NCBI RefSeq assembly: GCF_025790165.1 | Contig: NZ_CP094970.1 | Location: 2,852,001-2,916,000 of the forward strand | Reading direction: 5' to 3' | Length of the DNA: 64,000 bases | From: Solicola gregarius | GTDB lineage: Bacteria; Actinomycetota; Actinomycetes; Propionibacteriales; Nocardioidaceae | Part shown: one piece after another, positions 1-64,000 of the stretch | How positions within the stretch are numbered: position 1 is the stretch's first letter | Layout: every line of letters begins with the position of its first letter | Position numbers and translations under genes: made by a program | Notes under the pieces: model-generated | Seen by the model: only the letters and a program-made list of their open reading frames with translations | What the model was told of the DNA's origin: nothing | The model's database searches: none

Positions 1-337
1 GCGCCAGGTAGGCCGCGCCCGACTGCAGGATTCCGAGAAGCCCGACCAGCCAGTCGCTCGAGTCACGGTCTGCGACGACCGCGACGATCGATTCCGGTCC
101 GATGCCGCGCTCGATCAGGCGACGCGCGACTCGGCGTGACGCCCGTGCGAGTTGGCGGTACGTGAGTGCGCGGTCCGGCGCCACCACCGCCGGTGTACGG
201 GCGTGCCGAGCGACGACGTCCTCGAAGAGGTTGACGGCGGTCGCGGCACGCTCGTCGTCAACGCCTGGCCGCTCGGCATCGACCTGTCTGACCAGTCCGG
301 CGGCGGTAGGTGTGACGAGCTCACCGGCCGTGGTCAC
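1..337 (-). CDS. Adenylation-domain (NRPS-like/AMP-binding) protein, N-terminal part, cut by window start
   Basis: Reading the minus strand from a GTG at 337 gives an open frame to the window edge. After about 35 variable residues it reads NLFEDVVARHARTPAVV, then LTYRQLARASRRVARRL, then GIGPESIVAVVADRDSSDWL and LLGILQSGAAYLA. This is the classic start of an amino-acid-activating adenylation domain of nonribosomal peptide synthetases (family knowledge), which makes an aminoacyl-AMP before thioester transfer. The ATP-binding core and any carrier domain lie outside the window, so a stand-alone AMP ligase cannot be excluded. The GTG overlaps the stop of the upstream regulator (GTGA), which implies translational coupling. 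The family is fairly secure; the substrate is unknown. Confidence 0.8.
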   Translation of the reverse strand, partial: MTTAGELVTPTAAGLVRQVDAERPGVDDERAATAVNLFEDVVARHARTPAVVAPDRALTYRQLARASRRVARRLIERGIGPESIVAVVADRDSSDWLVGLLGILQSGAAYLA

Positions 338-969
338 GCCGGCTCCAGCAGGTAGCCGCGACCCCACACGGTGACGATGGAGAGCTTGAGCGGTTTGATA
401 CGCCTCCGCAGACGCAGGATGCGCAGGTCGAGTGCGTTGCGGTGGTCGTCGCACTCCTCGCCCCAGGCGCGCTCGATGAGCTGATCGCGGGAGGCGACTC
501 GCTGGAAATTGTCGACGAGGACGTGCATGATCGCCGCCTCGGTGTCGGCCAGCGGTAACCGGGCGGCGTGCGTACACAGCACGTTGTCCGGACTGATTGC
601 TGGGATCTGTTCGTTGCGGGCGCGTTGAATCAGGCTTTCGACGCGAGCGTCTACGTCGCCTTGTTTCAGAGGCGGGCGCACCCAGTCCTCGAGGGGGTCA
701 ATACATTCCGGTGCTTCTGCATTGGATTCCGCCACCCACAGCACCGGGGTGCGGTTACTCAGGAAGCGATCGCGCTCGCAATATTGCAGCGGCCATCGAA
801 GGAACTGGATGTCGTCGCCCGGTGGACGTCGCCGCCGGCTCTGCGGGACGTCGGTGGACGAAGCCGGCGTGGCGCGGTTCACCGCGGGACGTGAGATAAG
901 GGGGTGAGTACGGTTCGTGGCGCTCAGCGGCGCATCGGTGATCCTCAATGTTCGATCCTCCCTCGGCAT
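334..969 (-). CDS. Winged-helix (OmpR/PhoB-type C-terminal domain) transcriptional regulator
   Basis: The last ~75 residues (LPLADTEAAIMHVLVDNF, RDQLIERAWGEE, then LDLRILRLRRRIKPL and VWGRGYLL) form the OmpR/PhoB winged-helix fold: recognition helix, wing and the terminal WGRGYLL hairpin. The N-terminal half (DIQFLRWPLQYCERDRFL, TPVLWVAESN, LEDWVRPP) resembles the degenerate receiver-like domain of actinobacterial orphan regulators and lacks an evident phospho-acceptor Asp. The frame is open back to a GTG at 1035, but that extension contains a TTA codon, rare in such GC-rich DNA, so I prefer ATG 969; the start is uncertain. It overlaps the adenylation gene by 4 bp and probably controls it. 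Base composition here is lower in GC than downstream, compatible with an acquired cluster. Confidence 0.72.
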   Translation of the reverse strand: MPREDRTLRITDAPLSATNRTHPLISRPAVNRATPASSTDVPQSRRRRPPGDDIQFLRWPLQYCERDRFLSNRTPVLWVAESNAEAPECIDPLEDWVRPPLKQGDVDARVESLIQRARNEQIPAISPDNVLCTHAARLPLADTEAAIMHVLVDNFQRVASRDQLIERAWGEECDDHRNALDLRILRLRRRIKPLKLSIVTVWGRGYLLEPA

Positions 970-1588
970 GCGTAACCGGCGGTCGTTGTCCCGAGGCCAC
1001 GTCGCCGGATGGCCGAATTCTTGCCGCTCGGGCACGGGCTAAAACATGGTTCGCCAAGGTTGCGAGGGGTTGGACGCCGCACCCGCCATGCGCTAAACGC
1101 GGGCGTACTAACATGACGCGGCCGCGGGCTGAACGGGTCTTTCTCGCCTCTGTCGCCGTTGCCCGATCGCCTTGCCATTATCGCATTTCGGTGTACTGAG
1201 CGTTACACGTCGGCGCTCTTCGGCGGAAGTCTCGCACAACGGCGAAGCCGCATACCCGGTCGTTTCGCCTCATGACATCGATCCGTGCATTTTCCTTGGA
1301 TGACTGCGCGCGGTACGTACCCGTGATCGCCGGCCGCCCCCGACGACTCAGGTGATCTCGTCGTCGCGTCCGGCGGCCGACAGACTCGCGACAGGCTGCC
1401 CCACAAGCGATGCACTCCATGGTGAATTCGCATCGTCAAGGATCCGCGCGGCGTTCGCGCGCAAACCGACCGCAGAGAGTAGCGACGACGGCATGCGTAC
1501 TGGATCGGAACCGTGCATGGCCGCGATTGACGCATTGGCGGCCCCAGAACGTGGGTCCATAGCCCCGGCCGGCCGGGGTCGGCACGTG
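970..1588. other. Intergenic region with no supportable gene
   Basis: About 620 bp between the divergent winged-helix regulator and the MtnC-like gene. Open frames exist on both strands but none shows recognisable protein character or a good ribosome-binding site. A small inverted repeat GTGTA-N8-TACAC lies around 1190-1207. The tract is visibly richer in A+T than the coding DNA to the right. It presumably holds both divergent promoters, but I cannot point to them. Confidence 0.4.
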
Positions 1589-2323
1589 GTGAGCACGAGC
1601 GGTCGCCACGTCGTGGCGGCGACGGCCGCCGTCCTCGACATCGCAGGCACGATGAGTCCGCCGGCGGCGTTCGCGAACGGCCTGGATTCGTACGCCCGCA
1701 CTCACCTCGTCGACACCGTGGTCCGGCCCGGGGCCGCCGTACGCGAGGTGGTCGCCGATGTCGTCGCGGACGTACGCCGGGCAGTCGGCCGGTCCGATGC
1801 CGACGTGCGCGACGTTGCGCAAGTACTCGAGCGGTGGAGCGACGAGGACCGCAAGGTTGCACCGCTGAGGACCCTGCAGGGGCTGATCTGCCAGCAGGGC
1901 TTTGCCGCCGGCGAGTTGACCGGGACAGTCTTCCCGGACGTCCCCCCAGCGCTTGCCCGCTGGCGTGCGGCGGGGGTACCGCTGTACGTGTACTCCTCTT
2001 GTCCAGTGCGGGTCCAACGGCTGTGGTTTGCGCACTGCGTCGAGGCCGACCTCGCGTCGGCGTTCACCGCGCACTTCGACACGCGCAACACCGGCGCGAA
2101 GACCCAGGCCGCCGCCTACGTGCGCATCGCCGAGGCGCTCGATTCAGCCGCGGAGAAGCTGGTGTTCCTGTCGGACACCTGCGCCGAGCTGGACGCCGCA
2201 CGTACGGCGGGGTGGTCGACTATCGGCGTGCGTCGCCGCGGTGAGGTGCACATTGAGCTCGGCGACCATCCGAGTATCAACAGCCTCGACGGGCTCGACC
2301 TCGCGGCCGACCGCAGCGGATGA
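1589..2323 (+). CDS. MtnC-like HAD phosphatase (acireductone synthase family), divergent
   Basis: The chain matches the enolase-phosphatase E1/acireductone synthase family, which in methionine salvage converts 2,3-diketo-5-methylthiopentyl-1-phosphate to acireductone. The HAD motifs appear in order: motif I VLDIAGT, motif II YVYSSCPVRVQRLWF, the motif III lysine in NTGAKTQAAAY, and motif IV FLSDTCAELDAARTAGW, giving 244 residues, the usual family length. Two positions are odd: the family DIEGT is DIAGT here, so the motif I acidic residue expected to act as general acid is gone, and SSGS is SSCP. No other salvage gene is in view. The open frame extends upstream to 1352, but similarity begins near the tandem GTG codons at 1586/1589. 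It may be a neofunctionalised paralogue rather than a true MtnC. Confidence 0.68.
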   Translation: MSTSGRHVVAATAAVLDIAGTMSPPAAFANGLDSYARTHLVDTVVRPGAAVREVVADVVADVRRAVGRSDADVRDVAQVLERWSDEDRKVAPLRTLQGLICQQGFAAGELTGTVFPDVPPALARWRAAGVPLYVYSSCPVRVQRLWFAHCVEADLASAFTAHFDTRNTGAKTQAAAYVRIAEALDSAAEKLVFLSDTCAELDAARTAGWSTIGVRRRGEVHIELGDHPSINSLDGLDLAADRSG

Positions 2324-2551
2324 GCTCGCCGGTACGCGTGAGGTCGGCGAGGTTGGTCAGGTTCACTACGAAGCGCCGCCGACGGGTACGTCGGGCGGGG
2401 AGCTCGCGCTCTCGCAGCAGCTGTCATCGGACTGCTCGTGCGGCGAGAGGCTCGCGGCAGGTGCGGGTCGGAGGCCAGAGCACGACCCGCATCAGCGGCG
2501 GCGTGGACCTGTAGCGGACTCGCGTACGGTCGCGATCCGGGCTTAGGCTGT

Positions 2552-2575
2552 CCTTTCCACCTCCGCCGCGAAAGG
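2552..2575. promoter_or_regulatory. Short inverted repeat upstream of the TetR gene (possible autoregulatory operator)
   Basis: CCTTTC at 2552-2557 is matched by GAAAGG at 2570-2575, 12 bp apart, just before the AAGGAAG ribosome-binding site of the TetR gene at 2587. TetR genes are often autoregulated from such sites (family knowledge). Assignment as an operator is inference. Confidence 0.3.
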
Positions 2576-2586
2576 AAGCGACGTCG

Positions 2587-3183
2587 ATGGCACGAGTCTC
2601 CTCGCATGATCGGCGAGATCAGCTCGTCGAGGCCGCGATCCGGGTCGCTACGCGCGAGGGGGTCGGTGCTGTGACGACGCGTACGGTCGCCGCCGAGGCG
2701 GGGGCGACTCCGGGCATCGTGCACTACGTCTATCGGTCGATGACCGATCTGTTGCGCGACATGGTGAAGGCGATCGCCGACGAGCAGATTCATCGGGTGA
2801 CGTCGGTGCAGGTCGAGGGTTCCAGCGTGCGCGAGTGCCTCGAGCGCGCGTTCGAGGCACTCTGGACGACGCTCGAGTCCGAGCCCGATGTACACCTGCT
2901 CACGTACGAGGTGACCGACTACGCCTTACGGCACGAGGAGCTCGGCGACCTTGCCGGCTGGCAGTACCGCTGCTACTTCGACGCCGCGGCGACCGCCCTC
3001 GAGTCAGTGGCGAAGGCGGCGAGTGTCGAGTGGGTGGTGCCGGCCGAGTCGTTGGCGCGGCTGATCGTGGCGGTCAACGACGGTGTCTCCCTCGCCTGGC
3101 TCGTCGACCGCGACACCGATCGTGCCCGGGGGACGTACGGCCAGGTCATCGATCACCTGGTCGAGGTGGCACGGCCCGTCTGA
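2587..3183 (+). CDS. TetR/AcrR-family transcriptional regulator
   Basis: 198 residues with a typical N-terminal TetR helix-turn-helix: RRDQLVEAAIRVATREGVGA, then the recognition segment TRTVAAEAGATPGIVHYVY and SMTDLLRDMVKAI. The C-terminal ligand-binding half (from about residue 70) is all-helical and aromatic-rich (WQYRCYFDAAATALESV). The ATG at 2587 has an AAGGAAG ribosome-binding site 6-12 bp upstream. It faces menA, whose stop lies 7 bp beyond, leaving no room for a separate terminator. Ligand and targets are unknown; the nearby menaquinone genes are not evidence that it regulates them. Confidence 0.85.
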   Translation: MARVSSHDRRDQLVEAAIRVATREGVGAVTTRTVAAEAGATPGIVHYVYRSMTDLLRDMVKAIADEQIHRVTSVQVEGSSVRECLERAFEALWTTLESEPDVHLLTYEVTDYALRHEELGDLAGWQYRCYFDAAATALESVAKAASVEWVVPAESLARLIVAVNDGVSLAWLVDRDTDRARGTYGQVIDHLVEVARPV

Positions 3184-3190
3184 GCCGGTG

Positions 3191-4060
3191 TCAGCCGAGC
3201 GCGAGGCCGATGCCGAGACCGATCCCGTACGCGAGTGCGGTGAGCCCTGTGTCTCGCAGTGTCGGGATGAGCGCCATCCCGGTCGCACCGCGTACGACGG
3301 GCAGCGACGCGCGTACGCCAGGTGCGAGCGCGACCAGGGCGAGCAGCGTCCACGGGGTCGCGGCGACGAGCCAGCCGATCACGGCGAGCGCGACGACCTG
3401 CAGCGCTACGAAGAGCATCCGGGTGCCGCGGTCGCCCATCACGACGGCGAGGGTGCGCTTGTCCGACTCCCGGTCGGTGGGGATGTCGCGGAGGTTGTTC
3501 GCGACCAGGATCGCGCAGATCAGCGCGCCGAGCCCGACGGCGGCGGCGACGCTCGGCCAGGTGACCTCCTCGACCTGCACGTAGGTCGTGCCGATGACCG
3601 CGACCAGGCCGAAGAACACGAACACGCTCACCTCGCCGAGCGCGCGGTAGCCGTAGGGCGTCGACCCGCCGGTGTAGAACCAGGCGGCGGCGATCGCGGC
3701 AGCGCCGATCAGCAGCAGCCACCAGCCCGTCGCGGCGGCGAGCACCAGACCGGCGGCAGCGCCGACCGCGAAGCAGCCGAACGCGGCGGCCTTGACCGAC
3801 CCGGCCGTTGCCACGCGCGAGCCGACGAGCCGAAGGGGGCCGACGCGTTCGTCGTCGGTGCCGCGGATGCCGTCGGAGTAGTCGTTGGCGAAGTTCACGC
3901 CGATCTGCAGGAGCAGCGCGAGCACGAGGCACAGCACGGCCCGCCACCACACGACGGAGTCGGCGAACGCGGCTGCGCCGGTGCCGGCGACCACTGGCGA
4001 GATGGCAGCGGGAAGCGTACGCGGGCGGGCGCCCTCGATCCATTGCGATGCGGTAGCCAC
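3191..4060 (-). CDS. menA: 1,4-dihydroxy-2-naphthoate polyprenyltransferase MenA
   Basis: Integral-membrane UbiA-family prenyltransferase that attaches the polyprenyl tail to dihydroxynaphthoate, giving demethylmenaquinone. The sequence carries WIEGARPRTLPAAISPVVAG at the N-terminus, the first Asp-rich prenyl-diphosphate/Mg motif NFANDYSDGIRGTDD and the second, NNLRDIPTDRESDKRTLAVVMG with its R-D-x3-D pattern, set among about eight hydrophobic helices; roughly 290 residues, as usual. The frame opens at GTG 4081, but homologues begin near VATASQW, so GTG 4060 is chosen. It is divergent from menE and convergent with the TetR gene. The function is secure from the motifs and the men neighbourhood. 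Confidence 0.93.
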   Translation of the reverse strand: MATASQWIEGARPRTLPAAISPVVAGTGAAAFADSVVWWRAVLCLVLALLLQIGVNFANDYSDGIRGTDDERVGPLRLVGSRVATAGSVKAAAFGCFAVGAAAGLVLAAATGWWLLLIGAAAIAAAWFYTGGSTPYGYRALGEVSVFVFFGLVAVIGTTYVQVEEVTWPSVAAAVGLGALICAILVANNLRDIPTDRESDKRTLAVVMGDRGTRMLFVALQVVALAVIGWLVAATPWTLLALVALAPGVRASLPVVRGATGMALIPTLRDTGLTALAYGIGLGIGLALG

Positions 4061-4173
4061 GAGCGGCAATTCTGGCAGCACGCGGCCCCGGGGCGTACGT
4101 CGGGATCGGCCCGTCCGTTGTGTGCATGGGCCAGGGACAGCGCACGGGACCGGCCTTGCCTACGCTTGCGTCG

Positions 4174-5217
4174 ATGAGCGAGCCGAGCCTGCGCCCCGTG
4201 ACCGGCGCACCGCATGAGGTGATCCCGCTGCTGCGGGACTGGCTCGCGGCGCCCGGGTCGGTCGAACCGCTCGTCGTTGCGACATCCGGCTCGACGGGGC
4301 AGCCGAAAGGCGTCCGGCTCTCCCGGGAAGCAGTCTCGGCGTCGGCGGCGGCCACGCACGCGCGGCTCGGTGGTCCTGGTCAGTGGCTGCTCGATCTGCC
4401 GGCCACGTACGTCGCCGGGGTGCAGGTGCTCGTGCGCTCGCTGATCGCGGGGTACGAGCCGGTCGTCGCAGGCGACCACGGCTCGTTCGGCGCCGCGGTA
4501 GACGCACTGTCGGCCGACCGGCGCTACGTCTCCCTCGTACCAACGCAGCTCCATCGGCTCGTGCAGTCGGGCGACGTCGAGATACTCCGCTCGTTCGATG
4601 CCGTGCTGCTCGGTGGCGCCGCGTCGTCGCCAGCGCTGGTCGATGCGGCACGTGCCGCTGGCGTACGCGTCGTACGTACGTACGGGATGAGCGAGACCAG
4701 CGGCGGGTGCGTGTACGACGGCATGCCCCTCGACGGCGTGCGGGTACGTATCGGCGACGACCGGCGGGTGCAGTTGGCCGGCCCGATGCTCTTCGACGGG
4801 TATGCAGGCGATGCCGATGCGACCGCGGAGGTCCTGCAGGACGGGTGGTTCGCGACCTCCGACCTCGGCGAGCTCGACTCCGACGGCCGGCTCCGCATCA
4901 TCGGCAGGGTCGACGACGTCGTGGTCAGCGGGGGCGTGAACGTACCGCTTCCCGCGGTCACCGAGGCGTTGCGGGCGTACGACGGTGTGCGCGATGCGAT
5001 GGCGATCGGCGTCGACGACGCCGAGTGGGGTACGCGCGTGGTGGCGTGCGTGGTCTCGGGCGCGGGGGCCGACCTGGCGTCTTTGCGGGATGCGCTCGTC
5101 GCGGCTGGCCTGCCGCGCACCTGGGCACCGCGCCAGCTGGTGCCGCTCGATGCTTTGCCGCTGCTGCCCAACGGCAAGGTGGACCGGGTGGCCCTGCGCG
5201 AGCTGGCGGCCGGGTGA
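4174..5217 (+). CDS. menE: o-Succinylbenzoate--CoA ligase MenE
   Basis: AMP-forming ligase that activates o-succinylbenzoate to its CoA thioester in menaquinone synthesis. Visible are the phosphate-binding loop VVATSGSTGQPKGV, the adenylate motif VRTYGMSETSGGCVYDG, the hinge GRVDDVVVSGGVNV, and the catalytic C-terminal lysine in LPNGKVDRVAL. At 347 residues it has the short form usual in actinobacteria, without the longer N-terminal region of E. coli MenE. ATG 4174 (MSEPSLRP) is preferred over upstream starts because the preceding residues look non-coding. It is divergent from menA across roughly 110 bp that must hold both promoters, and its stop is 2 bp from a long palindrome. Confidence 0.92.
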   Translation: MSEPSLRPVTGAPHEVIPLLRDWLAAPGSVEPLVVATSGSTGQPKGVRLSREAVSASAAATHARLGGPGQWLLDLPATYVAGVQVLVRSLIAGYEPVVAGDHGSFGAAVDALSADRRYVSLVPTQLHRLVQSGDVEILRSFDAVLLGGAASSPALVDAARAAGVRVVRTYGMSETSGGCVYDGMPLDGVRVRIGDDRRVQLAGPMLFDGYAGDADATAEVLQDGWFATSDLGELDSDGRLRIIGRVDDVVVSGGVNVPLPAVTEALRAYDGVRDAMAIGVDDAEWGTRVVACVVSGAGADLASLRDALVAAGLPRTWAPRQLVPLDALPLLPNGKVDRVALRELAAG

Positions 5218-5219
5218 CC

Positions 5220-5275
5220 GACGAGAGAATCTGCAGTTGACCGCGAATCGCGGGCCAACTGCAGATTCTCTCGTC
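5220..5275. repeat. Palindromic repeat, family A copy 1
   Basis: Perfect 20-bp inverted arms at 5220-5239 and 5256-5275 (arm GACGAGAGAATCTGCAGTTG) with a 16-nt centre that is itself partly palindromic (CCGCGAATCGCGG). It sits 2 bp after the menE stop, between convergent genes, so it can serve as a bidirectional terminator, though there is no T-run. A second copy in the opposite orientation lies at 6297-6358, on the other side of the DUF559-type gene. Confidence 0.85.
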
Positions 5276-5286
5276 CTCGACGCTGC

Positions 5287-6225
5287 TCACCCGCGCCAAC
5301 CGCCCCGGCGCAGCATCCGGACCAGCTGGTCGGCGACTCGGTCCTGCAATCGGCGTACCGCGTACGAGCTGAAGATCAGCACCCGCGGTCCGTCGATGGT
5401 GATCTCGTTGATGCGGGCGAGATCCGACTCCCACTGCACGATCCGCATATGCGGGATGCCATGGATCTCGCATGCAGTGTCGTACGCCTTCCATTCGACG
5501 TCGAGGTAGTAGCGGCCGTCCTCGCGCTTGACCTTCGCCTGTCTTGTTGGCTCGGGGAGGTGGAGCGCACTGCGCAGGTTGTCGAAGTCCCGCTCGGGCA
5601 GCGACTGGATGCCCCCGGCGGCGTCGAGGATGGACTCCACTATGAGCGCCCGATGGCGGCATGCGCCTCGGCGTTCCAGCGCCTCGCGGAAGTGTCGCGG
5701 TGTGGCCAACCGCTGCTGAACGACGGCGAGCACAAATGCTCGTGCCCGCTTCTCCGCGGGGTGCGGGGTCCAGCTCGCCTCGTCGATCGCGGCGCGCGCC
5801 GGCCGGTGCCGAACGGGTTGCCGGAGTGGATGTACATCGCGCTCGTCCAGGTACTCCGACCAGTGGACGTTGACACTCGCGTACGGCGGGACGCGGGCAC
5901 CCATCGGTTGGACCACTCGCGGCAACTCGGCATCGGACTGGAGTCCGGTGAACCCATCGCAACGCAACGCGGTGATGCCGCCGAGCACCGACCCACGCGC
6001 GCAGGCGAGTAGTGCCACCCAACGCTGCTGGGCGATCGAGAGCGGGCCGTTGTGCAGCACGACGACTCCGCGCGCCGGCCGGTGCCAGCGACCGGCTCGG
6101 ACCTCACGCGCGACCCGATGTCGACCGAACAGTGACACCGCTTGCCACGTCGCGAGCACGCCGTCCTGGTCCGTCACAGTCGACTCCGACACGGTCCGTA
6201 CGAACTCAGCACGCGCCTCGGACAT
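5287..6225 (-). CDS. HTH (AbiEi-like) plus DUF559/Vsr-type nuclease-fold protein
   Basis: 312 residues from ATG 6225 (MSEARAEFV). The N-terminal part (VSLFGRHRVAREVRAGRW, then RPARGVVVLHNGPLS) is the winged helix and beta-hairpin seen in AbiEi-type antitoxin/HTH proteins of actinobacteria. The C-terminal part (ERDFDNLRSALHLPEP, GRYYLDVEWKAYDTACEIHG, RVLIFSSYAVRRLQDRVADQL) matches the DUF559/Vsr-like endonuclease fold, with the acidic D-x-E motif in YYLDVEW and a following ExHG. Such proteins occur as many paralogues per genome with no settled function (family knowledge). The gene separates menE from menC and is bracketed by inverted copies of palindrome family A. Catalytic activity is not proven. 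Confidence 0.7.
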   Translation of the reverse strand: MSEARAEFVRTVSESTVTDQDGVLATWQAVSLFGRHRVAREVRAGRWHRPARGVVVLHNGPLSIAQQRWVALLACARGSVLGGITALRCDGFTGLQSDAELPRVVQPMGARVPPYASVNVHWSEYLDERDVHPLRQPVRHRPARAAIDEASWTPHPAEKRARAFVLAVVQQRLATPRHFREALERRGACRHRALIVESILDAAGGIQSLPERDFDNLRSALHLPEPTRQAKVKREDGRYYLDVEWKAYDTACEIHGIPHMRIVQWESDLARINEITIDGPRVLIFSSYAVRRLQDRVADQLVRMLRRGGWRG

Positions 6226-6296
6226 GCGGCACAGCGTGGCGGATTTCGGAACGCTCGGATAGCGGGCACACGCAATCTGTGGACAATCTGCCGGGC

Positions 6297-6358
6297 GGTG
6301 ACGAGAGAATCTGCAGTTGGCTCGCGATCCGCGGGCAAGTGCAGATTCTCTCGTCACC
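6297..6358. repeat. Palindromic repeat, family A copy 2 (inverted relative to copy 1)
   Basis: Arms at 6297-6319 and 6336-6358 (23 bp, one mismatch) with the core ACGAGAGAATCTGCAGTTG of copy 1. Comparing the asymmetric centres shows this copy aligns best with copy 1 after reverse complementation, so the two are inverted. It lies in the divergent gap between the DUF559-type gene and menC, 18 bp before the menC start. That is a promoter position, so it is unlikely to be only a terminator. Confidence 0.85.
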
Positions 6359-6376
6359 CCGCGTACGCTGCGCCGG

Positions 6377-7327
6377 GTGGAGACCGTCACCTACTCGATC
6401 CCGATGCGGACCCGGTTTCGTGGCATCACGACCCGCGAGGGGATGTTGCTGCGTGGGGATGCCGGGTGGGCGGAGTTCAGCCCGTTCTGGGACTACGACG
6501 CGGCCGAGTCGCGCCCGTGGCTCGACGCTGCGCTCGACTCCGCCGAGCGCCCCTGGCCAGCGCCGGTACGCGACCGGATTCCTGTCAACTGCACGGTTCC
6601 CGCGGTCGATGCCGAGCGTGCGTACGCGATCGCGAGCGGCGACCACGGGTGTCGTACGGCCAAGGTCAAGGTGGCCGAGCCGGGCCAGACGCTTGCCGAC
6701 GACGTCGCCCGGGTCGAAGCAGTACGCGACGCGCTCGGGCCGGATGCCCGGATCCGGGTCGACGCCAACGGGGCATGGGATGTCGACGAGGCGGCCGTCG
6801 CGATCGGAGCACTCGACCGCGCTGCCAACGGGCTCGAGTACGTCGAGCAGCCCAGCGCCGCGGTCGAGGATCTCGCGGCAGTACGCAAGCGCGTCGACGT
6901 ACCGATAGCCGCCGATGAGTCGATCCGGCGAGCGGCGGACCCGATGCGCGTCAAGCGCCTCGACGCCGCCGACGTCGCCGTGCTGAAGGTGCAGCCGCTC
7001 GGAGGCGTCCGCGCGTGCCTGCGGATCGCCGAGGAGATCGGCCTTCCCGTCGTGGTGTCCAGCGCCCTCGAGACCAGCATCGGCATCGCCGCCGGCGTCG
7101 CTCTCGCTGCCGCACTTCCCGAGCTGCCGTACGCCTGCGGTCTCGCCACGACTCGCCTGCTCACCCGCGACACGGTCGACGACCCGCTCGCGCCGCGCGA
7201 CGGCGCACTGCCGGTCGTACGCCCGGACCCGCGCACAGACCTGGCAGATGTACGCGCCGACGACGAGACGGCCGCGCGATGGGACGAGCGGTTGACGCGT
7301 GTGCGGACCGCGGCCGACGGCCCTTGA
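6377..7327 (+). CDS. menC: o-Succinylbenzoate synthase MenC
   Basis: Enolase-superfamily enzyme that dehydrates SHCHC to o-succinylbenzoate in the menaquinone pathway. The barrel residues are visible: KVKV with the catalytic lysine, metal ligands in RVDANGAW, LEYVEQPS and IAADESI, and the second catalytic lysine in VLKVQPLGG. 316 residues from GTG 6377 (VETVTYSIPM); the longer frame upstream runs through the palindrome and is rejected. It stands apart from menE because of the inserted DUF559-type gene, so it probably has its own promoter in the short gap shared with that gene. It converges on the peptide transporter operon across palindrome B. Confidence 0.93.
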   Translation: METVTYSIPMRTRFRGITTREGMLLRGDAGWAEFSPFWDYDAAESRPWLDAALDSAERPWPAPVRDRIPVNCTVPAVDAERAYAIASGDHGCRTAKVKVAEPGQTLADDVARVEAVRDALGPDARIRVDANGAWDVDEAAVAIGALDRAANGLEYVEQPSAAVEDLAAVRKRVDVPIAADESIRRAADPMRVKRLDAADVAVLKVQPLGGVRACLRIAEEIGLPVVVSSALETSIGIAAGVALAAALPELPYACGLATTRLLTRDTVDDPLAPRDGALPVVRPDPRTDLADVRADDETAARWDERLTRVRTAADGP

Positions 7328-7339
7328 TCCCCCGACAAA

Positions 7340-7383
7340 CAAATCGACATTTGTTATGCCAGGGCATAACAAATGTCGATTTG
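7340..7383. repeat. 44-bp perfect palindrome B between menC and the peptide-binding protein gene
   Basis: Perfect 21-bp arms at 7340-7360 and 7363-7383 separated by only 2 bp (arm begins CAAATCGACATTTGTTATGC). It is markedly A+T-rich in a GC-rich genome. The position between convergent genes fits a bidirectional terminator, but there is no T-run and the near-zero loop would favour cruciform DNA or a dimer-binding site as well. Confidence 0.85.
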
Positions 7384-7402
7384 CTGGTGCGGCGGAGGGT
7401 GA

Positions 7403-9127
7403 CTACTTCTGCCAGCCGATGTCCTCGGCGTGCGGCAGCATGAAGCCCGCGAGTCCGCCGTTGTTGCTGGCGCCGGCGTAGTTCGCCAGATCCTCCTTGG
7501 CGGCGTCCATCTTCGGGCCCGCGTACAGCGGGAACATCCCGACCAGGGCCAGCGACTTCTTCTCGGCCTCGTTCATGATCTCGACCGCCTTCGCCGGGTC
7601 CTTCTCGGCCGCGACGGCCTTCAGCCCCTTGTCGATCTCCGGCGAGCCGAGCCCCGAGTAGTTGCTCTCCGAGTCGCTGCACATGAGCTGGCAGGCCCAC
7701 ACCCAGCCGTACGGGTCGCTGCTCACCCAGCCCATCTTGATGACGTCGTAGTCGCCGTCGGTGAGCGCCTTGGAGAAGTCGGCGGCCGGCCGGTTGTCGA
7801 TGTTCATCTTCAGGCCGATCTCCTTGGCCATCTGCTGCTGCGCACGCGCCGTCGCCTCGGCGACGGGGTCGTCGCCGAAGTTGACGTACGTGAACTCGGC
7901 GACCTGGCCGTCCTTCTCCCGGTACCCGTCGTCACCCTCGACCCAGCCGGCATCGTCGAGGATCTGCTTGGCCGCCTCGGGGTCGTACTCGCCGAGCTCG
8001 CCGAGGTTGTCCTCGTACCCCTCCTGCCACGGGAAGATGTTCGCCGAACCCGGAGGCTCCTCCTCCCAGTCGAGACCCTGGAAGGCGATCTCGATGAGCT
8101 GCTCGCGATCGGTACCGCGTACGAAGGCTTCGCGGGCGGCATCGTCCTTGAACAGAGCGCTGTCCTGGCCGAAGGAGTAGACGGCGGTGGCCTTGTCGTA
8201 GTTGCGCCGGATCACTGCACCATCGACGTCGCGGAGCTGCTCGAGGGCATCACCGCTGTTGATCTCGACATCGTCGATCTGGCCGTTCCGGAAGGCGTTG
8301 ACCGCTGCTGTCGGCTCCATCTGGTTGTACGTGACGGTGTCGAGCTTCGGCTCCGGGCCCCACCACTTCGGGTTCGGCTTCAGGGTGAGAGTGTCCTTGG
8401 TCAGCTCGTCGACGATGTACGGCCCGGACAACAGATCGTTGTCCATGTTGTTGATCCAGCCGCTCTTGTAGTACTCCGGATCGCTGTTCTTCGGGTGCAG
8501 GAGCTGGGGGAACGCCAGCTGATAGGGGTACGAAGGTGTCTTCCAGGTCACGATGACCTCGTTGTCCTTCTCGCCCTTCTCCACGCTCTTGATCGTGTCG
8601 TAGCCGACCGTCGACGCGGGGTTGTAGCGGCTGTCGCCGCTGTTGGTGATCCAGGTGGTCTTGAACGAGCGCCAGTCGATCGGGGTGCCGTCGTTCCACT
8701 TCGCATCCGGGTTGACGGTGTACTTGATCGTCTGCGGATCGTCGCTGACCTGCTCCACCGACTCGAGGTAGTTCGGGTTGGGCGACGGGGTGCCCTTCTC
8801 GTCGTAGTCCCACAGCATCGGCTGCGTCCACATCATGATCTCGGCCGTCGCGACGCTGTTCCCGTCGACGTTCATGCCGTTGAAGTTCGGCCCGAGGTTG
8901 TCGATCGGCAGCGTCAGGGAGCCGCCGTCCTTGATGTTGTCCCGCGGCTGCGGGTTGTTGTACGCAACGCCCTGTTCCGGCATCGGAAGCGGGCTGGCGT
9001 TGACGGGTACGCCCGCCTGCGACAGTTCGTCGACCTTCTGCGTGTCGTCGTCATCTCCGCCACCGCAGGCCGCGACGGTCAGCAACGCAGCGGTGCTGGC
9101 CACCGCGAGCGTCTGCTTCAATCTCAT
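7403..9127 (-). CDS. ABC transporter substrate-binding lipoprotein (family 5, oligopeptide/dipeptide type)
   Basis: Extracytoplasmic solute-binding protein of the peptide/nickel class (SBP_bac_5). From ATG 9127 it starts with a lipoprotein signal, MRLKQTLAVASTAALLTVAAC, lipobox cysteine at residue 21, followed by a Gly/Asp-rich linker. Mature-protein hallmarks include VNPDAKWNDGTPIDWRSFK, GSANIFPW and MGWVSSDPYGWVW. 574 residues, as usual. A strong AGGAGG site precedes the ATG; the frame upstream of it is rejected. It is the last gene of a four-gene operon (permease, permease, ATPase, binding protein). The substrate is presumably oligopeptides; the sequence does not fix it. Confidence 0.92.
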   Translation of the reverse strand: MRLKQTLAVASTAALLTVAACGGGDDDDTQKVDELSQAGVPVNASPLPMPEQGVAYNNPQPRDNIKDGGSLTLPIDNLGPNFNGMNVDGNSVATAEIMMWTQPMLWDYDEKGTPSPNPNYLESVEQVSDDPQTIKYTVNPDAKWNDGTPIDWRSFKTTWITNSGDSRYNPASTVGYDTIKSVEKGEKDNEVIVTWKTPSYPYQLAFPQLLHPKNSDPEYYKSGWINNMDNDLLSGPYIVDELTKDTLTLKPNPKWWGPEPKLDTVTYNQMEPTAAVNAFRNGQIDDVEINSGDALEQLRDVDGAVIRRNYDKATAVYSFGQDSALFKDDAAREAFVRGTDREQLIEIAFQGLDWEEEPPGSANIFPWQEGYEDNLGELGEYDPEAAKQILDDAGWVEGDDGYREKDGQVAEFTYVNFGDDPVAEATARAQQQMAKEIGLKMNIDNRPAADFSKALTDGDYDVIKMGWVSSDPYGWVWACQLMCSDSESNYSGLGSPEIDKGLKAVAAEKDPAKAVEIMNEAEKKSLALVGMFPLYAGPKMDAAKEDLANYAGASNNGGLAGFMLPHAEDIGWQK

Positions 9128-9177
9128 AACCCCTCCTGGGATTGTCGAATTTCTACGCCGTACGCCGAAGCGTCGGC

Positions 9178-11274
9178 CTACGTCGGGAAGTGGCACGCGC
9201 GCAATTGGTCGACCACCCCCTCGCCGAGGAGTGCGGGATCGTCGGTCTCGCAGTGCTGGCGATCCTTCTCGGACAGATCTCGGTACACCGGGCACCGCGT
9301 ACGGAACCTGCAGCCTTCGATGTGCCGCGTAGCGCTCGGCAGGTCACCGGTGAGCAGGGTGCGCTCGCGTTCCCGTTCGACCTTCGGGTCGGGGATGGGA
9401 ACCGCCGACAGCAGTGCCGCGGTGTACGGATGCTGCGGCTGGGTGAAGACCCGCTCGATCTCGCCGAGCTCGACCACTCGGCCGAGGTACATCACCGCGA
9501 CCCGGTCGGCGATGTGGCGAACCACCGACAGGTCATGCGCGACGAAGAGGTACGAGAGCCCGAGCTTGGCCTGCAGGTCTTCGAGCAGGTTCATCACGCC
9601 GGCCTGGATCGAGACGTCGAGCGCCGAGACCGGCTCGTCAAGCACGATCAGCTCCGGTTCGACGGCGAGCGCTCTTCCGATGCCGATGCGTTGGCGCTGT
9701 CCGCCGGAGAACTGCTCGGGGAACCGGTCGACATGGTCGGGGTTGAGACCGACCAGGTCCATCAACTCGCCGATGCGGTCGTTGATCCGCTTGCGGTTCC
9801 AGCCTTGCGCCCGCAGCGGCTCGGCGAGGATGTCGTACACCGTCATCCGCGGGTCGAGCGACGCCATCGGGTCCTGGAACACGATCTGCAGCTCGCCACG
9901 CAGCTTGTGTCGATCCGTTCGGCGCTTCATCGCGCCGACGTCGCTGCCCATCACGACGATGCGGCCGCTCTGGGGCGCCTTCAGCTGCATGATCTCCAGC
10001 AGCGTCGTCGACTTGCCGCACCCCGACTCGCCAACGAGAGCGAGCGTCTCGCCGCGCCTGATGTCGAACGTGACGCCGTCGACGGCGCGTACGGTGCCGG
10101 CCTTGCGGCGCAGCATGCCGCTGGTCAGGGCGAAATGCTTCTTCAGGTCCTCGACCTCGAGCACGCTCGGGCGCTCCGAACGCGGTGCGTCGCCGACGAC
10201 CGACTCCGGGGCCTCCGGCACCGGGAACACGTCGGTCGGACTCAGCCCACGGGCGACGATCTCCCCGGCGCGTACGCACGCAACGACGTGGTCTTCGGGC
10301 TCCTGGTGGGCGAGCAGCGTGGGTTCTTCGGTGCGGCAACGATCCTCGGCCATCGGGCACCGCGGCGCGAACGGACACCCGGGTGGCAGATCGACGAGCG
10401 CCGGTGGGTTGCCCTCGATCGGTACGAGTCGCTCCGCCTTGCCCTGGTCGGGGCGGGGCACGGCACCCAGCAGCCCCATGGTGTAAGGCATCTGCGGTCG
10501 ATAGAAGATGTCGTCGACGGTGCCGCGCTCGACCGGGCGACCGGCGTACATGATCATCACGTCGTCGGCCATGCCTGCGACGACGCCGAGGTCGTGCGTG
10601 ATCATCACCACGGCGGCGCCGGTCTCGCGCTGGGCGGTCTTGAGCACGTCGAGGATCTGCGCCTGGATCGTCACGTCGAGTGCGGTCGTCGGCTCGTCGG
10701 CGATGATCACCTTCGGGTCGTTGGCCATCGCGATCGCAATCATCACCCGTTGGCGCATGCCGCCGGAGAACTCGTGCGGGTACGACTTCAGGCGCTCGGC
10801 GGGGCGCGGGATGCCGACCAGGTCGAGCAGCTCGATCGAGCGTTCGTGCACCTGAGCCCGGTTGAGATCCTGATGAACGTCGAGCGCCTCGGCGATCTGC
10901 TCACCGATGGTGAAGACGGGTGTCAATGCCGAGAGCGGGTCCTGGAAGATCATCGCGATGTCGCGACCGCGGATGTTCGACATCTCGGCGTCATTGAGGC
11001 CGACCAGCTCGCGGTCACCGAGCATGATCGAGCCACGGACTGCGGCCGAGGTGGGCAGAAGCCCCATGATGGCAAGGGATGTGACCGACTTACCCGATCC
11101 GGACTCCCCGGCGATCGCGAGCGTACGCCCCGGCTGCAGGTCGTATGAGACTCCGCGCACTGCCTGCACCTTGCCGGCCTCGCTGGCGAAGTCGACCTGG
11201 AGGTCACGCACGCTCAACACGGTGCCGTCGGGTGCACCGAACTTCGGTGCGGCACTAAGCGGTTCGGCGGTCAT
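9178..11274 (-). CDS. Fused double ATPase of a peptide ABC importer (DppD-DppF type)
   Basis: 698 residues with two complete nucleotide-binding domains in one chain. Domain 1 (residues ~15-290): Walker A GESGSGKS, signature FSGGMRQRV, Walker B VIIADEPTTALDV, then the oligopeptide C-terminal extension with Cys-rich CPFAPRCPMAEDRC. Domain 2 (~350-690): Walker A GESGCGKST, signature FSGGQRQRIGIGRALA, Walker B LIVLDEPVSALDV, ending FRTRCPVYRDL. In most bacteria these are two genes (oppD, oppF); the fusion is common in actinobacteria. It energises the adjacent permeases. The ATG overlaps the upstream permease stop (ATGA), so translation is coupled. Confidence 0.93.
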   Translation of the reverse strand: MTAEPLSAAPKFGAPDGTVLSVRDLQVDFASEAGKVQAVRGVSYDLQPGRTLAIAGESGSGKSVTSLAIMGLLPTSAAVRGSIMLGDRELVGLNDAEMSNIRGRDIAMIFQDPLSALTPVFTIGEQIAEALDVHQDLNRAQVHERSIELLDLVGIPRPAERLKSYPHEFSGGMRQRVMIAIAMANDPKVIIADEPTTALDVTIQAQILDVLKTAQRETGAAVVMITHDLGVVAGMADDVMIMYAGRPVERGTVDDIFYRPQMPYTMGLLGAVPRPDQGKAERLVPIEGNPPALVDLPPGCPFAPRCPMAEDRCRTEEPTLLAHQEPEDHVVACVRAGEIVARGLSPTDVFPVPEAPESVVGDAPRSERPSVLEVEDLKKHFALTSGMLRRKAGTVRAVDGVTFDIRRGETLALVGESGCGKSTTLLEIMQLKAPQSGRIVVMGSDVGAMKRRTDRHKLRGELQIVFQDPMASLDPRMTVYDILAEPLRAQGWNRKRINDRIGELMDLVGLNPDHVDRFPEQFSGGQRQRIGIGRALAVEPELIVLDEPVSALDVSIQAGVMNLLEDLQAKLGLSYLFVAHDLSVVRHIADRVAVMYLGRVVELGEIERVFTQPQHPYTAALLSAVPIPDPKVERERERTLLTGDLPSATRHIEGCRFRTRCPVYRDLSEKDRQHCETDDPALLGEGVVDQLRACHFPT

Positions 11275-12185
11275 GCCTTACCTCCTGACTCCGACGACGG
11301 ATCGAGCGCGTCTCGGAGCCCGTCGCCGATCATCGTCATCGCGAAGCACAGCGCGACCAGGAGACCTGCCGGAATCAGGAACATCCACGGCGCTGTCTCG
11401 AGCGTTTTCGACCCGCTGTCGATCAGCACGCCGAGCGAGGTGTCGGGTGGGTTGATGCCGAAGCCGACGAACGACAGCGCGGTCTCCAGCTCGACCGCGT
11501 ACACGACACCGAGCACTGTATGTATGATCAGGATCGAGCCCAGGTTGGGGATCAGGTGACGGCGCAGGATGGTGAACGAGTCGACCCCCATGAACTTCGC
11601 GGCCGAGACGTACTCGCGTTCGCGCAGCGACAGGGCGACCGAGCGGATGACCCGGGCGTACCCGACCCAGCCGAGCAGCATCAGTGCAAGAGTCAGCCAC
11701 AGCCAGCCGTTCGTGCCCGACGCGCTCGACGTCACGATCGCGATGACCAGGAACGCCGGGATGACCAGCAGCATGTCGAGGATCCAGGTGCCGACCTTCT
11801 CGATCCAGCCCCCGAAGTACGCGACCGCGGTTCCGACGAGCGCGGCGATGACCGTGATGCCGATCGAGGCGATGAAGCCGATCATCAGGGAGCGACCAAG
11901 ACCGCGGATGCACAGCGCGTACAGGTCGCCGCCGGCGTTGTCGGTGCCGAACCAGTGCTCGCCCGACGGCGCCTCCTTGAGTGCCAGGAAGTCGAGCTCC
12001 TCGTAGTCGTACTTGGCGAACATCGGCCCGATCAGCGTGAACGCGACCAACAGCAGCAGCATGACGAGCCCGACTACTGCGGGCTTGTTGCGCATGTACC
12101 GACGTACGAGCAGGCGGCCCTTGGAGGTACGCCGGATCGCGACGCGCTCTTCGGCCTCGATGGTGGCAACGGTCGGTGTGGTCAT
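11271..12185 (-). CDS. Peptide ABC transporter permease (DppC/OppC type)
   Basis: 304 residues, about six membrane segments. The N-terminus RRYMRNKPAVVGLVMLLLLV is the OppC_N segment, followed by a periplasmic loop with EHWFGTDNAGGDLYALCIRG, a signature of DppC/OppC proteins. The cytoplasmic coupling helix that contacts the ATPase is in REREYVSAAKFMGVDSFTIL. It is translated as second gene of the operon, 11 bp after the first permease and overlapping the ATPase gene by 4 bp. It forms the membrane channel with the other permease. Confidence 0.92.
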   Translation of the reverse strand: MTTPTVATIEAEERVAIRRTSKGRLLVRRYMRNKPAVVGLVMLLLLVAFTLIGPMFAKYDYEELDFLALKEAPSGEHWFGTDNAGGDLYALCIRGLGRSLMIGFIASIGITVIAALVGTAVAYFGGWIEKVGTWILDMLLVIPAFLVIAIVTSSASGTNGWLWLTLALMLLGWVGYARVIRSVALSLREREYVSAAKFMGVDSFTILRRHLIPNLGSILIIHTVLGVVYAVELETALSFVGFGINPPDTSLGVLIDSGSKTLETAPWMFLIPAGLLVALCFAMTMIGDGLRDALDPSSESGGKA

Positions 12186-12196
12186 CGCAGGCCCTC

Positions 12197-13159
12197 CTAA
12201 CTGATCCGGATCCGTGGATCGAGCATGGCGATCGCGAGATCGGCGAGCAGCAGCCCGACGCAGGTGGCGACACCGCCGAGGAACGCGACCGCGACCGTGC
12301 CGTTGATGTCGTTCTTGCTCAACGTGTCGATGAAGTAGTAGCCGGCGCCGTTGATGGAGAAGATCTTCTCGACGAACACCGAGCCGGTGACGATCGTCGT
12401 GATGCTCAGCGCGACACCCATCGCCGTCGGGATCAGCGAGGTGCGCAGCGCGTGGCGGCGGATGGCGACGTTCTTGCGCAGGCCCTTCGCCCGCGCCGTA
12501 CGCACGTAGTCGTCGTTGATCGTGTCGAGCAGATACGTCCGCTGGGTGAAGTGGTACGAGACGTAACCCGCGAGCGTCAGAGTGAGCGTCGGTAGTGCGA
12601 TGTAGCGGAAGAAGTCGAGGAACCCGCCTTCGATCGGTCCGGTGACATACAACGGGTTCATGCCGGTCGACTCGTGGAACCGTAGGTACACGAGGGCGAC
12701 CAGGAGCCCGATGACGAATGTGGGAGTGACGAGGAACAGCACGCTGATCGCGTTGGCTGTGCGGTCGAACAGGCTGTACTTGCGGATCGCGGTCGCGACG
12801 CCGACGGAGATGCCGATCACGATCGCGAGGATGGTCGCGATCGTCACCAGCTCGAGGCTGATCAACGCGCGATGCCAGAGCACCTCGTTGATCGGCTCAC
12901 CTTGCGGACTCTTACCGAAGTCGAGGTGCAGGACGATTCCCTTGACCCACTCGCCGTAGCGCTCGATCAGGGGCGTCTGGTCGTTGATGTTCGCGTAGTC
13001 CAGGGACTTGTCGATCGAAGCGTCCGAGGGCTGCGGGCGCATGGCGAGGTAGTTCGAACGTGGGTCGAGGAACCACGACGCCAGGAAGTACGTCGCACTC
13101 GTCGCCACAAACAGCATGGCCACGTAGCTGACCAGGCGTCGTCCGATGAATTTCAGCAC
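12197..13159 (-). CDS. Peptide ABC transporter permease (DppB/OppB type), first gene of the operon
   Basis: About 320 residues with an N-terminal segment (VLKFIGRRLVSYVAMLFVAT, then YFLASWFLDPRSNY) and five more hydrophobic helices, the BPD_transp_1 pattern. The coupling motif is DDYVRTARAKGLRKN. The frame also opens at a TTG (13222), which would add 21 residues without family resemblance, so GTG 13159 is preferred; this start is uncertain. It is the promoter-proximal gene of the importer operon and diverges from menD across roughly 240 bp, which must contain both promoters. Confidence 0.88.
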   Translation of the reverse strand: MLKFIGRRLVSYVAMLFVATSATYFLASWFLDPRSNYLAMRPQPSDASIDKSLDYANINDQTPLIERYGEWVKGIVLHLDFGKSPQGEPINEVLWHRALISLELVTIATILAIVIGISVGVATAIRKYSLFDRTANAISVLFLVTPTFVIGLLVALVYLRFHESTGMNPLYVTGPIEGGFLDFFRYIALPTLTLTLAGYVSYHFTQRTYLLDTINDDYVRTARAKGLRKNVAIRRHALRTSLIPTAMGVALSITTIVTGSVFVEKIFSINGAGYYFIDTLSKNDINGTVAVAFLGGVATCVGLLLADLAIAMLDPRIRIS

Positions 13160-13399
13160 AGACCTATCCCCGATATGCCGCTTGAGGTTCGCGTCGGTGG
13201 GTCCGGCCCCTGTGGACGTCAACGGCCCTACGCGCGTACTACTGCAGCTTGGACGATAACGCGTGGTCGGGTTACGAAACTATCCGGCGCGAGTCACGAT
13301 TTCACAACGGCCGTTGGGGAGTAGGCTCGCGCGTGTGTCCCGGATGCCCCCCGTTGAGCCCGCTGTGACTCAGATCACCGACTACGGAAACCGGTCGCG

Positions 13400-15028
13400 A
13401 TGAGCGCCGCGACGGCGGTCGCACACGTTGTCGTCGACGAGCTCGTCCGCTTCGGCGTACGCGACGCCGTGGTGTCTCCCGGGTCGCGTTCCGCGCCGCT
13501 GGCGTACGCGTTGCACGAGGCCGACCGGGCCGGTCGGCTGCGGCTGCACGTACGTGTGGACGAGCGCAGCGCCGGCTTTCTCTCGGTCGGACTGGCGAAG
13601 GGCTCGCACCGCCCGGTCCCCGTCGTGACGACCTCCGGCACGGCGGTCGCGAACCTTCACCCCGCGGTGCTCGAGGCGGCGCACTCGCGCGTACCGCTGA
13701 TCGTGGTGAGCGCCGACCGTCCCGCAGAGCTGCGGGACACCGGCGCGAACCAGACGACCGACCAGGTGAAGCTGTTCGGCGACGCAGTGGTGCGATATGC
13801 CGAGATCCCGGCGGCCGACGTCATTCCGGCGAGCTCGGCCGACTGGCGCTCGGTCGCCTCGCGTACGTTCGCCGCCGGCCGCTCGGGGCCGGTGCATCTC
13901 AACGTCTGCCTGCGCGAGCCGCTTGCCGCGCCGTCCGTCGAGGTGCCGCCGGGTCGGCCGGGCGACGTGCCCTGGACCGCGGCGTCGGCTCCGGCGCGAC
14001 CCGAGCCCGTGGCGCTGGACGTCGGCCCGCGCACGGTCGTCGTCGCCGGCGACGATGCCGGGCCGCCGGCGCGGGTGCTCGCACAGGACGCCGGCTGGCC
14101 ACTGTTCGCGGAGCCGACCTCGGGCTCGCGTACGGGGACACGCCCGATCGCCACATATCGGCTGCTGCTCGGCCGGTCGAGCCTCGCCGAGCGGATCGAG
14201 CGCGTCGTCGTGTACGGCCACCCCACATTGTCGCGGCCGGTGACCGGGCTTCTCGACCGCGCCGACGTCGAGGTGGTGGTGGTCGCGCCGCACGACGCAC
14301 CGGTCGTACGCGGAGCGGCGCGGGTGGTCGAGGCGGTCGAGGCGCCGGAGCCCGCGGGCGACGGCTGGCTGGAGGAGTGGACCGCGGCCGACGCAGAGAT
14401 ACGCGCCCGGCTCGATGGGCTGCTGTCCGAGCTGCCCGGCCTCACCCCGTGGGCGGTGGCGCGGGCCGTCTCGCAAGCGGTGCCGCCGGAGGGGTTGCTG
14501 GTCGTGGGTTCGTCGAGTCCCGTCCGCGACCTCGACCTGATGGCGCGCGCGTACCCGGTCGGCGAGCGCCGGATGGTGATGGCGAACCGCGGCCTGGCCG
14601 GTATCGACGGCACGATCTCGACCGCGATCGGTGCGGCACTGGGGCGCAGGTCGTCGCGTTCGCTCGCGTACGTGGGCGACCTGACGTTCCTCCATGACAG
14701 CAACGGCCTGCTGCTCGGGCCCGACGAACCGCGTCCCGACCTGACCATCGTGGTGGCCAACGATGACGGCGGCAGCATCTTCGCGACCCTGGAGCAAGGG
14801 GCCGAGGAGTACGCCGACGCGTTCGAGCGGATCTTCGGCACGCCGACCGGTGTCGACCTCGGCGTGCTGTGCGCGTCGATGGGTGTCGCGCACCAGAAGG
14901 TCGACTCGAACGATGCGCTGGTCGACGCGCTGGCCCGCATACCCGACGGCATCGAGGTGGTGGAGGCGGTGATCGGCCGTGGTGACCGGCGGGTCCTCGA
15001 CGGCCGGATCCGTGGGCTCGTGGACTAG
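13400..15028 (+). CDS. menD: 2-Succinyl-5-enolpyruvyl-6-hydroxy-3-cyclohexene-1-carboxylate synthase MenD
   Basis: Thiamine-diphosphate enzyme joining isochorismate and 2-oxoglutarate, the committed menaquinone step. The N-terminal PYR domain has SPGSRSAPLA and the cofactor-activating glutamate in VRVDERSAGFLSVGLAKG, with TSGTAVANLHPAVLEA following. The C-terminal PP domain has NRGLAGIDGTISTAIGAAL and the MenD form of the metal/ThDP motif, GDLTFLHDSNGLL with VVANDDGGSIF. 542 residues, normal length. ATG 13400 is chosen because similarity starts at once. It is isolated from menE/menC by the peptide transporter and followed 48 bp later by an unrelated GMC oxidoreductase gene. Confidence 0.95.
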   Translation: MSAATAVAHVVVDELVRFGVRDAVVSPGSRSAPLAYALHEADRAGRLRLHVRVDERSAGFLSVGLAKGSHRPVPVVTTSGTAVANLHPAVLEAAHSRVPLIVVSADRPAELRDTGANQTTDQVKLFGDAVVRYAEIPAADVIPASSADWRSVASRTFAAGRSGPVHLNVCLREPLAAPSVEVPPGRPGDVPWTAASAPARPEPVALDVGPRTVVVAGDDAGPPARVLAQDAGWPLFAEPTSGSRTGTRPIATYRLLLGRSSLAERIERVVVYGHPTLSRPVTGLLDRADVEVVVVAPHDAPVVRGAARVVEAVEAPEPAGDGWLEEWTAADAEIRARLDGLLSELPGLTPWAVARAVSQAVPPEGLLVVGSSSPVRDLDLMARAYPVGERRMVMANRGLAGIDGTISTAIGAALGRRSSRSLAYVGDLTFLHDSNGLLLGPDEPRPDLTIVVANDDGGSIFATLEQGAEEYADAFERIFGTPTGVDLGVLCASMGVAHQKVDSNDALVDALARIPDGIEVVEAVIGRGDRRVLDGRIRGLVD

Positions 15029-15076
15029 CTCGTGGGATTACGCTCTAGTCGAGTACACCGCCCCGAGGAGGGCCCG

Positions 15077-16657
15077 ATGGCCGACCGATTCGACTATGTG
15101 GTTGTTGGTGCAGGTAGTGCGGGAGCGGTCGTCGCCGCACGGCTGAGCGAGGACCCGGGCGTACGGGTGCTGCTGCTCGAGGCCGGTGGGGAGGACGACG
15201 CCGACGAGATCCGCGTCCCGGCGATGTTCACGACCCTGTTCAAGACCCGATGGGACTGGAACTACGCGACCGCCGAACAGAAGCAGCTCAACGCACGACG
15301 GGCGTACTGGCCGCGGATGAAGGCGCTCGGCGGCTGTTCGTCGATGAACGCGATGATCTACATCCGCGGAAACGCGGCCGACTACGACGAATGGCGGGAC
15401 GGCTACGGCGCCGTCGGCTGGGGATACGACGACGTGCTGCCGTACTTCATCCGCGCCGAGGGCAATACCCGGCTCGGTCACCCGTTTCACGGCACCGAGG
15501 GCCCGTTGCACGTCGAGGACCGGCGCTACACTCACGAGCTGAGTCATGCCTGGGTCGACTCCGCCGTTGCCGCCGGCATGAAGGGCACCGACGACTTCAA
15601 CGGAGCGAGCCAGGAAGGCGTCGGCCTGTACCAGGTGACCTGCAAGAACGGTTCCCGGTGGTCGGTCGCCGACGCCTACCTGCGACCGGCGCTCGACCGG
15701 CCGAACCTCGTCGTGCGTACCCAGGCCCGCGCCGCGGCGGTCGAGTTCGCGCGTACCCGCGCCGTCGGGGTGCGGTATCGCCACGAGGGCGAGGAACACG
15801 CGGCGTACGCCGACGCCGAGGTGATCCTCAGTGGCGGTTCGATCAACTCGCCGCAGCTGCTGATGCTGTCCGGCATCGGTCCGGGCGCGCACCTGCGCGA
15901 GCTCGGTATCGACGTGGTCGCGGACGTACCCGGCGTCGGGCAGAACCTCCACGACCACCCGGCAACCCCGCTGATCTGGCACACCAAGGACACAACGGAC
16001 ATCGTCGATTTCGCGAACGTCAGCGGGCTGCTCCAGGCCAAGCTGCGCGGCGCGGGTCCACTCACGTCGAACATCGGTGAGGCCGGTGCGTTCTTCCGCA
16101 GCCGACCGGATCTCGACGCGCCGGACCTGCAGGTGCACATGGCGCCGACGGGCTTCTACGACAACGGCCTGCACGAGCCGGTTTCGCGCAAGGTGACCGC
16201 CGCGTCCACGCTCGTCCGGGTCGCGAGCCGGGGGACGCTGCGACTCCGCTCGACCAACCCCGACTGGCATCCGGCGCTCGACCCGGCGTACTTCGACGAC
16301 CCGGCTGACCTCGACGCGCAGGTCGCCGGCCTGCGTCGGCTGGTCGAGATCGCGACGCACGCGCCGTTCGCCGAATACCTTGCGCAGCCGTTCTTCCCGG
16401 CGACGTCCGAGCCGTCCGACGACGACCTGCGCGAGCTCGTACGCACGCAGACGCAGACGCTCTACCACCCGGTCGGCACCTGCGCGATGGGCTCAGGTGA
16501 GGATGCAGTCGTCGACCCGGAGCTGCGCGTCCGTGGTGTGGAGGGTCTCCGTGTCGTCGACGCGTCGGTGATGCCGGTCGTGCCGCGCGGCAACACGAAT
16601 GCACCAACGATCATGATCGGCGAGCGGGCCGCCGACCTGTTGAAGGAGAGCTCATGA
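15077..16657 (+). CDS. GMC-family FAD-dependent alcohol oxidoreductase (choline-dehydrogenase-like)
   Basis: 526 residues. The N-terminal dinucleotide-binding fold is FDYVVVGAGSAGAVVAARLS with LLLEAGG. The GMC signatures are GGCSSMNAMIYIRGNAADYD and GGSINSPQLLMLSGIGPG. The C-terminal domain has the active-site histidine region LYHPVGTCAMGSGEDAVVD and the closing RVVDASVMPVVPRGNTNAP. ATG 15077 follows a strong GAGGAGGG site, so the longer frame is rejected. The family oxidises alcohols such as choline, glucose or polyethylene glycol (family knowledge). Its 4-bp overlap with an aldehyde dehydrogenase implies sequential alcohol-to-acid oxidation. I would not call it BetA without a choline transporter or other context. 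Confidence 0.88.
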   Translation: MADRFDYVVVGAGSAGAVVAARLSEDPGVRVLLLEAGGEDDADEIRVPAMFTTLFKTRWDWNYATAEQKQLNARRAYWPRMKALGGCSSMNAMIYIRGNAADYDEWRDGYGAVGWGYDDVLPYFIRAEGNTRLGHPFHGTEGPLHVEDRRYTHELSHAWVDSAVAAGMKGTDDFNGASQEGVGLYQVTCKNGSRWSVADAYLRPALDRPNLVVRTQARAAAVEFARTRAVGVRYRHEGEEHAAYADAEVILSGGSINSPQLLMLSGIGPGAHLRELGIDVVADVPGVGQNLHDHPATPLIWHTKDTTDIVDFANVSGLLQAKLRGAGPLTSNIGEAGAFFRSRPDLDAPDLQVHMAPTGFYDNGLHEPVSRKVTAASTLVRVASRGTLRLRSTNPDWHPALDPAYFDDPADLDAQVAGLRRLVEIATHAPFAEYLAQPFFPATSEPSDDDLRELVRTQTQTLYHPVGTCAMGSGEDAVVDPELRVRGVEGLRVVDASVMPVVPRGNTNAPTIMIGERAADLLKESS

Positions 16658-18132
16658 CTTCGAGGTTCGAGTCCCTCGACCCGGCCACCGGCGATGTCGT
16701 CGGCACTCATCCGGTCGACGGGCAGGCCGAGGTCGATCGGGCCGTCGGCGCGGCGTTCGAGGCGGCGACGTGGTGGTCGGCGCTCGGCTTTCATGAGCGC
16801 CAGGAGCATCTCGACCGCTGGAAGGGCGTACTCGCGCGGCGCCTCGGCCAGCTCGCGGCGCTCATGCACGACGAGACGGGCAAGCCGTACGCCGACGCGC
16901 AGCTCGAGGCCGGGCTCGCCATTGACCACCTGGGCTGGGCGGCCAAGCATGCGCAGAAGGTACTCGGGCGTCGGCGCGTGTCGCCGGGCCTGCTGATGGC
17001 CAACCATGCGGCGTACGTGGAGTATCAGCCACTCGGGGTCGTCGGTGTCATCGGTCCGTGGAACTACCCGGCGTTCACGCCGATGGGGTCGATCGCGTAC
17101 GCCCTGGCCGCAGGCAACGCCGTGGTGTTCAAGCCGAGCGAGTTCACGCCCGGAGTCGGGCGCTGGCTAGCCGACTCGTTCGCCGAGGCGGTGCCCGGCC
17201 ACCCCGTGCTGCAGGTCGTCACCGGGTTCGGTGAGACCGGTGCCGCGCTGTGTCGCTCCGGTGTCAACAAGGTGGCGTTCACGGGCTCGACCGCTACCGG
17301 CAAGCGGGTCATGGCCGCCTGTGCGGAGAGTCTGACGCCGGTCGTGATCGAGGCCGGCGGCAAGGACGTCCTGGTCGTCGACGAGGACGCCGACCTCGAT
17401 GCGGCTGCGGATGCCGCCGTGTGGGGGGCGATGTCGAACGCCGGACAGACCTGCACGGGCGTCGAGCGCGTGTACGTGCACGAACGGGTGCACGACGAGT
17501 TCGTCGCCGGCGTACTCGCGCGGGCGCGGGAGGTACGCGCGGAGCCGGGCGGCCAGATCGGTCCGATCACGATGCCGTCGCAGCTGGACGTCATCCGCGA
17601 CCACATCGACGACGCGACGCAGCGAGGCGGGCAGGCGCTGCTCGGCGGTCCGGATGCCGTCGGCGAGGCGTACGTGCAGCCGACCGTGCTCGTCGACGTA
17701 CCGGAGGACTCGCGCGCCGTGACGGACGAGACGTTCGGGCCGACGGTGACGATTGCCAAGGTCGCGTCGATGGACGAGGCGGTGAGCCGGGCGAACGCCT
17801 CGCGTTACGCCCTGGGCGCGACGGTGTTCTCGCGGCGCCGCGGGGTCGAACTGGCGCGACGGATTAGGTCGGGGATGGCGTCGGTGAACTCCGTGATCTC
17901 GTTCGCGGCGATCCCCTCGCTGCCGTTCGGCGGCGTCGGAGACTCGGGCTTCGGACGCATCCACGGGCCGGACGGCCTCCGCGAGTTCGCGAACCCCAAG
18001 TCCGTTGCCGTGCAGCGGTTCAAGGCCCCGCTGACGCTGACGACGTTCACGCGTACCGCCAAGGACGACTCGCTGTTCGCCCAGCTGATCACGATGCTGC
18101 ACGGGCGTACGCCCACCCTCCCCAAACGCTGA
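16654..18132 (+). CDS. NAD(P)-dependent aldehyde dehydrogenase
   Basis: 492 residues of the ALDH superfamily. Visible are the cofactor-contact segment GVVGVIGPWNYPAFTPMGSI, KPSEFTPG, the Rossmann turn FTGSTATGKRVM, the general base glutamate in PVVIEAGGKDVLVVDEDAD, and the catalytic cysteine in SNAGQTCTGVERVYVHE. The C-terminal LPFGGVGDSGFGR is also conserved. It starts at an ATG overlapping the GMC stop (ATGA), so the product of the GMC enzyme is the likely substrate. Betaine aldehyde, succinate semialdehyde or a glycol aldehyde all remain possible. It converges on the molybdopterin subunit gene across palindrome C. Confidence 0.92.
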   Translation: MTSRFESLDPATGDVVGTHPVDGQAEVDRAVGAAFEAATWWSALGFHERQEHLDRWKGVLARRLGQLAALMHDETGKPYADAQLEAGLAIDHLGWAAKHAQKVLGRRRVSPGLLMANHAAYVEYQPLGVVGVIGPWNYPAFTPMGSIAYALAAGNAVVFKPSEFTPGVGRWLADSFAEAVPGHPVLQVVTGFGETGAALCRSGVNKVAFTGSTATGKRVMAACAESLTPVVIEAGGKDVLVVDEDADLDAAADAAVWGAMSNAGQTCTGVERVYVHERVHDEFVAGVLARAREVRAEPGGQIGPITMPSQLDVIRDHIDDATQRGGQALLGGPDAVGEAYVQPTVLVDVPEDSRAVTDETFGPTVTIAKVASMDEAVSRANASRYALGATVFSRRRGVELARRIRSGMASVNSVISFAAIPSLPFGGVGDSGFGRIHGPDGLREFANPKSVAVQRFKAPLTLTTFTRTAKDDSLFAQLITMLHGRTPTLPKR

Positions 18133-18153
18133 GGGCAGAGTTCTGGCCGCGCC

Positions 18154-18224
18154 GCCCCCGTGAGCCGCACGTTCCGGCCCCAAAATCGGCGAGAACGGGG
18201 CTGAAAGGTGAGGCCCACGGGGGC
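18154..18224. repeat. Long imperfect palindrome C between convergent genes
   Basis: Outer arms 18154-18166 and 18212-18224 pair with one mismatch (GCCCCCGTGAGCC). The pairing continues inward with interruptions, including a GGCCCC/GGGGC block around 18176 and 18197, giving an imperfect stem of about 28 bp. It fills most of the 111 bp between the aldehyde dehydrogenase and the molybdopterin gene, so a bidirectional terminator is the simplest reading. Confidence 0.6.
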
Positions 18225-18243
18225 TGTCGCCTGCCTCGGTGGG

Positions 18244-20604
18244 TCAGATATCGGCGGTCTCGGGCTCGTCGGTGCCGGCTCGACCGCGGATCGGCAGTGT
18301 GTCGAACGCCTTCGGCGGATCCCGCCACAGCTCCGGTGCCTCACCGCGGCGTGCGGACTCGATCGCGCGCCATACCCGGTCGGGCGAGCACGGCATGTCG
18401 ATATGGCGTACGCCGAGGTGGCTGACCGCGTCGACGACGGCGTTCTGCACGGCCGGGGTGGATCCGACGGATGCCGATTCGCCGATGCCCTTGGCGCCGA
18501 GCGGATTCATCGGCGTCGGCGTCTCGGTGTTCGACACCTCGAGCGGAGGGACGTCCGCCGCGGTCGGCAGCGCATAGTCGGCGAACGTCGACGTCAGCGG
18601 CGTGCCGTCCTCGTCGTACACGAACTCCTCCCAGAGCGCCTGCGCGACACCCTGCGCGGCGCCGCCGTGCTGCTGGCCCTGGACGAGCAGCGGATTGAGC
18701 ACCCGGCCGCAGTCGTCGACGGCGATATGGCGAACCGGCGTGACCTGCCCAGTCTCGGTGTCGACCTCCACGACCGAGACGTGTGCCCCGAACGGGAATG
18801 TCGCGCCGTCGGGGGCGAAGTCGTAGCCGGACCGCAGCGGCGTCTGGTGCTCGGCGGCGTACGTCGCGACCTCCGCCCAGCGCAGCGATACGTTGGGCAC
18901 GCCGGCGATGGTGAACGCGCCGTCGTCGTCCAGCTGCACGTCTGCGGACGACGCCTCGAGCATCGAGGCGGCGATGCCACGGGCCTGTTCGAGCACCGCG
19001 TCGGCCGCGCCGAGCACCGCGTTGCCGCCGAGCTGCAAGGATCGTGAGCCGCCCGTACCGCTGCCGCGCGGCACTCGGGCGGTGTCTGACTGGACGTACG
19101 CGACCGACTCGATCGGAATGCCCAGCCGCTCGGCGACGAGCATCGAGAACGCCGTCGCGTGCCCCTGGCCGTGCGCCGACGTACCCGCCATCGCCGTCAC
19201 CGTCGCATCGGGATGTACCTCGACGAAGCCGTACTCGCCCGAGCCGCCGCCGGTGACCTCCGCGTAGAGCGCAATGCCGACGCCGAGCTGACGCACGTCG
19301 CCGTCGGTGCGGCGGCGCTGTTGCTCCGTGAGCAGCTCGTCGTATCCCGCGATGCGCAGCGCCTCGCGAAGCGGCAGATCGTAGTCGCCGTTGTCGTACG
19401 TCGCTCCGGTACGCGTCGTGTACGGGAACGCGTCGGGCGGGATCACGTTGCGGCGGCGCAGCTCGACCGGGTCGATGCCGAGCTCGTCGGCGGCGATGTC
19501 GATGATCCGCTCCAGCAGGGCGGCCGACTCGGGACGCCCCGCGCCGCGGAACGCGCCGACCGGTGTGGTGTTGGTCATCGCCGCGATCGCGGAGTAGCTG
19601 ATCGCCGGGATCTCGTAGACGCCTTGTGCCATGGTACGAGTCGGCCCGAGCGCCAGTGCGCCACCGAAGCCGGCGTACGCGCCGCAGTCGCCGACGACGC
19701 GCCAGCGCATGCCGGTGAACGTGCCGTCGCGCCGGAGTCCGAGCTCGGCGTACTGCACCTGGTCGCGGCCGTGCATCGAGAGCATCGCCTCGCTGCGCGT
19801 CTCGGTCCATTTCACGGGACGGCCGAGGCGACGCGCGGCGGCGATCACGGTGACGTGCTCGGCGATCACGGCGGGCTTGCCGCCGAACGCGCCGCCGACA
19901 TGCGGGGCGACCACGCGTACGGCATCGGGGTCGAGACCGAACGTCTTCGCGATCATCGACCGGCTCAGATGCGGCATCTGGGTCGACACGTGCACCGTCA
20001 GCCGCTCGTCGCCCGGCTCGACGAGAACCGCGTTGCCCTCGATGGGGGCGACCGCGACCCGCTGGTTCTCGACCCGCGCGCGCACGACGTGGTCGGCGTC
20101 GGCCAGCACATCGACGGCGGGATCGTCTTGCACACCGGCGGCGATATTGCTGCCGAGCTCCTCGAACTGCAGCGGAGAGCCGTCGGCCACCGCCGACTCC
20201 GGGTCGGTGACGACCGGGAGCGGCTCGAGGTCGGCGTCGACGAGCTCCAGCGCGTCGGCGGCCGCGGCCACTGACTCTGCCACGACGAGGGCGATGGTGT
20301 CGCCGACGAAGCGAACGCGGTCGGTTGCGAGCGGGGCTCGGCTGCACGCCTCGTTGACCGGCGAGAAGCCGGCGAAGGGCGCCAGGTCGAGGTCGGCGGC
20401 GGTGTAGACCGCGACGACGCCCGGCAGCTCGCGCGCCTCGGCGGTGTCGATGGAGGCGATCCGTGCATGGGCGTACGTCGAGCGGACGAACGCCGCATGC
20501 AGGACGCCGGCCGGTTGGCCGTTGTCTACGAAGGTCGCGCGGCCGCGTACGAGATCGGGATCCTCGACACGCCGCACTGATGTTCCAAGAATCGATCCGG
20601 GCAC
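18244..20604 (-). CDS. Xanthine dehydrogenase/CoxL-family molybdopterin-binding large subunit, orphan
   Basis: 786 residues of the molybdenum hydroxylase large subunit. The N-terminal part has GTSVRRVEDPDLVRGRATFV. The cofactor-binding part has VGGAFGGK, AFRGAGRPESAALLERIID, AHGQGHATAF and the base glutamate in GAKGIGESASVG. The AFRGAGRPE segment is the xanthine/aldehyde-oxidase form, not the Cys-bearing loop of true CO dehydrogenase. GTG 20604 (VPGSILGTS) is preferred over a TTG at 20631. Partner FAD and [2Fe-2S] subunits, normally adjacent, are absent here, which is unusual. The substrate is unknown (purine, aldehyde or N-heterocycle). Confidence 0.88.
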   Translation of the reverse strand: MPGSILGTSVRRVEDPDLVRGRATFVDNGQPAGVLHAAFVRSTYAHARIASIDTAEARELPGVVAVYTAADLDLAPFAGFSPVNEACSRAPLATDRVRFVGDTIALVVAESVAAAADALELVDADLEPLPVVTDPESAVADGSPLQFEELGSNIAAGVQDDPAVDVLADADHVVRARVENQRVAVAPIEGNAVLVEPGDERLTVHVSTQMPHLSRSMIAKTFGLDPDAVRVVAPHVGGAFGGKPAVIAEHVTVIAAARRLGRPVKWTETRSEAMLSMHGRDQVQYAELGLRRDGTFTGMRWRVVGDCGAYAGFGGALALGPTRTMAQGVYEIPAISYSAIAAMTNTTPVGAFRGAGRPESAALLERIIDIAADELGIDPVELRRRNVIPPDAFPYTTRTGATYDNGDYDLPLREALRIAGYDELLTEQQRRRTDGDVRQLGVGIALYAEVTGGGSGEYGFVEVHPDATVTAMAGTSAHGQGHATAFSMLVAERLGIPIESVAYVQSDTARVPRGSGTGGSRSLQLGGNAVLGAADAVLEQARGIAASMLEASSADVQLDDDGAFTIAGVPNVSLRWAEVATYAAEHQTPLRSGYDFAPDGATFPFGAHVSVVEVDTETGQVTPVRHIAVDDCGRVLNPLLVQGQQHGGAAQGVAQALWEEFVYDEDGTPLTSTFADYALPTAADVPPLEVSNTETPTPMNPLGAKGIGESASVGSTPAVQNAVVDAVSHLGVRHIDMPCSPDRVWRAIESARRGEAPELWRDPPKAFDTLPIRGRAGTDEPETADI

Positions 20605-20664
20605 GTGAGTGACCTTACGACCCCCCGCCAACCGCGAGGACGTCAGTGCTGCCGCGTGGAGACG

Positions 20665-21306
20665 TCAGTCGTGCCGGCCGGTCACCGCGACCGAGACACC
20701 CAGGCCGATCATCGAGAACCCTCCGACGGCCTGCACTGCCTCACTCCGCCGCGGAGACCGTGCGAACCACTCGCGTACGCCGCTCGCGACGACCGCCCAG
20801 ACGCTGTCGCTCATCAACGCGACCACGGCCGCGAGCAGGCCGAGCAGCAGCATCTGCAGTGGTACGTGGCCCGACGACCGATCGACGAACTGGGGGAGTA
20901 CGGACGCGAAGATGATGAACCCCTTCGGGTTCGCGACCGCGACCAGGAACCCTTCGCGCAGCGAGCGCCATGTGCTCTGGGTTTCGGCGAACTGGTGCTC
21001 AGCGGTCAGCGCCGAGACGGCGGACCGCTTGCGAATTGCGCGGATGCCGAGCCAGACGAGGTATGCGGCGCCCGCGTACTTGACGATCGTGAACACGGTG
21101 ATCGACTCGGCGACCAGCTGGCCGAGGCCGAGGGCAACCAGGATGGCGAGGGCGAACATGCCGAATGCGTTGCCAACCACCGAGGCCAGCGCGGTGCGCC
21201 GGCCGTACGCGAGCGCACGACCGACGACGAACATCACGCTCGGCCCGGGGATCGCGATCAGGATGAATGCCGCGATGCCGAATGCCAGGAACTGGTCGAC
21301 TGCCAT
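20665..21306 (-). CDS. LysE/RhtB-family amino-acid exporter
   Basis: 213 residues, about six hydrophobic segments, with the family N-terminal signature FGIAAFILIAIPGPSVMFVVGRALAYG and the central YLVWLGIRAIRK followed by a hydrophilic loop. GFLVAVANPKGFIIFASVLPQFVD is the conserved second-half motif. Such inner-membrane proteins export lysine, homoserine, threonine or leucine-type metabolites (family knowledge). It lies between the NUDIX and molybdopterin genes, all on the minus strand with 60-70 bp gaps, so co-transcription is possible but not shown. The exported compound cannot be told from sequence. Confidence 0.9.
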   Translation of the reverse strand: MAVDQFLAFGIAAFILIAIPGPSVMFVVGRALAYGRRTALASVVGNAFGMFALAILVALGLGQLVAESITVFTIVKYAGAAYLVWLGIRAIRKRSAVSALTAEHQFAETQSTWRSLREGFLVAVANPKGFIIFASVLPQFVDRSSGHVPLQMLLLGLLAAVVALMSDSVWAVVASGVREWFARSPRRSEAVQAVGGFSMIGLGVSVAVTGRHD

Positions 21307-21375
21307 CTGTCGATGATCGCATGGCGGCGTCGACCCGAGCCATGCGTTATCGGCTCACGGGCGCGATGCTCACGG

Positions 21376-21774
21376 TCAGGCGATCGCCGGGAGCACGTGC
21401 AGTGTGATCATCGGCGCAAGGTCGTCGTGCTCGTCGGCTCGGCCGGGATCGAGCCAGCGGATCTCCGCGATCTCGCGCGCCGCCCTCGGCTCGGGATGGT
21501 CGACCTCGGCCGCGAACACGGTCGACTCGAGCCGCGTATCGGGCTCGTTCGCCGCCGGCGCGTGCCAATGGCCGAGGGGAACAAGGGCCGCGGGGTCGAT
21601 GGAGATGCCCACCTCCTCGGCGGTTTCGCGTACGACCGCCTCCGCGGGCGTCTCGCCGGGCTCGAGCTTGCCGCCCGGCAACATGAACCGGTCGGTGCCT
21701 CGCTTGCGGACCGTGAGGAGCCGGCCGCTCGCGTCGCGGATGCAGATCGCCGCCACGATGATCAGATCGGCCAC
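21376..21774 (-). CDS. NUDIX hydrolase
   Basis: 132 residues with a complete Nudix box, GGKLEPGETPAEAVVRETAEEVGI (G-x5-E-x7-R-E-x2-E-E-x-G-I), preceded by a KRGTDRFMLPG segment typical of MutT-like proteins. These enzymes cleave nucleoside diphosphates linked to another moiety, using Mg bound by the box glutamates. The GTG start at 21774 has AAGGA about 10 bp upstream. Immediately upstream lies the 460-bp repeat-rich gap. The substrate (oxidised dNTP, ADP-ribose, other) cannot be assigned. Confidence 0.9.
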   Translation of the reverse strand: MADLIIVAAICIRDASGRLLTVRKRGTDRFMLPGGKLEPGETPAEAVVRETAEEVGISIDPAALVPLGHWHAPAANEPDTRLESTVFAAEVDHPEPRAAREIAEIRWLDPGRADEHDDLAPMITLHVLPAIA

Positions 21775-21850
21775 CTGTCAGAATCCTTCGCCCTCGGAGC
21801 GCACGAGCACATCGTACGCAGCCGTGAGTACCCCGATCGCGAGCGTACGA

Positions 21851-21960
21851 GCGGCGAGAACCCCAGGGCGGGCACGTGCCGCGACGAGAACCCCAGGGCG
21901 GGCACGTGTCGCGACGAGAACCCCAGGGCGGGCACGTGCCGCGGCGAGAACCCCGGGGTG
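21851..21960. repeat. 30-bp minisatellite, about 3.7 units
   Basis: Units at 21851-21880, 21881-21910, 21911-21940 and partial 21941-21960, nearly identical, running GCGACGAGAACCCCAGGGCG then GGCACGTGCC. The last ten bases are a perfect palindrome. Units are contiguous, with no spacers, so this is not a CRISPR. As 30 is a multiple of 3, frames stay open through it on both strands, but no protein character supports coding. Confidence 0.85.
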
Positions 21961-22015
21961 AGGAGGATCGGGATCCACGTTCGAGCGTGCACTGAACGAG
22001 AAGGTCAGCGGCGCA

Positions 22016-22096
22016 GACCCGAGATGTGGTCCGAGACTGCGAAGTCGCCACGAGTGGAGTCGCGACGAGTCGCAGTGTCGGATCACATCTCGTAGA
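22016..22096 (+). repeat. Dispersed palindromic element, family D copy 1
   Basis: 81 bp bounded by GACCCGAGATGTGG and CACATCTCGTAGA. Inverted arms at 22020-22042 and 22070-22092 pair at 21 of 23 positions, and the centre has a further small GTCGC/GCGAC stem. Two more copies (26492-26572 and 26630-26712) share both ends and length, which defines a true repeat family rather than independent hairpins. Confidence 0.85.
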
Positions 22097-22124
22097 TCGG
22101 CCAGCAAACCGCGCAAGTGCAATT

Positions 22125-22233
22125 GGTGCGGGAGCGACGGGTCGGCGGTGCGGGAGTGACGGGTCGGCGGTGCAGCACGACGACTCTGCGGTGCGGGAGT
22201 GACGGCTGGGCGGTGCGGGTGTGACGACTCGGC
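22125..22233. repeat. 22-bp minisatellite, five units, ending at the helicase stop codon
   Basis: Units at 22125, 22147, 22169 (21 bp, most diverged), 22190 and 22212, consensus GGTGCGGGAGTGACGGGTCG followed by GC. The array stops 2 bp before the last codon of the minus-strand helicase gene (22236). It resembles in period and start (GGTG.GGGAGTG) the array at 52778-52915. Confidence 0.8.
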
Positions 22234-22235
22234 GG

Positions 22236-24753
22236 TCAGCGGGCAGCATAGGGGCCGACGGACGTTATCCGTACGGCAGCGGCGCCGATCGAGTCCGACT
22301 CCGCCAGGTCGACGATCGCGCCGATACCCCAGTCGCGGTGCCCTTCGGGGTCGTCGAAGGTCTGGCGTACATCCCAGTGCCCCGCAGACTCGGCGATGGT
22401 GAGCAGCGCCGGGCCTCGCGCGTCCGGGCCAGTGCCGACGCGGTCGTACTCCTCGAAGTACTCGGCCATCGCGTCGGCCCACGCGTCGGCATCCCAGCCC
22501 GCATCGGCATCGAGGTCCCCGAGCTCGTCGTAGCGTCGTAGCGCCGCCAGCTCGATACGTCGGAACATCGCATTGCGTACGAGCACCCGGAACGCGCGCT
22601 TGTTGCCGGTGACCGCTGCCGGCTCGTCGTCGACCATCTCGGGGCGCACCTCGACCCCCGACTCGCCGGCGGCGAGCTTCTCCCACTCGTCGAGCAGGCT
22701 GGAGTCGGTCTGGCGTACGAGTTCGCCCAGCCACTCGGTGATGTCGCTCAGCTCCTCGGTGCGTACGGAGTCGGGAACCGTGTGGAGCAGGGCCTTGTAC
22801 GCATCGGAGAGGTAGCGCAGCACCATGCCTTCGGAGCGCGCGAGCCGGTAGAACGCGACGTACTCACCGAACGTCATCGCGCGCTCGAACATGTCTCGCG
22901 CCACCGTCTTCGGCCGTAGCTCGTGATCGGCGATCCACGGGTGCCCCGTGCGGTAGTGCTCGTACGCCACCTCGAGCAGGTCGCGCAGGGGCTGCGGATG
23001 TTCGACGTCCTCGAGCAGTTCCATGCGCTCCTCGTACTCGATGCCCTCGGACTTCATCTCCGCGACCGCCTCGCCGCGCGCCATCGACCGCTGCGCCGAG
23101 ATGACGGGTCGGGGGTTCTCGAGCGTCGACTCGATCACCGACAGCACGTCGAGCGCGTACGTGGGGCTCTCGGAGTCGAGCACATCGAGAGCCGCGACCG
23201 CGAACGTCGACAGCGGCTGGTTGAGCGCGAAGTTCTCTTGCAGGTCGACGGTCAGGCGTACGCGACGGCCGTCGGCGTCCGGCTCGTCGAGGCGTTCGAC
23301 GACGCCGCCGGCCACGAGCGCGCGGTAGATGCCGATCGCCTCTCGGATGAGACGGTTCTGCGTGCGGCGATCCTCATCGTTGTCGCGCAGGAGGTGATGC
23401 ATCGCCTCGAACGCATCGCCCGGTCGTGCGACGACGTTGAGCAACATCGAGTGGCTGACCCGCATCCGCGAGACCAACGGCTCGGGTTGCGATCCGACGA
23501 GGCGCTCGAAGGTGCCCTCGCCCCAGGAGACGAACCCCTGCGGTGGCTTCTTGCGCACGACCTTGCGACGCTTCTTCGGGTCGTCGCCGGCCTTCGCGAG
23601 CGACTTGTGGTTCTCGACCTCGTGCTCGGGCGCCTGTACGACAACCGTGCCGACCGTGTCGTACCCGGCTCTGCCCGCCCGGCCGGCGATCTGCTGGAAC
23701 TCACGTACGTTGAGCTGTCGCTGTCGGATCCCGTCGTACTTGGAGAGGCCGCTGAACACGACCGTGCGGATGGGCACGTTGATGCCGACGCCGAGGGTGT
23801 CGGTGCCGCACACCACCTTCAGCAGACCCGCCTGCGTGAGGGTCTCGACCAGCCGGCGATAGCGGGGAAGCATTCCCGCGTGGTGCACGCCGATGCCCAT
23901 ACGTACAAGGCGAGAGAGCGTCTTGCCGAAGCCTGAGCGGAACTTGAAGTCGCCGATCTTGGTGGCGATCGCGTCCTTCTCCTCACGCGTGCAAACGCGG
24001 ATGCTGCTCAGCGCCTGCGCGCGCCTCGAGCGCCGCCGCCTGGGTGAAGTGCACGACGTACGCGGGCGCCTGATGTGTCTCGAGCAGCTCCTCGAGGGTC
24101 TCGTGCATCGGCGTGACCACGTACTCGAAGTTCAACGGCACCGGACGCTCGGCGGAGGAGACCGTGGACGTGGCTCGCCCGGTACGCCGGCGGAGGTCGC
24201 GCTCGAAGCGGGTGGTGTCGCCGAGGGTTGCCGACATCAGCAGGAACTGTGCCCGCGGCATCTCGATCAGCGGCACCTGCCATGCCCAGCCGCGGTCGGG
24301 CTCCGCGTAGAAGTGGAACTCGTCCATGACGACGAGCCCGAGGTCGGAGGCGGCGCCTTCACGGAGAGCCCTGTTGGCAAGGACCTCCGCGGTCGCGGTC
24401 AGGATCGGCGCGTCGGGGTTGACCGAGGCGTCACCCGTCAGCATGCCGACGTTGTCGGCACCGAACATCTCGCACAGGGCGAAGAACTTCTCGGACACGA
24501 GCGCCTTGATCGGTGCCGTGTAGATGCTTCGGCGGCCCTCGGCGAGTGCCGCGAACTGCGCGCCGGCAGCGACCAGGCTCTTGCCCGACCCGGTCGGGGT
24601 CGCCAGGATCACGTTCGAGCCGGAGACCATCTCGATCAGCGCCTCGTCCTGCGCGGCGTACAGCTCGATGCCCTGATCGCCCGCCCACGTGCCGAACGCC
24701 TCGTACAGTGCGTCGGCATCGGCAGAGTCGGGCAGATGGTCGATGAGGCGCAT
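22236..24753 (-). pseudogene. SKI2-like DEAD/DEAH helicase with DUF3516 C-terminus, split by a single-base frameshift
   Basis: The first part (24753 to 23983) has Walker A ATPTGSGKS, TAPIKALVSEKFF, box II VVMDEFHFY and SATLGD. It then leaves the family frame after AYVVHFTQAAALE and ends in HPRLHA. The second part (from about 24017 down to 22236) resumes with QALSSIRVCTREEKDAIA, RMGIGVHHAGMLPRYRR, TLGVGINVPIRTVVF and the QIAGRAGRAGYD box, followed by the DUF3516 region. Exactly one extra base in the GC run 24018-24025 explains the split; removing it gives about 838 residues, the normal length. It could be a real null mutation, a consensus error, or (less likely) recoding. The family acts in RNA/DNA remodelling; the cellular role is unclear. 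Confidence 0.88.
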
Positions 24754-24980
24754 GGTGCCGCAATGGTGACACGCGTCCCATTCGGCCCACGCGTCGCGTA
24801 CGAACAGGGCTCGACGTGTACGCTTTACCTCGACTGGGCACGCATTCGGCGAGCCCTCGGTCGTCTGCTTGAGCGCCCGACCTACGCGGCGCCCCTACCT
24901 TTCTCGAGTCTCTTGCGATCGGTCCTGCAACCGCGGCCACCTGAGCCCAAGGACTTCCCTTGACTTTGCAACACAGCACC

Positions 24981-26285
24981 ATGCCCATTTCCGAGTCCGG
25001 ATCGCCCGGATTCGCCGACCTCGGCGTACGCGACGAGATCGTCTCCGCGCTGACGGCGCAAGGCATCGAGTCCGCGTTCCCGATCCAGGCCGCGACCCTT
25101 CCGGACTCCCTCGCCGGACGTGACGTCCTGGGCCGCGGGCGTACCGGGAGTGGCAAGACCATCGCCTTCGCGATACCGACCCTGAGCACGCTCGCCGGAT
25201 CGGGACGTCGCCGCCGTCCTGGCACGCCCCGGGCGCTGGTGCTCGTCCCCACCCGCGAGCTCGCGGCACAGGTTGCGGCGGCCGTCGTACCACTCGCGAC
25301 GAGCCTCGGGCTTCGGTCGATGACCGTGTACGGCGGTGTCAGCCAGGGCCCGCAGGTCTCCAAGCTCAAGGCGGGCGTCGATGTCTGCATCGCGACGCCG
25401 GGCCGGCTTGAGGACCTCATCGGCCAGGGTCACTGCCGACTCTCCGAGGTCGAGGTGACCGTGCTCGACGAGGCGGACCACATGGCCGACCTCGGCTTCC
25501 TCCCCGCCGTCAAGCGCCTTCTCGACCAGACACCGCGGTCGGCGCAGCGGCTGCTGTTCTCCGCGACCCTCGACAACGGCATCCAGACACTGGTCAAGCG
25601 GTACCTGACGAACCCGGTGACCCATTCGGTCGACAGCGAGACGTCGCACGTACCCGAGATGGAGCACCACGCGTTCGTCGTCGACCGCAACCACAAGTCG
25701 GAGGTCGTCCGCAAGCTGGTTGCCGGTCGTGGCCGGACGCTCGCGTTCACGCGTACCAAACACGGCGCCCGCGCCCTTGCCCGCAAGCTGACGGCGGCCG
25801 GCATCCCGGCCGTCGACCTGCACGGAAACCTCAGCCAGGGTGCGCGTCAGCGCAACCTCGAGGCGTTCGGGTCGGGGACCGCGCGGGTACTCGTTGCCAC
25901 CGATATCGCCGCTCGCGGCATCCATGTCGATGACGTGTCGCTCGTCGTCCACGTCGATCCGCCCAGTGAGCACAAGGCCTATCTGCACCGCTCCGGGCGT
26001 ACGGCACGCGCCGGCGCCAAGGGCCGTGTCGTCACGGTCGTCACGCACGACCAGCGTCGCGACGTACGCCAGCTGATGCGGCGGGCCTCCATCGACCCGG
26101 TCGTCGTCTCCGTCGTACCCGACTCGGCCGACATCGTCGAGCTCACCGGTCCCCCGGCCGACCAGGTCGATCCGGCGACGGTGGCAGTGCGGGTGCCGTC
26201 GGGTTCCAACGGCGGTGGGCGTAACCGCAACCGCGGCAACCGACGTCGCAGGTCGAGCCAGCGCAGCGGTTCACGGCGCGGCTAA
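24981..26285 (+). CDS. DEAD-box ATP-dependent RNA helicase (RhlE/CsdA-like)
   Basis: About 434 residues with the DEAD-box motifs in order: Q motif GIESAFPIQAATLP, I GRGRTGSGKT, Ia PTRELAAQ, Ib TPGRLEDL, II VLDEADHM, III FSATLDN, IV LAFTRTKHGA, V VLVATDIAARGIHVDDVSLVV, VI YLHRSGRTARAG. It ends in a basic, low-complexity RNA-binding tail (GGGRNRNRGNRRRRSSQRSG). ATG 24981 is chosen; a TTG at 24960 is also possible, and no good ribosome-binding site precedes either. It is divergent from the frameshifted helicase. DEAD proteins of this type unwind RNA in ribosome assembly or mRNA decay, often during cold stress. Confidence 0.92.
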   Translation: MPISESGSPGFADLGVRDEIVSALTAQGIESAFPIQAATLPDSLAGRDVLGRGRTGSGKTIAFAIPTLSTLAGSGRRRRPGTPRALVLVPTRELAAQVAAAVVPLATSLGLRSMTVYGGVSQGPQVSKLKAGVDVCIATPGRLEDLIGQGHCRLSEVEVTVLDEADHMADLGFLPAVKRLLDQTPRSAQRLLFSATLDNGIQTLVKRYLTNPVTHSVDSETSHVPEMEHHAFVVDRNHKSEVVRKLVAGRGRTLAFTRTKHGARALARKLTAAGIPAVDLHGNLSQGARQRNLEAFGSGTARVLVATDIAARGIHVDDVSLVVHVDPPSEHKAYLHRSGRTARAGAKGRVVTVVTHDQRRDVRQLMRRASIDPVVVSVVPDSADIVELTGPPADQVDPATVAVRVPSGSNGGGRNRNRGNRRRRSSQRSGSRRG

Positions 26286-26307
26286 TACCGCCTGCGTCTG
26301 TGTCACC

Positions 26308-26388
26308 TGTGCGACGAGCCGTGTCGATCACGATGCCGAGCCGGCGGGCGTACGGCATCGCGTCGACGAGTCCTGCAACCTCAGACAT
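26308..26388 (-). pseudogene. Truncated 5' end of a PaaI-type hot-dog thioesterase-like gene
   Basis: The minus strand shows a strong AGGAGGAGTC ribosome-binding site followed by ATG 26388 and MSEVAGLVDAMPYARRLGIV, which looks like the beginning of a PaaI-like thioesterase. After about 25 codons the resemblance ends and the frame runs into the reverse complement of the DEAD-box 3' end. This is best read as a remnant left by a deletion. The identification rests on a short segment, so confidence is moderate. Confidence 0.45.
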
Positions 26389-26491
26389 GACTCCTCCTGT
26401 CTACCGCAGCGAAACCGAGCCGAGAAGCCCAGGGTGAACAGGACTCGAGAAGGCCAACAAAGGTGCACAGGGTACGAAGGCCACCGAAGGA

Positions 26492-26572
26492 AACCTGAGA
26501 TGTGGATCGAAAGTGCGCTACCGCGGCGAGCAACCGCAAGCTCGCGCGCACTTTCGTTTCACATCTCGTAGA
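26492..26572 (+). repeat. Dispersed palindromic element, family D copy 2
   Basis: 81 bp with ends AACCTGAGATGTGG and CACATCTCGTAGA. Inverted arms 26497-26518 and 26546-26567 pair at 19 of 22 positions. It has the same length and orientation as the copy at 22016. It lies downstream of the DEAD-box gene and 57 bp from an inverted third copy. Confidence 0.85.
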
Positions 26573-26629
26573 GATGGTCGCTGTTCCGCGGTACAGGCGT
26601 TGGTTGACGCTCGCTTGTGAGTGACCCTC

Positions 26630-26712
26630 TCTACGAGATGCGGGCCGACAGTGCACCCGAGCCGACCACGCGACCGTTGTCACTACGGCACTCTCGGCCC
26701 ACATCTCGGGTC
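26630..26712 (-). repeat. Dispersed palindromic element, family D copy 3 (inverted)
   Basis: 83 bp. Read on the minus strand it begins GACCCGAGATGTGGG and ends GCATCTCGTAGAG, as in the other copies. Arms 26634-26654 and 26688-26708 pair at 19 of 21 positions. Copies 2 and 3 thus form a head-to-head pair in the 560-bp gap between the DEAD-box and XRE genes. The rest of that gap shows no gene except the thioesterase remnant. Confidence 0.85.
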
Positions 26713-26844
26713 CCCTCGGTGCCCTTCTTACTCAGTGCACCTACGCTTCGCTTCTCGAGCATTGTTCAACCGGGGCTGCTCGCCGCTTGCCACGTTACGC
26801 CGGAGGTAATGGCGCGGGAGAGCGCACGCGTCGACCCTTGAGGC

Positions 26845-27645
26845 ATGTCCACGACCTACGATTTCCGGGTGACCATCGAACGTACGGAGTCCGCGATCGG
26901 GCCGCTGCTGCGCGAATGGCGTAACCGCCGCAGCATCAGCCAGCTCGACCTGTCGATCGAGGCCGACATCTCGTCTCGCCACCTGAGCTTCCTCGAGACC
27001 GGTCGGTCGAAGCCGAGCCGCGACATGGTGCTGCGGCTGGCCGAGCGTCTCGACATCCCGCTGCGCGAGCGCAACCAGCTGCTCCTCGCCGCCGGGTTCG
27101 CTCCGGCGTACTCGACGCTCGATCTCGACGACGACGAGATGCGGCCGATCCGGGTGGCGATCGACCGCGTGCTGGGTGGGTACGCCCCGTTCCCGGCGCT
27201 GGTCGTCGACCGTGGCTGGCACCTCGTGGCGTCCAACGATGCCGTCCCGATGTTGCTTACCGGACTGCCCGATGAGCTCCTTGCGCCGCCCGTCAACGTG
27301 CTGCGTGCGAGCCTGCATCCGGACGGGCTCGCACCTCGTATCGCCAACCTCGCCGAGTGGCGTGGGCACATCCTGGAGCGCCTCGCGCGCGAGATCGCGG
27401 TCACCGCCTCCGACGAGCTGCGCGAGCTGTACGACGAGCTCGCGTCGTACCCGGGTGGGCTCGAACCCGGCACAGCGGAGGGACGTGTGGCGGTGCCCCT
27501 CCGCCTGCGTACGCCCGATGGCGAGCTGGCGTTCATCAGCACGGTCACCACGTTCGGCACTGCGGTCGATGTGACGCTCGCGGAGCTGAGCATCGAGGCG
27601 TTCCTGCCCGCGAACCAGGAGACGGCCGACGCGCTGCGGAATTAG
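26845..27645 (+). CDS. XRE-family regulator with MmyB-like ligand-binding domain
   Basis: 266 residues. An N-terminal Cro/CI helix-turn-helix (residues ~20-75: LLREWRNRRSISQLDLSIEA, SSRHLSFLETGRSKPSRDMV) is followed by the MmyB-type PAS-like domain, with YAPFPALVVDRGWHLVASND, LAEWRGHILERLAREI and the C-terminal LRTPDGELAFISTVTTFGTA. This pair is abundant in actinobacteria, and the second domain is reported to bind fatty-acid-like ligands (family knowledge). ATG 26845 has GAGG a few bases upstream. The GDSL hydrolase starts 21 bp after its stop, so the two may form an operon. Confidence 0.9.
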   Translation: MSTTYDFRVTIERTESAIGPLLREWRNRRSISQLDLSIEADISSRHLSFLETGRSKPSRDMVLRLAERLDIPLRERNQLLLAAGFAPAYSTLDLDDDEMRPIRVAIDRVLGGYAPFPALVVDRGWHLVASNDAVPMLLTGLPDELLAPPVNVLRASLHPDGLAPRIANLAEWRGHILERLAREIAVTASDELRELYDELASYPGGLEPGTAEGRVAVPLRLRTPDGELAFISTVTTFGTAVDVTLAELSIEAFLPANQETADALRN

Positions 27646-27666
27646 ACAGGTGAGACGATTCCGTTC

Positions 27667-28446
27667 ATGACGGAGTCTGGCTTTCACCGGTACGTAGCGC
27701 TGGGGGATTCGTTCACCGAGGGGGTCGGCGACCCGGATCCGGCGCGTCCGAACGGGTTGCGCGGCTGGGCCGACCGCACGGCGGAGCAGCTCGCTACGAA
27801 GACACCGGACCTCGGGTACGCGAACCTCGCCGTCCGCGGCCGGCTGCTGCGGCCGATCCTCGCCGAGCAGCTCGAGCCGGCCGTCGCCCTCGAACCTGAC
27901 CTGGTCACGATCAACGCCGGGGCGAACGACATCCTGCGGCCCAAGGTCGACATCGACGGCCTGATGGCGAAGTACGACGTCGCGATCGGCAAGCTGGTCG
28001 CCACCGGTGCGCGCGTGCTCGTGTGGACGGGTTTCGACCTCGGCTGGGCGCCGGTGTTCGGCAAGCTGCGCGGCAGAGTGGCGATCTACAACGAGCACGT
28101 ACGAGAGATCGCCGATCGCCATGACGCGACGATCGTCGACTTCTGGCGGCTGTCCGAGTACCGCGACCCGCGACTCTGGGACATCGACCGGATGCACATG
28201 TCACCCGCAGGCCATCAGCGCATGGCGATCGAGGTGCTCGACACCCTCGGCATCGAGCACGACCTCGTACCCGTCGACCTCGGCGAGCGTCCCCTCCTCA
28301 GCAAGAAGGAGCAGCGCGACGCCGACCTCGAGTGGGCGAAGGCGTATGCGATGCCGTGGGTGCAGCGGCGCCTCAAGGGGACGTCATCGGGCGACGGGAT
28401 CGCCGCGAAGCGTCCGACGCTGGAGCCGATCTCGCCGCAGGGCTGA
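27667..28446 (+). CDS. SGNH/GDSL-family hydrolase
   Basis: 259 residues with the SGNH blocks: I VALGDSFTEGVGDP (nucleophile Ser in GDS), II Gly in NLAVRGR, III the Asn in NAGANDIL, and V the Asp/His pair in DIDRMHMSPAGHQRM. No signal peptide is visible, so it is presumably cytoplasmic. It acts on ester bonds of lipids or acetylated sugars (family knowledge); the substrate is not predictable. The charged C-terminal tail (LSKKEQRDADLEWAK, PWVQRRLKG) is usual for actinobacterial members. It lies 21 bp after the XRE regulator and converges on menF across palindrome G. Confidence 0.9.
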   Translation: MTESGFHRYVALGDSFTEGVGDPDPARPNGLRGWADRTAEQLATKTPDLGYANLAVRGRLLRPILAEQLEPAVALEPDLVTINAGANDILRPKVDIDGLMAKYDVAIGKLVATGARVLVWTGFDLGWAPVFGKLRGRVAIYNEHVREIADRHDATIVDFWRLSEYRDPRLWDIDRMHMSPAGHQRMAIEVLDTLGIEHDLVPVDLGERPLLSKKEQRDADLEWAKAYAMPWVQRRLKGTSSGDGIAAKRPTLEPISPQG

Positions 28447-28458
28447 GGCTCGGGCAGG

Positions 28459-28515
28459 AGTTCGCGGACTTTCGGGTGTTCCGGCAGCGCCACGACACCT
28501 GAAAGTCCGCGAACT
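28459..28515. repeat. Palindrome G between the GDSL gene and menF
   Basis: 21-bp arms at 28459-28479 and 28495-28515 pair with one mismatch (AGTTCGCGGACTTTCGGGTG) around a 15-nt loop. It lies between two converging genes, 12 bp after one stop and 10 bp from the other, so it most likely terminates both transcripts. No U-tract is present. Confidence 0.8.
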
Positions 28516-28525
28516 TCGCAGGACG

Positions 28526-29776
28526 TCAGCCGCCGAGTGCGTCGCGTACGGGGATCAGCTTGGCCTGGCTCTCGGCGAGCTCGGCCTCTGGATCAGAGTC
28601 TGCGACGATGCCGCAGCCCGCGTACAACCGCACCCGTTCGCCGTCGACGCTCGCCGAGCGAAGCGCTATGCCCCACTCGCCGTCGCCGTTGCCGTCGATC
28701 CATCCGACCGGTCCGGCATAACGCCCGCGGTCCATGCCCTCGATCTGCGCGATCAGGTCGACCGCCGTCGCGGTCGGCGTGCCGCCGACGGCCGCCGAGG
28801 GGTGCAGTGCCGCGGCGAGTCCGAGGGACGATGTGGAGTCGTCGATCACGCCCGCGACATCGGTCGCGAGGTGCATGACGTTCGGCAGGTGCAGCACGAA
28901 CGGCGACTCGGGGACGTTCATGCTCGAGCAGTGCGGCGCGAGCGACTCTGCGACCGACCGCACCGCGTACTCGTGCTCCTCGAGGTCCTTGCTCGACCGC
29001 GCGAGCGATGCGGCGAGCGCGAGGTCGTGCGCGTCATCGCCGGTACGCCGAATGGTGCCGGCGAGAACTCGCGAGGTCACCAGGCCACGCTCGCGGCGTA
29101 CGAGCATCTCGGGCGTTGCGCCGAACAGTCCGTCGACATGGAACGTCCAGCACGCGGCGTACCGGTCGGCAAGGCGCTGCAGCGGCCAACGTACGTCAAG
29201 CGGGGTTGGCGTCTCGGCAACCAGGTCGCGGGCCAGCACGACCTTGTCGAGATCGCCGGCCTGGATGCGGCGGACGGCGTCGGCGATGACGAGCTCCCAT
29301 TCGGCACCGGACATCGCACCGTCGGCGAAGACCACGTCGGCCGGACGTGCCGCCGTGTGCGTACGCAGCCCGGGCGGGGTTGCGAGCGAACCGGAGCTGA
29401 TCGTCGTGACCCAGTGCGCGTCGCCGCGCCGGCCGACGATCACGCTCGGCACGACAAGCGTCGAGTCGCCGGGCGAGTCGGAGAACGCGAAGGAGCCGAA
29501 CGCGACCAGACCGGAGCCCGGGACGCGTACCTCGTCGCGTACGACCGCACGGGTGGCGAGGTCGCGCCACCACGCGTCGGCGTCGGCGAAGCGGCTCGCG
29601 CCCGATGCGGTGATCGCGGTTGCGTGCCCCCACCCGACGATGCCGTCGGTGTGGTGCACCCAGGCGAGCGAGCCGTCGCGGGGGAGCAGCGAGAGGAGGG
29701 AGCCGGGGTCGTCGATCGGAACGCTCCGCACGACGAGTGGGCTCGCATGCGGGGTCGATCCGGCAAGGTCGGTCAC
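28526..29776 (-). CDS. menF: Isochorismate synthase MenF (DhbC/EntC family)
   Basis: Chorismate-binding enzyme converting chorismate to isochorismate, entry to the menaquinone pathway. The catalytic C-terminal domain shows [72 protein letters not shown], and the closing [16 protein letters not shown] with [18 protein letters not shown]. About 416 residues from GTG 29776; the longer frame is rejected because it enters the shared promoter region. A siderophore or salicylate role (EntC/DhbC) is conceivable, but divergence from menG and absence of partner genes favour menaquinone. Confidence 0.9.
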
Positions 29777-29834
29777 GGGATCAGAGTACGACCCGGTAGG
29801 TCTGTGGCGGGCGTCACCGTGCGAGGCTGGCCGA

Positions 29835-30524
29835 GTGAGCCGAGCGGATCTGGACAAGCGGCCCGACGAGGTCGCATCGATGTTCGACGACGTCGCGCGC
29901 CGCTACGACCTGACGAACGACGTACTCACCTTCGGCCTGGACCGACGCTGGCGCGCACGGGTGGTCCGCGCGATCGCGCCGCGGCCCGGCGAACGGATCC
30001 TCGACCTCGCGGCCGGCACGGGTACGTCGAGCGACCCGCTCGACCAGGCGGGCTCGCGGGTTGTCGCCTGCGACTTCTCCGTCGGGATGCTGCGCGTCGG
30101 CAAGCGCCGGCGCCCGGGCCTGTCGTTCGTCGCGGGCGACGCGCTCGCGTTGCCGTTCGCCGACGCCAGCTTCGATGCCGTCACCATCTCGTTCGGCCTG
30201 CGCAACGTCGTCGGCGTCGACAACGCGCTGGCCGAGATGGCGCGGGTGACCAAGCCGGGTGGCCGCCTGGTGGTCTGCGAGTTCAGCGACCCGACGTGGG
30301 CGCCGTTCCGTCGGGTCTACCAGGAGTACCTGATGCGCGCCCTGCCGCCGGTCGCGCGCGCCGTCTCGTCGAACCCGGACTCGTACGTCTACCTGGCGGA
30401 GTCGATCCGCGCCTGGCCCGACCAAGCGGCACTCGCCGCCCGGATCGGCTCCTGCGGCTGGAGCGCCGTCAAGTGGCAGAACCTCACCGGCGGCATCGTC
30501 GCCCTCCACCACGCCACCCGCTGA
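29835..30524 (+). CDS. menG: Demethylmenaquinone methyltransferase MenG/UbiE
   Basis: SAM-dependent C-methyltransferase performing the last menaquinone step. The family signatures are [22 protein letters not shown] and [16 protein letters not shown] (SAM loop), [53 protein letters not shown], and the C-terminal [18 protein letters not shown]. 229 residues from GTG 29835, typical length; the upstream frame runs through the menF region and is discarded. It is divergent from menF, so these two may share a control region of 58 bp. The gene normally followed by a FAD-dependent geranylgeranyl-type reductase in actinobacteria is followed here by vapBC. Confidence 0.94.
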
Positions 30525-30561
30525 GGATCGGCGCGCCGGCAGGACTCCGGCTGTTCGAGGG

Positions 30562-30587
30562 TACACACATAGGTGTATGATGGTGTA
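30562..30587 (+). promoter_or_regulatory. vapBC promoter with autoregulatory-type operator
   Basis: TACAC (30562-30566) and GTGTA (30573-30577) form an inverted repeat, and a further GTGTA half-site follows at 30583-30587, 10 bp away (one helical turn). TATGAT at 30576-30581 makes a good -10 element, only 6 bp before the vapB ATG, so the transcript is probably leaderless. VapBC complexes usually bind such sites to repress themselves (family knowledge). Confidence 0.55.
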
Positions 30588-30797
30588 ATGACCCGGACGA
30601 ACATCGACCTCGACGACGACCTGGTGGACACCGTGATGGCGCGTTATCGCCTGGAGTCGAAGAAGAGCGCCGTCGAGTTCGCCCTGCGCCAGCTGGTCAT
30701 CGAGCCGATGGATCGGCACGAGGTACTCGCAATGCAGGGTACTGGCTTCGAGTTCACCAACGAGGAGATCGAAGGCGACTGGAACACCGTCGAATGA
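30588..30797 (+). CDS. vapB: VapB-type antitoxin
   Basis: 69 residues. The N-terminus TRTNIDLDDDLVDTVMARY, then LESKKSAVEFALRQLV, is the ribbon-helix-helix DNA-binding fold of VapB antitoxins (DUF2191-like), which dimerises on the operator just upstream. The acidic C-terminal tail (FEFTNEEIEGDWNTVE) is the expected toxin-wrapping segment. ATG 30588 is chosen over an upstream in-frame ATG because the latter sits inside the -10 element. Its stop overlaps the vapC start (ATGA), giving coupled translation. The module sits between menG and nuoA. Confidence 0.88.
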   Translation: MTRTNIDLDDDLVDTVMARYRLESKKSAVEFALRQLVIEPMDRHEVLAMQGTGFEFTNEEIEGDWNTVE

Positions 30798-31189
30798 TCG
30801 TCGATACGTCGGTCTGGATCGAGTATCTGCGTCGCGGAGACTCTCGTGCCGGCGAGCGGTTGGCCGCCTCCATTCGCGAGGGCGCTCGGATCGTGGTGCC
30901 CGAGACGGTGCTGATGGAACTGCTCAGTGGTCCGACGGACGAGCATGTCGCGACCCAACGTCGACGAATGCTCGAAGCTTTCGAGGTGGTCGCCTTCGCG
31001 CCGCTCGTCGACAGCGTGCGGGCGGCCGGGCTCCAGCGGGCGTGCCGTCGGGCCGGCGAGACTGTGCGCAACCTCGGTGACTGCCAGATCGCGGCGGTCG
31101 CCCTGCGACTGGATGTCGCGGTAATGCACCGCGACGCCGACTTCGAGGTGCTAGCCAGGCATGCCGGGCTTCGGACTGTTGCGCTCTGA
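30794..31189 (+). CDS. vapC: VapC-type PIN-domain toxin ribonuclease
   Basis: 131 residues of a PIN domain. Acidic active-site residues are in MIVDTSVWIEYL (Asp4), VPETVLMELLSGP (Glu), NLGDCQIAAVAL (Asp) and MHRDADFEVLA (Asp). VapC toxins cleave tRNA or rRNA with Mg/Mn and are neutralised by the cognate VapB (family knowledge). It overlaps vapB by 4 bp. The full active-site set and intact frame suggest a functional module, not a remnant. Confidence 0.92.
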   Translation: MIVDTSVWIEYLRRGDSRAGERLAASIREGARIVVPETVLMELLSGPTDEHVATQRRRMLEAFEVVAFAPLVDSVRAAGLQRACRRAGETVRNLGDCQIAAVALRLDVAVMHRDADFEVLARHAGLRTVAL

Positions 31190-31313
31190 CTCCCGAGATG
31201 CCCACGGCGATCTCTCTGCCGCAACCCGCAGGCGTCGCTCGACCCCCATTTACGCAACGCTTGCGTACGCTAAATCCCCAGGTCAGACGGCGATTTGCCG
31301 AGTGCACCCCCGG

Positions 31314-31343
31314 TTAGCGCGCGGCCTGAGTCCGTCCTAGACT
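31314..31343 (+). promoter_or_regulatory. Candidate sigma-A-type promoter of the nuo operon
   Basis: TTAGCG (31314-31319) and TAGACT (31338-31343) are separated by 18 bp, acceptable -35 and -10 elements. The next 137 bp to nuoA would be a leader containing the Rex-like palindrome. A further perfect repeat TACGCA-N5-TGCGTA lies upstream at 31251-31267. The call comes from pattern and position only. Confidence 0.4.
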
Positions 31344-31360
31344 GCACCTACCTATCACCC

Positions 31361-31380
31361 TTAGTGAAGACATTCACTAA
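31361..31380 (+). promoter_or_regulatory. Rex-like redox operator upstream of nuoA
   Basis: TTAGTGAAGACATTCACTAA is a perfect inverted repeat, 8-bp arms and 4-bp spacer. Its core GTGAA-N4-TTCAC matches the operator of Rex, the NADH/NAD-sensing repressor known to control nuo in Streptomyces (consensus TTGTGAA-N4-TTCACAA). It differs by one symmetrical substitution. It sits about 18 bp after the candidate -10, where binding would block early elongation. Confidence 0.6.
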
Positions 31381-31480
31381 CAGCGTCGTTAGCGAGAGGG
31401 GCGGATGTGGCACGGCGGTGCCCGCACAGCATGACTCTTCAAATCCCCGCCGGCCTGGTTCTTGACCAGAGGGCGTCCGC

Positions 31481-31840
31481 ATGAATATCTACGTCCCGAT
31501 CCTGGTGATCGGCGCCCTCGGCTTCGGGTTCGCGTTGTTCTCGCTCGCCGCGAGCGCGCTTGCCGGGCCGAAGCGCTACAACCGGGCGAAGTACGACTCC
31601 TACGAGTGCGGGATCCAGCCCACGCCGCAGCCCGTCGGTGGCGGTCGGGTCTCGATCAAGTACTTCATCACGGCGATGCTGTTCATCGTCTTCGACATCG
31701 AAATCGTCTTCCTGTACCCGTTCGCGGTCGCCTTCGACGCGCTCGACTGGTTCGCGCTCATTGCGATGGTGCTGTTCCTCATCGACGTGTCGATCGCCTA
31801 CGCGTACGCGTGGAAGCGCGGCGGATTGGAGTGGGACTGA
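31481..31840 (+). CDS. nuoA: NADH-quinone oxidoreductase subunit A
   Basis: 119 residues, three membrane helices, with the NuoA signature [31 protein letters not shown], then [16 protein letters not shown], whose acidic residues line the quinone/proton junction. It opens the 14-gene nuo operon encoding complex I, which oxidises NADH, reduces menaquinone and pumps protons. nuoB follows after 1 bp. The start is fixed by the conserved short hydrophobic N-terminus ([14 protein letters not shown]). Confidence 0.96.
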
Positions 31841-31841
31841 T

Positions 31842-32396
31842 ATGGGCATCGAGGAGAAGCTCCCGAGCGGCATCCTGCTGTCGACGGTCGAGGGCCTTGC
31901 CGGCTACTTCCGCAAGGCCTCGTTGTGGCCGGCGACGTTCGGACTCGCCTGCTGCGCGATCGAGATGATGACCAGCGGTGCGCCGCGATACGACCTCTCC
32001 CGCTTCGGCATGGAGGTCTTCCGGCCGTCGCCGCGACAGGCCGACCTGATGATCGTCGCCGGTCGCGTCAGCAACAAAATGGCGCCGGTCCTCCGCCAGA
32101 TCTACGACCAGATGGCGGCACCGAAGTGGGTGCTCGCGATGGGCGTCTGCGCCAGCTCGGGCGGCATGTTCAACAACTACGCGATCGTGCAGGGCGTCGA
32201 CCACGTCGTACCCGTCGATATGTACCTCCCCGGCTGCCCACCGCGCCCGGAGATGCTGATCGACGCGATCCTGAAGCTGCATGACGACATCCAGCACACC
32301 AAGCTCGGCGCCCACCGTGAGGCCGAGGTCAAGGAGCAGGAGGAGGCCGCGCTCACCGCGCTGCCGACGTCGCAGATGAAGGGGCTCCTGCGGTGA
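31842..32396 (+). CDS. nuoB: NADH-quinone oxidoreductase subunit B (cluster N2)
   Basis: 184 residues carrying the terminal [4Fe-4S] cluster N2, which passes electrons to menaquinone at the NuoB/NuoD interface. Ligands are the tandem cysteines in [11 protein letters not shown], the Cys of [11 protein letters not shown] and that of [13 protein letters not shown] 31842 gives the standard [19 protein letters not shown] start. It has a C-terminal charged tail of about 25 residues. It overlaps nuoC by 4 bp (GTGA). Confidence 0.96.
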
Positions 32397-33163
32397 GTGA
32401 GAACGACGATCGCAAGGAGCCCGAGGTCGGCACGACCCCGCACGCCGACGACCAGCCCACGAAGGCCGAGCAGGACCTCCCCGAAAACACCCTTCCCGCG
32501 CCGAGCGACGCCACCCAGCTCGAGGTCGTCGACGTACGCGAGGGCATGTTCGGCGTACGCGGCTCCGGCGACACGTCCGGATACGGCGGCCTCACCCGCC
32601 CCGTCGCGATGCCGGGTGCGTCCCAGCGTCCGTACGGCGGCTGGTTCGACGACGTCGCCGATCAGCTCGATCGCGTCGCCGAAGGCGATACCGCGGTCGA
32701 GAAGGTTGTCATCGACCGCGACGAGATGACGGTCTTCGTACGCCGCGAGGACATCCTCGGCGTGGTGCAGGCGCTGCGCGACGACCCCGACCTGAGGTTC
32801 GAGCTGTGCAGCGGCATCTCCGGCGTGCACTACCCGCATGAGAAGGGGCGCGAGCTGCACGTCGTCTACCACCTGCTGTCGATGACCCACAAGCGGCGCA
32901 TCCGCCTCGAGGTGGCCGCGCCCGACGACGACCCCCATGTCCCGTCGGTCGTGAGCGTCTACCCGACCGCCGACTGGCACGAGCGCGAGACGTACGACTT
33001 CTTCGGCGTGATCTTCGACGGCCATCCGTCGCTCACCCGGATCCTGATGCCCGACGACTGGCCGGGTCACCCGCAGCGCAAGGACTACCCGCTCGGCGGC
33101 GTCCCCGTCGAGTACAAGGGCGCAACCATTCCGCCACCTGATCAGCGGAGGGCCTACAACTGA
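32393..33163 (+). CDS. nuoC: NADH-quinone oxidoreductase subunit C
   Basis: 256 residues. The conserved 30-kDa domain occupies roughly residues 95-235 ([20 protein letters not shown] and [21 protein letters not shown], then DYPLGG). It is preceded by an acidic, low-complexity extension of about 45 residues ([20 protein letters not shown]) seen in actinobacterial NuoC. It contributes to the peripheral arm between NuoD and the iron-sulfur chain. It starts at a GTG overlapping the nuoB stop, and its stop overlaps the nuoD ATG by one base (TGATG). Confidence 0.95.
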
Positions 33164-34503
33164 TGTCAGACCAGATGACTGACCCGTACGCAAGCACCCA
33201 AGACACCACCGGCGGCCCGGTCTTCACCGTCACCGGCCAGGACTGGGACTCCGTCGTCAAGGGCATCGACCTCGGCGAGGAACGCATCGTCGTCAACATG
33301 GGTCCGCAGCACCCGTCGACGCACGGCGTGCTGCGCCTCATCCTCGAGCTCGACGGCGAACAGGTGACCGAGGCCCGGTGCGGCATCGGCTACCTGCACA
33401 CCGGCATCGAGAAGAACATGGAGTTCCGCAACTGGACGCAGGGCGTCACGTTCTGCACCCGGATGGACTACCTGTCACCGCTGTACAACGAGGCGGCGTA
33501 CGTCATGGGCGTCGAGAAGCTGCTCGGCATCACCGATGACATCACCGAGAAGGCTCGGGTGATGCGGGTGCTGCTGATGGAGATCAACCGGATCTCGTCG
33601 CATCTGGTCGCGATCGCCACCGGCGGCATGGAGCTCGGCGCGCTGACGGTCATGACGATCGGCTTCCGCGAGCGTGAGCTGTGCCTCGACGTGCTCGAGC
33701 TGATCACCGGCCTGCGCATGAACCACGCGTTCTTCCGTCCGGGCGGCGTCGCCCAGGACCTGCCCGACGGCTCGATCGAGGAGGTCCGCGACTTCGTCAA
33801 GCTGATGAAGAAGCGCCTCCCCGAGTACGCCGACCTCTGTAACCAGAACCCCATCTTCAAGGGACGGCTGGTCGACGTCGGCTATCTCGACCTGGCCGGC
33901 TGTCTCGCGCTCGGCCTCACCGGTCCGCCGCTGCGGGCCACCGGGTACGACTGGGACCTCCGCCGCGACATGCCGTACTGGGGCTACGACGAGTTCGACT
34001 TCGACGTCGTCACCTGGGACACCTCCGACTCGTACGGACGGTTCCGGATCCGACTCGAGGAGATGTGGCAGTCGCTGCGCATCATCGAGCAGGCGCTCGA
34101 CCGCCTCGAGGGCCTCGAGGGTGCCCCGGTCATGATCGGCGACAAGAAGATCGCGTGGCCCGCACAGCTTGCGATCGGTGCCGACGGTATGGGCAACTCG
34201 CTGGAGCACATCCGGCACATCATGGGTGAGTCCATGGAGGCGCTGATCCACCACTTCAAGCTGGTGACCGAGGGCTTCCGAGTGCCGGCCGGGCAGGCGT
34301 ACGGCAGTGTCGAGTCGCCGCGCGGGGAGCTCTCCTGCCACGTCGTGTCCGACGGCGGCACACGCCCGTTCCGCGCGCACTTCCGCGATCCGTCGTTCGT
34401 CAATCTGCAAGGCACCTCGGTGATGTCCGAGGGCGGCATGGTCGCCGACGTCATCGTCGCGGTTGCGAGCATCGACCCGGTCATGGGAGGGGTTGACAGG
34501 TGA
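33163..34503 (+). CDS. nuoD: NADH-quinone oxidoreductase subunit D
   Basis: 446 residues of the 49-kDa subunit, part of the quinone chamber and related to [NiFe] hydrogenase large subunits without the metal cysteines. Conserved blocks are [100 protein letters not shown] and the C-terminal [11 protein letters not shown]. The quinone-site histidine lies in PQHPSTHG. The Met at 33175 could serve as start as well; the overlapping ATG 33163 is kept. It overlaps nuoE by 4 bp. Confidence 0.96.
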
Positions 34504-35309
34504 CGGAGCGAGTGAGCAACGAGCGCGACCGACAGGACCGTCCGGACAGCGCCGCCGAGCTCGACTCCGGCGTACGCGCCGAGCTGCAGCAGATCGCCGA
34601 CCGCTATCCGCAGTCGCGTTCCGCGCTGCTGCCGATGCTGCATCTCGTGCAGTCGGTCCAGGGCAAGGTGACGCCCGAGGGCATCGAGCTGTGCTCCGAG
34701 TTGCTCGACATCAGCGCCGCCGAGGTTTCTGGTGTGGCGACCTTCTACACGATGTACAAGCGGCGTCCCGTCGGCGACTACCACGTGGGCGTGTGCACCA
34801 ACACGCTGTGCGCGGTGATGGGCGGCGACCTGATCTTCGACCGGCTCAAGGATCACCTCGACGTCGGCAACGACGAGACCACTGCGGATGGCAAGATCAC
34901 GCTCGAGCACGTCGAGTGCAATGCGGCCTGCGACTACGCCCCGGTGATGATGGTCAACTGGGAGTTCATGGACAACCAGACTCCCGAGTCCGCCGTCGAG
35001 GCGGTCGACAAGCTGCGAAACGGCGACGACGTCCACTCGACCCGCGGGCCGCGCATCTGCACGTGGCGGGAGGCCGAGCGGGTGCTCGCCGGTTTCCCCG
35101 ACGACCTCGCCGACGAGGGGCCGGCCGCCGGGCCCGCCTCGCTCGCCGGGCTCGAGATCGCGCGCGAGAACGACTGGGCGGCACCCGGTGCCGGTGCTCG
35201 ACCGACAGAGCGCCCCGAGCAGGCGACGGCCAGTACGGCAGAGGGCGCGGTCGAACAGGCCGACACCCGCCGTGCGGAGGCCGAAACGAAGGGAGATGTC
35301 GACAAGTGA
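34500..35309 (+). CDS. nuoE: NADH-quinone oxidoreductase subunit E ([2Fe-2S] N1a)
   Basis: 269 residues. The thioredoxin-like domain binds [2Fe-2S] cluster N1a through cysteines in [15 protein letters not shown] and [17 protein letters not shown]; the helical N-terminal part includes [20 protein letters not shown]. Beyond residue ~190 is an Ala/Glu/Thr-rich tail of about 75 residues ([20 protein letters not shown]) that is not part of the fold; similar tails occur in other actinobacterial NuoE. It works with NuoF in the NADH-oxidising module. The GTG start overlaps nuoD, and nuoF overlaps its stop by 4 bp. Confidence 0.95.
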
Positions 35310-36613
35310 CCGACACACTCACTCCCGTCCTTTCCGACAACTGGGACGCCGACCGTCCGTGGACCCTCGACGGCTACGGCCGGTACGACGCGCTGCAGCA
35401 GGCGCTCGCCATGGATCCCGACGACCTGATCCAGCTGGTGAAGGACTCCGGTCTTCGTGGCCGCGGCGGTGCGGGGTTCCCGACGGGCATGAAGTGGGGC
35501 TTCATCCCGCAGGGTGACGGCAAGCCGCACTATCTGGTCGTCAACGCCGACGAGTCCGAGCCGGGCACGTGCAAGGACATCCCGCTGATGATGGCGTCGC
35601 CGCACACCCTGATCGAGGGTGTGGTGATCTCGGCGTACGCGATCCGCGCGAAGAAGGCGTTCGTGTACGTGCGCGGTGAGGTGCTGCATGTCGTACGCAG
35701 GCTCCAGCGCGCGGTACAGGAGGCGTACCTCGCCGGCTACCTCGGCAACGACATCCTCGGCAGCGGTGTCGACGTCGAGGTGGTCATCCACGCCGGCGCG
35801 GGCGCGTACATCTGCGGTGAAGAGACCGCACTGCTCGACTCGCTCGAGGGACGCCGGGGTCAACCCCGGCTGCGACCGCCGTTCCCCGCGGTCGCCGGCC
35901 TGTACGCGTGCCCGACCGTGATCAACAACGTCGAGTCGATCGCCTCGGTGCCGAGCATCGTGACCAACGGCGTCGACTGGTTCGGGTCCATGGGCACGGA
36001 GAAGTCGAAGGGCATGACGCTCTACTCGCTCTCGGGCCACGTCAAGCGTCCGGGCCAGTACGAGGCGCCGCTCGGCATCACGCTGCGCGAGCTGCTCGAC
36101 CTGGCCGGCGGCATGCGCGCGGGCAGCGAGCTGAAGTTCTGGACCCCCGGCGGGTCGTCGACGCCGATCCTGACCGCCGAGCACCTCGATGTCCCGCTCG
36201 ACTACGAGGGTGTCGGTGGGGCCGGTTCGATGCTCGGCACGAAGGCGCTGCAGATGTTCGACCAGACGACGTCGGTCGTACGCTGCGCGCTGCGCTGGAC
36301 GGAGTTCTACAAGCACGAGTCGTGCGGCAAATGCACACCGTGCCGCGAGGGCACGTTCTGGCTGGTGCAGGTGCTGGAGCGCCTCGAGGCCGGTAAGGGC
36401 ACCGCCGACGACATCGACCTGTTGGTCGACCAGTGCGACAACATCGTGGGCCGCGCGTTCTGCGCCCTCGGCGACGGCGCGGCAGCACCCATCACGTCGG
36501 GCATCCAGTACTTCCGCGAGGAGTTCGAGGCCGGCCTCCACACGCCGGCCTGGGAGCTGTTCCCGTACCAGGCGTCGACGCTGTACGCGCAGCCGGAAGG
36601 AGCGTCGGCATGA
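35306..36613 (+). CDS. nuoF: NADH-quinone oxidoreductase subunit F (NADH/FMN, cluster N3)
   Basis: 435 residues; the NADH-binding, FMN-containing entry subunit. Visible are the FMN/NADH glycine motif [40 protein letters not shown]-type [15 protein letters not shown], and the N3 [4Fe-4S] motif [16 protein letters not shown] with the fourth Cys in [17 protein letters not shown] 35306 (VTDTLTPVL) overlaps nuoE; the long upstream frame is discarded because it lies inside nuoE. It overlaps nuoG by 4 bp. Confidence 0.96.
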
Positions 36614-39075
36614 CCGTCACGAGCGACAAGTCCGCGGTCGAGCAGGCCGAGGAGCTCGTCACACTGACGATCGACGACGTCGAGGTCAGCGTACCCAAGG
36701 GCACCTTGCTCATCCGTGCCGCCGAGCTGATCGGGGTCGAGATCCCCCGGTTCTGCGACCACCCGCTGCTCGACCCGGTCGGCGCGTGCCGGCAGTGCCT
36801 CGTCGAGGTGACCGACGCGGGCAACGGACGCGCGATGCCGAAGCCGCAGGCGTCCTGCACGATCCCGGTCGCCCCGGGCATGGTCGTCAAGACCCAGGTG
36901 ACGTCGCCGGTCGCCGACAAGGCGCAGCACGGAATCATGGAGTTCCTGCTGATCAACCATCCGCTCGACTGCCCGGTGTGCGACAAGGGCGGCGAGTGCC
37001 CGCTGCAGAACCAAGCGCTGAGCCACGGTTACGGCGAGTCGCGGTTCACCGAGACCAAACGCACGTTTCCCAAGCCCATCAACGTCTCTCAGCAGGTGCT
37101 GCTCGATCGCGAGCGCTGCGTGCTGTGCGCCCGGTGTACGCGCTTCTCCGAGCAGATCGCCGGCGACCCGTTCATCGCCCTGCTCGAGCGCGGCGCACTG
37201 CAGCAGGTCGGCATCTACGAGAACGAGCCGTTCGAGTCGTACTTCTCCGGCAACACCATCCAGATCTGCCCGGTCGGCGCGCTCACCAGCGCGGCGTACC
37301 GCTTCCGGTCGCGGCCGTTCGACCTCGTGTCGACACCGTCGGTCGCCGAGCACGACGCCTGCGGGTCGGCGATCCGCGTCGACCACCGCCGCGGCAAGGT
37401 GATGCGCCGCCTCGCCGGTGATGACCCCGAGGTCAACGAGGAGTGGATCACCGACAAGGACCGCTTCGCGTTCACGTACGCCCGCCAGCCCGATCGGCTG
37501 GTACGCCCGCTCGTACGCGACGAGGAGACCGGAGAGCTGGAGCCGGCATCCTGGCCGGCTGCGTTCGCGGCCGCGGCGCGGGGGCTGCAGCGGGCCGCCG
37601 GCAAGGTAGGTGTGCTCACGGGCGGACGCCTCACCGCCGAAGACGCCTACAGCTACGCGAAGTTCGCCCGTGCCGTGCTCGGCACGAACGACATCGACTT
37701 CCGGGCGCGGCCGCACAGCGATGAGGAGGCCGCGTTCCTCGCGTCGACGATCGCTGCGACGCCGCTGGGCGTCACGTTCGGTGATCTCGAGCGCGCCACC
37801 ACCGTCGTACTCGCGGGGTTCGAGCCCGAGGACGAGGCGGGCACGGTCTTCCTTCGCTTGCGCAAGGGTGCGCGCAACAACGACGTCCGGGTGTTCGCGG
37901 TCGCCAGCCACACGACGCGTTCGCTGACCAAGATGAACGGCACGCTGCTTCGTACGAGTCCCGGCGACGAGGCACGGGCACTCGACGAGGTTGCATCGAA
38001 CGCCGATGTCGCTCTCGACGGTGGCGGCATCATCCTGGTAGGCGAGCGCCTGGCGCAGACGCCCGGCGCGCTCACGGCCGCGCTCGCCCTGAGCCGCAAG
38101 ACGGGTGCGCGGCTCGCGTGGATCCCGCGTCGCGCCGGTGAGCGGCCCGCGCTCGATGCCGGCTGCCTGCCGACGCTGCTGCCCGGCGGACGTCCGGTCG
38201 AGAACGCCGAGGCCCGCGCCGACGTCGCCGCCGCGTGGGGAGTCTCCTCCCTGCCCGCAGCGGCCGGTCGCGATGCCGACGGCATCCTGTCCGCCGCGCA
38301 CGACGGCGATCTCGCCGCGTTGGTCGTCGGTGGCGTCGAGGTCGACGATCTCCCCGATCCCCAGGCCGCCGCCGAGACGTTCGCCGCCACGGGCTTCGTC
38401 GTCAGCCTCGAGGTACGTGAGAGCGTCGTCACCGAGTATGCGGACGTCGTTCTGCCGGTTGCCCCCGCCGTCGAGAAGTCCGGCACGTACGTCAACTGGG
38501 AGGGCCGCCAGCGTCCGTTCGGCACCGTGCTCGAGGAGCCCAACTCGCTGACCGACACCCGGGTGCTCGCGGGCATCGCCGAGGAGTTCGGCGACGGACT
38601 CGGCTTCCGTACGGTCGAGCAGGCAGGTGTCGAGCTGGCCGAGGTGGGTCGCTGGGACGGCGACCGCGCCTCCGAGCCCGAGACCGCGGCGGAGAGCGTG
38701 GCCGAGCCCGCCGAGGGCGAGGTCGTCCTCGACACCTGGCGGCTGATGATCGACGACGGTCGCGGCCAGGACGGCGACGAGTACTTCAAGGCGACGGCGC
38801 GTAAGCCGGTGTTGCGACTGAACGACGCGACGCTCGCGTCGGCCGGGCTCGCCGAGGGCGACGAGGCCGTGCTCAGCACACCCGACGGCGCGATCGCACT
38901 CCATACCGAGCTTGCCGACCTACCCGACGGCGTCGTGTGGGCGCCGGCCAACTCCGACGGCCTGAACGTACGCCGGGTGCTCGGCGTCGGTGCGGGCGAT
39001 GTCGTCCGGATCGAGCGCAGCGCCGACGAGGCGCGGGTGGCCCAAACCATCGAGAGCGAGGGCGACGAGGCATGA
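36610..39075 (+). CDS. nuoG: NADH-quinone oxidoreductase subunit G
   Basis: 821 residues. The N-terminal ferredoxin domain has [20 protein letters not shown] and [11 protein letters not shown] ([2Fe-2S] N1b). [18 protein letters not shown] and [16 protein letters not shown] supply [4Fe-4S] clusters N5/N4, closed by [14 protein letters not shown]. The remainder is the molybdopterin-oxidoreductase-like fold without cofactor. In that fold [16 protein letters not shown] keeps a single Cys, so the extra cluster N7 of E. coli-type NuoG is missing. ATG 36610 overlaps nuoF. The final 100 residues ([20 protein letters not shown]) are the molydopterin-dinucleotide-like beta-barrel. Confidence 0.95.
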
Positions 39076-40361
39076 GTGACCTCATCGGTGACGAGAGCTT
39101 CTGGGTCGTCCTACTCAAGGCGGTCCTGGTCTTCGTCGTCCTGGTGGTCTTCACCCTGTTCAACATCTGGTTCGAGCGGCGTCTCGTGGCCAAGATGCAG
39201 CACCGGATCGGCCCGAACGTGCACGGGCCCTTCGGCCTGCTGCAGAGCCTCGCCGACGGCATCAAGCTGGCGCTGAAGGAGGACATCACTCCGACGGCGG
39301 CCGACAAGTTCGTCTACTTCCTCGCCCCCGTGCTCGCCACCGGCCCGGCGTTCCTGACCTGGGCGGTCATCCCGTTCGGCCCCGAGGTGACGATCCCGTT
39401 CACCGACACCCAGACCCCGCTGCAGCTGACCGACCTGCCGGTGGCCGTGCTGTACGTCCTGGCCGTCGCCTCGGTCGGCATCTACGGCATCGTGCTCGCG
39501 GGCTGGTCGTCCGGCTCGACGTACGCGCTGCTGGGTGCTCTCCGCAGCTCGGCGCAGATGATCTCGTACGAGGTCGCGATGGGCCTGAGCCTCGTCTCGG
39601 TGTTCATGTACGCCGGGTCGATGTCGACCTCGGAGATCGTCGCCGCACAGGCCGAAGACATGTGGTTCGGGCTGCCGCTGATCCCGTCGTTCCTGATCTT
39701 CGTGATCGCGATGGTCGGCGAGACCAACCGCGCGCCGTTCGACCTCCCCGAGGCCGAGGGCGAACTCGTCGGCGGCTTCCACACCGAGTACTCCTCGCTG
39801 AAGTTCGCGCTGTTCTTCCTCGCCGAGTACATCAACATGGTCACCGTCTCCGCGATGGCGACGACGATGTTCCTGGGCGGCTGGCGTGCACCGTGGCCGA
39901 TCTCGCTGTGGGACGGCGCCAACGAGGGCTACTGGCCGGTGCTGTGGTTCCTCGGCAAGGTGCTGCTCTTCATCTGCCTGTTCGTGTGGCTGCGCGGCAC
40001 GCTCCCGCGGATGCGTTACGACCAGTTCATGCGCTTCGGCTGGAAGATCCTCATTCCGGTGTCGCTGGTGTGGGTCACGGCCGTCGCGGTCGTACGCCGC
40101 ATCCGTCTCGACGGTGGCATGGACACTCGTACCGCCATGATCATCGGCGGTATCGTGCTCGCCGCGCTCGTCGTGGTGATGATGCTTCCCGAGCGCAAGC
40201 GTGCCGAGCCCGCAGAGGAGCCGGAGTTCGACGCGTTCGCCGGCGGCTACCCCGTACCCCCGCCGCGAGGCCAGGAGCTGACGTCGCAGGCCAGCAAGCG
40301 AAACGAGGAGCTCGTGGCCTCTCGGACCACGGACTCCACCGAGGAGGAAAGCAATGGCTGA
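39072..40361 (+). CDS. nuoH: NADH-quinone oxidoreductase subunit H
   Basis: 429 residues, eight or nine membrane helices. It forms the membrane side of the quinone chamber, linking the peripheral and membrane arms. Conserved blocks are [83 protein letters not shown] and [19 protein letters not shown] hydrophilic C-terminal tail of about 75 residues ([20 protein letters not shown] onward) is typical of actinobacteria. ATG 39072 overlaps nuoG. The tail overlaps nuoI by 8 bp. Confidence 0.96.
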
Positions 40362-40923
40362 CTCTCGGCCCCGCCTGAAGGAACAGCTGTGGGACCCGAT
40401 CGCCGGCTTCGGCGTCACGTTCCGCACCATGTTCCGCAAGACGGTCACGGAGCAGTACCCGTTCGAGAAGAAGCCGACGGCTCCGCGGTTCCACGGTCGG
40501 CACCAGCTCAACCGCTGGCCCGACGGTCTCGAGAAGTGCATCGGCTGCGAGCTGTGCGCCTGGGCGTGCCCGGCCGACGCGATCTACGTCGAGGGTGCGT
40601 CCAACGGCGACGACGATGAGCGCTTCTCGCCGGGTGAGCGGTACGGCCAGGTCTACCAGATCAACTATCTGCGGTGCATTCTGTGCGGGTTGTGCATCGA
40701 GGCCTGTCCGACACGTGCGCTCACGATGACCAACGAGTACGAGCTCGCCGACAACTCCCGCGAGAAGCTGATCTACGAGAAGCAGGATCTCCTCGCGCCG
40801 CTGCTGCCCGGCATGGAGCAGCCACCCCACGGCATGCGGCTCGGCGACGACGATGACGACTACTACCGCAACGCCACCCAGGACCCCGTCGCGACGGGCG
40901 CCGACGCGGAGGGCGACGAGTGA
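40354..40923 (+). CDS. nuoI: NADH-quinone oxidoreductase subunit I (two [4Fe-4S])
   Basis: 189 residues, an 8Fe ferredoxin-like subunit with two CxxCxxCxxxCP motifs, [16 protein letters not shown] and [16 protein letters not shown]. These bind clusters N6a and N6b, which deliver electrons to N2 in NuoB. The N-terminal amphipathic segment ([20 protein letters not shown]) anchors it on NuoH. An acidic C-terminal tail ([18 protein letters not shown]) closes the protein. It starts at an ATG after GGAGGAAAGC, so it has its own ribosome-binding site inside the nuoH end. It overlaps nuoJ by 4 bp. Confidence 0.96.
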
Positions 40924-41744
40924 ACGCCTGGGAGGAGTTCGCCTTCTGGGCGATGGGCACGGTCATGGTGGCGTCCGCGCTCGGCATGGTGCTGGCGCGC
41001 AAGGCGGTCCACTGCGCGCTGTTCCTCGCGACGATCATGATCACGTTGGCGATCATGTACGCCGCGCAGGGCGCGCCGTTCCTGTTCGCCGTGCAGATCA
41101 TCGTCTACACGGGCGCGATCCTGATGCTGTTCCTGTTCGTGCTGATGCTGGTCGGCGTCGACTCGTCCGACTCGATCGTCGAGACGATCAAGGGGCAGCG
41201 GCTGCTGGCGGCGTTCGTCGGCATCGTGTTCGGCGTCGTGTTCGCGGTCGCGGTTTCCCAGACGGCCGTCGGCACCGTCGTCGGCACTGACGCGGCCAAC
41301 GAAGACGGCAACGTCTACGGCGTCGCGAAGTACCTCTTCTCCGACTACATGTACGCGTTCGAGCTCACGGGGGCGCTGCTCACGGCCGCCGTGCTCGCCG
41401 CGATGGTGCTCGCGCACCGCGAGCGCCTCGAACGCAAGCAGTCGCAGCGCGAGATGGCGCAACAGCGGATGGCCGACTACGCCGACAGCGGCAAGCACCC
41501 CGGCCCGTTGCCGACGCCGGGTGTCTTCGCGCGACACAACGCCAACGACACTCCCGCGCTGCTCCCTGACGGGTCCATCTCCGAGCTGTCGATCTCGCGC
41601 ACGCTCCGGGCCCGCGGGACCGTCAAGGGTGCCTTGGCCGACGACGTGAACGAGACGATCCGCATGCTCGACCCAGAGGCGCCGCGCGACGACGTACCCG
41701 ACGGCACTGGCGACGACAACGACGGGGAGGAGCCGACCGCATGA
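40920..41744 (+). CDS. nuoJ: NADH-quinone oxidoreductase subunit J
   Basis: 274 residues. Five membrane helices occupy the first ~165 residues ([40 protein letters not shown], and the pi-bulge helix region [22 protein letters not shown]). The rest is a hydrophilic tail of about 105 residues ([20 protein letters not shown], then [15 protein letters not shown]). Such tails exist in other actinobacterial NuoJ but not in E. coli. GTG 40920 overlaps nuoI. It is part of the proton-translocating membrane arm. Confidence 0.95.
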
Positions 41745-42040
41745 GCCCGAACTGGTTCCTCACCTTGTCGGCACTGCTGTTCACGATCGGTGCCGTTGGG
41801 GTGCTCGTACGCCGCAACGCGATCGTCGTGTTCATGTGTGTCGAGCTGATGCTGAACGCCTGCAACCTCGCATTCGTGACGTTCTCGCGCGTCCACGGGA
41901 CGCTCGAGGGACAGGTTGCCGCGTTCTTCGTGATGGTGGTCGCCGCGGCAGAGGTCGTCGTCGGTCTGGCCATCATCGTCGCCATCTACCGGTCTCGTCG
42001 CTCGGCATCGGTCGACGACGTCAGCCTGCTGAAGTACTAA
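41741..42040 (+). CDS. nuoK: NADH-quinone oxidoreductase subunit K
   Basis: 99 residues, three membrane helices, with the conserved glutamates of the central hydrophilic axis in [18 protein letters not shown] and [19 protein letters not shown]. It forms part of the proton path between NuoJ and NuoN. It starts at an ATG overlapping nuoJ by 4 bp. nuoL begins 12 bp after its stop, preceded by a GGGAG ribosome-binding site, one of the few non-overlapping junctions in the operon. Confidence 0.96.
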
Positions 42041-42052
42041 GGGAGATCTACG

Positions 42053-43984
42053 TTGATTGATCTCGTAGCAAGTTCCGAGCATGCCGGTGCGATCGCACCG
42101 GCTTCGGCAGACGGGGCGTTCTCCCTGCTCTGGTTGCTCATCGCGCTGCCGCTGGCGAGTGCCGTGGTGCTGTTGCTGGTCGGGCGCCGAGGCGACAAAT
42201 GGGGCCACCTCCTCGGCTGCGCGGCGCCGCTGGGCTCGTTCGCCATCGGCGTGATCACGTTCATCGGTCTGCTCGGCCGCGACGAGTCGGACCGTACGAT
42301 CTCCCAGAACCTCTGGACCTGGATCGAGGTCGGCGGCTTCCACGTCGACATGGAGATCCTGTACGACCCGCTGTCGGCCGTGTTCGTGCTGCTCATCACC
42401 GGTGTGGGCTCGCTGATCCACATCTACTCGGTCGGCTACATGGCCGACGACGATCGGCGGCGGCGGTTCTTCGCGTACCTCAACCTGTTCATCGCGGCGA
42501 TGCTCACGCTCGTGCTCGCCAGTGACTACCTGGTGCTGTTCCTCGGCTGGGAAGGCGTCGGCCTCGCCTCGTACCTGCTGATCGGGTTCTGGCAGCACAA
42601 GAACTCCGCAGCGGTCGCGGCGAAGAAGGCGTTCGTCGTCAACCGTGTCGGCGACCTCGGCATGTCACTCGCGATCATGCTGATGTTCGCGCAGTTCGGC
42701 ACGACGTCGATCGTCGGTGTCTCGGGCGTCGCGAGCGAGGCGTCGAGCGCGGCGGCAACCGCGCTCGGCCTGCTGCTCCTGCTCGGCGCGTGCGGTAAGT
42801 CCGCGCAGGTCCCGTTGCAGAGCTGGTTGCTCGATGCGATGGAGGGTCCGACGCCGGTTTCGGCGCTGATCCACGCGGCGACCATGGTGACCGCGGGCGT
42901 CTACCTGATCGTCCGGTCGAACTTCATCTTCAACGAGTCCGAGGCCGCACGTACGGCCGTCGTCACCGTCGGCCTCGTCACGCTGCTGTTCGGTGCGATC
43001 ATCGGTTGCGCCAAGGACGACATCAAGAAGGCCTTGGCCGGCTCGACCATGAGCCAGATCGGATACATGACGCTTGCCGCGGGTCTCGGCCCGGCCGGCT
43101 ACGCGTTCGCGATCTTCCACCTGCTGACGCACGGCTTCTTCAAGGCCAACATGTTCCTCGGCGCCGGCTCTGTCATGCACGGTATGAACGACGACGTCGA
43201 CATGCGGCACTATGGTGCGCTGCAACGCGCGATGCCGATCACGTTCCTGACGTTCGCCGCGGGCTACCTCGCGATCATCGGGTTCCCCGGCTTCTCCGGC
43301 TTCTTCTCCAAGGACAAGATCATCGAGGCCGCGTTCGCCGACAACATCTGGGTCGGGCTCGGTGCGGTGCTCGGCGCCGGGATCACCGCGTTCTACATGA
43401 CCCGGCTGATGATCATGACGTTCGTGTCGCAGAAGCGGTGGCGCGAAGGCGTGCACCCGCACGAGTCGCCGCGGGTCATGACGGTCCCGCTGATGGTGCT
43501 CGCGGCCCTGTCGGCGTTCGGCGGCGTGCTGCTGCTCGGCGGCTGGATCACCGACTGGCTCGAACCCGTCGTCGGACATGAGGAGCACCATCTCGACGTA
43601 CCCGTGTGGGTGCTGACGGTGTTCGTACTCGCGGTCGTGGCGGTCGGTGTCGTGATCGCGTACTTCCGCTACCTGCGTGAGACGGTGCCCGACGTGGCTC
43701 CGACCAAGGTGTCGGTGTTCACCAAGGCCGCTCGCGCCGACCTGTACGGCGACGCCTTCAACGAGGCGGTCTTCATGCGACCGGGGCAGTACCTCACCCG
43801 GGCGCTGGTCTTCGTCGACGGTCGAGGCATCGACGGTGCCGTCAACGGCATCGCCGGACTGACCGGACGGGCGGCGAACGCGGTTCGCCGGATGCAGAAC
43901 GGATACGTGCGGTCGTACGCACTCGCAACCTTTGGAGGGGCGCTCCTCGTGGTGCTCGCAATGCTGGCGGTGAACTTGACATGA
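42053..43984 (+). CDS. nuoL: NADH-quinone oxidoreductase subunit L
   Basis: 643 residues, the distal antiporter-like proton channel with its long lateral helix in the C-terminal part. Key features are [18 protein letters not shown], the lysine/glutamate antiporter motifs in [14 protein letters not shown] and [43 protein letters not shown], and [15 protein letters not shown]. The start is a TTG at 42053 behind GGGAG; this is the only TTG start in the operon and may lower initiation. It overlaps nuoM by 4 bp. Confidence 0.95.
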
Positions 43985-45519
43985 GTTTCCCCTGGCTGAC
44001 AGTTCTGGCCGCGCTGCCGATCGTCGGGGCGCTCGTCCTCGTGGCGTTGCCGCGTGGGCGTACGGCGCTGGTCAAGCAGACGGCGATCGGGTTCACCCTC
44101 GTCACCTTGGTGCTCGCCATCGCGATGGCGACGCAGTACTCCCCCGACGACGGCGGCTACCAGCTGACCGAGCAGCACGAGTGGATCAGTGTGTTCGGCG
44201 CGTACTACGCCCTCGGCGTCAACGGCATCGGCCTCACGCTGATCCTGATGACGGTGATCCTGACACCGATCGTCGTGCTCGCGTCCTGGAAAGACGGCGA
44301 CACCGGGCGCTGGAGCCCGAACGCCTTCTTCGCTTGGATGCTCGCGCTCGAGGGTCTCGCGATCGGCGTGTTCGCGGCGATGGACGTGTTCTTGTTCTAC
44401 GTCCTGTTCGAGGCGACCCTGATCCCGATCTACTTCCTGATCGGCGGCTTCGGCGGCGTCAAGCGTTCGTACGCCGCGATCAAGTTCCTGCTGTTCTCGC
44501 TCGTCGGTGGGCTGCTGATGCTCGCGTCGGTCGTCGGTCTGTACGTCGTGTCTGCCGAGGAGGGCGACCCGAGCTACCTGATCACCGACCTGATGAACGT
44601 CGACATGAGCGAGACGACGGGTCGCTGGCTGTTCCTCGGCTTCATGATCGCGTTCGCGATCAAGGCGCCGATGTGGCCGCTGCACACCTGGCTGCCCGAC
44701 GCGGCGGCGGCGGGTACGCCCGGTACGTCGGTGCTGCTGGTCAGCATCCTCGACAAGATCGGCACGTTCGGCATGATCCGGTTCTGCCTCGGGCTGTTCC
44801 CCGAGGCGTCCGACTGGGCCAGTCCGGTCGTGATCGTGCTGGCGTTGATCAGCATCATCTACGGGGCGCTGCTCGCGATCGGCCAGGACGACATCCGCCG
44901 GCTCATCGCGTACACGTCCGTGTCGCACTTCGGCTTCATCGTGCTCGGCATCTTCGTCCTGACCAGCCAGTCGGCGTCGGGCGCGGCCCTGTACATGTTC
45001 AACCACGGTCTTTCGACGGCCGCGTTGTTCCTGGTCACCGGCATCATGATCAGCCGGCGCGGTTCGGCCCGCATCTCCGACTTCGGCGGTGTCCAGAAGA
45101 TCGCGCCGCTGCTCGCTGGCGTGTTCCTGATCGCCGGGCTGTCCAGCCTTTCGTTGCCGGGTCTGTCGCCGTTCGTGAGCGAGTTCCTCGTCCTCGCCGG
45201 CACCTTCACACATTCGATCGCCGCGGCCGTCGTCGCGACGCTCGGTATCGTGCTCGCGGCGCTGTACATCCTGCTGATGTACCAGCGCACGATGACCGGT
45301 CCGCTGCGTGACGACAACGCCGGAGTGACCGACCTGCGGCCGCGCGAGCTGGCCGCCCTGGCACCCGCCGTGGTGCTCATCATCGGCCTCGGGTTCTTCC
45401 CCCAGCCGCTGCTCGACGTGATCAACCCCGCCGTGTCCGACACCCTCGAGCACGTCGGCGTCCATGATCCGGAGCCCGACCACCCGGCGGCCACATCGGC
45501 CGAGGAGGCACAGCAGTGA
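43981..45519 (+). CDS. nuoM: NADH-quinone oxidoreductase subunit M
   Basis: 512 residues, about fourteen helices, the middle antiporter-like subunit. Diagnostic blocks are [20 protein letters not shown], the catalytic Glu in [70 protein letters not shown] and [17 protein letters not shown]. The C-terminus is acidic and short. The ATG overlaps the nuoL stop and its own stop overlaps the nuoN GTG, so the three antiporter-like subunits are translationally coupled, consistent with equal stoichiometry. Confidence 0.96.
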
Positions 45520-47126
45520 ACATCGTCGCCGCGCCGGACATCTCGGCTCCGTCGATCGAGTACTCCGTCATCTACCCGGTCCTGATCGTGTTCGGGGCCG
45601 CGTTCATCGGCGTACTCATCGAGGCGTTCGCGCCGCGCAAGTCGCGTTACCTGGCGCAGCTCGTCGTCACGCTCGTCGGACTCCTCGCGGCGTTCGGCGG
45701 CACCATCTTCGTTGCTCGGGGTCTCGACGAGTCGTCGAGCGGTGCCGCGACCGCCCGCGGCGAGGTCGCCGCGGAGGGTGCGCTCGCGATCGACGGTCCC
45801 ACCGTGTTCATCTGGGGCCTCGTCCTCATCCTCGCCTTCATCAGCATGCTGCTGTTCGCGGAGCGGCGACTCGAGGGCGGGCTGACCGCGTTCGCAGGTC
45901 AGGCCGCGTCGATACCCGGCACCGAAGCCGAGCGCGAGGATGTCGGCAAGCGGGTCGAGCAGACCGAGATCTTCCCGCTCGCGCTGTTCGCCATCGGCGG
46001 CATGATGGTGTTCCCGGCGTCGAACGACCTGATCACAATGTTCATCGCGCTCGAGGTGCTGTCGCTGCCGCTGTACGTGCTGTGTGGCATGGCCCGTCGC
46101 CGCCGCCTGCTCTCGCAGGAGGCCGCGATGAAGTACTTCCTGCTGGGCGCGTTCGCGTCGGCGTTCTTCCTCTACGGGATCGCGCTCACGTACGGCTATG
46201 CGGGCAGCCTGACGATGGGCGGCATCGCGGATGCGGTCGACAACCGCGCGGGTGGCCACAACCTGCTGCTGGCGGGCATCGGGCTGCTGGCGGTCGGCAT
46301 GTTGTTCAAGGTCTCGGCGGCGCCGTTCCACGCGTGGACGCCCGATGTCTACCAGGGCGCGCCTTCGGCCGTGACCGGGTTCATGGCGGCGTGTACGAAG
46401 GTCGCCGCGTTCGGTGCGCTGCTGCGGATCTTCTTCGTCGCGTTCGGCGATGCTCAGTGGGACTGGCGGCCGATGATCTGGATCATCGCCGGGCTCACCA
46501 TGGTCGTCGGCTCACTGGTCGCGATCGCGCAGACCGACATCAAGCGGATGCTCGCGTACTCCTCGGTCGCGCACGCGGGCTTCCTGCTGGTCGGCGTCGC
46601 CGGAGCGGTTGGTGTCACGGCCGACTACACCGGCATCACCAGCATCGAGGGCGTGCTGTTCTACCTGGCCACCTACGGCTTCCCGACGATCGGCGCGTTC
46701 GCGATCGTCACCCTCGTACGCGACGCGGGCGGCGAGGCCACCCACCTGTCGCGGTGGGCGGGACTCGGCAAGGAGTCGCCGCTGCTCGCCTGCATGTTCG
46801 CGTTCTTCCTGCTCGCGTTCGCGGGCATCCCGCTCACCAGCGGGTTCATGGGCAAGTGGGCCGTGTTCGGCGCCGCGTGGGCAGGCGACGCGTGGGTGCT
46901 GGTCGTCATCGGTGTGCTGATGAGCGCGGTGGCCGCGTTCTTCTACGTACGCGTGATCGTGCTGATGTTCTTCCAAGAGCCGACGGGGGAGGGCCCGACT
47001 GTTGCCGTACCCAGCTACCTGACCTCGGTCGTGCTCGCCGTGACCGTTGCTGTCACAATCGTGTTGGGCATCGTGCCAGGTCCGGTGCTCGAACTCGCCC
47101 AGAACGCGGGCGCGTTCGTACGCTAA
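45516..47126 (+). CDS. nuoN: NADH-quinone oxidoreductase subunit N
   Basis: 536 residues, about fourteen helices; the antiporter-like subunit nearest to NuoK. Conserved are MMVFPASNDLITMFIALEVLSLPLYVL, KYFLLGAFASAFFLYGIALTYG, FKVSAAPFHAWTPDVYQGAPSAVTGFMAA, and KRMLAYSSVAHAGFLLVGV. The GTG start overlaps nuoM. The polyprenyl diphosphate synthase gene begins 25 bp after its stop, suggesting read-through into quinone-tail synthesis. It completes the set of all fourteen subunits in order A-N. Confidence 0.96.
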   Translation: MNIVAAPDISAPSIEYSVIYPVLIVFGAAFIGVLIEAFAPRKSRYLAQLVVTLVGLLAAFGGTIFVARGLDESSSGAATARGEVAAEGALAIDGPTVFIWGLVLILAFISMLLFAERRLEGGLTAFAGQAASIPGTEAEREDVGKRVEQTEIFPLALFAIGGMMVFPASNDLITMFIALEVLSLPLYVLCGMARRRRLLSQEAAMKYFLLGAFASAFFLYGIALTYGYAGSLTMGGIADAVDNRAGGHNLLLAGIGLLAVGMLFKVSAAPFHAWTPDVYQGAPSAVTGFMAACTKVAAFGALLRIFFVAFGDAQWDWRPMIWIIAGLTMVVGSLVAIAQTDIKRMLAYSSVAHAGFLLVGVAGAVGVTADYTGITSIEGVLFYLATYGFPTIGAFAIVTLVRDAGGEATHLSRWAGLGKESPLLACMFAFFLLAFAGIPLTSGFMGKWAVFGAAWAGDAWVLVVIGVLMSAVAAFFYVRVIVLMFFQEPTGEGPTVAVPSYLTSVVLAVTVAVTIVLGIVPGPVLELAQNAGAFVR

Positions 47127-47151
47127 CGCGATTCTCGAGGAGCCAGTCGCC

Positions 47152-48147
47152 GTGTCTTCGTCCACGTTTGGCGTGACCTTGAGCGATGACGCCTTCGAGT
47201 CGCAGGTACGCGAGCGACTCGACGCCGTTGAGCGAAGCCTGTCCGACGCGGTCGACAGCGACGAGGCGTTCGTCGCCGAGGCCGCCACGCACCTGCTGCG
47301 TGCGGGCGGCAAGCGGTTCCGGCCGCTGCTCGTGCTGCTCACCGCCGAGTTCGGTGATCCGAGTGCGGCCGACATCGTGCCGGCCGCACTCGTCGTCGAG
47401 CTGACCCACCTGGCGACGCTGTACCACGACGACGTGATGGACGAGGCCGCGCTCCGGCGCGGCGCGCAGAGCGCGAACGCGCGCTGGGACAACTCCATCG
47501 CCATCCTCACCGGCGACTACCTGTTCGCGCGGGCGTCGCATATCGTCGCCGACCTCGGACCCGAGGCCGTCCGTATCCAGGCAGATACGTTCTCCCGCCT
47601 CGTGCAGGGCCAGATCCGCGAGACGACGGGCCCACGGGCGGGCGAGGACCCGCTCTCCCACTACCTTTCCGTCGTCGCCGACAAGACCGGCGCGCTGATC
47701 GCCACGTCGGCACGCTTCGGCGCGATGATGGCCGGTGCGCCCACCTCGGTGCAGGACCGCCTGACCGAGTTCGGCGAGCGGATCGGTTCGGCGTTCCAGC
47801 TCAGCGACGACATCATCGACGTCGCGAGCGACGCGCACGACTCCGGAAAGACACCCGGCACCGACCTGCGCGAGGGTGTGCCGACGCTGCCCACCCTGAT
47901 CGCGCTCTCGTCGGATGCGCCGGACGATGCGCGGCTACGCGAGCTGCTCTCAGGCCCGATCAGCAACGACGACGACCACGCCGAGGCGTTGGCGCTGCTG
48001 CGCGAGCACCCGGCGCTCGACGACGCCCGGGCCTTCGTACGACGCTGGTCCGACGACGCCCGGGCGCTGCTCACCGATCTGCCACCCGGCATCGCGCGTG
48101 ATGCGCTCGAGTCGCTCTGCGACACCGTCGTCACCCGTATCGGCTGA
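47152..48147 (+). CDS. Polyprenyl (hepta/octa/nonaprenyl) diphosphate synthase for the menaquinone tail
   Basis: 331 residues of the trans-isoprenyl diphosphate synthase family. The substrate-binding blocks are LRAGGKRFRPLLVLL, the first Asp-rich motif LYHDDVMDEAALRRG, QIRETTGPRAGEDPL and the second Asp-rich motif FQLSDDIIDVASDAHDSGKTPGTDLREG. GTG 47152 follows GAGGAGCC and sits 25 bp after nuoN, so it is likely the last gene of the nuo transcript, matching its role in making the tail that MenA attaches. Chain length cannot be read from the sequence. It converges on phoX with only 8 bp between stops. Confidence 0.92.
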   Translation: MSSSTFGVTLSDDAFESQVRERLDAVERSLSDAVDSDEAFVAEAATHLLRAGGKRFRPLLVLLTAEFGDPSAADIVPAALVVELTHLATLYHDDVMDEAALRRGAQSANARWDNSIAILTGDYLFARASHIVADLGPEAVRIQADTFSRLVQGQIRETTGPRAGEDPLSHYLSVVADKTGALIATSARFGAMMAGAPTSVQDRLTEFGERIGSAFQLSDDIIDVASDAHDSGKTPGTDLREGVPTLPTLIALSSDAPDDARLRELLSGPISNDDDHAEALALLREHPALDDARAFVRRWSDDARALLTDLPPGIARDALESLCDTVVTRIG

Positions 48148-48155
48148 GCGCTGCC

Positions 48156-50216
48156 TCAGCGACCGATGCGCTGGTTGTCGATGCGGTACGTGCAGATGAC
48201 CGACGGCCGCGGGAAACGGTCGGTGTGCGGCCAGGTCGACGTCGGCTCCTCGAACGTCGCGCCGTCCGACTCGCCCGGGTGCTGCACCGCGGCGAACACC
48301 GTCAGGCCGTCCTGCGATACGAGCGGACCGCACATCTCTGCCGCGACGGGCACCGTCAGGAACTGGCGTACGTTGCCGCGCTCCCGCCCGCGCGTCGGCA
48401 CCGCGAACATGCCGTCGTTGGAGCCGAGGACGTTCCCGTCGGTCGAGATCCACAGGTTGCCCGCCGGGTCGAACGCGACGTTGTCGGGGCAGGAGATCGG
48501 GCTCACCTGCTCCTTCGGGAAACCACCGAAGTACGTCTCGGGAGCCTCCGGGTCTCCACACACCAGGAACAGGTTCCAGCGGAACGCCGTCGCGCCCGCG
48601 TCGTTGCCCCGCTCGACCCACTCCAGCACGTACCCGTTGCGGTTGCCCGAAGCGCTGGTCAGGGGTGCGTCGAGCGACTCGCGCACCATCGACGAGTCGA
48701 GCGGGTTCGCCTCGTCGACGGGATGGTCGGCGCCGCGGGCCGAGTTGTTGGTGAGCGCCGCGTACACGCGACCGGTGACCGGGTTGCGCTCGATGTCCTC
48801 GGGCCGATCCATCTTCGTCGGCGACACGGTGTCCGCGGCGAGCCGGGTGTCGATCAGTACGTCGGCGACGCTCATGCCATCGACGTACGACTCGGTCGCC
48901 GACGTGAGAGCGATCCACTCGCCGGTGCCGTCGTACTCATCGTCGTCGAGCCCGTCGCCGGTGAACTTCGCGACGTACAGGGTGCCGTCCTCGAGCAGAC
49001 CGACGTTGTGCTCATGTGCCTTCGGCCCGTTGCCCTTACGGAACTTCTGCCGCGAGACGAACTTGTAGATGTAGTCGCCCCGCTCGTCGTCGCCGAGGTA
49101 GACGACGACCCGGCCGTCCTCGCTCAGCGAGGTCGTCGCACCTTCGTGCTTGAACCGCCCGAGCATCGTGAGCTTGCGTGGCTTCGCGTTCGGGCGGTGC
49201 GGGTCGATCTCGACGACGTAGCCGTGACGGTACGGCTCGTTCGGCTCCGTCGTGAGATCGAACCGGTCGTCGACGCCACTCCAGCCACGGCCTTCCCCGG
49301 TGAGGCCGTAACGGGCGTAGCTGTCGGCGTACGCCGGGTCGAGATCCCCGGACGCGTCGAAGTAGCCGTTGAAGTTCTCCTCGCCCGACAGGAACGTGCC
49401 CCACGGGGTCATCCCGCCCGAGCAGTTGCCGAACGTGCCGTGCACCGTACGTCCCTTACGGTCGGCTCGCGTACGCAGCCGCTTGTCACCTGCGGCGGGG
49501 CCCGTGAGGCGCATCGGCGTCTCGGCCGTGATGCGACGGTTGAGCTTTGTCTTGCCGACGGCGCGCTGCTTCCAGGCGCCGTCGCGCCGGCCGCGCTCGA
49601 TCTCGAGGATGCTGAACCCGTGCGCGGCCATCTCGATCCGCTTCTGGGTCGCGTCGTCGTACCAGTCGGTCGGGAACATCAGCTCCGGGTCGGTGTACTC
49701 GTTGTTGACGCCGAGGATGGCCCGATTCTTCTTGCCCTCGATCGGCAGCACTCCCACGTAGTCGCAGTTGTATCCGAACTGCTGTGCCTGGGCATGCGGC
49801 GTCTGCTTGTAGACGTTGAAGCGCGGCGCGTCCGGCGTGATCCGGTCACCCCACGAGACGATGACGTCGTAGTCGTACCCCGCAGGAACGGTCACGTTGT
49901 CGCGTACGTTCGGCTGCACCGGACGGAAGGCCAGCTCGGCCGCGGGCGCGCGCCGCTTGCCCGCGGCCTCACCGGCTGCCGCGGCGGGTCCGGCGAGCGT
50001 GGCACCGAGGCCGACGGTCACCGATGCGGCGGCTCCACCCATGAGCAAGGACCTGCGCGCGACCACCGAGGTGAGGACCTGCGACATGTGCTGGTTGTCG
50101 GAGGTGTTCGGGATCGGCTTGTCGCATGCGTCGCCACAGCGATAGTGACAGGTCATGGCGCTTCGGGACCCGTGCGGTCCGGTCTGGTTGATCAGCGGCA
50201 GAAGACGTCGCGGCAT
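48156..50216 (-). CDS. phoX: PhoX-family phosphatase, Tat-exported
   Basis: 686 residues of the PhoX (DUF839) alkaline phosphatase family, extracytoplasmic enzymes that release phosphate using Ca and Fe (family knowledge). A twin-arginine signal (VVARRSLLMGGAAASVTVG, RR at residues 54-55) sits after an unusually long leader of about 50 residues. Conserved blocks are NYFDASG-type EENFNGYFDASG, GNCSGGMTPWGTFLSGEE, YLGDDERGDYIYKFVS, MDRPEDIERNPVTGRVYAALTNNS and PDNVAFDPAGNLWISTDGN. ATG 50216 has a TGGAG ribosome-binding site; initiation nearer the RR motif is possible. A PHO box lies upstream, so expression under phosphate limitation is likely. Confidence 0.92.
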   Translation of the reverse strand: MPRRLLPLINQTGPHGSRSAMTCHYRCGDACDKPIPNTSDNQHMSQVLTSVVARRSLLMGGAAASVTVGLGATLAGPAAAAGEAAGKRRAPAAELAFRPVQPNVRDNVTVPAGYDYDVIVSWGDRITPDAPRFNVYKQTPHAQAQQFGYNCDYVGVLPIEGKKNRAILGVNNEYTDPELMFPTDWYDDATQKRIEMAAHGFSILEIERGRRDGAWKQRAVGKTKLNRRITAETPMRLTGPAAGDKRLRTRADRKGRTVHGTFGNCSGGMTPWGTFLSGEENFNGYFDASGDLDPAYADSYARYGLTGEGRGWSGVDDRFDLTTEPNEPYRHGYVVEIDPHRPNAKPRKLTMLGRFKHEGATTSLSEDGRVVVYLGDDERGDYIYKFVSRQKFRKGNGPKAHEHNVGLLEDGTLYVAKFTGDGLDDDEYDGTGEWIALTSATESYVDGMSVADVLIDTRLAADTVSPTKMDRPEDIERNPVTGRVYAALTNNSARGADHPVDEANPLDSSMVRESLDAPLTSASGNRNGYVLEWVERGNDAGATAFRWNLFLVCGDPEAPETYFGGFPKEQVSPISCPDNVAFDPAGNLWISTDGNVLGSNDGMFAVPTRGRERGNVRQFLTVPVAAEMCGPLVSQDGLTVFAAVQHPGESDGATFEEPTSTWPHTDRFPRPSVICTYRIDNQRIGR

Positions 50217-50283
50217 CGCATTCGCTCCAGGGTGCGAGGGGGGAGTTGTCTTGCGCTCGCGACGCTAGGCAGCCAAGGCGTGG

Positions 50284-50305
50284 TTCAGGTGACGTACGGG
50301 TGAAC
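50284..50305 (-). promoter_or_regulatory. PHO box (PhoP-binding direct repeats) upstream of phoX
   Basis: On the minus strand an 11-bp unit GTTCACCCGTA (50295-50305) carries a perfect GTTCACC, followed directly by a weaker unit CGTCACCTGAA (50284-50294). This is the direct-repeat layout of Streptomyces PhoP boxes. A TAGCGT -10-like element follows about 15 bp downstream, and phoX starts 68 bp away. PhoP binding is inferred. Confidence 0.6.
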
Positions 50306-50331
50306 GATCGGCGATCAGCGCGGCAACGGGG

Positions 50332-51255
50332 CTATTGTGCCCGCGCCTTCGCTGCCTTCCGCAGCAACCGTTGCCGGTTCGAGATGCCCTCGACCGTGAT
50401 GATCGCGAGCGCCGTCCAGACGAGTGCGAAGCCGACCCAGCGGGCGGACGTCATCGCCTCATGGAACACGAAGATCCCCAACAGGAACTGCAACGTGGGC
50501 GTCACGTACTGCAGCAGACCGAGCATCGTCATCGTCACGCGGTTCGCGGCCCCCGCGAACAGCAGCAGCGGGATGGCCGTCAGCACGCCGGCCATGACCA
50601 GCAGCAAGGCGTTGCCGATGCCGCGGTGTCCGAACGAGCCCGTGCCCTCCACGTCGAGGAAGGCGAGGTACGCCAGCGCCAGGGGTGCGAGCACCAGGGT
50701 CTCGAGGCCGAGTCCCTCGAGTGCGCCGACGCCGACCTTCTTCTTCAGCAACCCGTACGTAGCGAACGAGAACGCGAGGCACAGCGAGATGTACGGGGGC
50801 CGGCCGTAGTCGATCCCGAGCTCGATGACGGCCCCGAATGCGAGAGCGAGCGCGCACCATTGCAGCGTACGAAGCCGCTCGCCGAGCAGCACGACGCCCA
50901 TCAGGATGGTGACGAGCGGGTTGATGAAGTAGCCGAGCGAGGTCTCGACGACGTGCCCGCTGTTGACGCCGTAGATGTACACGCCCCAGTTCGCCGCGAT
51001 GAACACCGCGGCCAGCGACAGCAAGCCGAGCCGGCGCGGCGAGCGTACGACCTCGCGAAGGCTGCGCCACTTGCGAAGGACGGTGAGCACGGCAGCGACC
51101 AGGGCAAGCGACCAGATCACGCGGTGCGACAGGATCTCCACCGGGCCCGCCGGCTCGAGGAGCGGGAAGTACAGCGGGAAGAATCCCCAGATCGTGTACG
51201 CGGCGGCGCCGAACACGAATCCGCGGCGCGCCTCGTCCACGGGCAGAGCTTTCAC
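50332..51255 (-). CDS. rarD: EamA-family transporter RarD
   Basis: 307 residues, ten predicted membrane helices as two EamA repeats. The RarD-type signatures are RRGFVFGAAAYTIWGFFPLY, FPLLEPAGPVEILSHRVIWSL, NWGVYIYGVNSGHVVETSLGYFINPLV, LGERLRTLQWCALALAFGAV, and LLFAGAANRVTMTMLGLLQYVTPTLQFLLG. RarD is linked to chloramphenicol sensitivity in E. coli annotations, but its substrate is unknown. The start is a GTG at 51255. It lies upstream of phoX on the same strand, 115 bp away, and the PHO box falls between them. Confidence 0.92.
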   Translation of the reverse strand: MKALPVDEARRGFVFGAAAYTIWGFFPLYFPLLEPAGPVEILSHRVIWSLALVAAVLTVLRKWRSLREVVRSPRRLGLLSLAAVFIAANWGVYIYGVNSGHVVETSLGYFINPLVTILMGVVLLGERLRTLQWCALALAFGAVIELGIDYGRPPYISLCLAFSFATYGLLKKKVGVGALEGLGLETLVLAPLALAYLAFLDVEGTGSFGHRGIGNALLLVMAGVLTAIPLLLFAGAANRVTMTMLGLLQYVTPTLQFLLGIFVFHEAMTSARWVGFALVWTALAIITVEGISNRQRLLRKAAKARAQ

Positions 51256-51292
51256 CAGGTGAGCCTAGACCCGGTGACTGTCGGGCTCGGCG

Positions 51293-51871
51293 TCAGTCCG
51301 GCAGGCGGTCGGCGAAGCTGCGCGCGAGTACGTCTCCGCAGGTCAGCAGGGCTGTCGTGTCTCGGGTCGCGCGGGTGATGACGAAGGCTCCTTCGAGTGC
51401 GCACACCAGTGCCGTCGTCAGCTCGGCGGCGACTTCGGAGCCGACGCCGCGGTCGACGAAGTACGCGGTGCCGTACTCCTGCCAGGAGGTGAACACCTCG
51501 GATGTCGCCTCCCGCAACGGCTCGTTCGTGCTCGCCACCTCGAGCGCGACGGTCGCGATCGGACACGCGTCGGCGAAGTCGGAGTCCTCGAGATGGGAGG
51601 CCGCGAGTGCGAAGTAGGTACGGATGCCGGTGAGCAGGTCGGGTGCGTCGTCGAAGGCGAGCGGAAGCACGGCGGCGTACTCGGCGCCGGACGTGCGGAT
51701 CGCCTCGGCGCTGACCTGTTCTTTGCCGCCAGGAAAGTGATGGTAGATCGACCCGAACGGTGCCCCGGCGCGCTCGACGATCTGCTTCACCCCGGTCGCG
51801 GTGTAGCCCTGCCGACGCAGTAGCTCCGCGGTGCTTGCGACGATCCGGTTGCGGGTCGTGGTTGCCATCAT
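51293..51871 (-). CDS. TetR-family regulator (LmrA/YxaF-like)
   Basis: 192 residues. The DNA-binding head is TRNRIVASTAELLRRQGYTA, then TGVKQIVERAGAPFGSIYHHFPGGKEQV, the GSIYHHF form of LmrA/YxaF-type regulators. The C-terminal half (DACPIATVALEVAS, YFVDRGVGSEVAAELTTALV) matches the TetR_C domain of that group. Strong AAGGAGG ribosome-binding site before ATG 51871. It is divergent from an alpha/beta hydrolase gene; two overlapping 16-bp palindromes in the 63-bp gap make local repression of both genes very likely. Confidence 0.9.
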   Translation of the reverse strand: MMATTTRNRIVASTAELLRRQGYTATGVKQIVERAGAPFGSIYHHFPGGKEQVSAEAIRTSGAEYAAVLPLAFDDAPDLLTGIRTYFALAASHLEDSDFADACPIATVALEVASTNEPLREATSEVFTSWQEYGTAYFVDRGVGSEVAAELTTALVCALEGAFVITRATRDTTALLTCGDVLARSFADRLPD

Positions 51872-51890
51872 CGCCTCCTTGCGACCATAC

Positions 51891-51920
51891 TAGAGCGATC
51901 ATTCTAGAGCGATCACTCTA
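51891..51920. promoter_or_regulatory. Two overlapping TetR-type operators between regulator and hydrolase
   Basis: Site 1 (51891-51906) reads TAGAGCGATCATTCTA and site 2 (51905-51920) reads TAGAGCGATCACTCTA; they share two bases and are offset by 14 bp. Both have TAGA(G) half-sites in inverted orientation. The location between the divergent TetR and hydrolase genes fits cooperative binding by two repressor dimers. Confidence 0.7.
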
Positions 51921-51934
51921 ATGGGGGTTCTGAG

Positions 51935-52804
51935 ATGCCGACGACGGATGTGCCGGCCGGTACGATCGAGTACGACGACACCGGAGGCAGTGGTCCGGTC
52001 ATCGTCTTCCTGCACGGGCTGTTCATGAGCGGGACGACCTGGCGCGAGGTCGTTCCCCGACTCCGCGACGACTATCGGTGCATCACCCCGACGCTGCCCC
52101 TCGGGTCGCACCGCATCGCGATGAAGCCGGACGCCGATCTCACGATGCACGGCCAGACGCACCTGGTGGCCGACTTCCTCGAGGCGCTCGACCTCCGCGA
52201 CGTCACGTTGGTCTCGATCGACTGGGGTGGCGGGCTCTTCCTGACCGCCGAGGGGCGCGACGACCGCGTTGCGCGGTTGGTGATCTGTCCGAGCGAGGCG
52301 TACGACAACTTCCCGCCCGGGCTCTCCGGGAAGGTGGCGATGCTTGCCTGCAGGCTGCCCGGGGGAGTCGGCCTCGGGCTGCGCCAGCTTCGAGTCTCCT
52401 GGCTACGCAACTCACCCCTGATGTTCGGTGCGCTGGTCAAGAAGGGTGTGAACGACGAGGTCGCCCACGACTGGACCGCGCCGGGCCTCGCGTCCGCCGA
52501 CGTACGCCGCGACGTGCGCAAGTACGGTGGCCACCCGCCACCCAAGGCCGAGCTGATCGCGGCGACCGAGAGGCTCGCGGACTTCGCCGGACCGACGCTG
52601 GTCGTCTGGGCGCCGGAGGGCAAGATGATGCCGCCGGAGCACGGCCCGCGACTCGCGGAGTTGATCCCGGACTCCCGCTACGTCGAGATCGCCGACGCGC
52701 ACACAATGGTCAACGAGGACCAGCCGGACGAGTTCACCCGCCACCTCCGCGAGTTCCTCCGCGACACCGACCCGCACGCTGAGGAGAGGATCCCGGCCCG
52801 CTGA
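51935..52804 (+). CDS. Alpha/beta-fold hydrolase with Asp nucleophile (haloalkane dehalogenase/epoxide hydrolase type)
   Basis: 289 residues. The oxyanion-hole segment is VIVFLHGLFMSGTTWREV. The nucleophile elbow reads VTLVSIDWGGG, with Asp96 where esterases have Ser, and the following Trp as in haloalkane dehalogenases. The catalytic His is probably in VEIADAHTMVNEDQPDEF near the C-terminus, a typical position. A cap domain follows the elbow. Control by the divergent TetR suggests induction by a substrate or related compound. The last nine codons coincide with the first unit of a 22-bp minisatellite, so the C-terminus may be altered by repeat expansion. Confidence 0.82.
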   Translation: MPTTDVPAGTIEYDDTGGSGPVIVFLHGLFMSGTTWREVVPRLRDDYRCITPTLPLGSHRIAMKPDADLTMHGQTHLVADFLEALDLRDVTLVSIDWGGGLFLTAEGRDDRVARLVICPSEAYDNFPPGLSGKVAMLACRLPGGVGLGLRQLRVSWLRNSPLMFGALVKKGVNDEVAHDWTAPGLASADVRRDVRKYGGHPPPKAELIAATERLADFAGPTLVVWAPEGKMMPPEHGPRLAELIPDSRYVEIADAHTMVNEDQPDEFTRHLREFLRDTDPHAEERIPAR

Positions 52805-52915
52805 GGAGTGGATCCCGGCCCGGTGAGGAGTCGATCCCGGCCCGGTGAGGAGTGGATCCCGGCCCGGTGAGGAGTGGATCCCGGCCCGGTGAGGAGAGAC
52901 TTCCTCTCCTCAGCG
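52778..52915. repeat. 22-bp minisatellite framed by a 12-bp inverted repeat, at the hydrolase/korB junction
   Basis: Five 22-bp units start at 52778, 52800, 52822, 52844 and 52866 (consensus GGTGAGGAGTGGATCCCGGC then CC), followed by a partial unit at 52888 that ends in a hairpin (TGAGGAGAG/CTCTCCTCA). CGCTGAGGAGAG at 52777-52788 pairs perfectly with CTCTCCTCAGCG at 52904-52915, so the array looks like an expansion inside a terminator palindrome. Unit 1 encodes the hydrolase C-terminus and stop. Confidence 0.85.
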
Positions 52916-52918
52916 TTG

Positions 52919-54001
52919 CTAGCTGACCTTCCAGGTGTCGGGGCCGCTGATCAACGACTGCAGGTCACCCTCGCCGTTCATCTCCGTCGCCGACGTGACC
53001 TGCTCGCGCGCGAGGTCGTCGTACGTCGGCCGCTCGACCTGACGGAAGATGCCGACCGGCGCGCGGTTGAGGTGTCCCGCGTCGGTCAGCCGGGACAGCG
53101 CGAAGGCCAGGCTCGGGTCGTCGGCGTGCGCGTCATGGACGACCAGCTTTGCGACGTCCGCATCGTCGGCGACGTCGGCGACCTGGAGCGCCCCGGTCGC
53201 GCCGTCGCGGATGAGACCGTGCTCGCCGTTCGGCCCGAACCGTACGGGCTGACCGTGCTCGAGCGGGATCACCGCGTGGTCCTTGGTCTCGGCACCCTTG
53301 ATGGTGTCGAACGCGTTGTCGTTGAAGATCGGGCAGTTCTGGTAGATCTCCACCAGCGACGTGCCGCGGTGTGCGGCGGCCTCGCGAAGTACGCCGGTCA
53401 GGTGGGCACGATCGGAGTCGATCGTGCGCGCTACGAACGTCGCCTCGGCGCCCAGCGCCACCGACACGGGGTTGAACGGTGTGTCGAGCGACCCGTGCGG
53501 CGTCGACTTGGTGACCTTTCCGATCTCCGACGTGGGCGAGTACTGACCCTTGGTCAGGCCGTAGATCCTGTTGTTGAACAGCAGGATCGTCATGTTCACG
53601 TTGCGTCGCAACGCGTGGATGAGGTGGTTGCCGCCGATCGACAGCGCGTCGCCGTCGCCGGTGACGACCCACACCGAAAGGTCCGGCCGGGTCGATGCGA
53701 GGCCGGTCGCGATCGCGGGCGCGCGCCCGTGGATCGAGTGCATACCGTACGTGTCGAGGTAGTACGGGAACCGCGACGAGCACCCGATGCCCGAGACGAA
53801 CACGATGTTCTCGCGCTTGAGCCCGAGCTCGGGCAGGAACCCCTGTACGGCCGCGAGTACGACGTAGTCGCCGCACCCGGGGCACCAGCGGACCTCCTGG
53901 TCCGAGCCGAAGTCCTTGCGGGTCTGCTTGTCGTCCGTCGTTGGTACGGACGTCAGCCCGTCGCGCGCCAACGAAGGCGTGGGCAGGTCGACGGCGGTCA
54001 T
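52919..54001 (-). CDS. korB: 2-Oxoacid:ferredoxin oxidoreductase beta subunit (KorB-like)
   Basis: 360 residues, the thiamine-diphosphate half of a 2-oxoglutarate- or pyruvate-type ferredoxin oxidoreductase. Diagnostic are the cluster cysteines in VRWCPGCGDYVVLAAV, GIGCSSRFPYYLDTYGMHSIHGRAPAIATG, the ThDP/Mg motif VVTGDGDALSIGGNHLIHALRR and NNRIYGLTKGQYSPTSE. The ATG at 54001 overlaps the korA stop (ATGA). The frame continues far upstream but that belongs to korA on another frame. It converts 2-oxoacids to acyl-CoA with reduced ferredoxin, a TCA-cycle alternative in actinobacteria (family knowledge). Confidence 0.93.
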   Translation of the reverse strand: MTAVDLPTPSLARDGLTSVPTTDDKQTRKDFGSDQEVRWCPGCGDYVVLAAVQGFLPELGLKRENIVFVSGIGCSSRFPYYLDTYGMHSIHGRAPAIATGLASTRPDLSVWVVTGDGDALSIGGNHLIHALRRNVNMTILLFNNRIYGLTKGQYSPTSEIGKVTKSTPHGSLDTPFNPVSVALGAEATFVARTIDSDRAHLTGVLREAAAHRGTSLVEIYQNCPIFNDNAFDTIKGAETKDHAVIPLEHGQPVRFGPNGEHGLIRDGATGALQVADVADDADVAKLVVHDAHADDPSLAFALSRLTDAGHLNRAPVGIFRQVERPTYDDLAREQVTSATEMNGEGDLQSLISGPDTWKVS

Positions 54002-55878
54002 CGGGTCGCCTCCTCGTCGATGGAGTCCGCGGTCGCGCGGATCACGTCGGACAGCTCGGCCGCTCCGAACGGCAGGCCACGTACCTGGTTGTAGCCAACG
54101 GCGTCGACGAGGTACTCGGCGCGAAGCAGCATCCGCAGCTGGCCGAGGTTCATCTCGGGCACCAGCACCTTGTCGTACCGGCGTAGTACATCGCCGAGGT
54201 CCGACGGGAACGGGTTGAGATGTCGAAGGTGCGCCTGGGCAACGCGATAGCCCGCCTGCCGCGCACGCCGGATGCCTGCGCCGATCGGGCCGTACGACGA
54301 GCCCCACCCGATCACGAGGAGCCGTGCGTCGCCGGTCGGGTCGTCGACGTCGGTCGGGCCGACGGTGTCGGCCACCCGGTGCACCTTGGCGTCGCGGAAC
54401 GTCACCATGCGGTGGTGGTTGTCGGGGTCGTACGAGATGTCACCCGTGCGATCGGCCTTCTCGAGGCCGCCGACGCGGTGCTCGAGCCCGGCAACGCCCG
54501 GTGGCGCCCACGGCCGCGCGAGGGTGTCGGGGTCGCGAAGGTACGGCAGAAACTCCTCCGAGCCGTCGTCGTTCGTGTGGTTGGGGCCGGTGACGAAGTT
54601 CGGCTGGATCTTCGGCAGGCTTGCGATGTCGGGGATGGCCCACGGCTCCGAACCGTTGGCGATGTAGCCGTCGGACAGCAGCATCACCGGCGTCCGGTAG
54701 GTCACCGCGATGCGCGTCGCCTCGAGTACCGCGTCGAAGCAGTCGGACGGCGACCGGGGTGCCACGATCGGGATCGGCGCCTCGCCGTTGCGCCCGAACA
54801 TGGCCTGCAGGAGGTCGGCCTGCTCGGTCTTCGTCGGCAGCCCGGTCGACGGACCGCCGCGCTGTACGTCGATCACCAGCAGCGGCAGCTCCAGCATCAC
54901 CGCGAGCCCGATGGTCTCGGACTTCAGCGCCACTCCCGGCCCGGACGTCGTCGTCACCCCGAGCGCACCGCCGAACGACGCTCCGAGGGCCGCGCCGATC
55001 GAGGCGATCTCGTCCTCCGCCTGGAACGTCGTCACGCCGAAGTTCTTGTGCTTGCTGACCTCGTGCAAGATGTCCGACGCCGGCGTGATCGGGTAAGCGC
55101 CGAGGAAGACCTCCAGCCCGGTCTGTACGCCTGCCGCCACGATTCCGTACGAGAGCGCCGCGTTGCCGGTGATGTTGCGGTACGTGCCCGATGGCAGGGC
55201 GGCCGGCTTCACCTCGTACGAGACGGCGAATGCCTCGGTCGTCTCGCCGTAGTTCCAGCCGCTGCGGAACGCGGTGATGTTCGCGTCGCGGATGTCCGGC
55301 TTGGACGCGAACCGCTGCTCGAGGAACTCGATCGTGCCGTCGGTCGGCCGGCCGTACATCCACGAGAGCAGCCCGAGCGCGAACATGTTCTTTGCCCGGG
55401 CAGCGTCCTTGCGTGACAACCCGAACGCCTCGATCGCCTCCACGGTGATCGCGGTCAGGTCGACGGTGTGCAGGTTGTACGACTCCAGGCTGCCGTCCTC
55501 GAGCGGGTTCGCGTCGTAGCCCGCCCGCGCGAGGTTGCGCTTGCCGAAGTCGTGGTTGTCGATGATGAGGGTGCCGCCGTCGGCGAGGTCGCCGACGTTG
55601 GCCTTGAGCGCTGCGGGGTTCATCGCGACCAGTACGTCCGGTCGGTCGCCCGGGGTGAGGATGTCGTGATCGGCGAAATGCAGCTGGAACGACGAGACGC
55701 CCGCCTGCGTACCCGCGGGTGCACGGATCTCGGCCGGGAAGTTCGGCAGAGTCGAGAGATCGTTGCCGAACGCGGCCGTCTCTTGGGTGAATCGATCCCC
55801 CGTCAGCTGCATCCCGTCTCCGGAATCACCGGCGAACCGGATCACGACGCGATCCAGCTGTTGTACCTGCTTCGACAC
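53998..55878 (-). CDS. korA: 2-Oxoacid:ferredoxin oxidoreductase fused gamma-alpha subunit (KorA-like)
   Basis: 626 residues combining the gamma domain (residues ~10-190: VVIRFAGDSGDGMQLTGDRF, TLPNFPAEIRAPAGTQAGVS) and the alpha pyrimidine-binding domain (LEVFLGAYPITPASDILHEV, FQAEDEIASIGAALGASFGG, TTTSGPGVALKSETIGLAVM, VIDVQRGGPSTGLPTKTEQAD), then the transketolase-C-like domain (LLVIGWGSSYGPIGAG, KVLVPEMNLGQL). YPITP is the CoA/substrate signature. The start is GTG 55878. It is first in a two-gene operon with korB. No local ferredoxin gene is present. Confidence 0.93.
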   Translation of the reverse strand: MSKQVQQLDRVVIRFAGDSGDGMQLTGDRFTQETAAFGNDLSTLPNFPAEIRAPAGTQAGVSSFQLHFADHDILTPGDRPDVLVAMNPAALKANVGDLADGGTLIIDNHDFGKRNLARAGYDANPLEDGSLESYNLHTVDLTAITVEAIEAFGLSRKDAARAKNMFALGLLSWMYGRPTDGTIEFLEQRFASKPDIRDANITAFRSGWNYGETTEAFAVSYEVKPAALPSGTYRNITGNAALSYGIVAAGVQTGLEVFLGAYPITPASDILHEVSKHKNFGVTTFQAEDEIASIGAALGASFGGALGVTTTSGPGVALKSETIGLAVMLELPLLVIDVQRGGPSTGLPTKTEQADLLQAMFGRNGEAPIPIVAPRSPSDCFDAVLEATRIAVTYRTPVMLLSDGYIANGSEPWAIPDIASLPKIQPNFVTGPNHTNDDGSEEFLPYLRDPDTLARPWAPPGVAGLEHRVGGLEKADRTGDISYDPDNHHRMVTFRDAKVHRVADTVGPTDVDDPTGDARLLVIGWGSSYGPIGAGIRRARQAGYRVAQAHLRHLNPFPSDLGDVLRRYDKVLVPEMNLGQLRMLLRAEYLVDAVGYNQVRGLPFGAAELSDVIRATADSIDEEATR

Positions 55879-56025
55879 TGAGGGTGTTCCCTTCTACGGA
55901 GGCCTCCGCCACCCTCGATCGTACGCCGACGCGACTGTCCGGCTACGCGTCCCACCATGTGAGCGCGCCGGTGGCGGAACTCATCGCGTACGTCGGTGTC
56001 CGGATCGTCGACCGACGCCAAGCGC

Positions 56026-56089
56026 CCGCCGAGGTACGGATTCCCGCCAATAGAGTCGCCGCTATTGGCGGGAATCCGTACCTCGGCGG
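56026..56089. repeat. Palindrome H, perfect 28-bp arms
   Basis: Arms at 56026-56053 and 56062-56089 pair at all 28 positions around an 8-nt loop; the arm begins CCGCCGAGGTACGGATTCCC and continues GCCAATAG. It lies 11 bp past the yajQ stop and about 150 bp before the korA start, both on the minus strand, so it probably terminates yajQ. The arm sequence recurs at 60690-60752 (family H). Confidence 0.85.
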
Positions 56090-56100
56090 CTACCGGCGTG

Positions 56101-56595
56101 TCAGCGGTAGTTGACGAACTGCGTCGCGAAGTCGAGATCGGCGTCCTTGACCAGCGCGATGACGCCCTGGAGGTCGTCGCGCTTCTTGCTGGTCACCCGC
56201 AGCTCGTCACCCTGGACCTGCGTCTTCACGCCCTTCAGACCCTCGTCCCGGATGAGCTTCGCGATCTTCTTGGCCTGGTCCTGGGTCAGGCCGTCCTTGA
56301 GCGTGCAGGAGATCTTCGACTCCTTGCCCGACTGCCGCGGCTCGCCCTCGTCGAGTGCCTTCAGCGATACGCCGCGCTTGACGAACTTGTCCTTGAGTAC
56401 GTCGAGGGCAGCCAGGGCACGCTCATCGGCGTTCGCGGTGATCTCGATGCCGAGCTCGCCGCTTCGCTCGACGGCCGCGCCGGTGTTCTTGAAGTCGAAT
56501 CGGGTCGCGAGTTCGCGGGCGGCCTGGTTGATCGCGTTGTCGACCTCTTGCTTGTCGACCTTGCTGACGATGTCGAACGATGACTCGCTGGCCAT
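56101..56595 (-). CDS. YajQ-family nucleotide-binding protein
   Basis: 164 residues, the complete UPF0234/YajQ fold: [78 protein letters not shown] and the closing [14 protein letters not shown]. Members bind cyclic di-GMP or nucleotides in some bacteria and are otherwise of unclear role (family knowledge). ATG 56595 is preceded by GGAGGG; the long upstream frame passes antisense to the tRNA and is rejected. It is divergent from tRNA-Tyr. Confidence 0.93.
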
Positions 56596-56717
56596 GCTTG
56601 CCCTCCGGGTGGGATGCGGGTTTCGTCGGGGTGAGTGTCCTGCGCTATTGTTTCTCCCCGTTGCTCCGTTGTGCATCGGGGGATGGCTCGGCCACCTCGC
56701 ACGAGGCAGCGCACCCC

Positions 56718-56799
56718 GGCAGGTTGCCCGAGCGGCCAAAGGGAGCTGACTGTAAATCAGCCGGCATTGCCTACGCAGGTTCGAATCCTGCACCTGCCA
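56718..56799 (+). tRNA. tRNA-Tyr (anticodon GTA)
   Basis: An 82-nt cloverleaf with a long variable arm. The acceptor GGCAGGT pairs with ACCTGCC; the anticodon stem CTGA/TCAG encloses CTGTAAA with anticodon GTA; the T arm carries GGTTCGAATCC. The discriminator is A and CCA is not encoded. A strong hairpin terminator follows after 5 bp. It reads on the plus strand, divergent from yajQ. Confidence 0.95.
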
Positions 56800-56804
56800 C
56801 CGAA

Positions 56805-56835
56805 GAAGGCCCGGACCCCTGCGGTCCGGGCCTTC
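56805..56835 (+). terminator. Hairpin terminator after tRNA-Tyr
   Basis: Perfect 13-bp stem GAAGGCCCGGACC (56805-56817) with its complement at 56823-56835 and a 5-nt loop, directly downstream of the tRNA. There is no long U-tract, usual for high-GC actinobacteria. Confidence 0.8.
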
Positions 56836-56889
56836 GTACGACCTCCGCGGGCGCGGAATCACGCCAACTGTGCGAAGGTTGCACCTGCC

Positions 56890-57813
56890 ATGAGAGCTGC
56901 TTTCATCACCGAGTACGGCGACCCGTCCGTCATCCAGGTCGCAGACGCGCCCGAGCCAGTGGTGGGGATGGACACCGTCCTCGTCGAGGTGCACGCCGCC
57001 GGCGTCAACCCGGTCGACTGGAAGGTCGTCGCGGGCGGGATGCGCGGCGCGTACCCCCATCACCTCCCGCTGATCCCCGGCTGGGACGTCGCCGGGATCG
57101 TGTCGGCGGTCGGTCCCGCGGTCACGACCGTCGAGCCGGGTGATCGGGTGCTCGCGTACGACCGCGAGGACCACGTGCAGCTCGGCACCTTCGCGCAGCG
57201 CACCTCCGTACCCGAGCGTGCGATCACGAGGATTCCACCCGGCATGAGCATCGCCGAGGCCGCGGCGCTCCCGCTCGCGGGCCTGACCGCCGAGCAGGTG
57301 CTGACGGCCGCCGAGGTCGGCGAGGGCGACTCGGTGCTCGTCCATGCCGCCGCCGGGGGCGTCGGCACGTTCACCACCCAGCTCGCCCGGCTGCGCGGAG
57401 CGAGCGTCATCGGCACGGCGAGCCCCGGCAACCACGACCACCTGCGCGAGCGTGGGGTCACGCCGGTCGCGTACGGCGACGGGCTCGTCGACGGCGTACG
57501 AGCGCTCGCGCCGCGTGGTGTCGACGTGGTGATCGACCTGGTCGGCGGAGACACGCTGGCGAGCTCGTACGACCTGCTGGCCGACGGCGGCCGGGTGGCC
57601 TCGATCGCCGACCCGCAGGTGCTGCAGCGGGGCGGCCGGTACGTCTTCGTCCGGCCCGATGCCGCAATGCTCGCCCGGCTCGCGGAGCTGGTCTCGTCCG
57701 GCGAGCTCGTCGTCGACATCGCGGCGACCTACCCGCTGGAGGACGCGGCCGGTGCCCTCGAGGCGAGTAGGTCCGGTCACACCCGCGGCAAGGTCGTCAT
57801 CACGATGCTCTGA
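56890..57813 (+). CDS. NADP-dependent quinone-oxidoreductase-like MDR protein
   Basis: 307 residues of the zinc-free medium-chain dehydrogenase/reductase (QOR) family. The N-terminal GroES-like part has [20 protein letters not shown] and [12 protein letters not shown]. The Rossmann part has [31 protein letters not shown] (the A-A-x-G-G-V-G NADPH motif) and [19 protein letters not shown]. No catalytic Zn cysteine/histidine set is present. It may reduce quinones or enones using NADPH. ATG 56890 is followed at once by similarity; the stem of the tRNA terminator lies 54 bp upstream, so transcription probably starts anew. It converges on the siderophore-binding gene with 6 bp between stops. Confidence 0.88.
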
Positions 57814-57819
57814 CGGTCG

Positions 57820-58845
57820 TCACGACGCGAGCTCGCGCGGCGCACCGCCGTCGACCGCGTCGGAGAGCAAGCCCGGCAAGCGGTCGAGTACGTACGGCAG
57901 GCTCAACGGCGTCGTGAAGTAGATCGCCCCGGCGAGGGTGCCGTCGGTGTACACCGCGCGGCCCTCCTCGACGGGTGCGAGGTTCATGAACGTCGCCTCG
58001 TCCTCAAGCGCGTCGATGTCGGACGCCTTCTCGGTCGCCCACAGGAGCACGTCCGCGTCGCTCACCACGTCGATCTTCTCGGCAGGGATATAGCTCTGCT
58101 CCTCGCCGCGCGCGTACTCCTCGAGATATCCCGGGATGGTGAGGCCGAGCGAGGTGAGGAACTGGGTGCTGAGGCCGGGTGGGTAGGCGATGTAGCTGCC
58201 GTCGGAGACGGCGTTCTGCAGGAACACCACCGATTTGTCCTGGAGCTCGGGGTGCTTGCGTGCCTCGGACTTGAACCGGGCGTCGATGTCCTCGATCAGC
58301 CGGTCGGCCTCGGGCCGGAGTCCGAGTGCGTCGCCGATCAGCCGGGTCTGAACCGGCCAGGGCGAGAAGTAGTCCGAGGCGCCCGGGGGCGCGGCCACCG
58401 TCGGCGCGAGCTCGGACAGCTTGTCGTAGTCGGCGTTGGTGACGCCGGAGTTGGTGCCGATGATCAGGTCGGGGCGCAGCGAGGCGATCTTCTCGAAGTC
58501 CATGCCGTCGGTGGCGCTGAGCACGGTCGGCTCCGCGCCACCGAGCGCGTCCTGTGCCCACGGCCACACGGCGTACGGCTGCTCGCCGTACCACTCCGTC
58601 GTGGCGATCGGGGTGTGCCCGAGCGCGAGAACAGTGTCCTGCTCGGTGAGACCGACGACGACGATGCGTTCGGGCCGGCTCTCGACGGTCGTCGTTCCGT
58701 ACGCGTGATCGGCCGTCGCGGGAAACCGCCCGCGGATGCTCCCGGACCCGCTGGACGTCGGCTCGTCATCGTCGGTCCCGCATGCCGACAGGATCAGGGC
58801 CGCGCCGCCGAGCAGGACGGTACGGCGACCGATGTGATGAGCCAT
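57820..58845 (-). CDS. Iron-siderophore ABC transporter substrate-binding lipoprotein (FecB/FepB type)
   Basis: 341 residues. The N-terminus MAHHIGRRTVLLGGAALILS-AC has both a twin-arginine motif and a lipobox (cysteine at residue 22), so a Tat-exported lipoprotein is likely. The mature part is the cluster-VIII binding fold: RPERIVVVGLTEQDTVLALG, FEKIASLRPDLIIGTNSGVT, LSELAPTVAAPPG. ATG 58845 has a GGAGGC site. No permease or ATPase gene is adjacent, so it must work with a system encoded elsewhere. A DtxR/IdeR-type box sits 17 bp upstream of the start, indicating iron-repressed expression. Confidence 0.9.
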   Translation of the reverse strand: MAHHIGRRTVLLGGAALILSACGTDDDEPTSSGSGSIRGRFPATADHAYGTTTVESRPERIVVVGLTEQDTVLALGHTPIATTEWYGEQPYAVWPWAQDALGGAEPTVLSATDGMDFEKIASLRPDLIIGTNSGVTNADYDKLSELAPTVAAPPGASDYFSPWPVQTRLIGDALGLRPEADRLIEDIDARFKSEARKHPELQDKSVVFLQNAVSDGSYIAYPPGLSTQFLTSLGLTIPGYLEEYARGEEQSYIPAEKIDVVSDADVLLWATEKASDIDALEDEATFMNLAPVEEGRAVYTDGTLAGAIYFTTPLSLPYVLDRLPGLLSDAVDGGAPRELAS

Positions 58846-58861
58846 GACGCCTCCGGTGAGT

Positions 58862-58879
58862 TTAGGTGTGCCTAACCTA
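58862..58879. promoter_or_regulatory. DtxR/IdeR-type iron box
   Basis: TTAGGTGTGCCTAACCTA matches the iron-box consensus TTAGGTTAGGCTAACCTA at 15 of 18 positions, with both half-sites intact. It lies 17 bp upstream of the siderophore-binding gene start, in promoter position. Confidence 0.7.
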
Positions 58880-58894
58880 CTTGGAGGTCATCGG

Positions 58895-59737
58895 TCACCG
58901 CTCGTCGGCGTACGTCTCTAGCGCGTTGGCGTACGCCGGACGGGTCGTCGCCAGCGCGCGTACGGCGGTGCGGACGGCTTCGGTCGGGTGTCCGGCGTCT
59001 CGTTGCGCGAGTGCGGAGAATCCCTGTGCGGCGGGGGCGTACGTCGCATCGAAGGTGTGGCTCTCGAGCACAGCGACGGCCTCGGACGCGCGGCCGACGA
59101 TGCGTAGCGAGCTGGCGAGCTGGATGACGGCCTGCTGGCGCCGCGCATCGTCGAGCTCGCCTCGCAGCGCCCGCTCGTAGAGCCCGATCGCGGTGGCCTC
59201 GTCCCCGCAGAAGTCGTGGGCCGACGCCAGCTCGAATGCCGCGCGCGGCTCATCCGGACGCTCCGCGACGAGCGCGGCTATCCGCTCACCGACGGTGTCC
59301 TCGTCGACGCCGCCGGCGGTGGTCCACACGGCGGCAACGCGTTCGTCCCACTCGTCGTCGGCGTTATGGGGCAGTGCGGCCGGCGTGCCCTGATGGAATC
59401 GCACCTGCCAAGCCCCGGCGACGCGCTGCCAGATCGACGAGCGCCGAGCGTCGCGCGTACCGGAGCTGGCGTACGTGACGAGAACGGTGTCGTCTGCGAT
59501 CCAGGTCGCAGCGAAGTCGCTCGTGCTGGCAGCAGGTGCGTCGTCGGTGTCGCCGGCCAGCTCCTCGATGATCTCGGCGCGGCTCCACGATCGGCCAGAC
59601 GCGCCGATCTCGGTGAAGTCAGGGTGCAGCAGGGCTTCGACCGCGACGCGGTCGGCGCGTACCGCGGGGTCCAACAGAAGTCGCTCGGCGTCTATCGCTG
59701 CGTCGAGGGTGTTCGGCATGCGCTCGGTCACGGGCAT
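58895..59737 (-). CDS. DUF4440/SnoaL-like domain fused to a TPR_5-like tetratricopeptide domain
   Basis: About 280 residues. Residues ~15-125 form an NTF2/SnoaL-like domain (LLHPDFTEIGASGRSWSRAEI, WIADDTVLVTYASSG, SSIWQRVAGAWQVRFHQGTP, the DUF4440 signature). Residues ~135-280 are helical repeats of the TPR_5 type (AAFELASAHDFCGDEATAIGLYERALRGELDDARRQQAVIQLASSLR). Each part also exists as a single protein in actinobacteria; here they are joined. Three starts are possible (GTG 59749, ATG 59737, ATG 59719), none with a strong ribosome-binding site. It may hydrolyse or bind a small molecule; no function is proven. It is divergent from a DUF4240 gene. Confidence 0.75.
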   Translation of the reverse strand: MPVTERMPNTLDAAIDAERLLLDPAVRADRVAVEALLHPDFTEIGASGRSWSRAEIIEELAGDTDDAPAASTSDFAATWIADDTVLVTYASSGTRDARRSSIWQRVAGAWQVRFHQGTPAALPHNADDEWDERVAAVWTTAGGVDEDTVGERIAALVAERPDEPRAAFELASAHDFCGDEATAIGLYERALRGELDDARRQQAVIQLASSLRIVGRASEAVAVLESHTFDATYAPAAQGFSALAQRDAGHPTEAVRTAVRALATTRPAYANALETYADER

Positions 59738-59827
59738 CGATGCTGTCACAGGCCGACCGGGGCCCGCGGATCGTCTCGCCGCGCTCGACGGATTCCGTTG
59801 CGAAGGATCCGGTGCGAGGATGTGGAT

Positions 59828-60643
59828 GTGCGGAGCGCGGAGTTCTGGGACCTGATCGACGTCCTCGGCGGCACGGCCGACGAGGAGTCGGTCGCGCGCC
59901 TCGGTGAGCGGCTCGGGGGGCTCCCGGCGCGGACGGTCGAGGCGTTCGGGACCGCGCTCGACGAGCGCATCGACGTACTCGCGGAGTCACCCGCCATCCC
60001 GGAGGAACTGCGGTACTCCGAGACCGCCGAGTGGTTCGCGGCCGCGATCATCGCCGCCGGGCGGCCCGCGTACGAGAAGGCCCGCCGGGCGCATGCTCCG
60101 TTCGATGCCGACGACTGGGGTTTCGAGGAGGCCGAGGACCTCCTTGTCGTGGGCGAGAACATCCTCGAGCCGGTAGAGATCGAGCTGGACGGCGTACAGG
60201 TCGAGTGGCTGAGCGCGCAGCGTCCGGACGAGGTCGGCGACCCGCTCGACGCGATCGATGCCGCTGACCCGCTCGACGCGATCGACCCGCCCGCCGAGGT
60301 CGACGCGCTCGACGCCGACTGGGATGTCGGCGTTGGTACGGACCCGCAGGTGGCGTCCGCGGTCGCCGACCTCACCCAGGCGCGGACCTGGCGGTCGTGG
60401 TTCTGTACGCAGTCGACTCGGGCGGGTGTCGTCTGCGTATCGGTCGAGGACGACGCCGAGACCGGGCTGAACGAGTCGGGTCGGCCCGCGGCCAGGGAGT
60501 ACCGCTATGCCGTGCCCGTCGAGCGGCTGCTCGCCGCGGCCGATCGACGAGCGGAGATGCGCGCCGTGCTCGTCGAGGCGTGGACGGCCGTCGCCGACAG
60601 CGTCGGCTGGAAGGCCCCACCGCCCGACCCCGGCCGACGCTGA
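59828..60643 (+). CDS. DUF4240-domain protein with acidic repeat linker
   Basis: 271 residues. The N-terminal ~130 residues (RSAEFWDLIDVLGGTADEES, ERLGGLPARTVEAFGTALDE, DDWGFEEAEDLLVVGENIL) match the DUF4240 domain, abundant in actinobacteria and of unknown function. An acidic linker follows with a 9-residue tandem repeat DPLDAIDAA/DPLDAIDPP (60239-60292), then a C-terminal part (WRSWFCTQSTRAGVVCVSVE, YRYAVPVERLLAAADRRAEM). GTG 59828 is chosen because GAGG lies 9 bp upstream. It converges on the frameshifted SDR across palindrome I. Confidence 0.7.
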   Translation: MRSAEFWDLIDVLGGTADEESVARLGERLGGLPARTVEAFGTALDERIDVLAESPAIPEELRYSETAEWFAAAIIAAGRPAYEKARRAHAPFDADDWGFEEAEDLLVVGENILEPVEIELDGVQVEWLSAQRPDEVGDPLDAIDAADPLDAIDPPAEVDALDADWDVGVGTDPQVASAVADLTQARTWRSWFCTQSTRAGVVCVSVEDDAETGLNESGRPAAREYRYAVPVERLLAAADRRAEMRAVLVEAWTAVADSVGWKAPPPDPGRR

Positions 60644-60689
60644 GTCGCAGGTTCCCGGCGACGGTGCCACGATCCCAGGTCAAACCTCC

Positions 60690-60752
60690 CGCCGAGGTAC
60701 GCGTTCCTGCCGATCCCGGGGTGGCGTAACGGCGGGAAGGCGTACCTCGGCG
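60690..60752. repeat. Palindrome I (family H copy 2)
   Basis: 23-bp arms at 60690-60712 and 60730-60752 pair with two mismatches; the arm begins CGCCGAGGTACGCGTTCCTG. The shared outer sequence CCCGCCGAGGTACG and the TTCC.GCC inner motif match palindrome H at 56026-56089. It lies between convergent genes (DUF4240 and the SDR), 46 and 35 bp from their ends. Confidence 0.8.
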
Positions 60753-60787
60753 CAGGGGCAGCGCTCTCCCGCTCCCAGGTGGACGTC

Positions 60788-61641
60788 TCAGCGCAGGTTG
60801 CGCTCGGCGACCTTGGTGAAACGGCGGTTCAGGTACGTCATCGCCACGTTGTACGCCGGTGCGAACTTGCGCTGCCACCAGTGGCCGAACGCGATGTCGC
60901 GGGACGTGTAGACGATGTGCCGGCGCGACCGCATTCCGCGGATGATCGCCTCGGCGGCCTGCTCGGGCGTCACCGCGTGCCGCTGGAAGCGCTCGATGAG
61001 CCGATGCATCTCCGGCGCGTCGCGGTCGACACCCACGATGTCGACGGTGCCGACCAGGGGGTGTCGACGGCCCCCGGGCACACCAGCGTCACGTCGATCC
61101 CGTGTCGGGCGAGATCGAAGCGCAGCACCTCGGACACGCCGCGGAGCCCGAACTTCGCCGCGCTGTACGCCGCGTGCCACGGAAGGCCCAACAGCCCCGC
61201 TGCGGATGAGACGTTGACGAGCTGGCCTCCTCGCCCGGCATCGATCATCGGCGGTACGAAGCACTCCATGACATGGATCGGTCCCATCAGGTCGATGTCG
61301 ACCGTGCGCCGCCAATGGTGGTGCTGGAGACGGTCGATGGTGCCCCAGGTCGAGATGCCCGCGATGTTCATCACGACGTCCATCGGCCCGTGCGCGTCGT
61401 GGATCTCGCCCGCGAGCGTACGCACGGCTTCGAAGTCCGCGACGTCGGCCGGCTTCGCGAACGCGACCCGCCCGCCGGCATCGCGTACGTCGGCGACGAC
61501 CCGGTCGAGCCGGGTGCCGTCGAGGTCGGTGAGGAACAGCTCGGCCCCGTCCGCGGCGGCCGCAAGGGCGGTCGCGCGTCCGATGCCGCTCGCGGCGCCG
61601 GTCAGGAAGACCCTGCGCCCGTGCATGGAGGTGAGAGGCAT
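60788..61641 (-). pseudogene. SDR-family oxidoreductase disrupted by a single-base deletion
   Basis: Starting at ATG 61641, the N-terminal frame has the Rossmann turn VFLTGAASGIGRATAL, NIAGIS, the catalytic Ser/Tyr/Lys as VSSAAGLLGLPWHAAYSAAK, and CPGAVDTP, then loses the family frame. The shifted frame takes over exactly there with LVGTVDIVGVDRDAPEMHRL, ITRGMRSRRHI-type AIIRGMRSRRHIVYTSRDI and the basic C-terminus NRRFTKVAERNLR. Restoring one C in the run at 61057-61061 joins them into about 284 residues, normal length. The cause may be a homopolymer consensus error or real inactivation. Substrate unknown; an AT-rich promoter-like stretch lies at 61660-61700. Confidence 0.85.
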
Positions 61642-61812
61642 GGAGGTTCCGCTCCCGGAGATCGATTGGGACAAATGTACTATTTCAATGTTACCGCCCC
61701 GTAGCGAGGTCGGAAACGTGGTCGACACCTCCCGTCCACACGATAGAGAATGGAGCGGCGGCAGCCGATTTCCGGATTGCCGGTCGCACTGTGTACCATC
61801 GACCGTCGGCTC

Positions 61813-61885
61813 GCCCCTTTAGCTCAGTCGGCAGAGCGTCTCCATGGTAAGGAGAAGGTCTACGGTTCGATTCCGTAAAGGGGCT
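61813..61885 (+). tRNA. tRNA-Thr (anticodon GGT)
   Basis: A 73-nt cloverleaf. The acceptor GCCCCTT pairs with AAGGGGC; the anticodon stem CTCC/GGAG encloses ATGGTAA with anticodon GGT; the T arm is CGGTTCGATTCCG. The discriminator is T and CCA is not encoded. A possible -10 (TACCAT at 61794) lies just upstream. It is the first of two tRNAs 45 bp apart. Confidence 0.95.
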
Positions 61886-61930
61886 CTGGGTTGGATGGCC
61901 TCCTCGCTCGAGGCAGGTCACCCTCCCCAT

Positions 61931-62004
61931 GGCGGGGTAGCTCAGTTGGTCAGAGCGCACGGCTCATAATCGTGAGGTCGCGGGTTCGAGCCCCGCCCCC
62001 GCTA
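61931..62004 (+). tRNA. tRNA-Met (anticodon CAT), elongator type
   Basis: A 74-nt cloverleaf. The acceptor GGCGGGG pairs with CCCCGCT (first pair G-U); the anticodon stem CACGG/TCGTG encloses CTCATAA with anticodon CAT. The stem lacks the three consecutive G-C pairs of an initiator, so it is the elongator (an Ile-CAT reading cannot be fully excluded). CCA is not encoded. rpmG follows 70 bp on. Confidence 0.93.
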
Positions 62005-62074
62005 CGTAACAAGCCGACCGGCAGCAGGCGCCACACGGCGCCGACCAGCAGTACGACCGACAGAGGACACTCCA

Positions 62075-62245
62075 GTGGCCAGCAAGAGTTCAGACGTCCG
62101 CCCCAAGATCACCTTGGCTTGCACCGTGTGCAAGGAGCGGAACTACATCACCAAGAAGAACCGCCGTAACGATCCGGACCGGATGGACCTCAAGAAGTAC
62201 TGCCCGCGTTGCAAAGAGCACACCGAGCACCGCGAGACCCGCTGA
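62075..62245 (+). CDS. rpmG: 50S ribosomal protein L33, zinc-binding (C+) type
   Basis: 56 residues, start GTG ([20 protein letters not shown]), then [20 protein letters not shown] and [14 protein letters not shown], stop TGA at 62243. The two CxxC pairs (CTVC, CPRC) are the zinc ribbon of the C+ form; zinc-independent paralogues lack them and are used under zinc starvation (family knowledge). It is a component of the large ribosomal subunit near the E site. The tRNA-Thr, tRNA-Met, rpmG, hadA, hadB order is typical of actinobacteria. A bulged hairpin at 62261-62296 probably terminates it. Confidence 0.95.
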
Positions 62246-62260
62246 CCCGTCGGCGCACCA

Positions 62261-62296
62261 CGGCACCCCCACGTACGCACGTGGAGGGTGCCGTTT
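62261..62296 (+). terminator. Hairpin terminator after rpmG
   Basis: CGGCACCCCCACGT (62261-62274) pairs with ACGTGGAGGGTGCCG (62279-62293) with a single bulged base and a 4-nt loop, followed by TTT. It lies 15 bp after the rpmG stop, before hadA. Confidence 0.7.
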
Positions 62297-62318
62297 CGCG
62301 TACCGATAGCCTCCTCCC

Positions 62319-62717
62319 ATGGCCCTGGACCCCGACCTCGCCGGGCGCACCTTCGCGCCGACCGCGCCGTACGACGTGAGCCGACACGAGATCGCGGAGT
62401 TCGCTGCGGCGGTGGGCTACCCGCCCGATGCCGATGAGGCGCCGCCGACCTTCCCGATCGTGATCGCGTTCCGGGCGATGACGGCTCTGATGGCCGATCC
62501 CGAGGTCGGCATCGAGCTGCGCAACGTCGTACACGCCGATCAGCGGTTCGTCTCGGAGCGGGCGATCCGTGCGGGTGACGTGCTGACCGCGCAGCTGCAG
62601 ATCGAGAAGCTACGGCACATGGCGGGCACCGACATCGTCACAACCCGCAGCGACATCACGACGGTCGAGGGTGAGCACGTGTGCTCGGCGTACGCGACGC
62701 TCGCTCACAAGGGATGA
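62319..62717 (+). CDS. hadA: HadA-like (3R)-hydroxyacyl-ACP dehydratase subunit
   Basis: 132 residues of the MaoC N-terminal hot-dog type (FAS1_DH_region): LAGRTFAPTAPYDVSRHEIAEFAAAVGYPP, VIAFRAMTALM, RFVSERAIRAGDVLTAQLQIEKLRHMAGTDIVTTRSDI. It has no catalytic Asp/His and is the structural, substrate-binding partner of HadB in FAS-II-type dehydratases (family knowledge). In mycolic-acid bacteria the pair works in meromycolate elongation; in other actinobacteria the acyl substrate is undefined. ATG 62319; hadB follows 4 bp after its stop. Confidence 0.88.
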   Translation: MALDPDLAGRTFAPTAPYDVSRHEIAEFAAAVGYPPDADEAPPTFPIVIAFRAMTALMADPEVGIELRNVVHADQRFVSERAIRAGDVLTAQLQIEKLRHMAGTDIVTTRSDITTVEGEHVCSAYATLAHKG

Positions 62718-62721
62718 GTAC

Positions 62722-63120
62722 ATGAGCCTCGAACCAGGGAGCGAGCTCGGCCCGCTCGCGTACCCGATCACCCGCGCCGATCTCGTGCGGTACGCGGGGG
62801 CGAGCGGCGACTTCAACCCGATCCACTGGTCCGATCGGGTCGCGATGTCGGTGGGGCTTCCGGGCGTGCTCGCGCACGGCATGTACACGATGGCGCTGGC
62901 CGGTCGCGCCGTCGAGTCCTGGCTCGACGACGGCCAGCAGGTGGTGGAGTTCGCGGTGCGGTTCACCAAGCCGGTCCTCGTGCCCGATGACGAGGCCGGT
63001 ACGCAGATCGAGGTGTCCGGACTCGTCAAGGACGTCACCGACGGACGCACGCGCATCGACCTCACGGTCCGGTGTGGCGAGGAGAAGGTGCTCGGGATGG
63101 CGAGGGCGTTCGTTGCGTGA
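62722..63120 (+). CDS. hadB: HadB-like (3R)-hydroxyacyl-ACP dehydratase, catalytic MaoC subunit
   Basis: 132 residues of the MaoC dehydratase family. The hydratase motif YAGASGDFNPIHWSDRVAMSVGLPGVLAHGMYTM contains the catalytic Asp and His (DFNPIH). The C-terminal strand half is VVEFAVRFTKPVLVPDDEAG and VSGLVKDVTDGRTRIDLTVR. It pairs with HadA to dehydrate 3-hydroxyacyl-ACP. ATG 62722 (MSLEPGSELG). It overlaps murB by 8 bp. Confidence 0.9.
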   Translation: MSLEPGSELGPLAYPITRADLVRYAGASGDFNPIHWSDRVAMSVGLPGVLAHGMYTMALAGRAVESWLDDGQQVVEFAVRFTKPVLVPDDEAGTQIEVSGLVKDVTDGRTRIDLTVRCGEEKVLGMARAFVA

Positions 63121-64000
63121 GCGAAGCGACGTCCCGCTCGCACCGCTGACGACCCTGCGTCTCGGCGGGCCGGCTCGTCGACTCCTCGAGGTCGCGTCGG
63201 AGGCCGAGCTCCTCGCCGCCGTACGCGATGCCGACGCTGCGGGCGAGCCCGTGCTCGTCCTCGGCGGGGGCAGCAATGTGCTGATCGCCGACGACGGCTT
63301 CGCCGGCACGGTCGTCCTGGTCCGGGCGCGCGGCGTCGACGTCGAGGCAGACGCGTGCAGCGGTGCGATGGTGACGCTCGCGGCCGGCGAGCCGTGGGAC
63401 CCGTTCGTGGAGCGGGCGGTTCGAGAGCACTGGGTCGGCATCGAGGCGCTGTCGGGCATCCCCGGCCTCGCGGGTGCGGTCCCGATCCAGAACGTCGGTG
63501 CGTACGGCCAGGAGGTTTCCCAGACGATCGCCGGCGTACGTTCGTACGATCGCGTCGAGGACCGGGTGCGGACGTTCGCGGCGGCCGACTGCGACTTCGC
63601 GTACCGGATGAGCAGGTTCAAGCGCGAGCCGGGCCGGTTCGTCGTGGTGTCCGTGACGTTCCAGTTCGCGCTCGGCGAGCTGTCCGCACCCGTCGCGTAC
63701 GCCGAGCTTGCCCGCCGCCTCGGCGTCGAGCAGGGCGAGCGGGCGAAGGCCGCCGACGTACGCGAGGCCGTCCTTGCGCTGCGGCGGGGCAAGGGGATGG
63801 TGCTCGACGAGCACGACCACGACACGTGGAGCGCAGGGTCGTTCTTCACCAACCCGATCCTGACCGCCGACGAGGCGGCAGAGCTTCCCGACGATGCTCC
63901 GCGTTTCGCGCAGCCCGACGGCACCGTCAAGACCAGCGCGGCCTGGCTGATCGACCACGCGGGCTTCGAGAAGGGCTACGCGCGGGGCGCGGCGGCCCTG
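63113..64000 (+). CDS. murB: UDP-N-acetylenolpyruvoylglucosamine reductase MurB, cut by window end
   Basis: FAD enzyme reducing UDP-GlcNAc-enolpyruvate to UDP-MurNAc with NADPH, the second committed step of peptidoglycan synthesis. Visible: LTTLRLGGPARRLLEV, the FAD phosphate loop VLVLGGGSNVLIADDGF, IEALSGIPGLAGAVPIQNVGAYGQEV, FAYRMSRFKREPGRFVVVSV and WSAGSFFTNPILT (catalytic Ser region). The frame runs from TTG 63113, overlapping hadB by 8 bp, behind GAGGGCG; a GTG at 63117 is out of frame and stops soon. About 296 residues are present; the C-terminal part is outside the window. Confidence 0.93.
   Translation, partial: MRERSDVPLAPLTTLRLGGPARRLLEVASEAELLAAVRDADAAGEPVLVLGGGSNVLIADDGFAGTVVLVRARGVDVEADACSGAMVTLAAGEPWDPFVERAVREHWVGIEALSGIPGLAGAVPIQNVGAYGQEVSQTIAGVRSYDRVEDRVRTFAAADCDFAYRMSRFKREPGRFVVVSVTFQFALGELSAPVAYAELARRLGVEQGERAKAADVREAVLALRRGKGMVLDEHDHDTWSAGSFFTNPILTADEAAELPDDAPRFAQPDGTVKTSAAWLIDHAGFEKGYARGAAAL

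Follow-up and report, generated by a model that had tools for sequence, protein, structure and literature searches.

A dispersed seven-copy hairpin repeat in Solicola gregarius with kinship to hairpins at stop codons

Element C in the window and along the genome

The window, that is, the whole 64,000-nucleotide stretch analysed here, covers positions 2,852,001-2,916,000 of the single 4,915,757-base contig of Solicola gregarius. Two of its intergenic regions carry a repeat that we call element C: one copy (C1) lies behind a split DUF3516 helicase gene and two copies (C2 and C3) lie behind a DEAD-box helicase gene (Pfam assignments). The DUF3516 helicase gene occupies two frames here and a single 838-aa ORF in the one same-genus species compared (G001), whose genome is collinear with this one; the split is either a frameshift or an assembly error. 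A sequence-only reading of this DNA had described three palindromic hairpins, with correct coordinates and orientations and with end sequences that all three indeed share, and the inverted pair 57 bp apart that it pointed out is C2/C3.

The hairpin, which that reading took for the unit, is only part of it, as homology runs 73-74 bp further upstream in all seven copies in the genome. Element C is ~155 bp long and joins a 73-74-nt 5' module to an 81-83-nt hairpin of near-constant length; to the end of TAGA, the aligned element measures 154-156 bp in every copy. The 5' module was ruled out as a coding end because 1-nt gaps between copies break the frame. Searches were made with a covariance model built from the C1-C3 hairpins (R1) and a model of the whole element, 5' module and hairpin (R2). 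The copies and the features next to them are the following.

21852-21941 (+): three extra 30-bp units, each a direct repeat of the 5'-module head (CGRCGAGAACCCCAGGGC...), before C1
21942-22096 (+): C1, complete element (5' module 21942-22015; hairpin 22016-22096, with its stem at 22020-22092); R2 170 bits
22125-22236 (+): 22-bp repeats (CGGTGCGGGAGNGACGACTCGG) behind C1, including the scan place 22145-22231
22236-23900 and 23983-24753 (-): the two frames of the DUF3516 helicase gene
26287-26370: remnants of both ends of an ORF intact in G001 (35 bp at 89%, 48 bp at 92%), followed by C2/C3
26418-26572 (+): C2, complete element (5' module 26418-26491; hairpin 26492-26572); R2 137 bits
26630-26785 (-): C3, complete element, inverted (hairpin 26630-26712; 5' module 26713-26785); R2 126 bits
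Genome 4,610,001 (-): C4, from the R1 scan
Genome 3,066,605 (+): C5, from the R1 scan
Genome 4,653,313 (-): C6, from the R1 scan
Genome 4,691,035 (+): C7, from the R1 scan

Folding of the C1-C3 hairpins is far stronger than that of dinucleotide shuffles on either strand (z of -4.7 to -7.0, matched by 0 of 200 shuffles). A gapped stem pattern derived from them gave five matches in the 4.92-Mb genome, all inside the same three hairpins, and none in its reversed control. The R1 scan found seven strong copies, C1-C7, and blast with a C5-like query returned the identical set. The idea of a dispersed palindromic family with further copies is thus borne out, with a genome total of seven rather than three, spanning 1.8 Mb. 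With R2 the C copies score 126-170 bits, and nothing else in this genome exceeds 41 bits. The copies are diverged, being mutually 53-85% identical, and therefore present mobility is not indicated. Heads of the 5' module recur as direct repeats before some copies, with three extra at C1 (30-bp spacing) and one extra each at C4 and C6 (31 bp; partly by eye). Opposite C6 lies an inverted, truncated module head (motif score of 24.0, versus at most 20.2 elsewhere in the stretches of this genome scanned), which we grade as possible because one place in G001 scores 22.8. The Rfam scan of the window returned three tRNAs only, with no family above its gathering score at the hairpins.

Conservation of the stem and its kin at stop codons

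Over the seven C copies, 95% of stem cells are paired. Double compensatory changes occur in five pairs of the 23-pair stem and amount to 11 cells, versus 2.9 ± 1.3 with shuffled partners (0 of 500 shuffles) and 1-2 doubly changed cells in slid registers, so that the compensating changes claimed from three copies exceed both controls. In a joint set of four C hairpins and four hairpins of the related T type described below, 9 of 23 pairs are doubly changed (21 cells versus 8.9). The shuffles, for the C set and for the joint set alike, leave the relatedness of copies in place. Among C copies, mean pairwise identity falls from 85% for the outer stem and 78% for the stem as a whole to 67% for the 5' module and 51% for the loop. 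The earlier description of a centre that diverges yet keeps pairing holds for inner-stem columns 97, 98 and 102 but fails for the loop of ~29 nt, whose fold differs from copy to copy; with 51% identity against 85% in the outer stem, the loop therefore varies freely and shares no pairing.

On the strand that begins with GACCC, GU pairs outnumber AC pairs 14 to 1 in C (13 to 1 under another register rule). As a sign of RNA this excess is suggestive, because it comes from six columns versus one and is absent in the T hairpins, where 8 GU and 11 AC pairs show no GU bias. Taken together, the C stem is likely maintained by selection on the folded form, as the sequence-only reading proposed; the covariation above controls favours this short of proof, since the shuffles keep relatedness and template-switch correction of palindromes also makes paired changes.

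R1, built from C1-C3 alone, also drew three weaker hairpins in this genome (E of 8e-6, 4e-5 and 2e-3), which are of the T type and share arm sequence (CGAGATYTGGGAYG) and layout with the C hairpin. A model trained jointly on four hairpins each of T and C (R3) finds 16 places in this genome, seven C and nine T. By model match length, eight T hairpins measure 75-76 nt and one 85-86 nt; C measures 84-87 nt in the same way. For eight of the nine T hairpins the ORF scorer calls a stop codon at a distance of -8 to +14 bp, and the ninth directly follows a TGA whose frame looks conserved with G001 (by eye); three of the nine are located between convergent genes. Seven of the nine sites could be located in G001, where one has the same hairpin (T2696637), three have other strong hairpins, one has 22-bp repeats (by eye) and two have nothing. 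The three replacement hairpins were equalled by 0, 0 and 1 of 200 random G001 stretches, a lenient control because these stretches are mostly coding. Hence at several stop codons hairpins have been exchanged with position kept, as expected of terminators with turnover. T hairpins are most likely transcription terminators or protectors of mRNA 3' ends. The C and T hairpins are kin, the former deriving from the latter or having a common origin with them.

Beyond this genome, six of 39 relatives have an R3 match at E ≤ 0.05, this genome included. G001 has one convincing place, and G014, a MAG of another genus with 8% contamination, has five of a 74-nt form; these are near-alike, T-related hairpins (CCCCGAGATTTGTGCGCATACGGC) at loci L118, L122, L123, L125 and L127. 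Single matches in G004, G006 and G038 and a weak second match in G001 (L124) look unrelated. An order-wide R3 search, with 11 candidates scored per genome, was nearly devoid of matches (one in G198 reached 29 bits); this is weak evidence because the search also lost this genome's own T hairpins (11 matches versus 30 in the 39-relative search).

Genomic sites, the sister species and other repeats

All seven C copies are intergenic by the calls of the ORF scorer; one neighbour of C6, which the scorer missed and we read by eye, is presumably ASCH-like. A Pfam scan covered ten proteins around the five sites other than C6. Besides the helicase genes of the window, C4 lies between PriA-like and formyltransferase genes, C5 between Dyp-type peroxidase and aldehyde dehydrogenase genes, and C7 behind an ABC transporter gene, and no shared theme emerged among these ten proteins at five of the six sites. 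The hairpins have no U-tract, and the nearest stop codon is 82-344 bp away, 82-206 bp for six of the seven (C1 ~140, C2 ~206, C3 ~344, C4 ~114, C5 ~82, C6 ~123 and C7 ~105 bp). C7 is followed by another hairpin of the ordinary type, with a 13-bp stem (by eye).

In G001, element C is absent at all six orthologous sites. The C6 site measures 9 bp there versus 366 bp here. The C7 site is 85 versus 335 bp, and in G001 holds an ordinary T-tailed hairpin. The C4 site is 148 versus 280 bp, with a different 22-bp tandem repeat in G001. At the C5 site G001 carries 1.8 kb of other sequence that looks coding, and at the C1 site an ORF of ~150 aa. At the C2/C3 site it has an intact ORF, which we take to be thioesterase-like, and a further open frame; here only the two ends of that ORF remain. 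The simpler reading of these sequence comparisons would be that C was gained in this lineage rather than lost in G001, a direction based on one outgroup together with absence elsewhere under strict filters.

With R2 and strict filters, matches at E ≤ 0.01 occur in 9 of 294 family genomes, this one included. None of the other eight exceeds 34 bits and G001 is not among them, and thus no comparable C copy was found in the 293 other genomes. The one weak match of the eight that was aligned (L058) retains little of the stem. With R1, 7 of 39 relatives, again including this genome, have a match at E ≤ 0.1. The G001 match (L027) is a T hairpin, and those at L024, L025, L026, L028 and L029 are other hairpins or none, with at most the CGAGA foot in common. 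No match was found by blastn with the C5 element in phage and plasmid records, with two T-type hairpins as queries in plasmids, or with three patterns in viral contigs. A pattern of the 5' module, which fits five of the seven copies here, had a single match in a genome collection that may leave out this genome, in an Armatimonadetes MAG; we take it as chance because the 301 surrounding bases show nothing else of the element.

Other repeats were noticed in these two genomes. The 22-bp tandem repeat CGGTGCGGGAGNGACGACTCGG is a separate dispersed family, with 16 units within two mismatches versus 0 in a control. It borders C1 and C6, and C5 has one degenerate unit (by eye). At seven of eight places read by eye it closely follows a stop codon (TGACTCGGCGGTGCGG...). 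G001 has a different 22-bp tandem repeat (CGAGAACCATCACGCTGACACG), with eight units at six places (e.g., 2630857, 2131019 and 1210169), which is present in 1 of 39 genomes; one of its arrays lies behind the PriA-like gene, the C4 site here. A double-hairpin repeat of ~60 bp (GTTTACCAAGTAAACATGGTGAAACTCCACTTTGCATGGCAGGGACACCGTGCAAAGTG) occurs 13 times in 552 kb of G001 sequence, which extrapolates to ~100 per genome, and 206 kb of this genome contain a single composite copy. The window contains two more pairs of similar long hairpins; all but one of these four hairpins closely follow a gene end. Another hairpin, TGAGCCGCACGTTTGTGCCG... at L031 10783-10840, has six further matches in G001, with identities of 74-77%.

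Genome 644044, 816614, 1444693, 2677420, 2949171, 3232087, 3568206, 4145810 and 4653160: CGGTGCGGGAGNGACGACTCGG repeat
L033 11625-11726 and G001 loci L079, L083 (two), L085, L087, L090, L092, L141, L147, L149, L150, L151 and L153: GTTTACCAAGTAAACATGGTGAAACTCCACTTTGCATGGCAGGGACACCGTGCAAAGTG repeat
Window 5220-5275 and 6297-6358: hairpin pair GACGAGAGAATCTGCAGTTG
Window 56026-56089 and 60690-60752: hairpin pair CCGCCGAGGTACG

Origin of the element and comparison with known classes

Our combined findings suggest, with moderate confidence, that C is a dispersed, non-autonomous repeat of ~155 bp with seven copies, apparently specific to this lineage, that it is intergenic and REP/BIME-like in behaviour, and that its core is akin to the terminator-like T hairpins. 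The copies would have spread by duplication within this lineage, no dedicated transposase would remain, and the stem would be kept because the folded strand is used. Element C may have grown around a T-type hairpin, multiplied in the lineage and then aged. Its folded arm could have been kept for a role of the hairpin in transcripts, as RNA in the 3' UTR, or for the needs of copying, where it would be single-stranded DNA; both may apply. A broader proposal, which we regard as rather unlikely, is that the stretch behind stop codons in this genus is a docking place for interchangeable, self-copying gene-end cassettes (T, C, others and the 22-bp repeats), with orthologues ending in different members. 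C would then be a mobile terminator with an acquired 5' module, copied without a dedicated transposase, for example by hairpin-primed template switching.

Several of our observations could also be explained if C were a terminator or a 3'-UTR processing hairpin, such as an RNase III site, kept at each site for its function and spread only incidentally. Hairpins of NEMIS repeats are an example of such RNase III sites. The covariation of the C and the joint stems, the 14 to 1 excess of GU over AC pairs on the GACCC strand, the kinship with the stop-codon T hairpins and the gene-end position of other long hairpins in the window would all fit. We nonetheless find this explanation unlikely, as the distances of 82-344 bp from stop codons, the second hairpin behind C7 and the lack of a U-tract go against it, the GU bias comes from six columns versus one and is not seen in T, and the 5' module, needless for a terminator, is conserved too. 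For the neighbouring genes C is unlikely to be the main terminator, because it lies farther from stops than 98% of the correctly identified sites in PMC8355165 and because C7 precedes another hairpin.

Two further explanations do without a role in transcripts. The low mutual identity of the copies, together with ORFs that survive at some sites in G001 and are lost here, would be expected of neutral relics of an extinct element, the arms of which seem to have co-varied through template-switch correction of palindromes in replication. Yet the element varies in length by at most 2 nt, and a loop (51%) far more diverged than the outer stem (85%) and the module (67%) does not resemble uniform decay, making relics a distinctly unlikely explanation. 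Alternatively, the palindrome or cruciform and the module repeats spaced by 30/31 bp might bind a protein, be it a regulator or one that organises the chromosome. Such a DNA site would account for the extra module heads at C1 (three), C4 and C6 (one each, partly by eye) and for the outer stem arms being the most conserved part. It is very doubtful, however, given seven uneven sites with none in the sister species, neighbours without a common theme (ten proteins at the five sites other than C6), and GU pairs, which would be unexpected in a duplex site.

If C is indeed a dispersed repeat built on a terminator-like core, it represents a REP-like family without a Y1/RAYT gene and with a measurable link to stop-codon hairpins. 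At the corresponding sites the sister genome holds the same repeat, lacks it or carries a replacement, which turns the mobility of terminators as repeats into a testable question, and the C/T family lets one see how evolution might copy and exchange the signals at gene ends.

Among known repeats, REPs are described as palindromes of 20-40 bp with a 5-13 bp stem and a GTAG/CGTC tag unpaired at one end (PMC3733652). They lie for the most part behind genes and frequently form inverted pairs; their stems include GT pairs, and some families are species-specific (PMC3733652). They are reported there mostly from Proteobacteria, and the main text of that article does not use the word actinobacteria. 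Copy numbers usually exceed 100 (PMC2817692), with smaller families noted too (PMC3733652), and many REPs are associated with a RAYT transposase (PMC2817692). The sequence-only reading likened the hairpins to REP/BIME elements, and this holds for their dispersed, extragenic distribution, frequently behind genes, the inverted pair, the GT pairs and a GTAG end in five of seven copies. As to units in alternating orientation, as in BIMEs, the genome has one full inverted pair (C2/C3) and a possible truncated inverted partner at C6. The likeness stops short of REP/BIME proper, as C has a 23-pair stem, a unit of 81-83 bp (~155 bp with the module), only seven copies and a GTAG at the 3' foot whose G is paired with column 80. 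Of the partner transposases that the reading suggested looking for, the Y1/RAYT type (Y1_Tnp, PF01797) was found in neither genome of the genus, versus 5 of 14 control genomes positive by the same search. Target-site duplications did not turn up either: none was consistent among copies, and at common offsets neither C nor T stood out from mismatched pairings. By definition C is not a REP, given the lack of Y1/RAYT, the overlong stem and the seven copies.

Unlike MITEs, single C copies are asymmetric and have no terminal inverted repeats, with no target-site duplication at common offsets. NEMIS/Correia, BOX and ERIC repeats are hairpin-forming, intergenic sequences of about 100-160 bp with no transposase of their own. 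Compared by description, C resembles them in size, hairpin, intergenic place and lack of Y1/RAYT, and differs in having no Rfam match and no target duplication found. A survey of 40 genomes lists 92 stem-loop repeat families, three of them under high-GC Firmicutes (PMC2267715), and no title or abstract found in the open-licence literature described fitting repeats from this order or from Actinobacteria. As for intrinsic terminators, 98% of the correctly identified sites in PMC8355165 lie within 80 bases of the stop codon, and that article also knows terminators without a U-tract. The T hairpins resemble intrinsic terminators in lying at stop codons and within this distance, whereas C differs in lying 82-344 bp from stops and in being embedded in a larger conserved repeat, while termination itself needs no shared sequence.
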